DNA of 44,042 bases from Oscillospiraceae bacterium (GTDB taxonomy: Bacteria; Bacillota; Clostridia; Oscillospirales; Acutalibacteraceae), in the NCBI GenBank assembly GCA_029227055.1, contig JAQXZE010000022.1, forward strand, positions 1 to 44,042, read 5' to 3'. Numbering within the stretch: the stretch's first letter is position 1; the number at the start of each line of letters is the position of its first letter. Below are positions 1 to 44,042 of this stretch, one piece after another. The notes beneath the pieces are model-generated. The model had not been told where the DNA came from. It searched no databases and saw nothing but the letters and a program-made list of their open reading frames with translations. Position numbers and translations under genes: made by a program.

Positions 1-19
1 TATTCATCAGCGCAAGCGA

Positions 20-86
20 CTTCAATATTCATTATTCATTCGAAAATCCGTTCACTTTTAATGAATAATGAATGATGAATATTGAA
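20..86. repeat. AT-rich inverted repeat of the ATTCATTATTCATT type
   Basis: Positions 21-40 and 60-86 are reverse complements apart from a 7-base insertion, with a loop (41-59) that reads as a second copy of one arm of the neighbouring tRNA terminator. The same ATGAATGATGAA-type word recurs at 25711-25740. It looks like a dispersed intergenic repeat of this genome, but copy number cannot be judged from one window. Confidence 0.5.
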
Positions 87-103
87 AAATGAAGAATACA
101 AAC

Positions 104-136
104 AAAAATCCGCCCACTTTCGTGAACGGATTTTCG
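104..136 (-). terminator. Rho-independent terminator of the initiator tRNA gene
   Basis: Read on the minus strand just after the tRNA CCA end, CGAAAATCCGTTCAC, loop GAAA and GTGGGCGGATTTTTG form a long stem that ends in a T-rich run. This is a typical intrinsic terminator for a monocistronic tRNA. Confidence 0.75.
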
Positions 137-138
137 TT

Positions 139-214
<76 letters not shown>

Positions 215-248
215 ATATTTAGTTGTGCTATTCCTTGACTGCCTTGCT

Positions 249-277
249 ATTATAACACGAGTTAAAATATATTGCAA
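249..277 (-). promoter_or_regulatory. Promoter of the initiator tRNA gene
   Basis: On the minus strand TTGCAA (272-277) and TATAAT (249-254) are separated by 17 bases, about 35 bases before the tRNA 5' end. This matches a vegetative sigma-A promoter. Confidence 0.75.
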
Positions 278-400
278 GCCCTTTTTTTATTATTTTTTCA
301 AAATATATCGCAAAATTCTTGAAATTTTGCAAAAGCACCTGCTTTTTCTCTTTTTTATTTACCATTTTACTTTACTGTTTACATATAATTAATAAAAAAC

Positions 401-429
401 TTGATAATATCTTCCTTTTGTGATAAAAT
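401..429 (+). promoter_or_regulatory. Probable promoter of prfC
   Basis: TTGATA (401-406) and TAAAAT (424-429) are 17 bases apart, upstream of the prfC ribosome binding site at about 462-467. The stretch from 278 to 476 holds no gene and is very AT-rich, so other -10-like words occur (for example TATACT near 450) and the assignment is provisional. Confidence 0.5.
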
Positions 430-476
430 TTTAATGTTTTGGATATATTATACTATTTTGCAAGGGAGTTTTAAAA

Positions 477-2066
477 GTGGCTTTAAAAGACCAGATTGAG
501 CGTCGACGCACATTTGCGATTATTTCGCACCCTGACGCAGGTAAAACCACTCTGACAGAAAAATTATTATTATACGGCGGTGCTATTCAGTCGGCAGGCT
601 CGGTAAAGGGCAAAGCTTCTGCAAAACACGCCGTTTCGGACTGGATGGACCTTGAAAAACAGAGAGGTATTTCTATCACCTCCTCTGTTATGCAGTTTGA
701 GTATGACGGATATTGTATCAATATCCTTGATACCCCCGGTCACCAGGACTTCTCTGAGGACACATACCGCACCCTAATGGCTGCCGACAGTGTTGTAATG
801 GTAATTGACGCTGCAAAGGGTATCGAGCCGCAGACAAGAAAGCTATTTAAGGTTACCGCAATGCGCAACATACCGATTTTTACCTTCATAAACAAGCTTG
901 ACCGCGAGGCAAGAGACCCATTTGAGTTATTAGACGAGCTTGAAAAAGAATTCGGTATCGGTACCTATCCTATGAACTGGCCTATCGGATGCGGTGTTGA
1001 TTTTAAGGGTGTATTTGACCGCGAACGCCGTCAGATATTAAACTTCAATCAGATGCATCACGGTCAGGAAAAAATCAAGCCTATCGAGTGCGAGCTTACC
1101 GACACCGACAAGCTTGACAGTCTTATAGGCGAATACCAACGCCGTGAGCTTGTTGACCAGATTGAGCTTTTAGACGGAGCAAGTTTTGATTTTGACCTTG
1201 AAAAAGTAAGGTGCGGAAAGTTAACCCCCGTATTTTTCGGTTCAGCTCTTATGAATTTCGGTGTTGAGCCTTTCCTTGAAAGCTTCCTTAAAATGACAAC
1301 CTCTCCTCTGCCCCGTGCTACTAAAGAGGGTAATATTGAGCCTACAAGCGAAAATTTTTCTGCCTTTGTATTTAAAATTCAGGCTAATATGAACAAGGCT
1401 CACCGCGACCGTATGACCTTTATGCGTATCTGCTCGGGAAAATTTGAGCGTGACCGCGAATATTACCACATTCAAGGCGGAAAAACACTTCGCTTATCTC
1501 AGCCGCAGCAATTAATGGCGGAAGAGCGTCAAATAGTGAACGAAGCTTATGCGGGTGACATAATCGGTGTTTTTGACCCTGGTATTTTCTCTATCGGTGA
1601 TACGGTTTGCGATACCAAAAATAAGGTTACTTTCGAGGGCATACCCACATTTGCACCTGAGCATTTTGCTCTAATTGAGCAAAAGGACACCTTAAAGAGA
1701 AAGCAGTTCGTAAAGGGAGTTGAGCAGATAGCGCAAGAGGGTGCTATACAGATTTTCCACGAGCCAAACTCTGGTATGGAGCGTGTTATCGTAGGCGTTG
1801 TAGGTGTACTTCAGTTTGAAGTATTAGAATACCGACTTAAAAATGAATACAATGTTGATATAATCCGCAACAATCTATCATATCAGCATATCCGTTGGGT
1901 AAAAAGCCCCGATATTGATATGAAGAGCCTTAATTTAACCTCTGATACCCGTTGGGTACAGGATTTCAAGGGCAACGACCTGCTTATTTTTACAAGCGAA
2001 TGGAACATCAACTGGGCGCTTGATAAAAACGAGGGACTAATATTAGAAGATTTCAGCAAGGAATAA
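477..2066 (+). CDS. prfC: Peptide chain release factor 3 (RF3)
   Basis: RF3 is a translational GTPase that recycles RF1/RF2 from the ribosome after peptide release. The 529-aa length is normal for the family. The GTPase core is at the N-terminus: P-loop HPDAGKTT (about residues 18-25), DTPGHQDF (G3) and NKLD (G4), followed by the EF-G/RF3-type domains II and III. The start is GTG at 477, preceded by AAGGGAG at good spacing and giving the standard ALKDQIERRRTFAIISHPDAG beginning. The gene stands alone with its own promoter and a strong terminator, as is common for prfC in Clostridia. EF-G is excluded because the RF3-specific C-terminal region is present and the EF-G domain IV is not. Confidence 0.96.
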   Translation: MALKDQIERRRTFAIISHPDAGKTTLTEKLLLYGGAIQSAGSVKGKASAKHAVSDWMDLEKQRGISITSSVMQFEYDGYCINILDTPGHQDFSEDTYRTLMAADSVVMVIDAAKGIEPQTRKLFKVTAMRNIPIFTFINKLDREARDPFELLDELEKEFGIGTYPMNWPIGCGVDFKGVFDRERRQILNFNQMHHGQEKIKPIECELTDTDKLDSLIGEYQRRELVDQIELLDGASFDFDLEKVRCGKLTPVFFGSALMNFGVEPFLESFLKMTTSPLPRATKEGNIEPTSENFSAFVFKIQANMNKAHRDRMTFMRICSGKFERDREYYHIQGGKTLRLSQPQQLMAEERQIVNEAYAGDIIGVFDPGIFSIGDTVCDTKNKVTFEGIPTFAPEHFALIEQKDTLKRKQFVKGVEQIAQEGAIQIFHEPNSGMERVIVGVVGVLQFEVLEYRLKNEYNVDIIRNNLSYQHIRWVKSPDIDMKSLNLTSDTRWVQDFKGNDLLIFTSEWNINWALDKNEGLILEDFSKE

Positions 2067-2070
2067 AAGA

Positions 2071-2103
2071 AAGAGAGTAGGAAACTTTCCTACTCTCTTT
2101 TTT
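2071..2103 (+). terminator. Terminator after prfC
   Basis: AAGAGAGTAGGAAA (2071-2084) and TTTCCTACTCTCTT (2086-2099) are perfect arms followed by a T run. The hairpin lies five bases after the prfC stop codon. Confidence 0.85.
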
Positions 2104-2113
2104 AGAAGAAAGT

Positions 2114-2512
2114 TTAGCCGAGTCTATCCTCTTCCTTTTCCGAATAAATGATTTCTCCGCTCTTTGCATTAATTACATATTCGTAATCGAAATTTTTATC
2201 CTCAAAGTCTATCTCATAAACCAATACGCCGTTTTCGTTATCAAGGTCGATATCATAATCGAAAATATCCGTGTCTTTTAGTTTTGCGTGGTCTAATGCG
2301 ATTTTCTTTGCAGCATCAGCAGTAATTTTTTCCTCTTTATTCTGGGAAGTATTGTTATCCGTAGTGGGATTTGAGGTTTGCGGCTGAGAATTTTGTGTTG
2401 TAGTTTCAGGGGTTGAAGTTTTATCTGATTGATTTTGTCTGTTGGACTTTGCGCATCCTACAAGAGCAAATATTAAAATTAGCGTTAAAACAGCAGTCAG
2501 AATTTTTTTCAT
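2114..2512 (-). CDS. PepSY-domain lipoprotein
   Basis: This is a 132-aa exported lipoprotein. Residues 1-20 are a lipoprotein signal ending in the lipobox LVGC, so Cys20 should be lipidated. A low-complexity Ser/Thr/Asn/Gln linker (about 21-60) follows. The rest is one PepSY-like repeat: an Ala/Lys-rich helix (ITADAAKKIALDHAKL) and two strands ending in INAKSGEII, a pattern typical of PepSY. PepSY modules are thought to inhibit or regulate extracellular peptidases; a role for this protein is not known. It has an AGGAGG site before the ATG. It could be read through from the reverse rubrerythrin gene upstream, although a terminator separates them. Confidence 0.8.
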   Translation of the reverse strand: MKKILTAVLTLILIFALVGCAKSNRQNQSDKTSTPETTTQNSQPQTSNPTTDNNTSQNKEEKITADAAKKIALDHAKLKDTDIFDYDIDLDNENGVLVYEIDFEDKNFDYEYVINAKSGEIIYSEKEEDRLG

Positions 2513-2535
2513 ATAATAACCTCCTTTTTGAAAAA

Positions 2536-2570
2536 AACCGGACGAAGAGTATATCTCCGCCCGGTTATCT
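2536..2570 (-). terminator. Terminator after reverse rubrerythrin
   Basis: On the minus strand AACCGGGCGGAGA and TCTTCGTCCGGTT form a 13-pair stem with two G-U pairs, and a run of T follows. It lies between the rubrerythrin stop and the PepSY gene start. Confidence 0.8.
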
Positions 2571-2608
2571 GTTTTTATTTAGGGCGGCAGTTTGTCGCCT
2601 TTGCTATA

Positions 2609-3151
2609 TTACTTGAAGTATCTCTTTAAAAGACCCTCAAATGCCTTACCGTGACGAGCTTCGTCGCGAGCCATTTCATGAACTGTGTCATGAATTGCAT
2701 CAAGGCCGAGTTCCTTTGCGAGCTTTGCTAGTTCAAACTTACCGAGTGTATCACCATTTTCAGAGTCTAAACGCATTTCAAGGTTCTTCTTTGTAGAATC
2801 GGTTACAACTTCACCTAAAAGCTCTGCAAATTTTGCTGCATGCTCTGCCTCTTCAAGAGCTGCCTTTTCCCAATACAAACCGATTTCGGGATAGCCTTCT
2901 CTATGAGCTACTCTTGACATTGCAAGATACATACCAACCTCGCAGCACTCACCGTTGAAATTTTCGCGAAGACCTTCGATAATTCTTTCGTCAACGCCTT
3001 TAGCAACGCCTACAACATGCTCTGCAGCCCAAGTTTTTTCGCTGGACTGCTCCTGGAATTTAGAAGCGGGTGCGTGACAAATGGGGCACTCTGCGGGTGC
3101 CTCTTCTCCCTCATAAGTATAACCGCAAATAAGACAAACATACTTTTTCAT
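2609..3151 (-). CDS. Reverse rubrerythrin (rubredoxin domain first)
   Basis: This 180-aa protein is a peroxide- or oxygen-reducing diiron enzyme of strict anaerobes. The order is reversed relative to classical rubrerythrin. A rubredoxin-like Fe(Cys)4 domain comes first (CLIC at residues 6-9, CPIC at 22-25). The four-helix ferritin-like domain follows, with [17 protein letters not shown] and [13 protein letters not shown] carrying the iron-ligand Glu and His residues. It matches the revRbr type known from Clostridium acetobutylicum. The gene follows the PerR-like regulator by 33 bases with no terminator between, so the two are probably cotranscribed and derepressed together under peroxide. The start has the site CGGAGG at good spacing. 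Confidence 0.93.
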
Positions 3152-3184
3152 TTTAATTTCCTCCGTTAGAATTTAATTATTTTT

Positions 3185-3565
3185 TTAATTTTGTACATTA
3201 CTGCAATCAGAACATATTCCGTCGACCACACATACAAGGGATTCAGGCGTAAACTTTTCGTTTTCTAAAAGAAAATTCAGTTCTTTTGAATCAAACCTTA
3301 AATCTGTAATCTTTTGGCACCTCTTACAGTGAAGATGTATGTGATTTGAATTATCACCGTCAAAATGGGTTGTTCCACTGCCTACCGAAATGCTCAGAAT
3401 ATTGCCGGAAGCATTAAGCGCATCAAGATTACGGTAAACCGTTCCTAAACTTATATTAGGTATTTCCTTTTGCACCATCTTATAAACTTCATTGGCAGTG
3501 GGATGTGTTTTGGTAGATTTTAAAGCGTTTAAAATCGCTTCCCTCTGTCTAGAATAGTTTTTCAT
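3185..3565 (-). CDS. perR: Fur-family peroxide-type repressor (PerR-like)
   Basis: This 126-aa metalloregulator has an N-terminal winged helix (residues about 1-80; the recognition part includes NISLGTVYRNLDAL) and a C-terminal metal-binding dimer domain. HFDGD and HIHLHC provide the regulatory-site ligands, and CKRC with CSDC forms the structural zinc site. I chose the ATG at 3565, not the upstream in-frame TTG at 3577, because GGAGG at 3571-3575 then sits six bases before the start. The linked reverse rubrerythrin favours PerR over Fur or Zur, although residues alone cannot decide. It is transcribed divergently from rex, putting two redox regulators back to back. Confidence 0.85.
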   Translation of the reverse strand: MKNYSRQREAILNALKSTKTHPTANEVYKMVQKEIPNISLGTVYRNLDALNASGNILSISVGSGTTHFDGDNSNHIHLHCKRCQKITDLRFDSKELNFLLENEKFTPESLVCVVDGICSDCSNVQN

Positions 3566-3606
3566 TTGCGCCTCCAAAAAAGAAATCAGTAATGGTTACT
3601 TATTTT

Positions 3607-3634
3607 ATTATACATATATTTTTTCATTTGTCAA
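3607..3634 (-). promoter_or_regulatory. Promoter of the perR-rubrerythrin operon
   Basis: On the minus strand TTGACA (3629-3634) and TATAAT (3607-3612) are 16 bases apart. I looked for a perfect PerR box (TTATAATNATTATAA) around it and found only AT-rich half matches, so autoregulation is possible but not shown. Confidence 0.7.
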
Positions 3635-3677
3635 TAGTTTTTGCAAAATTTTTCAAAAAAATTTTTTGAAGTTTTAG

Positions 3678-3706
3678 TTGATTTTTTTTTAACAAAGTCT
3701 TATTAT
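3678..3706 (+). promoter_or_regulatory. Probable promoter of rex
   Basis: TTGATT (3678-3683) and TATTAT (3701-3706) are 17 bases apart, about 25 bases before the rex ribosome binding site. Confidence 0.5.
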
Positions 3707-3740
3707 ATATAGGTAATAAAAAATTGTAGTGAGGACAGAT

Positions 3741-4385
3741 ATGAGTACAAAGATTTCTAATTCTGTTATACGTCGTCTCCCCCGATATTATCGTTTTTTA
3801 GGTGAATTACAAAAGCTAAAAATGACACGCATTTCATCCCGAGAATTATCCGAGCGTATGGGACTTACCGCAAGTCAGATAAGACAAGACCTTAACTGCT
3901 TTGGCGGTTTCGGTCAGCAAGGATACGGATACAACATTGATCTTCTCCGTTCGGAAATCGGTCAGATTTTAGGACTTGATAAACCTCAAAGTGCTATACT
4001 TATAGGTGTAGGCAATTTAGGACGAGCTATTGCTCAGCACATCAACTTCGAATCAACAGGTTTTCATCTTGTAGGTTTGTTTGACAGCAAAGAGGCTCTT
4101 GTAGGTCAGGTAGTAAGAAACCTTCCTATCAGAAATATTTCTACAATCGATGAATTTTGCAGAGAGAACTTACCAACTGTTGCAATACTTTGCATCCCTA
4201 AGGAATCTGCGCAAAGCATTTCTGCTCAGCTTGTAAAGCTCGGCATAAAGGGATTTTGGAATTTCAGCCACTATGATTTGGCTCTTAATTATCCTGATAT
4301 AGTAGTAGAAAATATGCATTTTGGTGACAGTCTTATGACTTTATCCTACCGTTTACAAGGTAGCACCGATACAAACGAGGAGTAA
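3741..4385 (+). CDS. rex: Redox-sensing transcriptional repressor Rex
   Basis: This 214-aa repressor senses the NADH/NAD+ ratio and controls fermentation and NADH-reoxidation genes. The N-terminal winged helix (about 1-80) contains the Rex signature SSRELSERMGLTASQIRQDL and the FGGFGQQGYGY wing. The Rossmann domain (about 85-200) has the dinucleotide motif GVGNLG. I chose the ATG at 3741 over an in-frame GTG at 3729, because GAGGA at 3731-3735 lies inside that extension and is well spaced for the ATG. It is monocistronic and ends at a bidirectional terminator shared with the uracil permease gene. Confidence 0.95.
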   Translation: MSTKISNSVIRRLPRYYRFLGELQKLKMTRISSRELSERMGLTASQIRQDLNCFGGFGQQGYGYNIDLLRSEIGQILGLDKPQSAILIGVGNLGRAIAQHINFESTGFHLVGLFDSKEALVGQVVRNLPIRNISTIDEFCRENLPTVAILCIPKESAQSISAQLVKLGIKGFWNFSHYDLALNYPDIVVENMHFGDSLMTLSYRLQGSTDTNEE

Positions 4386-4397
4386 TACATATATAAC

Positions 4398-4426
4398 AAA
4401 ACACCCACCTTTTTGGTGGGTGTTTT
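4398..4426. terminator. Bidirectional terminator between rex and the uracil permease gene
   Basis: AAAACACCCACC (4398-4409) and GGTGGGTGTTTT (4415-4426) are perfect arms with a T-rich loop. The A and T flanks make it usable from both strands, serving two convergent genes. Confidence 0.85.
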
Positions 4427-4440
4427 AAATTTATTAAGGT

Positions 4441-5808
4441 TTATTCTTCTTCCTGCTTTTCCTTAGAAAGAATGAGATTAATAATAATACCTAAAATTAA
4501 AGCTGTAGCAATTGAAGTAATTGTAACCTTACCGAATGTAAGAGAAAGACCGCCGATACCTGCTATTAAGATTGCAGACACAACAAAGAGGTTTCTGTTT
4601 GCATTAAGGTCAACAGTCTGTACCATCTTAAGACCGCTTACAGCAATAAAGCCGTAAAGTGCCATACAAACACCACCCATTACGCAAGGCGGAATAGAAT
4701 TAACAAGTGCTACAAAGGGATTAAAGAAAGAAATAATTATAGCACCGATTGCTGCTGTAATTATTGTAGCAACAGACGCATTTCTTGTGATAGCAACGCA
4801 AGCTACAGATTCGCCGTAGGTAGTATTGGGGCATCCGCCGAAGATAGCGCCTACCATTGAACCTACACCGTCACCGAGTAATGTTCTGTGAAGACCGGGT
4901 TCTTCAAGAAGGTCTTTACCGATAATTGAGGAAATATTCTTATGGTCAGCAACGTGCTCAGCAAATACAACGAAAGCTACAGGCACATAAGCTGCTGCGA
5001 TGGTACTTAAGTAAGCACCGTTTACACCATTTAATCCCTTAACTGCTGTTAAGAATGTGAAATCGGGAACTGCAAAGAAGGTCTTAAGTGTTACGCCACC
5101 GTCAACGAGAGCTGTAAAGTGACCAAAATTGATTACCTTAAGAGCGTCAACCTTTGCATAAATTCCGATTACTGTAAAGATTACTGCTAAAGCATAACCT
5201 GAAAGTATTCCTATAATAAAGGGGATTAACTTTAAGGTCTTTTTACCATATGTTGAGCAAAGAGTTGTAACGATAAGGGTTACAAGACCAACTGCTAAGC
5301 AAACAAAAACATTTGCTACTGTTGCGCCCTCTGCAGTTTTAACACCGCCCGACTGTAAATCGCCTACTGCGTTACCTGCAAGGGAAAGACCTATGATTGC
5401 AACTGTAGGTCCAATTACAACTGTAGGCATAAGCTTATTAAGCCAATTAACGCCTACTAATTTAACAAGAATTGCGATTACTACATAAACAAGACCTGCC
5501 ATGATAGCACCGATAATTAAACCGAGATAGCCTACCTGAACAGATACAGCACCTGCAAATGCAGCACCCATAGATGCTAAGAATGCGAAGGATGAGCCTA
5601 AAAATACAGGGCTCTTACCCTTGGTAAATAACAAGTAAACTAATGTACCTACACCCGCACCGAAAAGAGCTGCCGCAGGACTCATACCGTTACCTACGAT
5701 TACCGGCACTACTAAAGTAGCAGCCATAATTGCGAGAAGTTGCTGGATACCGAAGGCGATTAGTTGACCAAACTTCGGTCTGTCTTTGACATCATAAATG
5801 AGATTCAT
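4441..5808 (-). CDS. uraA: Uracil permease (NCS2 / UraA family)
   Basis: This 455-aa proton-linked nucleobase transporter has about 12-14 hydrophobic segments. The UraA signatures are present: an early QQLLAIMAATLVVP helix, the substrate-site stretch VVFAEHVADHK with its conserved Glu and His, and CPNTTYGESVACVAITR. Uracil specificity is favoured because TTYGE..GV-AITR is the UraA form; xanthine is less likely but not excluded. The ATG at 5808 is preferred over an in-frame TTG at 5823, because AGGAGG lies at 5816-5821, within the longer version. No pyrimidine genes are adjacent. Its promoter and a short leader hairpin lie just upstream. Confidence 0.9.
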   Translation of the reverse strand: MNLIYDVKDRPKFGQLIAFGIQQLLAIMAATLVVPVIVGNGMSPAAALFGAGVGTLVYLLFTKGKSPVFLGSSFAFLASMGAAFAGAVSVQVGYLGLIIGAIMAGLVYVVIAILVKLVGVNWLNKLMPTVVIGPTVAIIGLSLAGNAVGDLQSGGVKTAEGATVANVFVCLAVGLVTLIVTTLCSTYGKKTLKLIPFIIGILSGYALAVIFTVIGIYAKVDALKVINFGHFTALVDGGVTLKTFFAVPDFTFLTAVKGLNGVNGAYLSTIAAAYVPVAFVVFAEHVADHKNISSIIGKDLLEEPGLHRTLLGDGVGSMVGAIFGGCPNTTYGESVACVAITRNASVATIITAAIGAIIISFFNPFVALVNSIPPCVMGGVCMALYGFIAVSGLKMVQTVDLNANRNLFVVSAILIAGIGGLSLTFGKVTITSIATALILGIIINLILSKEKQEEE

Positions 5809-5866
5809 AATATACCTCCTCAAAATTAAAGTGGATTACAAAAACCTTGCAACACCACTATCGCTT

Positions 5867-5895
5867 ATTTTACCATTTTCGACACTTTTTGTAAA
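5867..5895 (-). promoter_or_regulatory. Promoter and short leader of the uracil permease gene
   Basis: On the minus strand TTTACA (5890-5895) and TAAAAT (5867-5872) are 17 bases apart. The leader of about 50 bases can fold: GTGG...TTGCAA pairs with TTGTAA...CCAC (about 5831-5858), leaving GGTTT as loop, just before the AGGAGG. I could not match this to the PyrR-binding consensus, so any uracil control is unproven. A second TTGACA word lies at 5970-5975. Confidence 0.6.
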
Positions 5896-6042
5896 GAGAA
5901 TTTTTTGAATTTCGGGTATAAATTTGAAATCTTTTGAGTATATTTATATATGTGTTTGTTGTTAATTTTTGTCAAAGTTTTAACATCTATGAAAAATTGT
6001 CGGTTTGCACAAGCTTTTTTACAAAAAATGACATTTTTTCCT

Positions 6043-6082
6043 GCTTTTTAAAAGGTTACAAGTTTGTAACTTTTTAAAAAGC
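6043..6082. promoter_or_regulatory. 40-base near-perfect palindrome in the uraA / 3D-protein intergenic region
   Basis: The arms are GCTTTTTAAAAGGTTACA and TGTAACTTTTTAAAAAGC, 18 bases each with one mismatch, with a four-base loop (AGTT). It lies 47 bases upstream of the -35 box of the 3D-domain gene, in a 415-base gap (5809-6223) that holds two divergent promoters and no coding sequence I can support. It could be a binding site for a dimeric regulator or a small terminator-like hairpin; the centre (GTTACA-N4-TGTAAC) looks like an operator. Confidence 0.55.
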
Positions 6083-6128
6083 GTCACTTTTTTGGGCACT
6101 TTGCCTAAAATTTTGCATTTTGCTTGCC

Positions 6129-6157
6129 TTGACATAGTTTGAAAACACTTTTATAAT
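6129..6157 (+). promoter_or_regulatory. Consensus sigma-A promoter of the 3D-domain gene
   Basis: TTGACA (6129-6134) and TATAAT (6152-6157) are exactly 17 bases apart, a perfect consensus. In the leader, TAGGTAAAC (6178-6186) and GTTTGCCTA (6192-6200) form a nine-pair hairpin, and AAACTATGT (6183-6191) is also complementary to ACATAGTTT (6132-6140) across the -35 box. Confidence 0.9.
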
Positions 6158-6223
6158 GTCAGGGTGTCTTGAAAAAGTAGGTAAACTATGTGTTTGCCTA
6201 AGACAAAATAAAAAGGAGTTATT

Positions 6224-7285
6224 ATGTTAGAAGGATTAAAAAGCGCTCTTGGTAGCTTTTATAACAAAAGCGAAAAGCGTATAAAGTTCATTGCCTTTCT
6301 TACAGCAATAATTTTATCTGCAGCTGCTTTAATGGGTTGCACTATTAAATCGTTCGTTATAAACGACGGCACAAATACTTATACAGTAAGTGCTCCCTTT
6401 GCAAATGTAGATTTTGCGCTTTCAAGAGCAAATTTAAGATCAAAGAATTATAAGGTTTTGAAGGTTAGCGGTTCGGATGTTAAAATCGCATATCTCTTCC
6501 CTGTTCACATTGTTATGGGTGACAAAACTCTAACCGTCAATACTACCACAAATTCAAGCGTTGAGGAGATATTAAAAAGTGCAGGTTATACACCCGACGA
6601 GCACGATATGGTTGAACCCGCACTTGACACTAAGGTTTCTGACACAATTTATATCGACTACACCGATGTAAATTACATCACAGGCACATACAAAGAAACA
6701 ATCCCCTCAAGAACCGAAACGGTTTACTCACCAAAGTACAACGAGGGTGTACAGAAGTTAACCGAAGGCAGCGACGGTCTTCAGGAAATTTCGTACACAT
6801 CGAAGGTTGTAAACGGAAAGACAGTTGAAACCACAATAAACCGAAAAGTAGTACTTACTGCAGCTGTAAACGCCAAAAAGATTATCGGAACCAAGTTATC
6901 CGCCGTAATCACAAGTGCTTCGGTTAAATACATTTCAACCTTAATTCCTAAAAAACCTATTGACCTTGACAAAAACGGCAACCCCGTAAACTACAAGAAA
7001 AAGATGAAGGTTGAGGCTACTGCTTATACCTACACAGGTAACAACTGTGCAACAGGCGTTGCTCCCCAACCTGGCTATATAGCTGTTAACCCCAAGATTA
7101 TCCCTTACGGAACAAAAATGTATATCAAATCTTCTGACGGTAGATATATATACGGTTACGCTATTGCAGCCGATACAGGTGGATTTATAAGAACTCGTCC
7201 CACAAATGTGGACCTTTTCTTCTCATCTAAGAGCGAATGTCGTGCATTCGGAAGAAGAAATGTTGAAATCTACTTCTTAAAATAA
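6224..7285 (+). CDS. G5 / 3D-domain cell-wall protein (YabE/resuscitation-factor type)
   Basis: This is a 353-aa exported wall-active protein. An N-terminal membrane segment (about residues 20-40) ends in LMGC, which could be a weak lipobox. A DUF348-like ubiquitin-fold module (about 65-120) follows, then a G5-like domain (about 150-235). The C-terminal 3D domain (about 255-353) has ATAYTYTG, IAVNP, IPYGT and AADTGG with its conserved acidic pair, the fold of lytic transglycosylase-like MltA/Rpf proteins. Such proteins cleave or bind peptidoglycan during growth, germination or spore outgrowth. The start at 6224 has AAGGAG at good spacing. It is transcribed alone from a consensus promoter. Unlike yabE of Bacillus it is not next to rnmV/ksgA. 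Confidence 0.88.
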   Translation: MLEGLKSALGSFYNKSEKRIKFIAFLTAIILSAAALMGCTIKSFVINDGTNTYTVSAPFANVDFALSRANLRSKNYKVLKVSGSDVKIAYLFPVHIVMGDKTLTVNTTTNSSVEEILKSAGYTPDEHDMVEPALDTKVSDTIYIDYTDVNYITGTYKETIPSRTETVYSPKYNEGVQKLTEGSDGLQEISYTSKVVNGKTVETTINRKVVLTAAVNAKKIIGTKLSAVITSASVKYISTLIPKKPIDLDKNGNPVNYKKKMKVEATAYTYTGNNCATGVAPQPGYIAVNPKIIPYGTKMYIKSSDGRYIYGYAIAADTGGFIRTRPTNVDLFFSSKSECRAFGRRNVEIYFLK

Positions 7286-7295
7286 TTACAATTTT

Positions 7296-7327
7296 GACCC
7301 TGAGAGTTTTCTCAGGGTCTTTTCTTT
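7296..7327 (+). terminator. Terminator after the 3D-domain gene
   Basis: GACCCTGAG (7296-7304) and CTCAGGGTC (7311-7319) are perfect arms followed by TTTTCTTTT. Confidence 0.85.
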
Positions 7328-7340
7328 TGATAAATTAGTC

Positions 7341-7369
7341 TTGATTTTATACATAAAAAAAGATATACT
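7341..7369 (+). promoter_or_regulatory. Promoter of the sugar transferase operon
   Basis: TTGATT (7341-7346) and TATACT (7364-7369) are 17 bases apart, upstream of the GAGG site at 7401. Confidence 0.65.
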
Positions 7370-7410
7370 TATTATATATGTGTTATTTTCAAAAAGAATT
7401 GAGGTCTTTT

Positions 7411-8802
7411 ATGAAAATCTTCGTTAAATTCAGAAAATCCATAATGCTTCTAATCAAGGCATTACTTGTTACAAGTGTAACCCTAGGATTTATTGAAACC
7501 TGGAGTACAAATTATATAAATACCCTCTTCAGTAAAAACGGTAACTATGTAGTTATTTTATCCTTTGTTGTAATCTTTGTCGTGTTTGCTTCGCTTTACG
7601 GCGCTTTTAATATAGGTATATACCGTCTGCATGAGGTTATTTACAGTTTTTCTCTGTCACTTATTTTTACTGATTTTATAATGTATTTGGAATTAAGCCT
7701 TATAGCGCGTGAGTTAATCGCAATACCCCCTATGCTTTTAGGTCTTATATATCAGATATTGGTGGTAGCCGTTATAAGCATTTGCGCTAATATCATCTAC
7801 TATAAGCTTTATGCGGCGCGAAAAATTGTAGCCATATACGGCAACAAAAGGAAGGCAAATCTCCTGATTCGGAAAATGAGCAAAATAAAAGAGCGTTTTT
7901 CGATTGAAGAGCGCATTGACATAAATCAGCATAGTATGGACGAAATCAAGTCTATAATCAATAATTTTGAGGCTGTGCTTATCTGTGATGTTGATAAAAA
8001 CATACAGAAAGAGCTTATTTCATACTGCTACACACTCGAAAAGCGCACCTATTTGCTCCCCGATATTACAGATATCATAACATGCAGCAGTTATGAAATA
8101 CAAATAAGTGATACTCCCGTTCTTATGAGCCGCAACAGAGGTCTTACGATAGAGCAAGAGCTTATAAAAAGAATTATGGATATCATAATTTCTTCTATCG
8201 GTTTGATAATCACATCGCCAATTATGCTTATTTGCGCCATTGCTATAAAGCTTAATGACGGTGGGCCCATCTTGTTCAAGCAAAACCGAATAACAAAGGG
8301 CGGTAAGATTTTCAATGTTTTAAAATTCCGTTCTATGATTGTTGATGCAGACAAGGGCGGTGCTAAAAAAGCCGTAAATAATGATGACCGTATCACAAAG
8401 GTCGGACGAATTATCCGTGCTTGCAGAATGGACGAATTGCCGCAGCTTATAAATATTCTTCGCGGTGATATGTCGGTTGTGGGCCCTCGCCCTGAACGAA
8501 TAGAAAATGTTTACGAATATAGTCAGAAGTTCCCTGAATTTGAGTTAAGACACAGAGTTAAAGCAGGACTTACAGGTTTTGCTCAGCTCTATGGAAAATA
8601 TAACACCTCACCCGAAGACAAGCTCAATATGGACCTGTTCTATATTGAAACCTATTCGGTAATGCAGGATATAAAACTGTTAATTTTAACCTTCAAGGTG
8701 CTATTTATGCGGGAAAGCACCGAAGGTTTTGAAGAATCGGCAAACGAAAATGTAAAGGCTTCAAAATCTATTAGGGAAAGGGAAAAGAAAAATGACAAAT
8801 GA
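7411..8802 (+). CDS. Polyprenyl-phosphate sugar-phosphate transferase (initiating glycosyltransferase)
   Basis: This 463-aa membrane enzyme probably starts a surface polysaccharide by moving a sugar-phosphate from a nucleotide sugar to undecaprenyl phosphate. Four or five membrane helices occupy residues about 1-140, then a Rossmann-like domain (RKIVAIYGNKRKANLLI), then the catalytic bacterial sugar-transferase domain (about 250-450) with KRIMDI, a re-entrant helix, KFRSM, MDELPQLINILRGDMS and VGPRPER. This is the WcaJ/CpsE-like layout. The ATG at 7411 is chosen because GAGG at 7401 fits it; an in-frame ATG at 7378 lacks a site. It overlaps the next gene by 11 bases, so the two are translationally coupled. 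Confidence 0.93.
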   Translation: MKIFVKFRKSIMLLIKALLVTSVTLGFIETWSTNYINTLFSKNGNYVVILSFVVIFVVFASLYGAFNIGIYRLHEVIYSFSLSLIFTDFIMYLELSLIARELIAIPPMLLGLIYQILVVAVISICANIIYYKLYAARKIVAIYGNKRKANLLIRKMSKIKERFSIEERIDINQHSMDEIKSIINNFEAVLICDVDKNIQKELISYCYTLEKRTYLLPDITDIITCSSYEIQISDTPVLMSRNRGLTIEQELIKRIMDIIISSIGLIITSPIMLICAIAIKLNDGGPILFKQNRITKGGKIFNVLKFRSMIVDADKGGAKKAVNNDDRITKVGRIIRACRMDELPQLINILRGDMSVVGPRPERIENVYEYSQKFPEFELRHRVKAGLTGFAQLYGKYNTSPEDKLNMDLFYIETYSVMQDIKLLILTFKVLFMRESTEGFEESANENVKASKSIREREKKNDK

Positions 8803-9679
8803 TAATTTTGATGCAACTCTCGTTGTAATGGCGGCAGGTATGGGGAGTCGCTTTGGTGGACTAAAACAGGTTGAGCCTATCGGTCCTAAGGGTGAGGCTT
8901 TACTTGATTTTTCTGCTTACGATGCAAAACAGGCAGGCTTTAACAAGGTGGTTTTCATCATAAAGCACCAAATCGAAAAAGAGTTCAAAGAGCTTGTAGG
9001 CAACAGAATAAGCAAAATTATTGATGTTGACTATGTTCATCAGGAAATTGATAAATTACCTGAAGGCTTTACCTGCCCTCCTGACCGTGAAAAGCCGTGG
9101 GGCACCGCTCACGCCATTTACTGTGCGAGAGAAAAGGTAACTACCCCATTTGCAGTAATAAATGCTGACGATTATTACGGTCCCTCCGCTTATAAAAAGA
9201 TTTATGAGCATTTAAAGAAACAGAAAAACGATTACTGTATGGTGGGCTTCAGACTTGCAAACACCCTTACAGAAAACGGTTCTGTTTCGAGAGGTGTTTG
9301 TACAATAGAGGACGGTCACCTGACTAATATCGTTGAGCGCACCAAAATTGTTGACTGTAAATATACTGAAGACGGCGAGAATTGGCTTCCTCTTGCAGCC
9401 GATACAGTAGTATCTATGAATATGTGGGGCTTTACTACCGACATATTCGATTATATTGAGCGTGATTTAAACCTTTTCTTAAAAGAAAAATTAAATACAC
9501 CAAAGGCAGAATTTTATCTTCCGAGTGTAGTTGCAAACCTTATATCAACAAATGAAAAGGAAGTCAGCGTTTTGGTAGCTGAAGATAAATGGTACGGCGT
9601 TACATACAAAGAAGATAAGCCCCATGTTGTAGCAGCAATCAAAGAAAAAATTGATAACGGCGAATACAAAGAACTTTAA
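8792..9679 (+). CDS. Nucleotidyltransferase-like protein (sugar-1-phosphate type)
   Basis: This 295-aa protein has the nucleotidyltransferase fold. The signature LVVMAAGMGSRFGGLKQ (about residues 10-26) binds NTP, and INADDYYG (about 124-131) supplies the metal-binding acidic residue. It probably forms an activated sugar, or another NDP/CDP-activated headgroup, for the glycan pathway begun by the overlapping upstream gene. The substrate cannot be read from the sequence. It differs from RmlA and GalU in the long GFTCPPDREKPWGTAHA segment. The start overlaps the upstream stop by 11 bases. Confidence 0.82.
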   Translation: MTNDNFDATLVVMAAGMGSRFGGLKQVEPIGPKGEALLDFSAYDAKQAGFNKVVFIIKHQIEKEFKELVGNRISKIIDVDYVHQEIDKLPEGFTCPPDREKPWGTAHAIYCAREKVTTPFAVINADDYYGPSAYKKIYEHLKKQKNDYCMVGFRLANTLTENGSVSRGVCTIEDGHLTNIVERTKIVDCKYTEDGENWLPLAADTVVSMNMWGFTTDIFDYIERDLNLFLKEKLNTPKAEFYLPSVVANLISTNEKEVSVLVAEDKWYGVTYKEDKPHVVAAIKEKIDNGEYKEL

Positions 9680-9693
9680 AAGGAGATATAAAA

Positions 9694-10275
9694 ATGAACA
9701 AGAAATTAATTATTGGAATTATAGCTGCAGTAGTAGCCCTAGCTTTAGTAGTTGTTGGCATCATACATATAACAGGCGGTCTTGGCAGTAAAGATCCGTC
9801 TACAAGCACCCCTTCCTCCTCAACTCCTTCAGGTTCCAAGCTACCATCCGCGAACAACCCTGAGAATAATATAATCGAGGGTGAAAAAACAGAAATTTCT
9901 GCCGATAAAAAAGATACCGAAACTATAATCACTGTACCGATTAAGTTGAGCAACAATACCGGTGTTGGCGGTGCTCAGTTGTTTTTCACTTACGACACCG
10001 ATGCTCTTGTATATGTAGACTACGGCAAGGGGGATATCTTTGATGATCATATGATTGAGGAGTCAAAGGGCGGCATTGCTTGCATATCATCAACTTCTCA
10101 GAACAAAGATATCGTCAAGGATGGTACACTCTTAACCCTTTCCTTTAAGGTTAAAGAAAATGCTAAGCCCGGCGAGTATGAAATTAAAATTGACAAATCT
10201 AAGACAAAGTTTGCAAGCTTTGATGAGAAATATGTTAAACCTACCCTCTCTACAGGAAAAATCACTATTAAATAA
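9694..10275 (+). CDS. Membrane-anchored cohesin-domain protein (N-terminal anchor)
   Basis: This 193-aa surface protein has three parts. Residues about 5-27 are one hydrophobic signal-anchor with no cleavage motif I can support. A Ser/Thr/Pro-rich spacer (about 33-62) should cross the wall. Residues about 66-193 are a cohesin-like beta sandwich, seen from ITVPIKLSN, GVGGAQLFFTYD, DALVYV, GTLLTLSFKVKENAKPGEYEI and the closing strand. Cohesins bind dockerins; a dockerin-bearing hydrolase lies about 3 kb away. It starts 14 bases after the nucleotidyltransferase gene, with AAAGGAG at good spacing, and ends the operon at a terminator. Some cohesin-fold modules bind other partners, so dockerin binding is inference. 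Confidence 0.85.
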   Translation: MNKKLIIGIIAAVVALALVVVGIIHITGGLGSKDPSTSTPSSSTPSGSKLPSANNPENNIIEGEKTEISADKKDTETIITVPIKLSNNTGVGGAQLFFTYDTDALVYVDYGKGDIFDDHMIEESKGGIACISSTSQNKDIVKDGTLLTLSFKVKENAKPGEYEIKIDKSKTKFASFDEKYVKPTLSTGKITIK

Positions 10276-10281
10276 TTTTTT

Positions 10282-10318
10282 AGCGGATTGCAATATGCAG
10301 TCCGCTTTACTTTTTTTA
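10282..10318 (+). terminator. Terminator after the cohesin gene
   Basis: AGCGGATTGCA (10282-10292) and TGCAGTCCGCT (10296-10306) pair with one mismatch, and a run of seven T follows. Confidence 0.8.
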
Positions 10319-10323
10319 TTTTA

Positions 10324-10352
10324 TTGAAAAATTCGACAAAAGATAGTATAAT
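10324..10352 (+). promoter_or_regulatory. Promoter of the GT2-GtrA gene
   Basis: TTGAAA (10324-10329) and TATAAT (10347-10352) are 17 bases apart, giving the next gene its own transcription start. Confidence 0.7.
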
Positions 10353-10391
10353 GATATAAAGTATAATTATTAATGCTTTTTGAGGTATTAT

Positions 10392-11420
10392 ATGGATTAT
10401 AAAATTGCTATACTAATACCCGCTTTCAAGCCGAACGATTATCTGTGCCACCTTATAGCAACCCTGAGGGACAGCAGTTTTTTACCCACACTGGTAGTTG
10501 ACGACGGAAGCGGCGAAGAATACAACGAAATATTTGAAAAGGCAGAAAGGCTCGGCGCCGAGGTTATACACTTTCCCGATAACAAAGGAAAAGGTGCCGC
10601 TTTAAAATGCGGTTTTAAGTATCTATCTGAGCTTGGATATTCTGCTGCTATCACTGCCGATGCTGACGGACAACACACGGCAGACGATATTTTAAAAATC
10701 GCCAAGGCACTAACAGAAAACCCGCGTTCCTTAATACTCGGCATCAGAGATACCGACGAAATGCCCACCCGATACCGTGCCGTTAATGCAACTACCTCAA
10801 GATTATTCAAGCTCCTTTACGGTATTAATGTACCCGATACTCAAACAGGGCTTCGCGGTGTTCCTCTTAAAAGAATAAAGCGTCTTTTAAATTTAGAGGG
10901 TGAGCATTTTGAATATGAAATGAATATGCTCATAACCTATGACCGCATTTTCAAGGAAATCATTGAGGTACCGATTAAAACCATTTTTATTGACGATAAC
11001 AAAGCCTCTCATTTTAGACCAATTTATGATAACGCTAAAATTTTTAGCATTCTCTTAAAACGGCTCCCAAAATTCCTGATTTCCTCTTTTTCCGCTTTCT
11101 GTATTGACTATACCATATTCGCATTACTTATTAAATGGACAGGCAGTATGCCGGTTACTTCCACAATTATTGCCCGTCTTATAAGTGGCTCATATAACTA
11201 CACAATCAATAAGTTCTTTGTTTTTAAGAAGTCCAAAGGATATACTGCGGCAAAGTACTTTACCCTCAGTTTTTCATTACTTGCCATTAACTGTCTTCTT
11301 ATAACATTTGCGGTTAGAATTCTCAATATACCGCCGCTTATTGCCAAGATATTTATAGAAATGACTATGTATGTAATTAACTTTACAGTTCAAAGCCGAA
11401 TGGCACAAATAAAAAAATAG
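10392..11420 (+). CDS. Fusion of a GT2 glycosyltransferase with a GtrA-type membrane domain
   Basis: The 342-aa protein joins two modules. Residues about 1-210 are a GT-A fold family 2 transferase like dolichyl/polyprenyl-phosphate sugar synthases: ILIPAFKP, VVDDGSG and the metal-binding ADADGQH. Residues about 220-342 are a GtrA-like module of about four membrane helices (FLISSFSAFCIDY, ISGSYNYTINKFFVF). The expected job is to make a polyprenyl-phosphate-linked sugar and help flip it outward for side-branch glycosylation of a wall polymer. The ATG at 10392 is chosen from GAGG at 10382; an upstream in-frame TTG overlaps that site. It has its own promoter and ends in a bidirectional terminator. 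Confidence 0.9.
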   Translation: MDYKIAILIPAFKPNDYLCHLIATLRDSSFLPTLVVDDGSGEEYNEIFEKAERLGAEVIHFPDNKGKGAALKCGFKYLSELGYSAAITADADGQHTADDILKIAKALTENPRSLILGIRDTDEMPTRYRAVNATTSRLFKLLYGINVPDTQTGLRGVPLKRIKRLLNLEGEHFEYEMNMLITYDRIFKEIIEVPIKTIFIDDNKASHFRPIYDNAKIFSILLKRLPKFLISSFSAFCIDYTIFALLIKWTGSMPVTSTIIARLISGSYNYTINKFFVFKKSKGYTAAKYFTLSFSLLAINCLLITFAVRILNIPPLIAKIFIEMTMYVINFTVQSRMAQIKK

Positions 11421-11444
11421 AGTCCAACAGGACTCTATTTTTTT
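11414..11444. terminator. Bidirectional terminator between the GT2-GtrA and cohesin-like genes
   Basis: AAAATAGAGTCC (11414-11425) and GGACTCTATTTT (11430-11441) are perfect arms. The GT2-GtrA stop codon (11418-11420) lies inside the stem, and A and T runs flank both sides. Confidence 0.85.
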
Positions 11445-11450
11445 ATTCTT

Positions 11451-12977
11451 TTATTCGTTTTTGGAATCGTCAACAATATCGATTTCATCAAACAGATTCA
11501 TACCGCCGATTTCTTCGAAGTCCTCTTCCTCAATTTCGTGGCGTCTCGGGTACAATTTCAATATAAGTAATACGATTAAGGCAATAACACAAGCTACTAC
11601 AACTACAAGAGCGATAATTACTACCTTGCCTGTTCCCGAAATCTTTGATATTTCACCTATCGAAGAAAGAACCTTTTCTTCGTCAGGGCTATCTATTATC
11701 ACTTCAGGAGCATCAAAGTCGAAAGCTCGCTGAATAGTGATTTCTAGCATATCAAATCGGTAATAACCGTATTTACCTTCAGTAAGGCAGTATATTACAT
11801 AAAAATCCGAAAGCTTTTCATTTGTAGAAGTATATGCCTCTACACTTGTATTTCCAAGATTTATATTTGTCTTATAATAGCCCTTTACAGTATCCTTAGT
11901 ACCCTCTTTTAATATGATGTACATTTTATTTGATACGGTAAAGTAAGAAAGAAGAGAAAACTCGTCAGCCTCTTTATGATATGTATAATAATCCACTGTG
12001 CCGCTTTCTAGATTTTTTAAGAAGTAAAGTTCAAATTTACCGTCTTCAGATTTTGCGGTGGCTACAGTTTTATCGTTATAAAGTGCCGTACCCTCTGTAA
12101 AGCCTGCAGGAATTTCTTTGCCGCTTGTATTGGAAAGCACCATAAATGTATCCTCACCTATTGTAACCTCAAGCGGATTTGTTGGGGTTTCGGGCTCATC
12201 TGACGATGTTTCGGAAGATGTATCAGACGATGGATTTTCCATCGACGAAGTATCTGCCGCCGACCTTGAAATTACAACTGTATAAACCTTTGTTTTGCCG
12301 CTCGGTGCAGTTACTGTGATAGTTCTTGTATTATCACCTACTGTAAGGGTAGAGACATTAGGAGCTATTGCCACCTTTGCATCCTTATCAGCCGCAGAAG
12401 CGGTTATTGTGCAGCTTTTAACTGTGTTACCTACAAGCACCTTATACTTGGTTGTATTTTTGTTAAATGCAGGAGATAATGTGCCCTTTGAAACCTTAAG
12501 AGCCGAAAGGTCGGCATTGTCGGATTTGTTGTCGACTACGGTAACGGTAACAGAGGAACCTGTTATAGCTTTTTGTTGTGCATTTATATCACTGCTTCCG
12601 TCGACATAAGTTGCATTCTTAAATGCTATACTTGATTTTCCTACACCCTTAGTCTTAAATTTAATGGAATATTTACGAGACTTCACTTCATCCAATGATG
12701 TACCTACAATTTTAACAGTTCCTGCGCCTTCTAAAACAGCAGAATCACCCGAAACAAACTCTAATACCTTAGTATTATATTCGAGATATCCCTCGACCAC
12801 AGATATTATCTCATTAGCCTTAACATTAATTGTTACAGTAAGTGTACTTCCAACTTTAAGGTTACTCGCACTTAAAGAAATGGTTGAGGTTGCCGCTGCC
12901 GAAACAGTAAAACAAAAAACCGAAGAAACAATTATTATTGATATGATAACCGAAAAAATTCTCTTAAGAGTTTTCAT
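11451..12977 (-). CDS. Membrane-anchored cohesin-like protein with cadherin-like domain (C-terminal anchor)
   Basis: This 508-aa protein has a signal peptide (1-28, cut near VSAA), a cohesin-like beta sandwich (about 30-150: VGSTLTVTINV, EGYLEYNTKVLEFVSG, KYSIKFKT), a cadherin-like beta-sandwich module (about 153-240, containing LSALKVSKGTLSPAF and TKVYTVVIS), a Ser/Glu/Pro-rich linker, a further domain of about 150 residues that I do not recognise, one membrane helix (about 447-470) and a very acidic cytoplasmic tail. The adhesive module thus faces outward. The gene starts 13 bases after the dockerin glucosaminidase gene on the same strand with no terminator between, so enzyme and possible receptor are made together. 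The cohesin call rests on pattern and is weaker than for the gene at 9694. Confidence 0.78.
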   Translation of the reverse strand: MKTLKRIFSVIISIIIVSSVFCFTVSAAATSTISLSASNLKVGSTLTVTINVKANEIISVVEGYLEYNTKVLEFVSGDSAVLEGAGTVKIVGTSLDEVKSRKYSIKFKTKGVGKSSIAFKNATYVDGSSDINAQQKAITGSSVTVTVVDNKSDNADLSALKVSKGTLSPAFNKNTTKYKVLVGNTVKSCTITASAADKDAKVAIAPNVSTLTVGDNTRTITVTAPSGKTKVYTVVISRSAADTSSMENPSSDTSSETSSDEPETPTNPLEVTIGEDTFMVLSNTSGKEIPAGFTEGTALYNDKTVATAKSEDGKFELYFLKNLESGTVDYYTYHKEADEFSLLSYFTVSNKMYIILKEGTKDTVKGYYKTNINLGNTSVEAYTSTNEKLSDFYVIYCLTEGKYGYYRFDMLEITIQRAFDFDAPEVIIDSPDEEKVLSSIGEISKISGTGKVVIIALVVVVACVIALIVLLILKLYPRRHEIEEEDFEEIGGMNLFDEIDIVDDSKNE

Positions 12978-12990
12978 TTTTATCTCCCTT

Positions 12991-14802
12991 TTAGCTTAAT
13001 TTTATTTTGCCGAGCAAATGCTTTTGAATATTTGCAAGGTCTACAATGGTTATTTTGTTATCCTTGTTTGTGTCTGCCCCTAGTAAATTTGTACCTGACA
13101 AGGTTATTTTGCTGAGCAGATGCTTTTGAACATTTGCAAGGTCTACAATGGTTATTTTGTTATCCCCATTCGTATCCCCTAGGATATAGGTCGGTGCGGG
13201 GGGTGTTACCTCACTGCCCGAATCATCGTCACCGTCATTTCCGCCATCCCCTACAGGTTCACCGTTTACAGAAATATTAAGGGTAGCTATTTTTTCCGAA
13301 TTCACCTTGATTGTATATGTATTAAGGTAACCCGTTTCACTCTTTACTAAAAGCTTAATCGTATTAAGACCTTTTGTTAAGTTAAATTGCTTTGCTGATG
13401 CAAAGGTTGCCTTTTCAGGTACTTCAACACCTATCGTTGTAGTACCGTCAACTGAAAGGCTATAGTTGTACTCATACATTGAGAAAGACGGGGTAAGTCC
13501 TGCAGCTTTAATATCAAGGAAATAATAATTGTTGTATTTCGTGCTCTTTGCAGGCAACTCTGCTTTTTTATCGGGAATACTTTTATATACGGGAATTTTG
13601 AAAACAAGAGCCATTGAAGTATCATTTTTATAGGTGTTTCTAACACCGTAACCCTTTGAGCGTGCATCTTCAACATTTGTTGCATACTGATGCCCATAAT
13701 AAGGCTTATTTACTAAATTATAATCTTTATAAAAATATGTATCCTGACCTATCTTTAAATAATCGTCGCCGTATTTAACAGCACCCAATATTATTGATTT
13801 AGAGCGAGTATTCCAACCCTGTTTTTTAGCGTATGCCAAACCGTTTGTAATAACTGCGGATTCAGTTGGACCTGTTGCTTTCCAATTAAAGAAATTATAA
13901 TAATTTTCATATCCCGAATATTTACCCGAAATCAAAGAGCTTGTCCCATTAACGCCCTGCTCCTGACGAATGGTAGCCGCTAATATATAAGGATTTACGT
14001 CCGACTGCTTTGCAGCCTCCATTATAACCTTAACATAGTCGCCACCGTATTCGGTATCATTAGGGTCGGTATATCCTTTTTCAAGGAAGGTGCCCTTTAT
14101 AATTTCTTTAACTCCATCCTCTGTCTGCAAATTAGCATCATACGACTGGGATAAAAACATATAAATCTGGTCGGCATCCAAGAAATTTCTAGGGTCCATA
14201 TAATAGGCTACAACTTCTCTTGAGGCGCCTGTCCAACCACCTTCAACAGTCCCCCATGTTTTTGTTTTCCAATTGTAAACCGTATCTCCCATAGAACGCC
14301 AAGAAATAGCGTTATCATCATACTGGACTACCTTTCTAAAGCCTGTAGCCTCATTTGCAAGAGCCGTTTCAAATGACATTGTAAGCGTATGGGCTACAAA
14401 TTTCCAATTGGGATAGGTTTTATGTAATTCTTTGAGTGCGCTATGATAGCTTTCAGGGAAATCCTTTAAGGATTCCTCAAAGGTTTTATCGGCTTCGGGG
14501 GTTGAGGGGGTTGGTTCAATAATCTCAAGCCACTCACCGTACATATATCCTGTTATACCATTGTATTTAACCTTATACCAAGGATAATCCTCATTAGTAT
14601 CTACAGTTCCCAAAACTTCAACCGTTACATAACTAACCGTAGCAAGAATTGTGCTATCCTTTGTTGTTGCCTTGTCTCGTATTCTTACATTAGAGCCTGT
14701 TACTTTTCCCATTGTAGCCGCAGAAACCGTTATTATAAACAAAGGGGAAATCAGAAGAATTACCGATAAAGCCAATGATAAAAGTTTTATGGGTTTTTTC
14801 AT
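12991..14802 (-). CDS. Dockerin-bearing SH3b / glucosaminidase cell-wall hydrolase
   Basis: This 603-aa secreted protein has a signal peptide (1-29), an SH3b wall-binding domain (about 34-95), a glucosaminidase region (about 110-440) with the catalytic-type stretch ILAATIRQEQGVNG, a cadherin-like beta-sandwich segment, a Gly/Asp linker and a C-terminal type I dockerin (about 539-603). The dockerin has two calcium-binding repeats, DTNGDNKITIVDLANVQKHL and DTNKDNKITIVDLANIQKHL. The enzyme should cut N-acetylglucosaminyl bonds in peptidoglycan. I chose the ATG at 14802, with AGGAG in place and a normal signal peptide; the longer in-frame version adds 44 residues that hide the signal. It leads an operon with the anchored cohesin-like gene. 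A wall enzyme with a dockerin is unusual. Confidence 0.9.
   Translation of the reverse strand: MKKPIKLLSLALSVILLISPLFIITVSAATMGKVTGSNVRIRDKATTKDSTILATVSYVTVEVLGTVDTNEDYPWYKVKYNGITGYMYGEWLEIIEPTPSTPEADKTFEESLKDFPESYHSALKELHKTYPNWKFVAHTLTMSFETALANEATGFRKVVQYDDNAISWRSMGDTVYNWKTKTWGTVEGGWTGASREVVAYYMDPRNFLDADQIYMFLSQSYDANLQTEDGVKEIIKGTFLEKGYTDPNDTEYGGDYVKVIMEAAKQSDVNPYILAATIRQEQGVNGTSSLISGKYSGYENYYNFFNWKATGPTESAVITNGLAYAKKQGWNTRSKSIILGAVKYGDDYLKIGQDTYFYKDYNLVNKPYYGHQYATNVEDARSKGYGVRNTYKNDTSMALVFKIPVYKSIPDKKAELPAKSTKYNNYYFLDIKAAGLTPSFSMYEYNYSLSVDGTTTIGVEVPEKATFASAKQFNLTKGLNTIKLLVKSETGYLNTYTIKVNSEKIATLNISVNGEPVGDGGNDGDDDSGSEVTPPAPTYILGDTNGDNKITIVDLANVQKHLLSKITLSGTNLLGADTNKDNKITIVDLANIQKHLLGKIKLS
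13002..13165 (-). repeat. Tandem duplication encoding the two dockerin repeats
   Basis: A 62-base segment at 13002-13063 recurs at 13104-13165, 102 bases apart, with only three differences. It codes for the two calcium-binding loops and helices of the dockerin. Such DNA-level identity points to recent duplication or gene conversion. Confidence 0.85.
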
Positions 14803-14850
14803 TTTTATCTCCTTTATGTAACTTAAATTTTGACAAAATATCACATATAC

Positions 14851-14879
14851 ATTATATACTTTTATAGTATTTATGTCAA
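14851..14879 (-). promoter_or_regulatory. Consensus promoter of the glucosaminidase-cohesin operon
   Basis: On the minus strand TTGACA (14874-14879) and TATAAT (14851-14856) are 17 bases apart, a perfect match. The leader is about 40 bases long and ends in AAAGGAGATAAAA before the ATG. Confidence 0.9.
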
Positions 14880-14910
14880 TCGGTAATTGATGACAGAAGC
14901 CATTAAAATA

Positions 14911-14937
14911 CGGGTGAAAATCTTTCATTTTCACCCG
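14911..14937 (-). terminator. Terminator after addA
   Basis: CGGGTGAAAAT (14911-14921) and ATTTTCACCCG (14927-14937) are perfect arms. The T run beyond it on the minus strand is short and interrupted. Confidence 0.7.
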
Positions 14938-14949
14938 TTTTCTTAAATT

Positions 14950-17900
14950 TTATACATTTCCAAAGCAGTTTAAAGCAAAGGAATATATGAGCTTTTCCCG
15001 AACAGGCTTATTGAATATCTTTTTACAGGCTTCTGCATAGATATTAAGCTGCTCGGAATATGTGTTTTTGAGCTCTTCAAAGCTTTCTACCCTATCGCTC
15101 TTAAAATCGAGAATTACTATCTCGCCGTTTTCCTCAAAACAAAGGTCAACCGCACCCTGAATAATAATTTTTTCGTCTTGAAGCTCGATAGCTATTGTGC
15201 TATCGATTTTACCGGCTGAAACCTCGGTTAAAAACCGCATTTCGCGTTTTATATTGTCGGCATTTTTTATACGGGCAAACACATCGCTTTTAAAAAACGC
15301 CTTGATTGCCGATATATCCACTGCTTCTGCCTCGGTTTCGGATATATATTCCCATTCACGAAGACGCTCAATTTCATCCTCTACACTTACATCAGAAGAA
15401 AAGCTTATAAACTGCATCACCTTATGCATAGCAGTTCCTCTGCCTGCGGCGGTTATTCCGCTTGACGCCATAAATGACGGAATCGACGAAAAGGCAAATC
15501 TTTCGCTTTCAGCCTTATTTGCAATAGCCGAAACCGACGCCTTAGCCTCAATATTTTTAAGTACATCAAAGGGATAGCTATAGTTTATATTTTCCTTGAT
15601 TTTTGAGACGATTTGCGGATTTACATCAATATCTGTATCGGTATTCTCTAAAGTAATTATCGGCTTTATACCATCAGCAGATACTATTTCAACGCTAAGG
15701 TCAGACGCGGTATCAAAGGGGACAAAAGACGCCTCTGCAAGTGTTCTTAGAGCCTCACCGCTCTTATGAAGCAAAGCGGCAGTTAAAATCCAATTACCCA
15801 CACTAGATGCCGACATAAACATATCGTTTGTGACCTTTAAATCGTTATTTACAAGAGCGCTAGCAAGCTCCAAAAGCTTTTTAGGCAGATTATTATACGC
15901 CGCCATCATAACAAGCATATCTTCGGCGCGGGTCATCGCAACATAAAGAAGACGAAGCTCTTCCTCTAGGGTTTTAGCCCTCATTTCGTTTGATATCAAA
16001 ACCCTCGCCAAAGTTTCCTTTTTAGTGCCTAGCATCTCGTCATAATACTTAAAGCCTATACCGTAGTTTTCCGAAAAAATCACGGCATCATTAGAGTCGG
16101 ACATATTGGTTTGAGACTCTAGATTAGCTATAATGCAGACCGGAAACTGTAGTCCCTTTGAAGCGTGAATACTCATTATTTGAACGGCATTTCCGCTGTT
16201 TATCTTAACAGAAGCTTCCCTCTCTCCCACAGAGGTTTTCATATACTCGATAAAACCGCCGATTCCCTTAGCAGAATTTTGACTGTATGCAGCGGCAAAA
16301 TCTGCAAGCTTAAAGAGGTTCGCCCGTCTTCTTACACCGTCAGGCATAGCGAGAACAATATCGCCGTAGCCTGTATCTATTATCAGCTTATGAACAAAGG
16401 CAGCAAGGGGCATTATAAGCGATTTTGTGCGGAAATTTTCTAATGCAGAATAAAATTCCCTTAAATGCTCGTTATTATCCTTTTCTGCAGCTATTGCAGA
16501 AATCAAATCTGTATTCGGATTTTTGGCCTTTATACTTGCAAGTTCCTCTGCCGTAAAGCTGAAAATCGGAGACATCATAACTGTTAACATCGCAATATTA
16601 TCAAGCGGATTATCTATAATTTTCAAAAGGGATAAAAATGTATCTACCTCTAAAAGATTTAAAAAGTTATCCTTAGGATAATTTACGGGTATTCCCCTCT
16701 CTTCAAGTCTTGCGGCAATTTTTCCTGCCGAAGTAGAGGTTGACCTTAAAAGTATAGCAAAATCGGAATAGGTAGCTTTTCTAAGGCCGTCCTCCTTTGT
16801 ATGTATACATTCTCCCGAATTTATTATATTCACGATATTATTAGCAATAGCGTCCGCCTCAACAACAAGGCGTTCTTCGTCACTTTCCCCTATTTTATCA
16901 ATAAGACAAAGCTTAGCCTTTGGGATATCGTTTTCTGCAAACTCTGCGGTGGCAACAAGCTCTTCTTCAGAATTATATATGATTTTACCCGTTTCTTCGG
17001 TCATAAACAGAGAAAAGAAGAAGTTTACAAAGTCACAAACTCCGCCGCGGCTTCTGAAATTGTTTGCAAGAATTATCTTTCTGGCGTCATTTTCACTTGC
17101 CTCTTCGACCGGTATATATCTATCCTTCTTTTTAAGGAAATTATTTGGATTTGCACCTCTGAACCCATATATACTCTGTTTTAAATCACCTACCGCAAAA
17201 AGCTTTTGCTCGCAGTTTGACAAAACATAAAAAAGCGCATCCTGAAGGTCGTTTACATCCTGATACTCATCCACCAATACCTCATCAAACTGATTTAAAA
17301 ACTCGTATGCTTCGGGTCTTATATGCGGCATACCGTCCTTTTCTTCACATAGAAGCTTTAAGGCTAGTTGCTCGGTATTATAAAAGGTAAGGGTGTTTTC
17401 TTCAAGTTGAGCCTGAAAGAGCCTTTCCCTATACTCTTTTATTATGTCTATAAATCTATTTATCGGCTTTGCAAAGAGGACAAGCTCGCTCGAAATCTGA
17501 TCTTTTTCCTCAAAGAAGATGCGTTTTAGCTTCTTTCTTTCAAAGTCAGCACCGTTTTTGCACTTTTTAACCTCTGAGGCTAAGGACGGCTCCATATTTT
17601 TAGTAGTACGAGGCGCTGTAGGGAACAAAAAGCTATCAGACGCTAAAAGAATTTCGTCCCAATCCTCTGCCTCGACTGCTTTTTTAAGAGGCAAAAGCCC
17701 ATTATAAAGCATCGCAAAATAGTCCTTAAATTTTTGACCGCTATCCCCCATCATTTCGGAGGCGCCAAAGCCGTTTTCAATATATTCGCTAAGCTTCCCT
17801 ATTATTCTTCTTGCATCCTCTATACATCTATCAAAAAAGGGATTCCCCTTACCGAATGGTATTTCATAGTTTACCGCAAGGTTTTTTAAGAATACATCGG

Positions 17901-18459
17901 GGAAAGGCATTTGCATACTGTAATCAAAAACATTCTTAACGGCTTTTGCCAAATTGGATTCGTCATACTCACAGCCTGTAAGCTCTAAAAGCTTATAAAG
18001 CACATCATCCGCATTATCTAGTTGTTCTTCTATTACAGAAGAAAGAACACCTCTTGATAGCTCGTTTAAATTTGTATCGGTTATAATTTTAAAATCGGGT
18101 GTTACTGACAGCTTTTCGAAATTTTCACGCACTAAATCTATGCAAAAAGAGTCGATAGTGCAGATTTTTGCAGAGGCTATCAAAAATCTCTGCTTTTTTA
18201 AAGCCGCATCGTTTGGGCGTTTGAGAGTTTCTTCATAAATGCGCTTTTCAATTCTCGAACGCATTTCTGCTGCCGCCGCATTTGTAAAGGTTACAATTAA
18301 AAGTCTATCGGCAGATATGGGGTTTTGCTCACGGGTGAGCATTCTTATAACGCGTTCTACCAAAACCGCAGTTTTACCTGAGCCTGCCGCCGCGCAAACT
18401 AGTATATTACCCTTTTCGCTTATTGCGGTTTCCTGCTGTTTTGTAAATTTTAAACCCAT
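14950..18459 (-). CDS. addA: ATP-dependent helicase/nuclease AddA
   Basis: AddA is the UvrD-like 3'-5' helicase and RecB-type nuclease subunit of AddAB, which resects double-strand ends for RecA repair. The 1169-aa protein has Walker A AAGSGKT (about residues 24-30), the DEYQDVN motif, GDLKQSIYGFRGA, and LLYVAMTRAEDML near motif VI. The C-terminal nuclease domain contains GAVDLC and ILDFKSD, the catalytic GxxD-DxK pattern. The ATG follows the addB stop codon directly and its binding site GGAGATG lies in the last addB codons, so the subunits are translationally coupled. Confidence 0.96.
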   Translation of the reverse strand: MGLKFTKQQETAISEKGNILVCAAAGSGKTAVLVERVIRMLTREQNPISADRLLIVTFTNAAAAEMRSRIEKRIYEETLKRPNDAALKKQRFLIASAKICTIDSFCIDLVRENFEKLSVTPDFKIITDTNLNELSRGVLSSVIEEQLDNADDVLYKLLELTGCEYDESNLAKAVKNVFDYSMQMPFPDVFLKNLAVNYEIPFGKGNPFFDRCIEDARRIIGKLSEYIENGFGASEMMGDSGQKFKDYFAMLYNGLLPLKKAVEAEDWDEILLASDSFLFPTAPRTTKNMEPSLASEVKKCKNGADFERKKLKRIFFEEKDQISSELVLFAKPINRFIDIIKEYRERLFQAQLEENTLTFYNTEQLALKLLCEEKDGMPHIRPEAYEFLNQFDEVLVDEYQDVNDLQDALFYVLSNCEQKLFAVGDLKQSIYGFRGANPNNFLKKKDRYIPVEEASENDARKIILANNFRSRGGVCDFVNFFFSLFMTEETGKIIYNSEEELVATAEFAENDIPKAKLCLIDKIGESDEERLVVEADAIANNIVNIINSGECIHTKEDGLRKATYSDFAILLRSTSTSAGKIAARLEERGIPVNYPKDNFLNLLEVDTFLSLLKIIDNPLDNIAMLTVMMSPIFSFTAEELASIKAKNPNTDLISAIAAEKDNNEHLREFYSALENFRTKSLIMPLAAFVHKLIIDTGYGDIVLAMPDGVRRRANLFKLADFAAAYSQNSAKGIGGFIEYMKTSVGEREASVKINSGNAVQIMSIHASKGLQFPVCIIANLESQTNMSDSNDAVIFSENYGIGFKYYDEMLGTKKETLARVLISNEMRAKTLEEELRLLYVAMTRAEDMLVMMAAYNNLPKKLLELASALVNNDLKVTNDMFMSASSVGNWILTAALLHKSGEALRTLAEASFVPFDTASDLSVEIVSADGIKPIITLENTDTDIDVNPQIVSKIKENINYSYPFDVLKNIEAKASVSAIANKAESERFAFSSIPSFMASSGITAAGRGTAMHKVMQFISFSSDVSVEDEIERLREWEYISETEAEAVDISAIKAFFKSDVFARIKNADNIKREMRFLTEVSAGKIDSTIAIELQDEKIIIQGAVDLCFEENGEIVILDFKSDRVESFEELKNTYSEQLNIYAEACKKIFNKPVREKLIYSFALNCFGNV

Positions 18460-21400
18460 TTATTTCATCTCCTCTCTAATAGCTTCAATAACCTCTTTGT
18501 TTTTCATTGCCTTTATCTTTTGGTGAGGTTTGTCCTCAATTCCGCAAACAGAGGCAAAATCGCAATATTTACAAGCGTTATTATCAAGACTATCCACAGG
18601 ATTTATCTTGAAATTACCCTCTGAAATATTGCTGCCCATTTTATAAAGCATTCGCTCAATCTGGGCAAAAACCACCTCAAAATCATCAGCCGAGATGAAC
18701 TTACTCTCCGAATGGGAAGAAATATCTCCGCCTTTATTGTATTTTAGCGGTGTTACAAATTCGCCCTTGTTTTCCGCCTCCATAGCAGAGGAAACCTCGT
18801 TATCCTCTACTGCAAGACCATCCATACGAAGTCCTTTATCGTTAAGGTCTCTTCTTGCGGGCATATAGAAAATTCCGGCAGGTTTTTTATCGCTATACCG
18901 CTTATCCTTTAAAATCGAATAAAGATAGATTAGCATCTGCATATTTTGTCCCGCTAAAATATCGGGAAGTTTAAACTTTCTAGTACCCGTTTTATAATCG
19001 ACTATGCGGATATAGTTATTCCACATATCCACCCTATCAACAAAGCCCTGCATAGAGATTTTTTTGCCATCATCAAGCTCAATTTCAGCGGCGTCTACCT
19101 CGTCACCGCCTACATAAAGCTCAGAGCTTACAGGCTCAAAACCTGATTGAGCAAATTCGCTCGACAGGTGAGTTACAATCTCTCTTAAAGACCTTTTTAT
19201 TGTGTAAACTAGGAATTTTAGTCTTGAATCCTCGATTTCTCGGTATCCGATTACAGAGTCAAGATACTCCTCTGTATATAAATCAACAAGCCTACTAATT
19301 TGCTCTTCGGAAAATTCTGAGATACCAGCTTTATATTCACTTATAATGCGCTCTAGCACATAGTGAACAATAGTACCCCTTTGCATAACATTAAACTCGG
19401 CTTTTTCTATTGGGATAGCTTTAAGTCCGTACCTGCAGAAAAAGGAAAAGCTACAGCACATAAAGGTTTCGAGCTTTGAGGGGGAAAGCCTTATCTCGCT
19501 GCCAAACAGTTTATCAGCAGTCTCCTTTGTAATCTCTAAAGAACGCTTTTCATATCCGTTTTTAACGGTATCAATGCGCCCACTAACAGACGGAATATCC
19601 CCAATTGCTGCACCTATATTCAATGCCTCTTCACTATCGGTAGAAAGGGCTTTACAAAACTCAGAAAACGCCGCCTCTACAGTTTCGGGAAGATTTTCTG
19701 TGCTGAGTTTTGAGGGCTCCGATAAAAGCTTACAGCTTACCTTTTCCTTTATAACCTCTACAAAGCCCGACGGTTCTACCTGTTTGCCCGAATTATCCAT
19801 AATATGATAGGAAACATAAAGCTTTTCGGTGGGACAACAGATATTAGCATAAACGAGATATTCTTCGTCTATTGTATCTGCAATACTATGGTCCGAAATA
19901 TCAAGCCCGAGCTTAATAAGCCTGTCCCTTTCCCTATTGGCAAATAGTCCCCCACCTACAACTGTACGGGGAAAAACATTCTGATTAGCGCCTAAAACAA
20001 AGGCAACCTTAGGTCTTGAGGGTCTTATTCTGTCTGCCGAGCCGAAGGTTACTTCGTCAAGCTTTTGAGGTACTACGCCTATACTCGAAAAGGAAAGTGA
20101 GGTTTTAAGTATATCGGCAAACTCCTTAGAGGTAACACTTCCCTCTCCCATACAAACAACCATACTATCGAGCATATTCATAAAAATATCAAAGGACTGT
20201 GTAAGTGCGTCAGCAAAAGCTATATCTCCTGAATGAATATAGGATTTCTTCATAGTCTTTAATGCTTCCCTGACATTACAGCTATCGAAAAATCTTATAA
20301 GAGCTTTAGCGCGGTCTGCCGCAGAGCCTTTGAACTCTTCCTTAAAGGTTTTAAAGAGGGTTATCATTTGTTCTCTTGTTTTATTAATTTCCTCTAATTC
20401 CTTTAAATCGGATTTACCCATTTCTCCCGATTTCATACCTTTTGGATTCATAGTCCACTCACTATCCCAAAGCTTTCCGCTTATATTCCAAATGTATGTA
20501 TAGTTTTCGAGTTTTGATATTCTATCAAGAGAAATATCGGTTAAACCTATTTTATAAAAGGCAATTAAACTGTCGGTTGAAAAGTTTGTGGCTGCCGAAA
20601 TAGCGCAAAGGGCAGCAGCAACGGGCGGAAAACAGGCAAGCGGTCTTCTCTTATCAATAAAACAAGCAACCTTGTTTTTCTCGAAAGCAGAAACTAATGC
20701 CTCTTCATAATTTTCCGTTTCTCTAGCTATTACAACAATATCCCTATAGCGAAGTCCTGCGTTTTCTCTGACAAGCTTTCTAATCTGTCTTGCGGTAAAT
20801 TCAACCTCATCATAAAGGGTATTTGCCTTAATTACTGTTACTGCGCCGTCGTCAGCTAACTCAAAACTTTCGCGGCTTGTTTTACCTACAGATAGCAATT
20901 CCTCAACGGCGGCAATGTTTTCGCTCTTATAAAAGCTGTTTTCAAGTATGATATCCTCGGCAATCTGAACCTTATAAAGCTCTGCCGATTTCTTTATTTT
21001 TTCTATGTTATTTCGTATGTTTTCAAAAACATCGAATTTAGTATCCTCTTTCGAGTTTGAAAAGCTTATATAGATATTCTCTGCTTGAGAAAGTATTCGG
21101 TTAATAATTTTAAACTGCTGACCTGTAAAGCCGTCAAAGGAATCTATAAAAACTGTTTTATTTTCAAAATATCTGCAGTCTAAAAGGCGGTCGTAAAGCT
21201 TTGTAAGTCTATCAGACGGGTCTAAAAATTTCTCTCCTACGAGAATATTGAAATTAGAATAAATTGTCCCTATATCATAGAGCTTAAGAGCAAAGGTATC
21301 CCCCTCTACAGAGCTTGAAGCGTTAATAAGCTCTTCGGGTGATATGCCGCTCATTTTAAACTCATTCACCATATCGAGAACACTTTTAGCAAAGCCTAAA

Positions 21401-21735
21401 GAATTTTTATATTTGCCCCAAAGCTTCAAAGAATCAGCTGAGTTATTTACGGCTCTGCACATAAGTATAAGCTTATCGGCATCCGAAAGGGTACGCGCAC
21501 AGATTCCACCTGTTATTCGCTCAACGCTCTCACAAAGTCTGCTAAAGCTTAAAACCTCCACTTTAGATGCATCCTCGTCACCAAGCAGATGCAAAACCGC
21601 CTTTTCACTCTCAAAAGAGAACTGCTCAGGTATTATTAGAACAACTCGGTTTTTTGATAAAACTTCGCGTTTTATTAAATTTAAAACGGTGCTTGTTTTT
21701 CCTGTTGCGGCTCTGCCGAAAATAAACTGCAGCAT
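18460..21735 (-). CDS. addB: ATP-dependent nuclease subunit AddB
   Basis: AddB is the partner of AddA. It has an inactivated helicase-like core, an intact second nuclease site and a structural iron-sulfur cluster. In this 1091-aa protein the Walker A-like GRAATGKTS is at residues 7-15. The C-terminal nuclease part has GFVDRVD and RIVDYKTG, and CKYCDFASVC near the end gives three Fe-S cysteines, the fourth being the upstream Cys in FMCCSFSFFC. The start has CGGAGG at good spacing and its own promoter. Order addB-addA is the usual one in Firmicutes. Confidence 0.95.
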   Translation of the reverse strand: MLQFIFGRAATGKTSTVLNLIKREVLSKNRVVLIIPEQFSFESEKAVLHLLGDEDASKVEVLSFSRLCESVERITGGICARTLSDADKLILMCRAVNNSADSLKLWGKYKNSLGFAKSVLDMVNEFKMSGISPEELINASSSVEGDTFALKLYDIGTIYSNFNILVGEKFLDPSDRLTKLYDRLLDCRYFENKTVFIDSFDGFTGQQFKIINRILSQAENIYISFSNSKEDTKFDVFENIRNNIEKIKKSAELYKVQIAEDIILENSFYKSENIAAVEELLSVGKTSRESFELADDGAVTVIKANTLYDEVEFTARQIRKLVRENAGLRYRDIVVIARETENYEEALVSAFEKNKVACFIDKRRPLACFPPVAAALCAISAATNFSTDSLIAFYKIGLTDISLDRISKLENYTYIWNISGKLWDSEWTMNPKGMKSGEMGKSDLKELEEINKTREQMITLFKTFKEEFKGSAADRAKALIRFFDSCNVREALKTMKKSYIHSGDIAFADALTQSFDIFMNMLDSMVVCMGEGSVTSKEFADILKTSLSFSSIGVVPQKLDEVTFGSADRIRPSRPKVAFVLGANQNVFPRTVVGGGLFANRERDRLIKLGLDISDHSIADTIDEEYLVYANICCPTEKLYVSYHIMDNSGKQVEPSGFVEVIKEKVSCKLLSEPSKLSTENLPETVEAAFSEFCKALSTDSEEALNIGAAIGDIPSVSGRIDTVKNGYEKRSLEITKETADKLFGSEIRLSPSKLETFMCCSFSFFCRYGLKAIPIEKAEFNVMQRGTIVHYVLERIISEYKAGISEFSEEQISRLVDLYTEEYLDSVIGYREIEDSRLKFLVYTIKRSLREIVTHLSSEFAQSGFEPVSSELYVGGDEVDAAEIELDDGKKISMQGFVDRVDMWNNYIRIVDYKTGTRKFKLPDILAGQNMQMLIYLYSILKDKRYSDKKPAGIFYMPARRDLNDKGLRMDGLAVEDNEVSSAMEAENKGEFVTPLKYNKGGDISSHSESKFISADDFEVVFAQIERMLYKMGSNISEGNFKINPVDSLDNNACKYCDFASVCGIEDKPHQKIKAMKNKEVIEAIREEMK

Positions 21736-21765
21736 TTAAAATCCTCCGACCAAAAATATATCTAT

Positions 21766-21794
21766 ATTATATCAAATAATAATTAATATAGCAA
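21766..21794 (-). promoter_or_regulatory. Promoter of addBA
   Basis: On the minus strand TTGCTA (21789-21794) and TATAAT (21766-21771) are 17 bases apart, downstream of the nadE terminator, so addBA is a separate transcription unit. Confidence 0.7.
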
Positions 21795-21806
21795 CCACTC
21801 AAAAAA

Positions 21807-21856
21807 CAAAAAACACCCTTTGCCAAGCTCCAAAAGAGTTTGGCAAAAGATGTTTT
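21807..21856 (-). terminator. Terminator after nadE
   Basis: A long imperfect stem pairs AAAACATCTTTTGCCAA with TTGGCAAAGGGTGTTTT on the minus strand and runs into a T-rich stretch, four bases after the nadE stop. Confidence 0.8.
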
Positions 21857-21860
21857 AAAT

Positions 21861-22598
21861 TTACGGTTTATATTCAAAAACTGGCATAAGTTCGAGCTTA
21901 AAAAGATTGTTCTTATGCATTCGGTCTATCTTAGCTTTTATTTCCTCATCCTCGCAGATACCTGTTCTGATATATTTATCAAGGGTATCGTAGCTAAAGC
22001 CCAAATTATCTTCATCTGTCTTTCCGCAAAGACCGTCAATCGGAACCTTATCAACAAACATATCGGGAAGCTTTAATGCTCTGCCTATCGCCTTTACCTC
22101 ATTTACTGTAAGACGGGACAAGGGACTGAAATCACCTACAGAATCGCCGTATCTTGTAGAATAGCCTACCCAATCCTCAGATAAATTACAGGTGTTTGCT
22201 ACTCTGCCGTTTACGCTTTGGGATACGGCATAAACCGCCGTCATTCTAAGGCGGGCGGGAAGATTAAAGATAGTCTGCTTTTCTACTGCTTCAAGACTTT
22301 CCTCTAGCTGATTTAAAATTCCGTTATAAGCGTCCTCAATATTGATAACATAGTGCTTTATGTCTAGATGGGAAACTAGCGCCTTTGAAACATCAATATC
22401 GTGTTGTGTGCCGTTAGGCATTAAAACTCCGATTACCCTGTCTTTTCCCAAGGCTTCGCAGCAGAGGGCCGCCACAACAGAGCTATCCTTACCGCCTGAA
22501 ATGCCGATAACGGCATTACAGTCTTTACCGTTATTATTAAACCATTCCCGTATCCACAAGACTATATCGTTTTTAATCTTTACAGCATCAAACTGCAT
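21861..22598 (-). CDS. nadE: Ammonia-dependent NAD+ synthetase
   Basis: This enzyme amidates deamido-NAD+ with ATP and ammonia in the last step of NAD synthesis. The 245-aa length and lack of a glutaminase domain mark the ammonia-dependent short type. The PP-loop GISGGKDSSV (about residues 33-42) and the CNLSEDWVGYSTRYGDSVGDFSPL region (given by its parts CNLSEDW, STRYGD and GDFSPL) line the substrate site. The start has AAGGGA about ten bases upstream. It follows the small membrane-protein gene by 22 bases and ends the yajC-led group. Confidence 0.94.
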   Translation of the reverse strand: MQFDAVKIKNDIVLWIREWFNNNGKDCNAVIGISGGKDSSVVAALCCEALGKDRVIGVLMPNGTQHDIDVSKALVSHLDIKHYVINIEDAYNGILNQLEESLEAVEKQTIFNLPARLRMTAVYAVSQSVNGRVANTCNLSEDWVGYSTRYGDSVGDFSPLSRLTVNEVKAIGRALKLPDMFVDKVPIDGLCGKTDEDNLGFSYDTLDKYIRTGICEDEEIKAKIDRMHKNNLFKLELMPVFEYKP

Positions 22599-22620
22599 AT
22601 TTTAACATTCCCTTCAAAAG

Positions 22621-23028
22621 TTAAATGTACTTCTTATCCTTTTGGAAATTTACCCCTAAAATTCCACCTATAAGAGATGAAATCATAATTATTATGAAAT
22701 GAAAGAGGGTGTTATATGTAACCCCGTTTTTAGAAATTATAAGCGATACCGCAGTAATTATAATAAAGGTAACAACACCTGCTAAAAAGCCTATTTTATA
22801 ACCCTTAACATTAATCTTTCGAGCCGCATAAAATGCCGCCGCAAAGCTACCTATTGCAACACTGACAGTAGCGAGCGCCACCGCATATTTCTGAGATATA
22901 CCAAACCAAAGCATAATAGCCGCAAAAATGAGCATTGCCAAAAGGGTTACAACAATCCCTGACCCTGCAGCCTTTAAAAATATTCCCGATTTTTTCTTTA
23001 CATCGGGGGCAATATAACTGTTATTCAT
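22621..23028 (-). CDS. Small four-helix membrane protein (TIGR04086 type)
   Basis: This 135-aa protein has four hydrophobic helices (about residues 20-42, 48-68, 76-98 and 106-128) and short polar ends. Its size, topology and place directly after yajC match the TIGR04086 family of Clostridia, whose function is unknown. Its ribosome binding site GGAGGG (23035-23040) is buried in a perfect 11-pair hairpin that directly precedes ATTTTTATG, so expression may be held down unless the hairpin opens. Confidence 0.8.
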   Translation of the reverse strand: MNNSYIAPDVKKKSGIFLKAAGSGIVVTLLAMLIFAAIMLWFGISQKYAVALATVSVAIGSFAAAFYAARKINVKGYKIGFLAGVVTFIIITAVSLIISKNGVTYNTLFHFIIIMISSLIGGILGVNFQKDKKYI

Positions 23029-23033
23029 AAAAA

Positions 23034-23065
23034 TCCCTCCGTAACAAGATTATATTACGGAGGGA
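23034..23065 (-). promoter_or_regulatory. Hairpin that covers the ribosome binding site of the TIGR04086 gene
   Basis: On the minus strand TCCCTCCGTAA and TTACGGAGGGA are perfect 11-base arms around a ten-base loop, followed by TTTTT and then the ATG. The 3' arm contains the ribosome binding site GGAGGG. It can act as a terminator for yajC, as a translation block, or both. Confidence 0.75.
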
Positions 23066-23081
23066 CAGATTTTATTACGGA

Positions 23082-23417
23082 TTACTTTTCTGTTGAATCG
23101 TGTACAGTAAGGTTCTGCTGAATTGCCCAGCGGGAGAAAGTAAGCTTAGAATGGTCGCTCTTGGACTCAACAACAAAAGTATCTTCCTTAAGAGCGATAA
23201 TTCGGCCGTGCACACCGCCGATAGTAACTATCTCGTCACCAACCTGAAGATTTTCGCGCATCTTCTTTTCTTCCTTCTGCTTTTTGCGCTGAGGACGAAT
23301 AAGCATAAAGTACATTGCACCGAAAATAACAACTAAATAAAGTATCATAATTAAGGTGCCGCCGGAACCACCTTGTTTGCCACTTGCAGCTTTTTCAAGA
23401 GTTAACATAAAATCCAT
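23082..23417 (-). CDS. yajC: Preprotein translocase accessory subunit YajC
   Basis: YajC is a small membrane partner of the SecDF-YajC complex that assists SecYEG. The 111-aa protein has a Gly/Ser-rich N-terminus, one membrane helix (about residues 22-43) ending in the hallmark MLIRPQRKKQKE, and a cytoplasmic domain with VGDEIVTIGGVHGRI. The start has TTGGAGG at good spacing. It lies after tgt as in most bacteria (queA-tgt-yajC) but has its own promoter in the 72-base gap. Confidence 0.95.
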   Translation of the reverse strand: MDFMLTLEKAASGKQGGSGGTLIMILYLVVIFGAMYFMLIRPQRKKQKEEKKMRENLQVGDEIVTIGGVHGRIIALKEDTFVVESKSDHSKLTFSRWAIQQNLTVHDSTEK

Positions 23418-23447
23418 TTTAAATAAACCTCCAAAATTTATACAAGT

Positions 23448-23476
23448 ATTATACCTTTAAAATACATTTTTTTCAA
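23448..23476 (-). promoter_or_regulatory. Promoter of yajC
   Basis: On the minus strand TTGAAA (23471-23476) and TATAAT (23448-23453) are 17 bases apart, between the tgt stop and the yajC ribosome binding site. Confidence 0.7.
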
Positions 23477-23489
23477 GTATATTTTATAA

Positions 23490-24620
23490 TTAAATACGAT
23501 TTCCGAGTATTTTTTCCTGCTCAGCTTTAAATTCCTTAAATCTTCCCTCGTCAAGCGCCTTTCTAATGTCTTCCATAAGATGATTATAAAACCACAAATT
23601 ATGCATTACGGTAAGGCGCTGAGAAAGCATTTCGTTTGCCTTTAAAAGATGTCTTATATAGGCTTTACTATACTGCTTACATACAGGACATCCGCAGTTT
23701 TCATCAATTGGCGACATATCTGTTTCGTACTTCTTGTTATTAAGATTGATAATGCCCTTTGAAGTAAACAAATGACCGTGACGGGCATTACGGCTTGGCA
23801 TTACACAGTCGAACAAATCGACGCCTCGCTCTACCGCATTAAGTATATTAAGAGGGGTACCCACCCCCATAAGATATCTTATTTTATTTTTAGGCATATA
23901 AGGGGTTACATGCTCGATAACATCGTACATAACCTCGGTTTCTTCGCCGACGGCTAGTCCCCCTATTGCGTAGCCGTCCATATCAAGCTCGGCTATTTCC
24001 TTCATATGCTCAATTCTTAAATCGTTGTAGGTACAGCCCTGATTGATACCGAAAAGCAGCTGTTCGGGATTTATGGTGTCGGGCAGTGAATTAAGCTCTG
24101 CCATTTTGGTCTTACAGCGCTTAAGCCACCTTGTTGTTCTTTTACAGCTTTCCTTAGCATAGGAATATTCTGCAGGATTTTCTACGCATTCGTCAAACGC
24201 CATAGCTATGGTAGAACCTAGATTTGACTGTATCTGCATACTTTCTTCCGGTCCCATAAAAATGCGCTTTCCGTCTACATGAGAAGCAAAGGTAACACCC
24301 TCCTCCTCAATATTGCGGAGCTTTGCAAGGGAGAAAACCTGAAATCCGCCGCTATCGGTTAAAATAGGACCGTCCCAAGTAGTGAACTTATGAAGTCCGC
24401 CACACTGCTTTATTACTGTATCAGAGGGGCGCACATGAAGATGATAGGTATTGCTAAGCATAACCTGACAGTGAAGTGTCTTTAAATCCTCTGCCGATAC
24501 AGCACCCTTAATAGCGCCCGCAGTTGCAACATTCATAAAGGCAGGGGTCTGAATAATTCCTCTGTTTGTAGCAAATTCTCCTCTGCGCGCATTTCCTTCT
24601 TCTTTTATTAGTTTATACAT
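23490..24620 (-). CDS. tgt: tRNA-guanine transglycosylase (queuine tRNA-ribosyltransferase)
   Basis: Tgt exchanges guanine 34 for preQ1 in tRNAs with GUN anticodons. The 376-aa protein has the catalytic-Asp motif LTDSGGFQVFSLA (about residues 87-99), GGLAVGE for base recognition, the second catalytic Asp in DLFDCVMPSRNARHG, and zinc ligands CGCPVC plus a downstream His. I prefer the ATG at 24620 over an in-frame GTG at 24629, because AGGTG fits it and the protein then begins MYKLIK as usual. It overlaps the acyltransferase stop by eight bases, so they share a transcript, although the family partner queA lies beyond a repeat region. Confidence 0.95.
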   Translation of the reverse strand: MYKLIKEEGNARRGEFATNRGIIQTPAFMNVATAGAIKGAVSAEDLKTLHCQVMLSNTYHLHVRPSDTVIKQCGGLHKFTTWDGPILTDSGGFQVFSLAKLRNIEEEGVTFASHVDGKRIFMGPEESMQIQSNLGSTIAMAFDECVENPAEYSYAKESCKRTTRWLKRCKTKMAELNSLPDTINPEQLLFGINQGCTYNDLRIEHMKEIAELDMDGYAIGGLAVGEETEVMYDVIEHVTPYMPKNKIRYLMGVGTPLNILNAVERGVDLFDCVMPSRNARHGHLFTSKGIINLNNKKYETDMSPIDENCGCPVCKQYSKAYIRHLLKANEMLSQRLTVMHNLWFYNHLMEDIRKALDEGRFKEFKAEQEKILGNRI

Positions 24621-25662
24621 TTTTAGCACCTATAAATTTATTTTTTACAGCCAAGACAGCTTTTGAAAGCGATATGTATGCCAATTCCCAAACAGCCGAT
24701 AATAGCAAGGAACAAACAAATACAAACGGTATTACTACTATAAAATATACTACCCTATCCGGTACTCTTTCAATAATTGAATTTAATTTAGAATATGTAT
24801 AGGTATCAACTATTCCAGACGCCAAATACATACCAAAAGAAAGATTTGAAATGGTTATAAATATCTGTTTTATCCACATAGGACAACCGCTGAAATTACA
24901 TTTTTCAAAGAAAGAAAAAAGCAATACAGAAAGCAAAACGCATTGCCATCCGTTCCAATCAACCCAATTTCCACTTATGAATTTTTGACCGTAGCTTACA
25001 TAGATATTATAAAGCGAAGAAACGGCGAGTGTTAATAAAAAGCAGAGTGCAATCCAACGCTTTTTTAGCGGTATACCATACTCGCGCAAATAGCATCCTA
25101 AGAAATAATATGTTACGGGATAAACACCTTTCCACCAATCAGGCACCACCCATATCACTGTAGGTAACATAGTAAGTGAAAGGGCGGTGACAACAAGAAC
25201 GATTTTGCTCTTTTTAGTGTTAAGTCCGTTCCAAATTAAATTTAAAAACGGAATTATCAAAAAAAGACCGATATACATCTTAACATACCAAGTATATTGG
25301 GTTGCCGAAAATGTTAAAATATCACAAACCCAATCTTTTAAAGTAAAAACTTTATCTAAAACGATTATGGCATAAAGACGGTATGTAACACTTGCAAAAA
25401 GAAATATTACCAACACCTTTATTATTGAAAAATAATATTTTTTTGACAGTGTCTTTTTATTCATCAGATACCCTGTAAGCAATAAAAACAAAGGTACACA
25501 TACCCCTGAAAAAGTTCTGATAACCGTCATAATCATCATTTTTTCGCCCATAAGTTCATGTTTATAAAAGCCGTTATTTAACTGAAAGTGTACTGTAAAA
25601 ACGGTTAAAACAGCCAAAGTTCTTATTACATCAAGTGAGATATTCCGTTCTTTTTTAATCAC
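24613..25662 (-). CDS. Acyltransferase 3 family membrane O-acyltransferase
   Basis: This 349-aa integral membrane protein has about ten helices. The family marks are the N-terminal LDVIRTLAVLTVFTVHF with its conserved Arg and His (about residues 10-26) and PLFLLLTGYLMNKKTL. Such enzymes O-acetylate surface sugars or peptidoglycan, or modify lipids; the acceptor here is unknown. The start is GTG at 25662 with GGGGTG seven bases upstream. It separates queA from tgt, which normally adjoin, and a cluster of intergenic repeats lies at its 5' side, so it may be an insertion. Confidence 0.85.
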   Translation of the reverse strand: MIKKERNISLDVIRTLAVLTVFTVHFQLNNGFYKHELMGEKMMIMTVIRTFSGVCVPLFLLLTGYLMNKKTLSKKYYFSIIKVLVIFLFASVTYRLYAIIVLDKVFTLKDWVCDILTFSATQYTWYVKMYIGLFLIIPFLNLIWNGLNTKKSKIVLVVTALSLTMLPTVIWVVPDWWKGVYPVTYYFLGCYLREYGIPLKKRWIALCFLLTLAVSSLYNIYVSYGQKFISGNWVDWNGWQCVLLSVLLFSFFEKCNFSGCPMWIKQIFITISNLSFGMYLASGIVDTYTYSKLNSIIERVPDRVVYFIVVIPFVFVCSLLLSAVWELAYISLSKAVLAVKNKFIGAKNV

Positions 25663-25691
25663 CTGTCTTCACCCCGTTTGCTTTATAATCC

Positions 25692-25705
25692 GTGCCGTAG
25701 GCACT
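25692..25705. repeat. Small GTGCC/GGCAC hairpin in the queA-acyltransferase gap
   Basis: GTGCC, GTA and GGCAC form a tight five-pair hairpin just upstream of the acyltransferase gene. A similar hairpin, GTCGGCAAAGCCGAC, lies at 25908-25922. Both look like parts of dispersed intergenic repeats. Confidence 0.45.
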
Positions 25706-25710
25706 CCATA

Positions 25711-25740
25711 ATTTTTCATCATTCATTTTTTATTATTCAC
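25711..25740. repeat. Second copy of the ATTCATTATTCATT-type repeat
   Basis: This AT-rich stretch resembles, base for base over much of its length, the repeat at 20-86 near the initiator tRNA, here abutting the first duplicate of the queA end. Confidence 0.45.
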
Positions 25741-25785
25741 TTATACAATAAGCATTGCGTTGCCAATATGTACAGGACATGTAAA
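25741..25785 (-). repeat. Duplicate 1 of the queA 3' end
   Basis: Read on the minus strand it codes for TCPVHIGNAMLIV and a stop, resembling the queA C-terminus SFGDAMLIL-stop. It aligns without gaps to duplicate 2 for about 44 bases with roughly ten differences. No start codon or open frame precedes it. Confidence 0.7.
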
Positions 25786-25837
25786 CGTAGGGGCGATTCA
25801 AGAATCGCCCGCGGGTCATTTGTGAATGACCCCTACG
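25786..25837. repeat. 52-base palindromic element with GTAGGGG ends
   Basis: The outer arms are CGTAGGGG and CCCCTACG. Inside are two smaller hairpins, GGGCGATTC/GAATCGCCC (loop AA) and GGGTCATT/AATGACCC (loop TGTG), so the element can fold into a clover-like three-way structure. Elements with GTAGGGG ends are, as I recall, common as small non-coding repeats in gut Clostridia. It sits exactly between two duplicates of the queA end. Confidence 0.7.
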
Positions 25838-25844
25838 AAATCAC

Positions 25845-25888
25845 CTATACAATCAGCATTGCATCGCCGAAGTTTACGGGATATGTGA
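25845..25888 (-). repeat. Duplicate 2 of the queA 3' end
   Basis: On the minus strand it codes for TYPVNFGDAMLIV and a stop. FGDAMLI is identical to the true QueA C-terminus, and the DNA agrees in 22 of 27 positions with 25970-25996. Confidence 0.75.
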
Positions 25889-25959
25889 AAAGGAAATTTA
25901 TAAATCCGTCGGCAAAGCCGACACCTTACCTCTTCACTATTACCTCTTACTTCTTACTT

Positions 25960-25981
25960 GCTCATCCTTTATAGGATGAGC
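25960..25981 (-). terminator. Hairpin around the queA stop codon
   Basis: GCTCATCCT (25960-25968) and AGGATGAGC (25973-25981) are perfect nine-base arms, and the queA stop codon (25969-25971) is in the loop. No T run follows, so it is a weak terminator candidate or an mRNA-end stabiliser. Confidence 0.45.
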
Positions 25982-26991
25982 ATCGCGTCGCCGAAGCTGA
26001 AAAATCTATATTTTTCTTCTACCGCCGTTTTATATGCATTCATCGTAATTTCGTATCCTGCAAAGGCAGAAACTAACATAATAAGTGTGCTTTCGGGTAA
26101 ATGAAAATTAGTTATAAGTCCGTCAATACACTTAAACTCATACGGAGGATAAATAAATATCCCCGTATCACCCGAACACTCTCTTATATCGCCGTAAAGA
26201 GAAGCTACGCTCTCTAGGGTTCTGCAGCTTGTAGTACCTACCGATATTACTCTACCGCCCATTTTTTTGGTTTTATTAATTAAATCGGCAGCTTCCTTTG
26301 TGACGCTGTAGTGTTCTACATGCATTTTATGGTCGGTTATCTCTTCAGACTTTACAGGTCTGAAGGTACCAAGCCCTACATGCAAAGTAACATAAGCTAT
26401 ATTAATGCCCTTATCCTTTAACTCGCCTAGCATTTCTTCGGTAAAATGAAGACCTGCTGTTGGGGCTGCGGCGGAGCCGAGTTCCCTTGAATAAACAGTC
26501 TGATATCTTTCTTTATCCTCAAGCTTTTCGGTGATATAGGGTGGCAGCGGCATCTGACCTACTTCATCAAGCACCGAATAAAACTCACCCTCTACGGAAA
26601 ACCTTAAAATACGGTTACCGTCCTCAAGAACCTCTATAACCTCCGCTTTTAGCTTATCGCTAAAGGTAAAGCTATGTCCAACTCTAGCCTTTTTACCCGG
26701 ACCCGCAATACATTCCCAAACGAGATTTTCTCTCTGACGAAGAAGCACAAATTCAACTACTGCACCTGTATCTGTTCTTGTTCCGAATATTCTTGCAGGC
26801 AAAACCCTTGTATCGTTTAATACAAGACAGTCCCCTGCCTTTAAATAATCAAAAAGGTTATAAAAATTTCTATGCTCTATTTCTCCGCTTTTGCGATCTA
26901 ACACCAACATCCTAGACGAATTACGAGGCTCGACAGGAGTTTGAGCGATTAAATTTTCGGGTAAATCATAAAAGAAGTCGCTTTTTTTCAT
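25969..26991 (-). CDS. queA: S-adenosylmethionine:tRNA ribosyltransferase-isomerase QueA
   Basis: QueA moves the ribosyl group of SAM to preQ1-modified tRNA to make epoxyqueuosine, the step after Tgt. The 340-aa length is standard. Recognised parts are [18 protein letters not shown] at the start, [22 protein letters not shown] and [13 protein letters not shown] in the middle, and [16 protein letters not shown] with the [12 protein letters not shown] end. GGAGATAAAA precedes the ATG. It heads the minus-strand series but is separated from the acyltransferase-tgt pair by about 305 bases of repeats (25663-25968) in which I see no gene. Confidence 0.96.
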
Positions 26992-27061
26992 TTTTATCTC
27001 CAGACTACATTAAAAGTTCGATAAAATAAACATTTTTTGCGATTTTTGTTCATAAAATAAT

Positions 27062-27090
27062 TTGACAAACGACCATCATAATGTTATATT
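27062..27090 (+). promoter_or_regulatory. Promoter and leader of asd-dapA-dapB
   Basis: TTGACA (27062-27067) and TATATT (27085-27090) are 17 bases apart. In the leader of about 95 bases, ATTGCAAA (27133-27140) and TTTGCAAT (27164-27171) form an eight-pair hairpin just before the AAAGG site. The leader is too short and lacks the elements of a lysine riboswitch. Confidence 0.7.
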
Positions 27091-27193
27091 TAATTATTAG
27101 GTAAATTATATTTATCAACTGAATATGATTATATTGCAAATTTGTATAAATATCAACATTTATTTTGCAATTTATGAAAGGTTTGTGTTAAAA

Positions 27194-28273
27194 ATGAAAA
27201 CTTACAATGTAGGAATTATCGGTGCTACCGGTATGGTAGGTCAGCGCTTTGCTTTATTACTTGCGGACCATCCTTGGTTTAAGGTAACTGCTCTTGCTGC
27301 AAGCGGACGCTCTGCCGGAAAAACCTATGAGGAAGCAGTAGGCGGCCGTTGGGCTATGACTGCCCAAATTCCCGAGAATTTAAAATCTATGAAAATTTAC
27401 GATGCTGTTGCAGATATGAAAGAGGTTGCCTCTAAGGTTGACTTTGTTTTCTGCGCAGTTGATATGAAAAAGGACGAAATCCGCGCTTTAGAGGAAGCTT
27501 ATGCAAAGCTTGAGTGCCCCGTTGTTTCTAACAACAGCGCTCACCGTTTTACAGATGATGTTCCGATGATTATACCTGAAATCAACCCTGAACATACCGA
27601 TATCATCCCTGCTCAGCGTAAGCGCTTAGGCACTAACAAAGGCTTTGTTGCAGTAAAATCTAACTGCTCATTACAGAGCTATGTTCCTGCTCTTTATGCT
27701 CTTGATAAGTTCGGTATTGAAAAGGTTCTCGTTTGCACATATCAGGCAATTTCGGGCGCAGGTAAAACCTTTGAGCGTTGGCCCGAAATGGTAGACAATG
27801 TTATCCCCTATATCGGCGGCGAGGAAGAAAAGAGCGAGCAGGAGCCTCTTAAGATTTGGGGTAAGGTTGAGGGCGACAAAATCGTTTCTGCTACTTCTCC
27901 TAAATTTACAGCTCAGTGCCTTCGTGTTCCCGTTTCTGACGGTCACATGGCTGCAGTTTTCGTAACATTCAAGAATAAGCCCACTAAAGAGGAAATTATT
28001 GATACTTGGAAGAATTTCTCGGGTGTTCCGCAGGAACTTGAGCTTCCCCACGCACCCAAGCAATTCCTTAATTACTTTGTTGAGGACAATATGCCTCAGA
28101 CAAAGCTCCACCGCGACCTTGAAGGCGGTATGGCAATCTCCGCAGGCAGACTTCGTGAGGATACTCAGTATGACTACAAGTTTGTTTGCCTTTCTCACAA
28201 CACCCTTCGCGGTGCAGCAGGCGGTGCAGTTTTACTAGCTGAGCTTCTTTGCGCTAAGGGTTATATGGACTAA
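27194..28273 (+). CDS. asd: Aspartate-semialdehyde dehydrogenase
   Basis: Asd reduces aspartyl phosphate to aspartate semialdehyde with NADPH, the branch point to lysine/diaminopimelate, threonine and methionine. The 359-aa protein begins with the nucleotide-binding GATGMVGQRF; the catalytic Cys is in VKSNCSLQS (about residue 160) and the active His in RVPVSDGHMAAVFV. The layout and length fit the archaeal/yeast-type form (TIGR00978) better than the usual bacterial form of about 330 residues. The ATG at 27194 is chosen from similarity; the site AAAGG lies 12 bases upstream, rather far. It leads the dap operon. Confidence 0.94.
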   Translation: MKTYNVGIIGATGMVGQRFALLLADHPWFKVTALAASGRSAGKTYEEAVGGRWAMTAQIPENLKSMKIYDAVADMKEVASKVDFVFCAVDMKKDEIRALEEAYAKLECPVVSNNSAHRFTDDVPMIIPEINPEHTDIIPAQRKRLGTNKGFVAVKSNCSLQSYVPALYALDKFGIEKVLVCTYQAISGAGKTFERWPEMVDNVIPYIGGEEEKSEQEPLKIWGKVEGDKIVSATSPKFTAQCLRVPVSDGHMAAVFVTFKNKPTKEEIIDTWKNFSGVPQELELPHAPKQFLNYFVEDNMPQTKLHRDLEGGMAISAGRLREDTQYDYKFVCLSHNTLRGAAGGAVLLAELLCAKGYMD

Positions 28274-28328
28274 TTTTTTATAGCTTTGCCGTTTTCGAAT
28301 TTTTAATATACGAAAGGGGTCTTTACCT

Positions 28329-29216
28329 ATGAAAGAAAGAATATTCACCGGTGCGGCTACTGCGCTTGTAACTCCTATGAACGAGGATATGAGCGTAAAC
28401 TACGAAGCACTAAAAGCCCTTGTTAATTCTCAGATTGAAAACAAGATTGATGCTCTTGTTATCTGCGGAACAACGGGTGAAAAATCAACACTTAGGTATG
28501 ACGAGCATATTAAGGTCATCGAAACTGCAGTTAAAGCGGCAGACGGCCGTGTTCCGATAATTGCGGGTACGGGCAGTAACGATACAGTTTACTCGGTTGA
28601 GCTTTGCGATGACGCCGTAAGCGTAGGCGCCGACGCTCTGCTTATGGTAACCCCCTACTATAACAAAACTTCACAGGTGGGACTTATCACCCACTACAAT
28701 TACATTGCAGACAGGGTTTCAAAGCCTATTATTCTCTACAATGTTCCCTCAAGAACAGGCGTTGCAATGAAGCCTGAAACCTATTTTGAGTTATCGAAGC
28801 ACGAAAAAATTGTAGCCGTTAAAGAGGCCAACGGTGATTTATCATCTGTTGCAGAAACCAAATACCTCTGCGGCGACAATTTGGATATTTATTCAGGTAA
28901 CGACGACCAGACCGTTCCGATTATGTCACTCGGCGGTATTGGTGTAATCTCGGTGCTTTCTAATATCTGCCCCTATGAAATGCATAAAATGTGTGCAGAT
29001 TATTTATCGGGCAATATTAAAGACGCTATGGATTATCAGATAAAATCCACAGGTCTTGTAAAGGCTCTTTTCAGCGATGTTAACCCCATCCCTGTTAAAG
29101 AGGCTATGAATATAATGGGGCTTAATGCAGGGCCTTGCAGATTACCGCTAGTTCCTATGAGTAGCTCTGCCCGTGATAATTTGATTGCAAAATTAAAGGA
29201 ATTAGGATTAGTATAA
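28329..29216 (+). CDS. dapA: 4-hydroxy-tetrahydrodipicolinate synthase
   Basis: DapA condenses pyruvate with aspartate semialdehyde, the first committed step to diaminopimelate and lysine. The 295-aa TIM-barrel protein has GTTGEKSTL (about residues 46-54), the proton-relay Tyr in LYNVPSRTG and the Schiff-base Lys in VAVKEANGD. Start: ATG with GAAAGGGG upstream. It follows asd by 55 bases and precedes dapB by 24, so the three form one operon that feeds peptidoglycan cross-links and, in spore formers, dipicolinate. Confidence 0.97.
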   Translation: MKERIFTGAATALVTPMNEDMSVNYEALKALVNSQIENKIDALVICGTTGEKSTLRYDEHIKVIETAVKAADGRVPIIAGTGSNDTVYSVELCDDAVSVGADALLMVTPYYNKTSQVGLITHYNYIADRVSKPIILYNVPSRTGVAMKPETYFELSKHEKIVAVKEANGDLSSVAETKYLCGDNLDIYSGNDDQTVPIMSLGGIGVISVLSNICPYEMHKMCADYLSGNIKDAMDYQIKSTGLVKALFSDVNPIPVKEAMNIMGLNAGPCRLPLVPMSSSARDNLIAKLKELGLV

Positions 29217-29240
29217 TTTTTATTAACAGGAAGTGTAACT

Positions 29241-29996
29241 ATGACAAGGATTTTACTTGTTGGCGCCTGCGGAAAAATGGGTGCTGCGGTAGCAGAATGT
29301 GTTAGAAGTGATGAAAATTTAAAAATTGTCGGCGGAGTTGACTTTGCAGAAAGAATATGCGACTTCCCCGTTTTCCACGATTTCGGAAAAGTAAATGTTG
29401 AAGCCGATGTTATAATCGATTTTTCGAATGTTTCGTTACTTGACGACATTTTGTCCTTTGCTCTGAAAAATAAAATCCCTGCAGTTATAGCAACTACAGG
29501 ATATAATGAAGAACAAATAGCAAAAATACACACTGCTGCAAAGCAGATACCCATCTTCTTCACCTTTAATATGTCAATAGGTGTAAATCTTTTATGCTCA
29601 CTTGCAAAGAAAGCAGCTCAGATACTCGGCAGTAATTTCGACATTGAAATTGTTGAAAAGCATCATAATCAGAAGTTAGATGCGCCGTCAGGTACTGCTC
29701 TGATGCTTGCAAATGCTGTTAATGAGGTTTTTGACGACCGATTATACTACGAATATGACAGGCACTCGAAAAGACAAAAACGCACCCAAAACGAAATAGG
29801 TATACATTCTGTTCGCGGTGGTACGATTGTAGGAGAACACGATGTTATCTTTGCAGGTAACGATGAAGTTATAACCCTTTCACATCAGGCAACATCAAAG
29901 GCTGTTTTCGCAGCGGGCGCTGTTAAAGCCGCAAAATTCATTGTCGGCAAAACCGCCGGTCTTTATGAAATGAAGGATGTTGTTTCAGTAGAATAA
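29241..29996 (+). CDS. dapB: 4-hydroxy-tetrahydrodipicolinate reductase
   Basis: DapB reduces the DapA product to tetrahydrodipicolinate with NAD(P)H. The 251-aa protein has the Rossmann motif VGACGKMG (about residues 7-14), ATTGYNEEQ and the substrate-binding EKHHNQKLDAPSGTA. It has AGGAAG before the ATG and ends the operon at a strong bidirectional terminator. Later dap genes are not in the window. Confidence 0.97.
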   Translation: MTRILLVGACGKMGAAVAECVRSDENLKIVGGVDFAERICDFPVFHDFGKVNVEADVIIDFSNVSLLDDILSFALKNKIPAVIATTGYNEEQIAKIHTAAKQIPIFFTFNMSIGVNLLCSLAKKAAQILGSNFDIEIVEKHHNQKLDAPSGTALMLANAVNEVFDDRLYYEYDRHSKRQKRTQNEIGIHSVRGGTIVGEHDVIFAGNDEVITLSHQATSKAVFAAGAVKAAKFIVGKTAGLYEMKDVVSVE

Positions 29997-30002
29997 AATA
30001 TT

Positions 30003-30040
30003 AAACGGTATGCAAACTTTTGCATACCGTTTGTTTTTTT
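30003..30040. terminator. Bidirectional terminator between dapB and rhaB
   Basis: AAACGGTATGCAAA (30003-30016) and TTTGCATACCGTTT (30019-30032) are perfect 14-base arms followed by a run of T. Confidence 0.9.
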
Positions 30041-30042
30041 AA

Positions 30043-31509
30043 TTAACCGTTTATTACCTTTACATAATCCTCGTAAGCCTTGTTCCAAACTTCGTTTTCT
30101 TCGGGTAAATACTGCTTTAAGTCAGTAGAGTTTGATACAACCTTACGGATTTCTTTTAAGTCCTTAATCTCGCCGAGTGCATTATAAACCACTGCGATGT
30201 TACCCATAACAGTAGCCTCTGTAGGACCTGCAAGAACCTCGCAACCGCAAGCATCAGCGGTCATACGGCAGAGGAGCTTATCCTTAATACCGCCGCCGAG
30301 TATGTTAATTCTGTTGTAATCTCTGCCTGTTAAAGTATGTAAACTATTAAATACATGCTTATACTTCATAGCAAGGCTCTGATAGATACAGCGCATAATT
30401 TCGCCTCTAGTCTGAGGAACATACTGACCTGTACGCTCACAGTACTGACAAACGCGCTTAGGAAGATTTCCTGCAGTTTCAAACAGCGGGTCGTCAACAT
30501 CAACATAGCACTTAAAGGGCTCAGACTCCAAAGCTTCCTTTTCAAGAGTATCAAAGCCAACCTCAATACCCTCGCGTCTCCACTGACGGCGAGACTCCTG
30601 AATAAGCCAAAGACCCATAATGTTCTTTAAGAATCTTGTTGTTTTATCAAATCCGCCTTCGTTAGTAAAGTTTGCGGCAGCTGCCTCTTCGTTTAAGAAA
30701 GGAGTTTTGCTCTCAATTCCGAAAAGGCTCCAAGTACCGCAGCTGATATAAACAAAGTCATCACTATTACTCGGGGTTGCTGCTACTGCAGATGCAGTAT
30801 CGTGTGTTGCAACGGCGATAACCGGAACCTTGGGACAACCGAGTTCTTCGCAGATTTCATCTGATAAAAGACCGTACTCTGTACCCGGTTCGATAACGGG
30901 GGCAAAAATATTTTCAGGTAAACCTAAACGCCTTACAATATCAAAGTTCCAATCTCTCTTAACGGGGTCAAACATATTTGTTGTAGAAACAATACTTGCT
31001 TCGTCCTTCATAACGCCTGTTAGCATATAAGCAAAAAGGTCAGGCATAAGTAAAATCTTATCGGTAAGAGCAAGCAATTCAGGACGGTGAAGCTTTAAGT
31101 ACATCAACTGATAGATTGTATTAAAGCGCATATACTGTGTACCGCAAAGAGAATAAAGCTCGTCCTTAGGGATTATCTTATATACTTCTTCTGCAATACC
31201 CTCAGTTCTTGTATCACGGTAGTGAACAGGGTTTGAAAGCAACTGACCGTTTTTATCCAAAAGGCCAAAGTCAACACCCCAAGTATCGATACCGATAGCA
31301 TCAAATCCGCCCTCGGTTAATGCCTTTGTAATACCTGTTTTAATCTCAAAGAAAAGACGAAGTACATCCCAATACATTGTTCCGCCGACAATAACAGTGT
31401 CGTTACTAAAGCGGTGTATTTCCTTCATTTCGATTTTTCCGTTTTCAAGGGTAGCTAGCATTGCTCTACCGCTTGAAGCGCCAAAGTCAAAAGATAAAAC
31501 CTTTTTCAT
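30043..31509 (-). CDS. rhaB: Rhamnulokinase
   Basis: RhaB phosphorylates L-rhamnulose to rhamnulose 1-phosphate in rhamnose catabolism. The 488-aa protein belongs to the FGGY carbohydrate kinases. FDFGASSGR (residues about 5-13) is the phosphate-binding loop, GIDTWGVDFGLLD and HYRDTRT are typical of rhamnulokinase, and GGGIKDKLLC is the ADP-binding part. I chose the ATG at 31509, with GGAGG at 31517-31521; the longer in-frame form covers the binding site. No rhaA, rhaD, transporter or regulator is near, so it is an orphan here. It is divergent from the FkbM gene. Fuculokinase activity cannot be excluded. Confidence 0.9.
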   Translation of the reverse strand: MKKVLSFDFGASSGRAMLATLENGKIEMKEIHRFSNDTVIVGGTMYWDVLRLFFEIKTGITKALTEGGFDAIGIDTWGVDFGLLDKNGQLLSNPVHYRDTRTEGIAEEVYKIIPKDELYSLCGTQYMRFNTIYQLMYLKLHRPELLALTDKILLMPDLFAYMLTGVMKDEASIVSTTNMFDPVKRDWNFDIVRRLGLPENIFAPVIEPGTEYGLLSDEICEELGCPKVPVIAVATHDTASAVAATPSNSDDFVYISCGTWSLFGIESKTPFLNEEAAAANFTNEGGFDKTTRFLKNIMGLWLIQESRRQWRREGIEVGFDTLEKEALESEPFKCYVDVDDPLFETAGNLPKRVCQYCERTGQYVPQTRGEIMRCIYQSLAMKYKHVFNSLHTLTGRDYNRINILGGGIKDKLLCRMTADACGCEVLAGPTEATVMGNIAVVYNALGEIKDLKEIRKVVSNSTDLKQYLPEENEVWNKAYEDYVKVING

Positions 31510-31543
31510 GACTATTCCTCCGAATAATTTTTTATACAAACAA

Positions 31544-31572
31544 AGTATACCACATTTTACAAATCTTGTCTA
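31544..31572 (-). promoter_or_regulatory. Promoter of rhaB
   Basis: On the minus strand TAGACA (31567-31572) and TATACT (31544-31549) are 17 bases apart, in the 151-base divergent region with the FkbM gene. Confidence 0.6.
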
Positions 31573-31597
31573 GTATAAGAAAACAAAAATCCCAAAC

Positions 31598-31626
31598 TTG
31601 CCAATTTCAGATATTTAATATATAAT
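31598..31626 (+). promoter_or_regulatory. Promoter of the FkbM methyltransferase gene
   Basis: TTGCCA (31598-31603) and TATAAT (31621-31626) are 17 bases apart, 21 bases before a perfect AGGAGG. It supports an active gene starting near 31661. Confidence 0.75.
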
Positions 31627-31660
31627 AGCATTTGTAGTTTGAATTTGAGGAGGGATTTTT

Positions 31661-32722
31661 ATCTGTGACTTATGGCTTTATTTAGAAAAAACCGAAAAGC
31701 CAATATTCCTATACGGTATAGGCAACGGTGCCGATAAAATATATGCAGAATTATCTCGCCTTGGTATAAAAATAAGCGGTGTTTTTTCGACCGCAGAATT
31801 TGTTCGTGACAAAACCGTTTACGGCTTTAAGCTTACCGATTACGAGGATATAAAGAGCCGTTTTAGTGATTTTATTGTACTTGTTTGCTTTGGCAGTAAC
31901 AGAAGTGAGGTTTTTGCGGAAATAAAGCGAATTTCTGCCGAACAGGAATTATATTTCCCTGATGTTCCGGTTTTTGGAAGCGGTATTTTTAATCTTGAAT
32001 ATGCATTAGAAAACAAAGAGCGGTTAGAAAAGGTCTATTCCCTACTCGCTGACGAAAAATCCAAGAAAACCTTTGAAAATACTGTACTTTACAAGCTAAG
32101 CGGGAAATGTGAATATTTATACGAAATTGAAGAAGACCCAAACGAGCCTTTTGAAAACTTTTTAAAGCTTGACGATAATGAAGTCTACCTTGATTTAGGG
32201 GCTTATAACGGAGATACTGTGCTTGATTTTAAAAGTCGGGTAAACGGCTTTGATAAGATTATTGCAGCAGAGCCAAGCCCTCGCTCATTTAAAAAGCTAT
32301 GCGAAAACACAAAAGACACCGAAAATATTATATATCACAACAAATATATAAGCGACCATACAGGTACAATAGAAATCAGTAGTGGCAAAGGCAGAGGCAC
32401 CTCTTCCGTAAAGAAAGGAATTACGGTAGAATGTGATACTGCGGACAACCTAACCACCAACATTAAAGTTACCTTTTTAAAAGCCGATGTTGAGGGCGAA
32501 GAGATTAAAATGATATCGGGGGCTAGCAGAATAATAGCAGAGGACTGCCCCAAAATGCAGATTGCCTGTTACCACAAAAACGATGATTTATGGACTATTC
32601 CCGAAGCGGTGCTAAGTATTAACAAAAATTACGATGTATATATGCGCCATTTCCCCTATCTTCCCGCTTGGGACACACTTTTTTATTTTATCCCCAAAAT
32701 AAACTACGGACCGCCTAGATAA
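31661..32722 (+). CDS. FkbM-family methyltransferase with apparent ATC start
   Basis: The frame is open for 353 codons. The N-terminal part (about 1-150) looks like a nucleotide-binding fold (IFLYGIGNGADKIYAEL). The C-terminal part is an FkbM-type SAM methyltransferase: EVYLDLGAYNGDT (motif I, about residues 173-185), AAEPSPRSFKKL and FLKADVEGEEIKM. The family O-methylates sugars or small molecules. The puzzle is the start. Between the in-frame stop at 31646 and GTG at 32219 there is no ATG, GTG or TTG, but ATC at 31661 lies seven bases after AGGAGG (31648-31653), itself after a good promoter. Starting at 32219 would cut methyltransferase motif I. Either AUC initiates, or a start ATG has mutated to ATC. 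Confidence 0.8.
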   Translation: MCDLWLYLEKTEKPIFLYGIGNGADKIYAELSRLGIKISGVFSTAEFVRDKTVYGFKLTDYEDIKSRFSDFIVLVCFGSNRSEVFAEIKRISAEQELYFPDVPVFGSGIFNLEYALENKERLEKVYSLLADEKSKKTFENTVLYKLSGKCEYLYEIEEDPNEPFENFLKLDDNEVYLDLGAYNGDTVLDFKSRVNGFDKIIAAEPSPRSFKKLCENTKDTENIIYHNKYISDHTGTIEISSGKGRGTSSVKKGITVECDTADNLTTNIKVTFLKADVEGEEIKMISGASRIIAEDCPKMQIACYHKNDDLWTIPEAVLSINKNYDVYMRHFPYLPAWDTLFYFIPKINYGPPR

Positions 32723-32738
32723 AAGGCGGTCCGCTTTT
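32707..32738. terminator. Bidirectional terminator between the FkbM gene and spoVM
   Basis: CGGACCGCCT (32707-32716) and AGGCGGTCCG (32724-32733) are perfect ten-base arms. The FkbM stop codon lies in the loop region, and a T-rich run follows on the plus strand. Confidence 0.8.
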
Positions 32739-32747
32739 GTTATGTAA

Positions 32748-32831
32748 TTACTGACCCTGTTTTTTTATTCCGAAGAACATTCTTAAAATTCCGCTTAGAA
32801 ACCTTGGACTTTTTACTAAAATTACCTTCAT
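32748..32831 (-). CDS. spoVM: Stage V sporulation protein SpoVM
   Basis: SpoVM is a tiny amphipathic helix that recognises the curved forespore membrane and anchors SpoIVA during spore-coat assembly. The predicted 27 residues (MKVILVKSPRFL through IKKQGQ) align with Bacillus SpoVM: MKF/MKV start, Pro at position 9, FLxGI(V/L)R(A/M) core and a basic end. GGAGG lies seven bases before the ATG. Its place in the priA-rsgA cluster is the same as in Bacillus, where spoVM closes the region after rsgA, rpe and thiN. It is the best sign that the organism sporulates or descends from spore formers. Confidence 0.9.
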   Translation of the reverse strand: MKVILVKSPRFLSGILRMFFGIKKQGQ

Positions 32832-32846
32832 AAAAATACCTCCGAA

Positions 32847-32993
32847 TCAAATTTTAGAGCAGGAAAAGCCTAAAATTATTACCCAAATGGCTAAAACTGC
32901 AATCAAAAAGCGCGGGGGACAAAAACAGCTTATTAAAAGCCCCAAAGCAAAGTTTATTGCCACAAGACCTTTATTAAATTTGCATCTACGCAT
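32847..32993 (-). CDS. Small hydrophobic protein, 48 aa, unknown function
   Basis: The open frame begins with ATG at 32993 and ends with TGA at 32847. The peptide starts MRRCKFNKG, followed by one or two hydrophobic stretches (about 9-25 and 29-43) with a Cys-rich turn (SCFCPPRF) and a short tail. A strong GGGAGGGAG lies just before the start but is enclosed in an 11-pair hairpin. It lies between rsgA and spoVM, 15 bases before the spoVM ATG. I do not recognise the family with confidence. Position suggests a sporulation or envelope role, which is inference only. Confidence 0.65.
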   Translation of the reverse strand: MRRCKFNKGLVAINFALGLLISCFCPPRFLIAVLAIWVIILGFSCSKI

Positions 32994-32997
32994 TTCG

Positions 32998-33032
32998 CTC
33001 CCTCCCGATACTACATAATAGTCGGGAGGGAG
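32998..33032 (-). promoter_or_regulatory. Hairpin that covers the ribosome binding site of the 48-aa gene
   Basis: On the minus strand CTCCCTCCCGA and TCGGGAGGGAG are perfect 11-base arms with a 13-base loop. The 3' arm is the ribosome binding site of the small gene, four bases before its ATG. No T run follows on the minus strand, so it is less likely to be a plain terminator of rsgA. Confidence 0.7.
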
Positions 33033-33049
33033 TGAATTTGTTACAAATA

Positions 33050-33943
33050 TTATTTTTTTGCACTATTCCACTGTTTTAAGTCCTTTAATTCTTCAAAAAT
33101 AGCAGAATAACTCTGATGGCGTGATTTTGAAATCTGCCCCTCTTCTACCGCCTTTAAAACTCCGCAACCCTTTTCGCAAACATGGGTACAGCCTGTAAAA
33201 CGGCAGTTATCTCTGAATTCATCAAAATCGGTAAAGCAGAACTCGAGTTGCTCTTTAAAATTATAATCGAATTTCTCATTTTCTATTGCGGAAAAACCCG
33301 GAGTATCGGCAACAAACCCGTTTAGCTTATGAGGAAAAAGCTCTGTATGGCGGGTAGTGTGTCTGCCTCTGCCAAGCTTATCGCTCACTTCCCCTGTGGC
33401 AAGGGTGATTTCTTCCCCGAAAAAGTTATTAAGAATACTCGATTTTCCGACACCCGAATTGCCCGAAAAAGCACTTACACAGTTAGAAAATTCCAAAAAG
33501 AGCTCTTCTACACCGCTACCCGTCAGGGCTGAAACGGTAAAGACCTTAAAGCCTGCCTTTTTATAGATTTCTTCATATTCCGAAAAATCTCCCATATCAG
33601 CCTTATTAAAGACGATTATCGGCTCAATATTATGGTAAACAGCTAGAGCTGTAAGACGGTCTATCATAAGTGTATCGGGGGCGGGAGAAGTATGCGAAGA
33701 GACTATAAAAAGCTTATCAATATTTGATATAGCAGGGCGTATAAGCTGATTTTTTCGTTCCATTATCGCTTCTACAACGCCGTGCTTTGTATCAATCAGA
33801 GAAAACTCAGCAAAGTCGCCTACCAAGGGGGTTATCCCCTGCTTTTTAAAGTTGCCTCTTGCCTTACATTCGTAAACTTCGCCGTCATTATAAAGGTAGT
33901 AAAAACCCGAAATAGCTTTAATTATTCTTCCTTGCATAATCAC
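33050..33943 (-). CDS. rsgA: Ribosome small-subunit biogenesis GTPase RsgA
   Basis: RsgA is a circularly permuted GTPase that checks late 30S maturation. The 297-aa protein has an N-terminal OB fold (about 1-65), then G4 NKAD, later G1 GNSGVGKSS and G3 DTPGF in the permuted order, and a C-terminal zinc knuckle (CRFTGCTHVCEKGC). Start: GTG at 33943 or ATG two codons on; no clear binding site helps to choose. It is eight bases after prkC, and PrkC phosphorylates this GTPase in Bacillus, so the linkage has sense. Confidence 0.95.
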   Translation of the reverse strand: MIMQGRIIKAISGFYYLYNDGEVYECKARGNFKKQGITPLVGDFAEFSLIDTKHGVVEAIMERKNQLIRPAISNIDKLFIVSSHTSPAPDTLMIDRLTALAVYHNIEPIIVFNKADMGDFSEYEEIYKKAGFKVFTVSALTGSGVEELFLEFSNCVSAFSGNSGVGKSSILNNFFGEEITLATGEVSDKLGRGRHTTRHTELFPHKLNGFVADTPGFSAIENEKFDYNFKEQLEFCFTDFDEFRDNCRFTGCTHVCEKGCGVLKAVEEGQISKSRHQSYSAIFEELKDLKQWNSAKK

Positions 33944-33951
33944 TGTGTAAC

Positions 33952-35913
33952 TTATTCATAACTTTCAGAAATTATTTTACCGGTAGTTGAATCAACCGTA
34001 ACAGTAGCGTATTTGATATAGTCTTCACCGTCTTTTGTGAACATAACATCTGCAATATAGGTTTTTTCCTTGGTTGTTACCTTTTCAAACATAAAGCTTT
34101 CAAGGGCGGTTATATTGATTTTTTCACTCTCCTGCTTTATTCTGCCATCAACCCAAAGCGAAATCTTACCTACATCAAACTGATAGCTACTCGGTAAGAA
34201 AATTTCTAAATCAAACTCATACTTACCCGTGCTTACAACTATATCAACATTTGTACCCTCAGCTACCTGTTCAGAGGTATTAGCGTCAGGACTTTGTGAA
34301 ACAACATACCCTTCTGCAAAATACTTACTTCCTGGTCTTATATTAGTTTCCTTAACTGTATAGATAAGTCCTTCTTTAGAAACTCTCTCAATAGCTTTAG
34401 TTTCGGTAAGACCGATTAAGTTTGGAACATCAACATATTTTGTAGCCTTACCTGTGCTTATGAATACAGTTACCTTTGAGCCAACAAGCTGAAGTGATGT
34501 CTTTGCAGGCTCTGTTTTAATTACATGACCTACTTCAACCTCATCACTTGCCATTTCGGTAACTATAACCTCAAACTTTTTGGATTTAAGCTCATCAACC
34601 GCATAGGATTCGGTTTTTCCGTAAACATCGGGCACCTTAACTGTCGACTGACCCATACTAACCTTAAGGGTAATCTTAGCGCCTTTTTTTAGCTTTTTAT
34701 TAACTTCCTGATCCTGTTCGAAAACATATCCGTATTCGGCTTCTTCATTGCTCTCCCATATAGGTTCAAAATCGAACTGATCATTATAGGTGGCGTTGTT
34801 TTTGATTTGCTCCCAAGTCATACCAACAAAGTTGGGACAAGGAATTTCAGCACCTGTATTTGTAAACAGTTTTGGTATAAAAATTGCTCCCAATACAATA
34901 ACTGCAATAATCAAAGCCGCCGCAATACCTGCCAAAATCGGTATCATATTATTGGTGGGCTTTTCTTCCCCTTCACGCTGAGCTTTTATCGGCTCAGAAT
35001 CTGCCGCCGGTGTAGATGACCTTACATTTCCAACAAACTTTGTAGGCGAATCGTCTACAAAATAGCTGTATGAGAAGGTAGCCGAAGGGTCTTTTTTGAA
35101 CTCTTCCAAATCGCAGAGCATTTCTGCCGCAGACAAATAACGCTTTTCTGCAACCTTTTGCATTGCGTGCATTGTTATCTGTTCAAGACCTAGAGGAATT
35201 GAGCCGTTGATTTCGGTAGGAAGCTGCGGTTCTCTTTGAAGCTGCATAATAGCAACCGAAACTGCACTTTCTGCCTGGAAAGGCAACTGACCTGTAATCA
35301 TTTCATACATCATAACGCCGACTGAATATATGTCGGTCTTTTCGTCGGTCTTTTCTCCCCTTGCCTGTTCGGGACTAATATAATGAACAGAGCCTATTGC
35401 CTTATCGGTAATAGTGCGTTGTTCACTTCTTGCAAAACGGGCAATACCAAAGTCGGTAACCTTAATTGTACCGTCAGGTAAAACCATTATATTCTGAGGC
35501 TTTACATCGCGGTGAACTATGCCCTTATCGTGAGCGTGCTGAAGTCCCTTCAAAATCTGTATTGTAAAGTATACAGCATCCTTCCAACGAAGACTTCCCT
35601 GACGCTCTATAAGTTCTTTTAAAGTAATACCGTCAATATATTCCATAACGATATACTGAATAATATCTCCGAAGCTTACATCGTAAACCTTTACTATGTT
35701 AGGGTGAGATAAAACTGCAATCGCTCTTGATTCATTCTTAAAACGGCGAATAAATTCTTCGTTTGAAACAAATTCGTCTTTTAGAATTTTTATAGCAACG
35801 ATTCTATCCTCTACATTATCTCTCGCCTTATAAACTACTGCCATTCCGCCTACGCCGATAATTTCCTGAATTTCATATCGGCCGTCAAGTCGTTTTCCAA
35901 CATATTTATCCAT
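33952..35913 (-). CDS. prkC: PASTA-domain Ser/Thr protein kinase (PrkC/Stk1 type)
   Basis: This is the membrane kinase that senses wall fragments or lipid II and controls wall metabolism, germination and translation. The 653-aa protein has a Hanks-type kinase domain (about 12-270) with GVGGMAVVYKA, the ATP Lys in VAIKIL, HRDVKPQN (134-141) and DFG (154-156). A juxtamembrane region, one membrane helix (about 325-350), three PASTA repeats (about 355-560) and an extra C-terminal beta domain of about 85 residues follow. It lies 14 bases after the phosphatase prpC, its usual antagonist. The start has AAAGGATA. Confidence 0.96.
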   Translation of the reverse strand: MDKYVGKRLDGRYEIQEIIGVGGMAVVYKARDNVEDRIVAIKILKDEFVSNEEFIRRFKNESRAIAVLSHPNIVKVYDVSFGDIIQYIVMEYIDGITLKELIERQGSLRWKDAVYFTIQILKGLQHAHDKGIVHRDVKPQNIMVLPDGTIKVTDFGIARFARSEQRTITDKAIGSVHYISPEQARGEKTDEKTDIYSVGVMMYEMITGQLPFQAESAVSVAIMQLQREPQLPTEINGSIPLGLEQITMHAMQKVAEKRYLSAAEMLCDLEEFKKDPSATFSYSYFVDDSPTKFVGNVRSSTPAADSEPIKAQREGEEKPTNNMIPILAGIAAALIIAVIVLGAIFIPKLFTNTGAEIPCPNFVGMTWEQIKNNATYNDQFDFEPIWESNEEAEYGYVFEQDQEVNKKLKKGAKITLKVSMGQSTVKVPDVYGKTESYAVDELKSKKFEVIVTEMASDEVEVGHVIKTEPAKTSLQLVGSKVTVFISTGKATKYVDVPNLIGLTETKAIERVSKEGLIYTVKETNIRPGSKYFAEGYVVSQSPDANTSEQVAEGTNVDIVVSTGKYEFDLEIFLPSSYQFDVGKISLWVDGRIKQESEKINITALESFMFEKVTTKEKTYIADVMFTKDGEDYIKYATVTVDSTTGKIISESYE

Positions 35914-35927
35914 AACAAATATCCTTT

Positions 35928-36653
35928 CTAACCGGTAATGGTTACAACAGCTATGTTATCGCCGCCGCCGTTTTTATTTGCAGCAGACACCAAAAGCTCT
36001 GCCACATCTTCTATTTTGTTATTTTTGAAAATATCCAAAATTTCCGAAGGCTCGGCAAAATTTGAAAGACCGTCTGTGCAGATAAGAAGTGTCTCGCCTG
36101 ACTTTATTTCAATAATATCCGAGTCGGCAATTACATTTTCCTCGGCACCGAGCGCCCTTGTTATAACATTCTTTTTGGGATGCACCTTAGCCTCATTCGG
36201 CGTAAGCTTTCCGCTCTCAAGCAGACTTTGTACAACCGAGTGGTCACGGGTGAGCTGAGTTAATTCGTCACTCACAAGATAAGCTCGGCTATCACCCACA
36301 TGGGCAATAACTGCAACCCCGTTTCGCACCAAGGCTACAACAGCGGTTGTTCCCATACCTGACAGCGACTCGTTTTTCATTGATAAATCATAGATTTCTA
36401 TGTTAGCGGATAAAATTGCATTATTTAGCATTTTTTCGATATCTTCATCTTTCATAGAAGTTCTGTATGATTTTACAACATATTCCGAAATCACTTTTAC
36501 CGCGGTTTCACTAGCGATATTACCCGCATTAGCACCGCCCATACCGTCACACACTACGGCAAAAACAGAGCCATCGGAAATTTCTCCGGTAAAATACGCG
36601 TCCTGATTGGAACTTCTTACCATTCCGATATCCATCTTACTGAATATCTGCAT
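35928..36653 (-). CDS. prpC: PP2C-type protein phosphatase (PrpC/Stp)
   Basis: PrpC is a metal-dependent Ser/Thr phosphatase that reverses PrkC phosphorylation. The 241-aa protein has the PP2C motifs: RSSNQDAYF (first metal Asp), VVCDGMGGANAGN, AHVGDSRAYL, TRDHS and CTDGLSN, and ends with GGGDNIAVV. I chose the ATG at 36653 from GGAGGGAGATAAAA just upstream; the longer in-frame form begins within that site. It overlaps the rlmN end by 17 bases, so the two are coupled. Confidence 0.95.
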   Translation of the reverse strand: MQIFSKMDIGMVRSSNQDAYFTGEISDGSVFAVVCDGMGGANAGNIASETAVKVISEYVVKSYRTSMKDEDIEKMLNNAILSANIEIYDLSMKNESLSGMGTTAVVALVRNGVAVIAHVGDSRAYLVSDELTQLTRDHSVVQSLLESGKLTPNEAKVHPKKNVITRALGAEENVIADSDIIEIKSGETLLICTDGLSNFAEPSEILDIFKNNKIEDVAELLVSAANKNGGGDNIAVVTITG

Positions 36654-37701
36654 TTTTATCTCCCTCCTTTGCATTCCTGCGAAGCTGACCGCAAGAAGCG
36701 TTAATGTCAGAACCTAAAGTGCGTCTTACCGTTGCGGTAATGCCCTTAGACTCCAATAATTCTTTAAAATGTAAAATTCTATTCCTGTCGGGTTTTTTAT
36801 ATGAATTTTCAACCACAGGATTTACAGGAATTAAATTTATATGACTCATTATTCCCTTAAGCCGTCCGGCTAGCTCTATTGCGCACTCATCGGTATCGGT
36901 AACACCCGAAATCAGCGCATACTCAAAGGAAATTCTGCGAGTAGTAATCTTCTGATAATCCTTACAAGCTTTAAGGAGCGCGTCAATATTCCACTTTTTA
37001 TTTACAGGCATTATACTGCTTCGAAGCTCGTCATTCGGCGCGTGAAGTGAAACAGAAAGGGTTATGGGAAGTGAAAGCTCAGCTAATTTATAAATACCCG
37101 AAACCACACCCGAAGTTGACAGCGATATATGGCGAAGACCTATATTCATACCGTTATCGTCACTTACAAGCTTTAAAAACCTAACCGAGTTATCAAAGTT
37201 ATCAAGCGGTTCGCCCATTCCCATCATAACCACATTTGAAACCCTTATATTATTATCCCTCTCGGCTGCCATAATTTGAGAGAGAATTTCGGATGCTGTA
37301 AGATTTCTAGATAATCCGTTTATTCCCGAGGCACAGAAGCTACAACCCATTCTGCAACCTACCTGTGTTGAAACACAGACGGTATATCCGTGATTATATT
37401 TCATAAGCACCGATTCAATATACTCACCGTCATAAAGGCTATAAAGATATTTAACCGTATCGTCAATCTTTGATTTAAACCGCTTTACAATCTTTACATC
37501 GGCTATATAACATTTTTCTTTTAAGGTTTCTCGCAAGGCTTTCGGGATGTCTGTCATTTCGTCAAAATCGCAAACCCCTGAATGAAGCCATTTAAATATT
37601 TGCTTTGCTCTAAAACGGGGCTGACCGAGTGTTCCTAAAAACTCTTCGAGCTCACCTAGATACATTGACTTAACATCAATCTTTGATAATATAAGTTTCA
37701 C
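36637..37701 (-). CDS. rlmN: 23S rRNA/tRNA adenine-C2 methyltransferase RlmN
   Basis: RlmN is a radical SAM enzyme that methylates A2503 of 23S rRNA and A37 of some tRNAs. The 354-aa protein has the cluster motif CRMGCSFC (C116, C120, C123), MGMGEPL, and the catalytic pair of methyl-carrying Cys near the end (NASCGQLR) and Cys in the core. The start is GTG at 37701, directly after the rsmB stop (TAG), with AAGTAGG as a weak site. The gene order rsmB-rlmN-prpC is that of Bacillus. Confidence 0.96.
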   Translation of the reverse strand: MKLILSKIDVKSMYLGELEEFLGTLGQPRFRAKQIFKWLHSGVCDFDEMTDIPKALRETLKEKCYIADVKIVKRFKSKIDDTVKYLYSLYDGEYIESVLMKYNHGYTVCVSTQVGCRMGCSFCASGINGLSRNLTASEILSQIMAAERDNNIRVSNVVMMGMGEPLDNFDNSVRFLKLVSDDNGMNIGLRHISLSTSGVVSGIYKLAELSLPITLSVSLHAPNDELRSSIMPVNKKWNIDALLKACKDYQKITTRRISFEYALISGVTDTDECAIELAGRLKGIMSHINLIPVNPVVENSYKKPDRNRILHFKELLESKGITATVRRTLGSDINASCGQLRRNAKEGDKNADIQ

Positions 37702-38976
37702 CTACTTTTTATATAAAAGAGCACAGTAAAAACCGTCTGTGCCGTCAATATGAGGCATAAAGGTATGTTCATATTCTAGTGTGAAGTTTTTATTATCTTC
37801 AAGAAAATTGGCAATCATTTCTTCATTCTCTTCTCTTCTTAAAGTACAGGTAGAATAAAGAATACGGCCGTTTTCTTTTAGATAATTTACAGCGTTTGAA
37901 AGGATTTCTCTTTGGATTTTTTGAAGCTCAGTAAAATCCTCTATATTTTTATATTTAATTTCGGGCTTACGGCGAAGAACACCTAGTCCCGAACAGGGAA
38001 CATCACAAAGAATTGCATCAAAAAGGGATAATTCCTTATTAAAAACAGTAGCGTCTGAAACTTGGGGTTTTATTGCAGAAAGACCTAACCTCTTGGCGCC
38101 ATTTTCTATAAGATTTACTCTTTTTTTGTAAAGGTCACAGGAAACGATTTCTCCCTTATCCTCCATAATCTCAGCCATTGTAAAGCTCTTACCGCCGGGG
38201 GCTGCACAAAGGTCCAAAACCCTCTCACCCGATTTAAGAGAAAGCTTAGTAACCACTGTTTGCGAAGCGGTATCCTGAATATGATAAAAGCCTCTTTTAT
38301 AAAGCTCGCTTTTTCTTATATCAAAACCATTCTCCAAAACAAGAGCATTTTCTATAAATTCGTGCTCTCTAGCTGTTAGACCCTCTTCTAAAAGAGCAGT
38401 TATTAAGCCTTTAGCATCGGTTTTAAGGGTATTTACCTTTAAAATTACGGGTGGGGCTTCATTGCCCGATTTTAAAAGCTCAACAGCATTTTCTTTGCCG
38501 TAATCGGCAATAAAGCTTTCAATTATCCACTCAGGGCAAGAGTATCTAACCGACAGTTCTTTTACACCTTCTCCGCTCGGAAGCTCTACAGGGTTTCTTA
38601 TAATATTTCTCAAAACCGCATTAACAAAGCCCGAATTTCTAGCCTCTTTTGAGCGTTTAACAATATTTACCGACTCATTAACTGCAGCGCTTTCAGGAAT
38701 ACGCTCTAAAAACATAAGCTGATATATTGCTATTCTTATAGCCTCGGCAGTTATTGGCGAAAGTTTTTTAACAGGAGTTTTTGAAAGCCTTGAAATTACA
38801 TAATCTATAGTAATTTTTCTATCCAAAACTCCGTAAAAAAGGGTTGTAGCAAGTGCCTTATCCTTATCGGAGATATCAGTACAAGACAAATATTTATCAA
38901 GGGTAATATTCGAATAAGCATTTTCTTTATTAACCTTTATCAGCGCATTAACTGCGATTAAACGAGCATTTGCCAT
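37702..38976 (-). CDS. rsmB: 16S rRNA cytosine-C5 methyltransferase RsmB
   Basis: RsmB methylates C967 of 16S rRNA (E. coli numbering). The 424-aa protein has a NusB-like N-terminal RNA-binding domain (about 1-130) and a SAM domain with VLDLCAAPGGKSF (motif I), the DVPCSGLG Cys and the catalytic Cys in YSTCTLRREE. It starts three bases after the fmt stop and is followed directly by rlmN, in a tight operon. Confidence 0.96.
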   Translation of the reverse strand: MANARLIAVNALIKVNKENAYSNITLDKYLSCTDISDKDKALATTLFYGVLDRKITIDYVISRLSKTPVKKLSPITAEAIRIAIYQLMFLERIPESAAVNESVNIVKRSKEARNSGFVNAVLRNIIRNPVELPSGEGVKELSVRYSCPEWIIESFIADYGKENAVELLKSGNEAPPVILKVNTLKTDAKGLITALLEEGLTAREHEFIENALVLENGFDIRKSELYKRGFYHIQDTASQTVVTKLSLKSGERVLDLCAAPGGKSFTMAEIMEDKGEIVSCDLYKKRVNLIENGAKRLGLSAIKPQVSDATVFNKELSLFDAILCDVPCSGLGVLRRKPEIKYKNIEDFTELQKIQREILSNAVNYLKENGRILYSTCTLRREENEEMIANFLEDNKNFTLEYEHTFMPHIDGTDGFYCALLYKK

Positions 38977-38979
38977 AAA

Positions 38980-39915
38980 CTATACCTTTTCTATTAAAGT
39001 TCCAACGGGTATTTTTCTGCCGTTTTGCATTACAGATACCGCCATTGCCTTGCTACCCTCGGGTTGAACCTCTAAAAGCTCGAGCACACTGCCGTCCCCA
39101 CAAGCAATATAAAGTCTTGTGTCGGACAAAATTACAGTGCCACAGGGTTTATCTGTAGTTATATCTAAAGCCTTAGCTTTTATAACCTTTATTCTCTTAC
39201 CCTCTAAAAGAAAGTAAGCGCAAGGCCAAGAATAAAGACCTCTCACCATAAATTCAAGGGTTTTTGCCGTTTTTGAAAAATCCATAAGCGCCATTTCTTT
39301 TTTAAGGATAGGTGCATAGGAAATGCCATCACTAGACTGCGGTGTTCTTGTAGCCGTTCCGTCTGCTATCTTTTCGATAGTTTTAACGGTAAGGTCGGCA
39401 CTGACATAAGAAAGGCGTTCAAAAAGCTCGTCTGCCGTTTCGTCGTCCCCGATTTTTACCCTTTCGGTTTCAATGATATCACCTGTATCCATACCCTCGT
39501 CCATATACATTATTGTAACACCCGTTTCGCTCTCTCCTGAGACTATTGCCCACTGAATAGGAGATGCGCCTCTATAGGCAGGTAGAAGTGACGCGTGGCC
39601 ATTAATACAACCGTATTTTGCCGAATTTAGTATTTCTTTCGGTAAAATCTTTCCGTATGCTACAACTACTATTAGCTCGGGAGCGAGTTCATTTATTATT
39701 TCAAGTGCTTTGCCGTCCCTTAAAGTATCGGGCTGAAAAACGGGTATATTATGCTCTAGACAAAAGACCTTGACGGGCGGCGGAGTAAGTATCCTTTTTC
39801 TGCCTACGGGTTTATCGGGTTGAGCAAAAGCTCCCACTACCTCGTGCCCCGCATCAGTCAGCGCCTTTAGGGTTTTTACCGAATACTCGGGTGTACCCAT
39901 AAAAACTATTCTCAT
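38980..39915 (-). CDS. fmt: Methionyl-tRNA formyltransferase
   Basis: Fmt formylates the initiator Met-tRNA, whose gene lies at the left end of this window. The 311-aa protein has MGTPEYSVK at the N-terminus, the hydrolase-like core NGHASLLPAYRGASPIQWAI with catalytic Asn and His (given as parts NGHASLLP and RGASPIQW), and GVTIMYMDEGMDTGDI. The start has TAGGAG at good spacing. It is 15 bases after def, which removes the formyl group again. Confidence 0.97.
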   Translation of the reverse strand: MRIVFMGTPEYSVKTLKALTDAGHEVVGAFAQPDKPVGRKRILTPPPVKVFCLEHNIPVFQPDTLRDGKALEIINELAPELIVVVAYGKILPKEILNSAKYGCINGHASLLPAYRGASPIQWAIVSGESETGVTIMYMDEGMDTGDIIETERVKIGDDETADELFERLSYVSADLTVKTIEKIADGTATRTPQSSDGISYAPILKKEMALMDFSKTAKTLEFMVRGLYSWPCAYFLLEGKRIKVIKAKALDITTDKPCGTVILSDTRLYIACGDGSVLELLEVQPEGSKAMAVSVMQNGRKIPVGTLIEKV

Positions 39916-39930
39916 AAATATAACTCCTAG

Positions 39931-40362
39931 TTATCTATCTATATAAAGTTTTCCGTTTAGGTGGTCGATTTCGTGACAAAAAGCACGGGCTTTAAGACCC
40001 TCTGCCGAAACGGTAAAGGTATTGCCGTTTCTATCCTGTGCCCTAACCGTTACATTCATAGGTCTTGTTACGGGTTTATACTGACCCGGCACCGAAAGGC
40101 AGCCCTCATCAGCCGTTTGCTCTCCGCTTTCTTCTAAAATTACGGGGTTTATGAGTTCTATTAGACCGTCACCCACATCAACTATACAATATCTGCGCAA
40201 AATACCTATCTGCGGGGCTGCAAGGCCGACACCCTCAGCCGCATACATAGTTTCTGCCATATCATCAAGAATCTGATGAAGTTTATCATCAAAGGTAAGC
40301 TGAGTTCTGCATACCTTGCGCAAAATATCGTCGCCCAATTTTACAATGTTACGAATTGCCAT
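39931..40362 (-). CDS. def: Peptide deformylase
   Basis: Def removes the formyl group from new proteins. The 143-aa protein has the three family motifs: GVGLAAPQIG, EGCLSVPG with the metal Cys, and HEIDHLNG with two metal His and the catalytic Glu. I chose the ATG at 40362 because AGGTGA lies about six bases before it; an in-frame GTG at 40371 is part of that site. It lies 24 bases after priA. Confidence 0.96.
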   Translation of the reverse strand: MAIRNIVKLGDDILRKVCRTQLTFDDKLHQILDDMAETMYAAEGVGLAAPQIGILRRYCIVDVGDGLIELINPVILEESGEQTADEGCLSVPGQYKPVTRPMNVTVRAQDRNGNTFTVSAEGLKARAFCHEIDHLNGKLYIDR

Positions 40363-40386
40363 TATTTTCACCTAGTTTACAAATAA

Positions 40387-42807
40387 TCAGATTAGTGTTT
40401 CGGGATTTATATCAACAAACACCGCCGTATCACCTTTAAGCTTAATATCGGTAGCATTTCTTAAAAGCTCCCTGAAAGTAAAATTATTTTTACATTTTAT
40501 AATTATTTTAAATCTATACCGATTATTAACCTTTGATACGCTTGACGCAGACGGTCCCAAAATAATCAGTTTTACAGATTTATATTCATCATTTATTTTT
40601 TCCTTTAATTTGGAAAAAATCTCATTTATAGCATCAATTGCCTGTTCTTTTACAGAAGACTGCGCCCAAACTGCACAAATATCGCAATAAGGCGGATAAA
40701 CCATAAGCTTTCTGGTTAATATTTCCTCGTTATAAAAAGCGTCATAATCCTGAGCGGCTGCAAGGGATATTAAGCTACTGTCAGGCTCATTGGTCTGAAC
40801 TATCGCTTTACCCGCAAAATCTCCTCTGCCTGCTCGGCCTACAACCTGAGTTAAAAGAGAAAATGTACGCTCAAAGCCTTTATAGTCTTCACTATAGGTT
40901 GCTTTATCGGCACCTATAACACCTACCAAAGTAACATTCGGGAAATTAAGACCCTTTGCTACCATCTGAGTGCCGAGCATAATATCATAGTCGCCCCTCG
41001 CAAATTCTTCAAGATATTTAGCATAGGAGCCTCTGGCAGCTGTGGTATCTGCATCAAGTCTTAATATCTTTTTATCTCTGAAAAGCAGCTTTAACGCTTC
41101 TTCAACCTTTTGGGTTCCTGCCCCCATAAATCTTAGTCTTTCATTTTCACAGTCGGGACATTTTTTATATACAGAAACCGAATATCCGCAATAATGACAC
41201 ATAAGTCTATTATTTGCAGAATGATATGTCATTGAAACGCTGCAATTAGGACAAGTTGCTACCCATCCGCAAGACGAACAGGAAACATAGGTGTTATGAC
41301 CTCGGCGGTTTAATAGTATTATTGCCTGTTTTCCCATATCGAAGGTTTTTTCTAGCTCTTCTACAAGGTGACGGCAAATAAGTCCCTTATTACCCTCTTC
41401 TGCTTCCTTTTTCATATCAACAGCAACTACTTCGGGAAGTATTGCATTTCCGTATCGCTCGGTAAGGGAGAAGAGTTTATATTTTCCGCTTAAAGCCATA
41501 CTGTAGCTTTCAATCGAGGGTGTTGCAGATGCAAGACAAACGGCACAGTTATGATACCCTGCCCTTAGCTTTGCAACATCTCTTGCGTGGAAACGGGGTG
41601 ACATTTCGGATTTATAGGTATGCTCCTGTTCCTCGTCCATAATAATAAGTCCGAGCTTTGAAAATGGAGCAAATATAGCACTTCTCGTACCTATCGCAAT
41701 CCTCGCTTTACCCTGTTTTACCCTTTTATATTCATCCATACGCTGTCCTACAGACATCGCACTATGAAATACGGCTATTTTATTGCCGTAGCGCTTTGTA
41801 AAAATATCTATGATTTGTGGAGTAAGGGCTATTTCAGGCACCATTATAATTACGCCCTCGCCCTTTGCCTCAACAAAGTCAACAAGCTTTAAAAAAACCT
41901 GTGTTTTTCCGCTTCCCGTAACTCCATACAAAAGAGACACTGAGGGTTTATCGGAATTAATTTCCTCTAAAATACCCTCATAGGCGCGGTTTTGTTGTTC
42001 GGTTAGAACAATTTCATCGCGTTTGACTATATTTTGCAGTCGATAAGGTATGCGAAATTCTTCTTTATAAAAGGTTTCTAAAACACCTTTTGAAACTAAA
42101 TTATTTATTACAGATGCCGTAACACCTGTAAAATACTGTAACTGACGGCGGCTGAGCTCGCCAAAATCCGAAACAAGCTTATATATTTCCTCTTGTCTTG
42201 GAGTTAGCTTTGGTAAATTACCGTCTATGCCGCCCTTTACTCTAAGCCATATACTTTTAAGGTCGTCAGCCCGTCTTATTGACTCAAAATCCCTCAAAAC
42301 TGCACCCGAAAACACAAGAGTATCGAGAATATCACCAATATCCCCGAAAGCCTTTTTGAGTTTATCAAAGGTGCTATTCGGATTTTTTCTTAAATACTCG
42401 TAAATGTTAGTTTCGGTTCCCCCTAGGTTTTCAGCATCAAACTCTTTGTTTACAGTATAGTACGGGGTAAGCTTATAACTAAGACCTACAGGAAGCATAG
42501 CCTTTACTGCATCAAAATATGTGCAGAAGGTTCTCTCGTGCAAGGCTTTAGCTAACATAAGCATTTCCTCGTTTAAAACGGGAGTATCATCAGTAACAGA
42601 AATTAGTTCCTTTAGCTTTTCGGTATCGCCCTCAATAACCGAGAGGATTATTCCCTGCCGTTTTGAGTTTGAACGACCGAAGGGCATTGTAACTCTGCAC
42701 CCCGGTCTTGCTAAACCTCGTAAATTTTCGGGAATTTTATAGCTGTATTCTTTATCAAAAGAGCCTATGGCGCCATCTATTGCTACCTTTGCGATTAAAG
42801 CTTTCAC
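40387..42807 (-). CDS. priA: Primosomal protein N' (PriA helicase)
   Basis: PriA reloads the replisome at stalled forks. The 806-aa protein has an N-terminal DNA-binding region (about 1-190), a winged-helix segment, then the helicase core: GVTGSGKTQV (Walker A), DEEQEHTYK and the C-terminal helicase domain with QVVGRAGRG. Eight zinc Cys lie between, from CSSCGWVATCPNC to CHYCGY and CPDC. The start is GTG at 42807, after GGAGGGGG. CoaBC, which precedes priA in Bacillus, is absent; rpoZ is the direct upstream neighbour. Confidence 0.96.
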   Translation of the reverse strand: MKALIAKVAIDGAIGSFDKEYSYKIPENLRGLARPGCRVTMPFGRSNSKRQGIILSVIEGDTEKLKELISVTDDTPVLNEEMLMLAKALHERTFCTYFDAVKAMLPVGLSYKLTPYYTVNKEFDAENLGGTETNIYEYLRKNPNSTFDKLKKAFGDIGDILDTLVFSGAVLRDFESIRRADDLKSIWLRVKGGIDGNLPKLTPRQEEIYKLVSDFGELSRRQLQYFTGVTASVINNLVSKGVLETFYKEEFRIPYRLQNIVKRDEIVLTEQQNRAYEGILEEINSDKPSVSLLYGVTGSGKTQVFLKLVDFVEAKGEGVIIMVPEIALTPQIIDIFTKRYGNKIAVFHSAMSVGQRMDEYKRVKQGKARIAIGTRSAIFAPFSKLGLIIMDEEQEHTYKSEMSPRFHARDVAKLRAGYHNCAVCLASATPSIESYSMALSGKYKLFSLTERYGNAILPEVVAVDMKKEAEEGNKGLICRHLVEELEKTFDMGKQAIILLNRRGHNTYVSCSSCGWVATCPNCSVSMTYHSANNRLMCHYCGYSVSVYKKCPDCENERLRFMGAGTQKVEEALKLLFRDKKILRLDADTTAARGSYAKYLEEFARGDYDIMLGTQMVAKGLNFPNVTLVGVIGADKATYSEDYKGFERTFSLLTQVVGRAGRGDFAGKAIVQTNEPDSSLISLAAAQDYDAFYNEEILTRKLMVYPPYCDICAVWAQSSVKEQAIDAINEIFSKLKEKINDEYKSVKLIILGPSASSVSKVNNRYRFKIIIKCKNNFTFRELLRNATDIKLKGDTAVFVDINPETLI

Positions 42808-42844
42808 AGTTTGACGCCCCCTCCTTTAAATTTTAAGATAAAGA

Positions 42845-43024
42845 TTAAAGACCTTTTTCCTCTGCAATTTTATCAATAGCAATACTAACGGGTTTTTCGA
42901 TAATGATTTCGCCTCTCTCGGCGCTTTCCTCTGATACCTTACGAGCCTTTTTAGCTACATCTGTAACAAGGCGGTAACGGTTTTCATAGTGTTCGATTAA
43001 TTTTCTGATAGAAGGGTTTAACAT
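42845..43024 (-). CDS. rpoZ: RNA polymerase omega subunit
   Basis: Omega helps beta' fold and stabilises RNA polymerase. The 59-aa protein is short but normal for Clostridia. It has MLNPSIRKLIEHYENRY at the start, LVTDVAKKAR and KPVSIAIDKIAEEKG. I chose the ATG at 43024 with AAAGGA upstream; the in-frame TTG at 43042 would overlap the gmk end. It lies 14 bases after gmk. Confidence 0.93.
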   Translation of the reverse strand: MLNPSIRKLIEHYENRYRLVTDVAKKARKVSEESAERGEIIIEKPVSIAIDKIAEEKGL

Positions 43025-43038
43025 AATTTTCTTTCCTT

Positions 43039-43647
43039 TCAAGCTTTATCTAAAATTTGATTTATTAAGTACTGTTGTCTGTCAAGCCTGAACTTCTCAC
43101 TGTTTATAACAGTTGTGATGTCCTCTATGGCTTCATCTAAAGCATCGTTAACAATAATGTAATTATATTCTTCTGCACGGCGAATTTCGTCAAGAGCAGC
43201 GCATAGTCTCTTTTCAACGAGCGCCTTAGTCTCCGTGCCTCTTTTACTTAAGCGTGCCTTTAACACTTCAAGAGACGGCGGCATTATAAAAATGCTTATA
43301 ACTTCGGGCATTTTCTCTCTTATCTGAGCGGCTCCGTTTACATCTACTTCGATTATAATGTCCTCACCCGAAGAAACAGCGTCCATTACAGGCTTTTTGG
43401 GTGTGCCGTAAAAATTGCCGACAAATTCGTTATGCTCAAGCAGTTCGTCATTAGCGAGCATACTGAGAAAGCTTTCCTTTGATATAAAGTTGTATTTTTC
43501 GCCCTCAACCTCACCCTCGCGCATTGGACGGGTTGTTGAAGAAATCGAAAACTTCATATTAGGATATCTTTCAAAAAGTATCTTTAAAAGGGTATCCTTT
43601 CCTGAGCCTGAGGGGCCTGATATTATAAAAACTCTTCCTTTACTCAC
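43039..43647 (-). CDS. gmk: Guanylate kinase
   Basis: Gmk turns GMP into GDP with ATP. The 202-aa protein has the P-loop [10 protein letters not shown] (residues about 10-19), the GMP-binding [11 protein letters not shown] and FYGTPKK, and a lid region. The P-loop has Asp after Lys (GKDT) where GKST is more common, a variant seen in Clostridia. The start is GTG at 43647 after AGGAGG; it overlaps the remA end by eight bases. Confidence 0.96.
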
Positions 43648-43909
43648 CTAAATCCTCCTCAGCGCATTCAGCGTCTTCATCGCACATACGGTTTGCAACC
43701 GTTTCAGACTGCAAATATGTGAGTATTATATGGTCACTATCGGTTATAATCACCGCACGGGTACGGCGGCCGTGGGTAGCGTCAATCAAATTGCCGTTTT
43801 CTTTAGCTTCCTGAATAATTCTTTTTATCGGTGCCGATTCGGGACTTACAATGGCTACCATTCTATCTGCCGAAACCATATTACCGAAACCTATGTTTAC
43901 AAGTTTCAT
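43640..43909 (-). CDS. remA: RemA-family regulator (DUF370)
   Basis: RemA is a small DNA-binding protein that in Bacillus activates extracellular-matrix and osmoprotection genes. The 89-aa protein has [27 protein letters not shown] and [13 protein letters not shown], which are nearly invariant in the family, plus an acidic Cys-containing tail. I chose the ATG at 43909 with GAGGTG upstream. It lies between yicC and gmk, its usual place in Firmicutes. Confidence 0.93.
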
Positions 43910-43922
43910 ACCGCACCTCACA

Positions 43923-44042
43923 CTATTCTATGTTTTGTATCTGCTCTCTAATCTTCTCAATCTCGGATTTGATATCAACAACAGTTTGTCCAATCTCAAG
44001 ATTTTGTGATTTTGAGCCGATTGTGTTTGCTTCTCTATTCAT
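43923..44042 (-). CDS. yicC: C-terminal end of YicC/YloC-family endoribonuclease (partial)
   Basis: Only the last 39 codons are inside the window; the gene runs off the right edge. The peptide contains [15 protein letters not shown] and [17 protein letters not shown], the conserved C-terminal end of the YicC (DUF1732) family, where the full protein is about 290 aa. YicC proteins are RNases in a stress-response context. It is followed by remA after about 13 bases. Confidence 0.9.

What the first reader, a model, noticed from the sequence alone, without database searches (positions are those of the whole stretch)
9694..14802. Putative minimal cohesin-dockerin system that holds a peptidoglycan hydrolase at the membrane
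Three genes within about 5 kb encode a type I dockerin on an SH3b-glucosaminidase, a cohesin-like module on a C-terminally anchored membrane protein, and a cohesin on an N-terminally anchored protein. The enzyme and the C-anchored protein share an operon 13 bases apart. Cohesin-dockerin pairs are best known from cellulosomes; here the cargo is a wall hydrolase and the scaffold has a single cohesin. It could confine a glucosaminidase to sites of growth, division or sporulation. The pairing is inferred from domains and linkage only.
Basis: partly seen in the sequence, partly recalled or inferred. Interest (0 to 1): 0.78.

Follow-up and report, generated by a model that had tools for sequence, protein, structure and literature searches.

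The report
Membrane-docked wall-cutting enzyme in gut Clostridia
Many gut bacteria make, from one two-gene unit, an enzyme that cuts their own cell wall and a membrane-held partner that appears to grip it with the plug and socket known from cellulose-degrading complexes, here with one plug and one socket.

Summary

The two-gene pairing is well supported. Of 102 distinct dockerin-glucosaminidases with readable surroundings, 79 have a cohesin gene directly downstream, 6 a related partner with a probable diverged cohesin, 8 a cohesin gene nearby otherwise; sampling favoured dockerin-bearing enzymes. Dockerin and cohesin distances correlate after correction for the other domains (partial r 0.316, p 0.001); the cadherin control in the same protein does not (-0.009). 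In several genomes this is the only dockerin found, beside the cohesin.

The N-anchored cohesin is probably separate. Perfect sigma-70-type promoters (30 of 74 operons, 4 of 301 other genes) favour growth over sporulation. The dockerins are internally symmetric although the system is one-to-one.

Binding is untested; 8 of 29 glucosaminidases without a dockerin match still precede a cohesin gene.

The parts
14851..14879 (-). Promoter-like site of the operon, perfect TTGACA-17-TATAAT; the -10 ends 48 bases before the ATG, with AAAGGAG just before the ATG
   Evidence: 12 of 12 matches; sequence printed; other operons
12991..14802 (-). Secreted SH3b-glucosaminidase-cadherin-like-dockerin (603 aa)
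   Evidence: cadherin-like match only 14.7 bits in the window protein; 13 of 18 aligned sequences match it
14524..14694 (-). SH3_3 domain (residues 37-93), presumed wall-binding
13579..14244 (-). Glucosaminidase domain (residues 187-408), E281 conserved
13012..13182 (-). Type I dockerin (residues 541-597), two near-identical repeats (TIVDLANVQKHLL / TIVDLANIQKHLL)
11451..12977 (-). C-anchored cohesin protein (508 aa), second gene of the operon
12534..12899 (-). Cohesin module (about residues 27-148)
   Evidence: (block pLDDT 81-95 from residue 31)
12264..12509 (-). Cadherin-like domain (residues 157-238)
   Evidence: 35.5 bits, cut-off 24.2
11727..12170 (-). Unnamed conserved beta-rich domain (about residues 270-417)
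   Evidence: no Pfam match there
11553..11636 (-). C-terminal helix, presumed transmembrane (residues 448-475)
   Evidence: helix, low to middling pLDDT; hydrophobic stretch in the sequence
11408..11447 (.). Terminator-like hairpin (18 pairs) between the convergent ends of the operon and the GT2-GtrA gene
   Evidence: reported on the + strand only
14910..14938 (.). Terminator-like hairpin between the upstream 14950-18459(-) gene and the operon
   Evidence: both strands
9694..10275 (+). N-anchored cohesin protein (193 aa); probably not part of this pair

Best explanation
A dedicated one-to-one cohesin-dockerin tether for a housekeeping wall hydrolase. The glucosaminidase is secreted and shows no membrane anchor of its own. 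Its SH3b domain touches the wall, and its C-terminal dockerin is gripped, presumably with calcium, by the single cohesin of its operon partner, which a C-terminal helix holds at the outer membrane face. The enzyme is thereby confined to the membrane-proximal layer where new glycan strands leave the synthases, and it trims or releases nascent strands during vegetative growth, functionally like SagB with SpdC in staphylococci. Shown here by computation: modules, gene pair, promoter-like site, recurrence, dockerin-cohesin co-variation, internal symmetry of the dockerin, cohesin fold. Inferred: binding (about 0.9), membrane confinement (about 0.8), action on nascent strands (about 0.5).
For: Linkage: of 138 distinct glucosaminidase ORFs, 102 carry a dockerin with readable surroundings; 79 have a cohesin gene directly downstream (median gap 12 bases, 69 of 79 at 30 or less; a hydrophobic stretch beyond residue 60 in 75 of 79), 6 a related partner with a probable diverged cohesin, 1 a cohesin gene 297 bases on (L167), and 7 a divergent cohesin gene of another architecture. 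Exclusivity: in 7 of the 47 family genomes with exactly one PF00404 match it is this enzyme, and in 5 of those 7 the only PF00963 match at E 0.1 is next to it; 18 of 50 genomes reached through the named loci have one match, and in 13 of these 18 a PF00963 match lies in the next gene, R. bicirculans included. Co-variation: doc-coh partial r 0.316, p 0.001 (79 pairs), 0.349 in 44 diverse pairs; controls doc-cad -0.009, linker-coh -0.021. Co-switch: a DY motif in 5 of 6 dockerins facing the diverged module vs 1 of 76 facing a cohesin over 25 bits (motif chosen after looking). Fold. Expression: perfect promoter before 30 of 74 operons vs 4 of 301 other genes in the same loci; 0 of 79 above 10 of 12 before the partner gene.
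Against: No binding was tested or modelled. In 8 of 29 complete glucosaminidases without a dockerin match the next gene still has a cohesin (in L215 the frame breaks inside the dockerin), and L214 has one further downstream, so the partner may have another role or contact; 7 of 8 such enzymes printed show SH3-like repeats by eye. In 9 of 102 dockerin enzymes no partner was found nearby, three R. albus loci among them (L238 is cut short); a paper reports one cohesin protein in R. [quoted passage not shown] Column-by-column covariation did not clearly exceed shuffles. 18 of the 79 pairs also built the profiles that found them, and 3 of the 79 cohesin matches are weak (20-24 bits). Fisher and Mantel permutations ignore relatedness, and loci were chosen by similarity to dockerin-bearing enzymes. 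The model's domain arrangement is uncertain (pTM 0.36). The promoter says when, not where.
Confidence: 0.72

Rival explanations
1. The glucosaminidase joins a general surface complex in this genome, docking on the N-anchored or C69 cohesin like the other dockerin proteins.
For: The genome has 9 dockerins over the cut-off and two cohesins that score better than the operon's. Dockerin-bearing wall hydrolases of cellulosomes are in print (PMC6403190, one passage). R. albus carries the enzyme's dockerin with no cohesin found nearby.
Against: The other 8 dockerins over the cut-off are a different class (a DILDF-like or related repeat; at most 3 of 5 chosen positions equal between repeats) from this one (5 of 5). 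The pair recurs in genomes with no other PF00404 match. The N-anchored cohesin has no close relative near the operon in the loci held.
Confidence: 0.15
2. A sporulation or germination device: the pair confines a glucosaminidase to the forespore septum or cortex.
For: Other single-dockerin genomes of the family carry the dockerin on a SpoIIP protein or an Amidase_3 protein.
Against: The window's operon and 30 of 74 others have a perfect sigma-70-type promoter, which fits vegetative expression.
Confidence: 0.1
3. The cohesin pairing regulates or stabilises the enzyme, or the partner's unnamed domain senses wall state and signals through its cytoplasmic tail; tethering is secondary.
For: The unnamed domain was found in 72 of 79 partners, and several of the 20 aligned partners have charged C-terminal tails. 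Partners persist beside enzymes without a dockerin match (8 of 29).
Against: With the other domains held constant only dockerin-cohesin is clear; dockerin-unnamed is weak (0.08, p 0.098; 0.117, p 0.098).
Confidence: 0.2

Closest known systems
Clostridium perfringens GH84C/NagJ-type cohesin with dockerin partners (Adams 2008, not read; cited in PMC12997984 and PMC5429695)
   Different: There both sides are on glycoside hydrolases (PMC12997984, passages) and the binding mode is single (PMC5429695, Conclusions); here the cohesin is on a C-anchored protein, the cargo is a wall hydrolase and the dockerin is symmetric
Clostridium thermocellum OlpA-Doc918 and OlpC-Doc435 (3ul4, 4dh2)
   Different: Single binding mode reported there; the organism has a full cellulosome (recalled)
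Staphylococcus aureus SagB-SpdC peptidoglycan release complex
   Same: A membrane partner controls a related glucosaminidase acting on nascent glycan (PMC12272431, passages); sequence relation
   Different: SpdC is an integral CAAX-protease-family membrane protein; no cohesin or dockerin is mentioned in the passages seen
Dockerin-bearing wall hydrolases in ruminococcal cellulosomes ('lyticome' idea)
   Same: Wall hydrolase with a dockerin (PMC6403190, one passage)
   Different: Those are said to associate with scaffoldin cohesins; here a dedicated single-cohesin partner is encoded beside the enzyme
Non-SLH-anchoring scaffoldins with a C-terminal helix
   Same: Cohesin on a C-terminally anchored protein (PMC11557425, sections 6 and 15)
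   Different: That survey required at least one multi-cohesin protein and one dockerin-glycosidase per genome, so genomes with only this pair would fall outside it

Membership tests
Type I dockerin (PF00404) | Full-length duplicated repeat over the gathering score | tested here: met
   40.8 bits over 57 of 57 positions; 18 of 18 aligned enzymes match
Cohesin (PF00963) | Gathering score by the window protein alone | tested here: not met
   17.9 vs 24.1 bits; this is a detection limit of one model, not a property of the fold; 8 of 20 family members match at E 0.01
Cohesin (PF00963) | Cohesin beta-sandwich fold | tested here: met
Cohesin (PF00963) | Calcium-dependent dockerin binding | not testable with these tools
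   Only indirect: linkage, exclusivity and co-variation
Cellulosome | Polyvalent scaffoldin | tested here: not met
   3 PF00963 matches on 3 separate proteins in a 96.89% complete genome; diverged cohesins could be missed
SagB glucosaminidase (NF052642) | Family score | tested here: not met
   55.7 vs 425 bits: related, not SagB
GH73-like glucosaminidase | Glutamate in the position aligned to that of solved glucosaminidases | tested here: met
   E281; the GH73 label and its catalytic role are recalled
SpdC | Integral CAAX-protease-family membrane protein | tested here: not met
   The partner is modelled as beta-sandwich domains with one C-terminal helix besides the signal

The most novel reading that the evidence does not exclude
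Cohesin-dockerin is first of all a housekeeping wall-growth tether in gut Clostridia, a family of membrane-held cohesin docks with exchangeable wall enzymes (glucosaminidase, amidase, perhaps lysozyme and SpoIIP), from which polyvalent cellulosomes may have been elaborated; and the dual-binding dockerin evolved in one-to-one pairs, not to relieve crowding on scaffoldins.
Probability: 0.17. Interest if true: 0.87.

Novelty: new variant of a known kind. Interest (0 to 1): 0.64.

Why it matters
It moves cohesin-dockerin from feeding machinery to the cell's own wall, in genomes where the only dockerin found is on this enzyme. It offers a gut commensal counterpart to the SagB-SpdC question of how glucosaminidases are held at nascent peptidoglycan. 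It also makes an open question testable: dual binding is explained in print by flexibility or steric clashes on scaffoldins, and the non-cellulosomal pairs named there are single-mode (PMC5429695, Conclusions), yet here symmetric dockerins are kept in what looks like a one-to-one system (identical between repeats at 5 of 5 chosen positions in 44 of 79).

Tried and rejected
Considered and rejected: that the cohesin-like module is chance (family profile and fold); that the N-anchored cohesin belongs to the pair; that the N-terminal module of the six partners without a cohesin match is an unrelated replacement (a profile built from those six also finds the cohesin stretch of L168 and L173, E 5e-8 and 2.6e-7; the six match it by construction, so 'diverged cohesin' stays probable).

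Led nowhere: column-level covariation; an LPxTG-like DNA pattern scan (uninformative); Pfam on the Thr-rich divergent Ruminococcus-type partners (1 of 7 matched Cohesin, though the R. bicirculans one scores 53.1 bits); a model of the glucosaminidase; the unnamed domain (not folded alone; one search says parts beyond 27-239 were barely tested). One search was discarded because domains were cut wrongly; one search replaces it.

Literature: ten searches. No title or abstract start in these capped listings names this operon; I read passages or sections of nine of the papers only (PMC11557425, PMC4081043, PMC2930009, PMC12272431, PMC5814915, PMC6403190, PMC12997984, PMC5429695, with sections of PMC11557425 and PMC5429695). 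Peer 2009 and the SagB-SpdC structure paper are not held, and subscription journals are mostly missing, so absence from print is not shown.

Full report
What is in the sequence. The window is a whole contig of a 1.5 Mb, 96.89% complete genome of 70 contigs. The operon reads 14802 to 11451 on the minus strand: a 603-aa secreted protein (SH3_3, glucosaminidase, cadherin-like, dockerin), 13 bases, then a 508-aa protein (signal, cohesin, cadherin-like, unnamed domain, C-terminal helix). A perfect TTGACA-17-TATAAT lies at 14879-14851; terminator-like hairpins lie between the upstream gene and the operon and between the convergent 3' ends. The N-anchored cohesin (9694-10275, plus strand) has its own hairpin at 10282-10306, and a GT2-GtrA gene separates it from the operon.

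The genome. It has 11 dockerin matches at E 1, 9 over the cut-off, and 3 cohesin matches, 2 over the cut-off, on three proteins. On C69 a transglutaminase-dockerin gene follows a cohesin gene directly. The other 8 dockerins over the cut-off carry a DILDF-like or related repeat with at most 3 of 5 chosen positions equal between repeats; the glucosaminidase dockerin has 5 of 5. The N-anchored cohesin resembles the C69 one (28%, E about 1e-8).

Conservation. In 150 family genomes, 37 matched the enzyme at E 1e-10 (some only through the dockerin) and 47 the partner at E 1e-5 (some only through the cadherin-like domain). I took 20 regions where these matches fell; in 17 of 20 both genes lie side by side, the other three being contig ends or a lone partner. 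All 18 aligned enzymes, the window's included, match the dockerin model. A class-wide search matched 104 of 391 genomes at E 1e-20, with or without dockerin; I took 40 of its regions.

Pooled, with exact duplicates removed, these gave 138 enzyme ORFs: dockerin with downstream cohesin 79, dockerin with a related partner lacking a cohesin match 6, dockerin with neither 17; no dockerin match with downstream cohesin 8, with other partner domains 3, with neither 18; cut by a contig end 7. The profiles were built from the family alignments, so 18 of the 79 pairs were in them, and 3 of the 79 cohesin matches are weak. At least one enzyme called dockerin-less (L213) ends by eye in a dockerin-like stretch, and L214 has a cohesin gene further downstream. 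Of the 17, L167 has a cohesin gene 297 bases on, and 7 loci (L155, L160, L161, L169, L176, L187, L189) have a divergent cohesin gene of other architecture: R. bicirculans by PF00963 (53.1 bits), L187 by Pfam (36.6 bits), the rest by similarity to R. bicirculans; the three printed end in a hydrophobic helix (R. bicirculans, L176, L160). This is the same pairing in another arrangement. Nine remain without a partner found. For 79/23 against 8/21, Fisher p is 2.3e-6, but the sample was drawn by similarity to dockerin-bearing enzymes and rows are related.

Exclusivity. 47 of 150 family genomes have exactly one dockerin match at E 0.001; in 7 of these it is this enzyme, and in 5 of the 7 the only PF00963 match at E 0.1 lies beside it (the other two have none by that model). 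Three of the seven assemblies are 71-87% complete. I then gave 50 of the 80 named loci to a whole-genome search: 18 of 50 have exactly one dockerin match; for 16 of 18 the place is listed and its open frame equals the enzyme's or is up to 27 residues longer; in 13 of 18 a PF00963 match lies in the next gene. Models can miss diverged modules, so other partners are not excluded.

Co-variation. On 79 pairs, the dockerin-cohesin distance correlation given catalytic domain, linker, cadherin-like and unnamed domains is 0.316 (p 0.001); dockerin-cadherin -0.009, dockerin-unnamed 0.08 (p 0.098), linker-cohesin -0.021 (partial tests use pairs where all domains were found). It holds in 44 diverse pairs (0.349, p 0.002) and without the three weakest cohesins (0.305, p 0.002). 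Column-level signals were inconclusive. A DY motif in the dockerin helix goes with the diverged module (5 of 6) rather than with cohesins over 25 bits (1 of 76; Fisher 1.3e-6); the motif was chosen after looking, and the lineages are not independent.

Symmetry. At positions 10, 11, 14, 17, 18 the two repeats of one dockerin agree in 0.89, 0.70, 0.97, 0.92, 0.89 of cases, against 0.16, 0.12, 0.23, 0.31, 0.25 between proteins (79 dockerins); in 63 dockerins under 60% identity the means are 0.86 and 0.22. I chose these five. One paper uses positions 10, 11, 17 and 18 of the repeat (PMC4081043, passage) and another names 11 and 15 (PMC5429695, passage); that the numbering agrees with mine was not checked. 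The latter ties internal symmetry to dual binding and says that C. thermocellum single-enzyme docks and the C. perfringens pair are single-mode (Conclusions).

Expression. A 12-of-12 promoter precedes 30 of 74 operons against 4 of 301 other genes in the same loci (Fisher 7e-20) and 0 of 1480 mononucleotide shuffles; 5 of the 79 pairs were left out for lack of upstream sequence. The window's own site is not among the 30, because its ORF was there taken from an upstream GTG.

Mechanism and verdict. The simplest reading is a one-to-one, membrane-held tether for a vegetative glucosaminidase. SagB-SpdC is the functional parallel (PMC12272431, passages), not a family membership. Against it stand the enzymes without a dockerin match beside a cohesin partner and the dockerin enzymes without a partner found. 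Wider theme in the same family: cohesin/cadherin-like proteins flank an Amidase_3-dockerin gene in G011 (30.9 and 22.2 bits, the second just under the cut-off) and follow an LRR-dockerin gene in G007 (24.7 bits); dockerins also occur on GH25 and SpoIIP proteins.

Noticed in passing
L021 4497-6984 (own genome C69): Transglutaminase-dockerin gene directly after a cohesin gene: a second adjacent dockerin-cohesin pair in this genome.
   Followed up: partly
L133 4150-8989 (G011): Amidase_3-dockerin gene flanked on both sides by cohesin/cadherin-like proteins with acidic C-terminal tails; one cohesin is just under the Pfam cut-off.
   Followed up: partly
L132 385-2790 (G041): One frame carries a dockerin followed by a SpoIIP domain (213.9 bits); proteins that look alike in their N-terminal part and end in a dockerin are the only dockerin match in several other family genomes (by eye).
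   Followed up: partly
L140 5610-6827 (G109): GH25-SH3-dockerin, the genome's only dockerin match.
   Followed up: no
L135 4069-6947, L136, L137: Leucine-rich-repeat dockerin genes beside a cohesin-type protein (L135 by Pfam; L136 and L137 by eye and by match places).
   Followed up: no
window 11727-12170: A conserved beta-rich domain without a Pfam match sits between the cadherin-like domain and the helix of the partner.
   Followed up: no
L148, L150, L186, L196, L208, L220, L272: Probable diverged cohesin module, no Cohesin match in Pfam for the six scanned of these (L272 not scanned), mostly paired with a DY-type dockerin.
   Followed up: partly
L188, L194, L202, L207, L212, L214, L219, L252: Glucosaminidases without a dockerin match but with a cohesin gene downstream; 7 of these 8 show SH3-like repeats by eye.
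   Followed up: partly
L123 5847-6878 (G046): A cohesin-like membrane protein between genes that look by eye like spmAB and cdaA (labels recalled).
   Followed up: no
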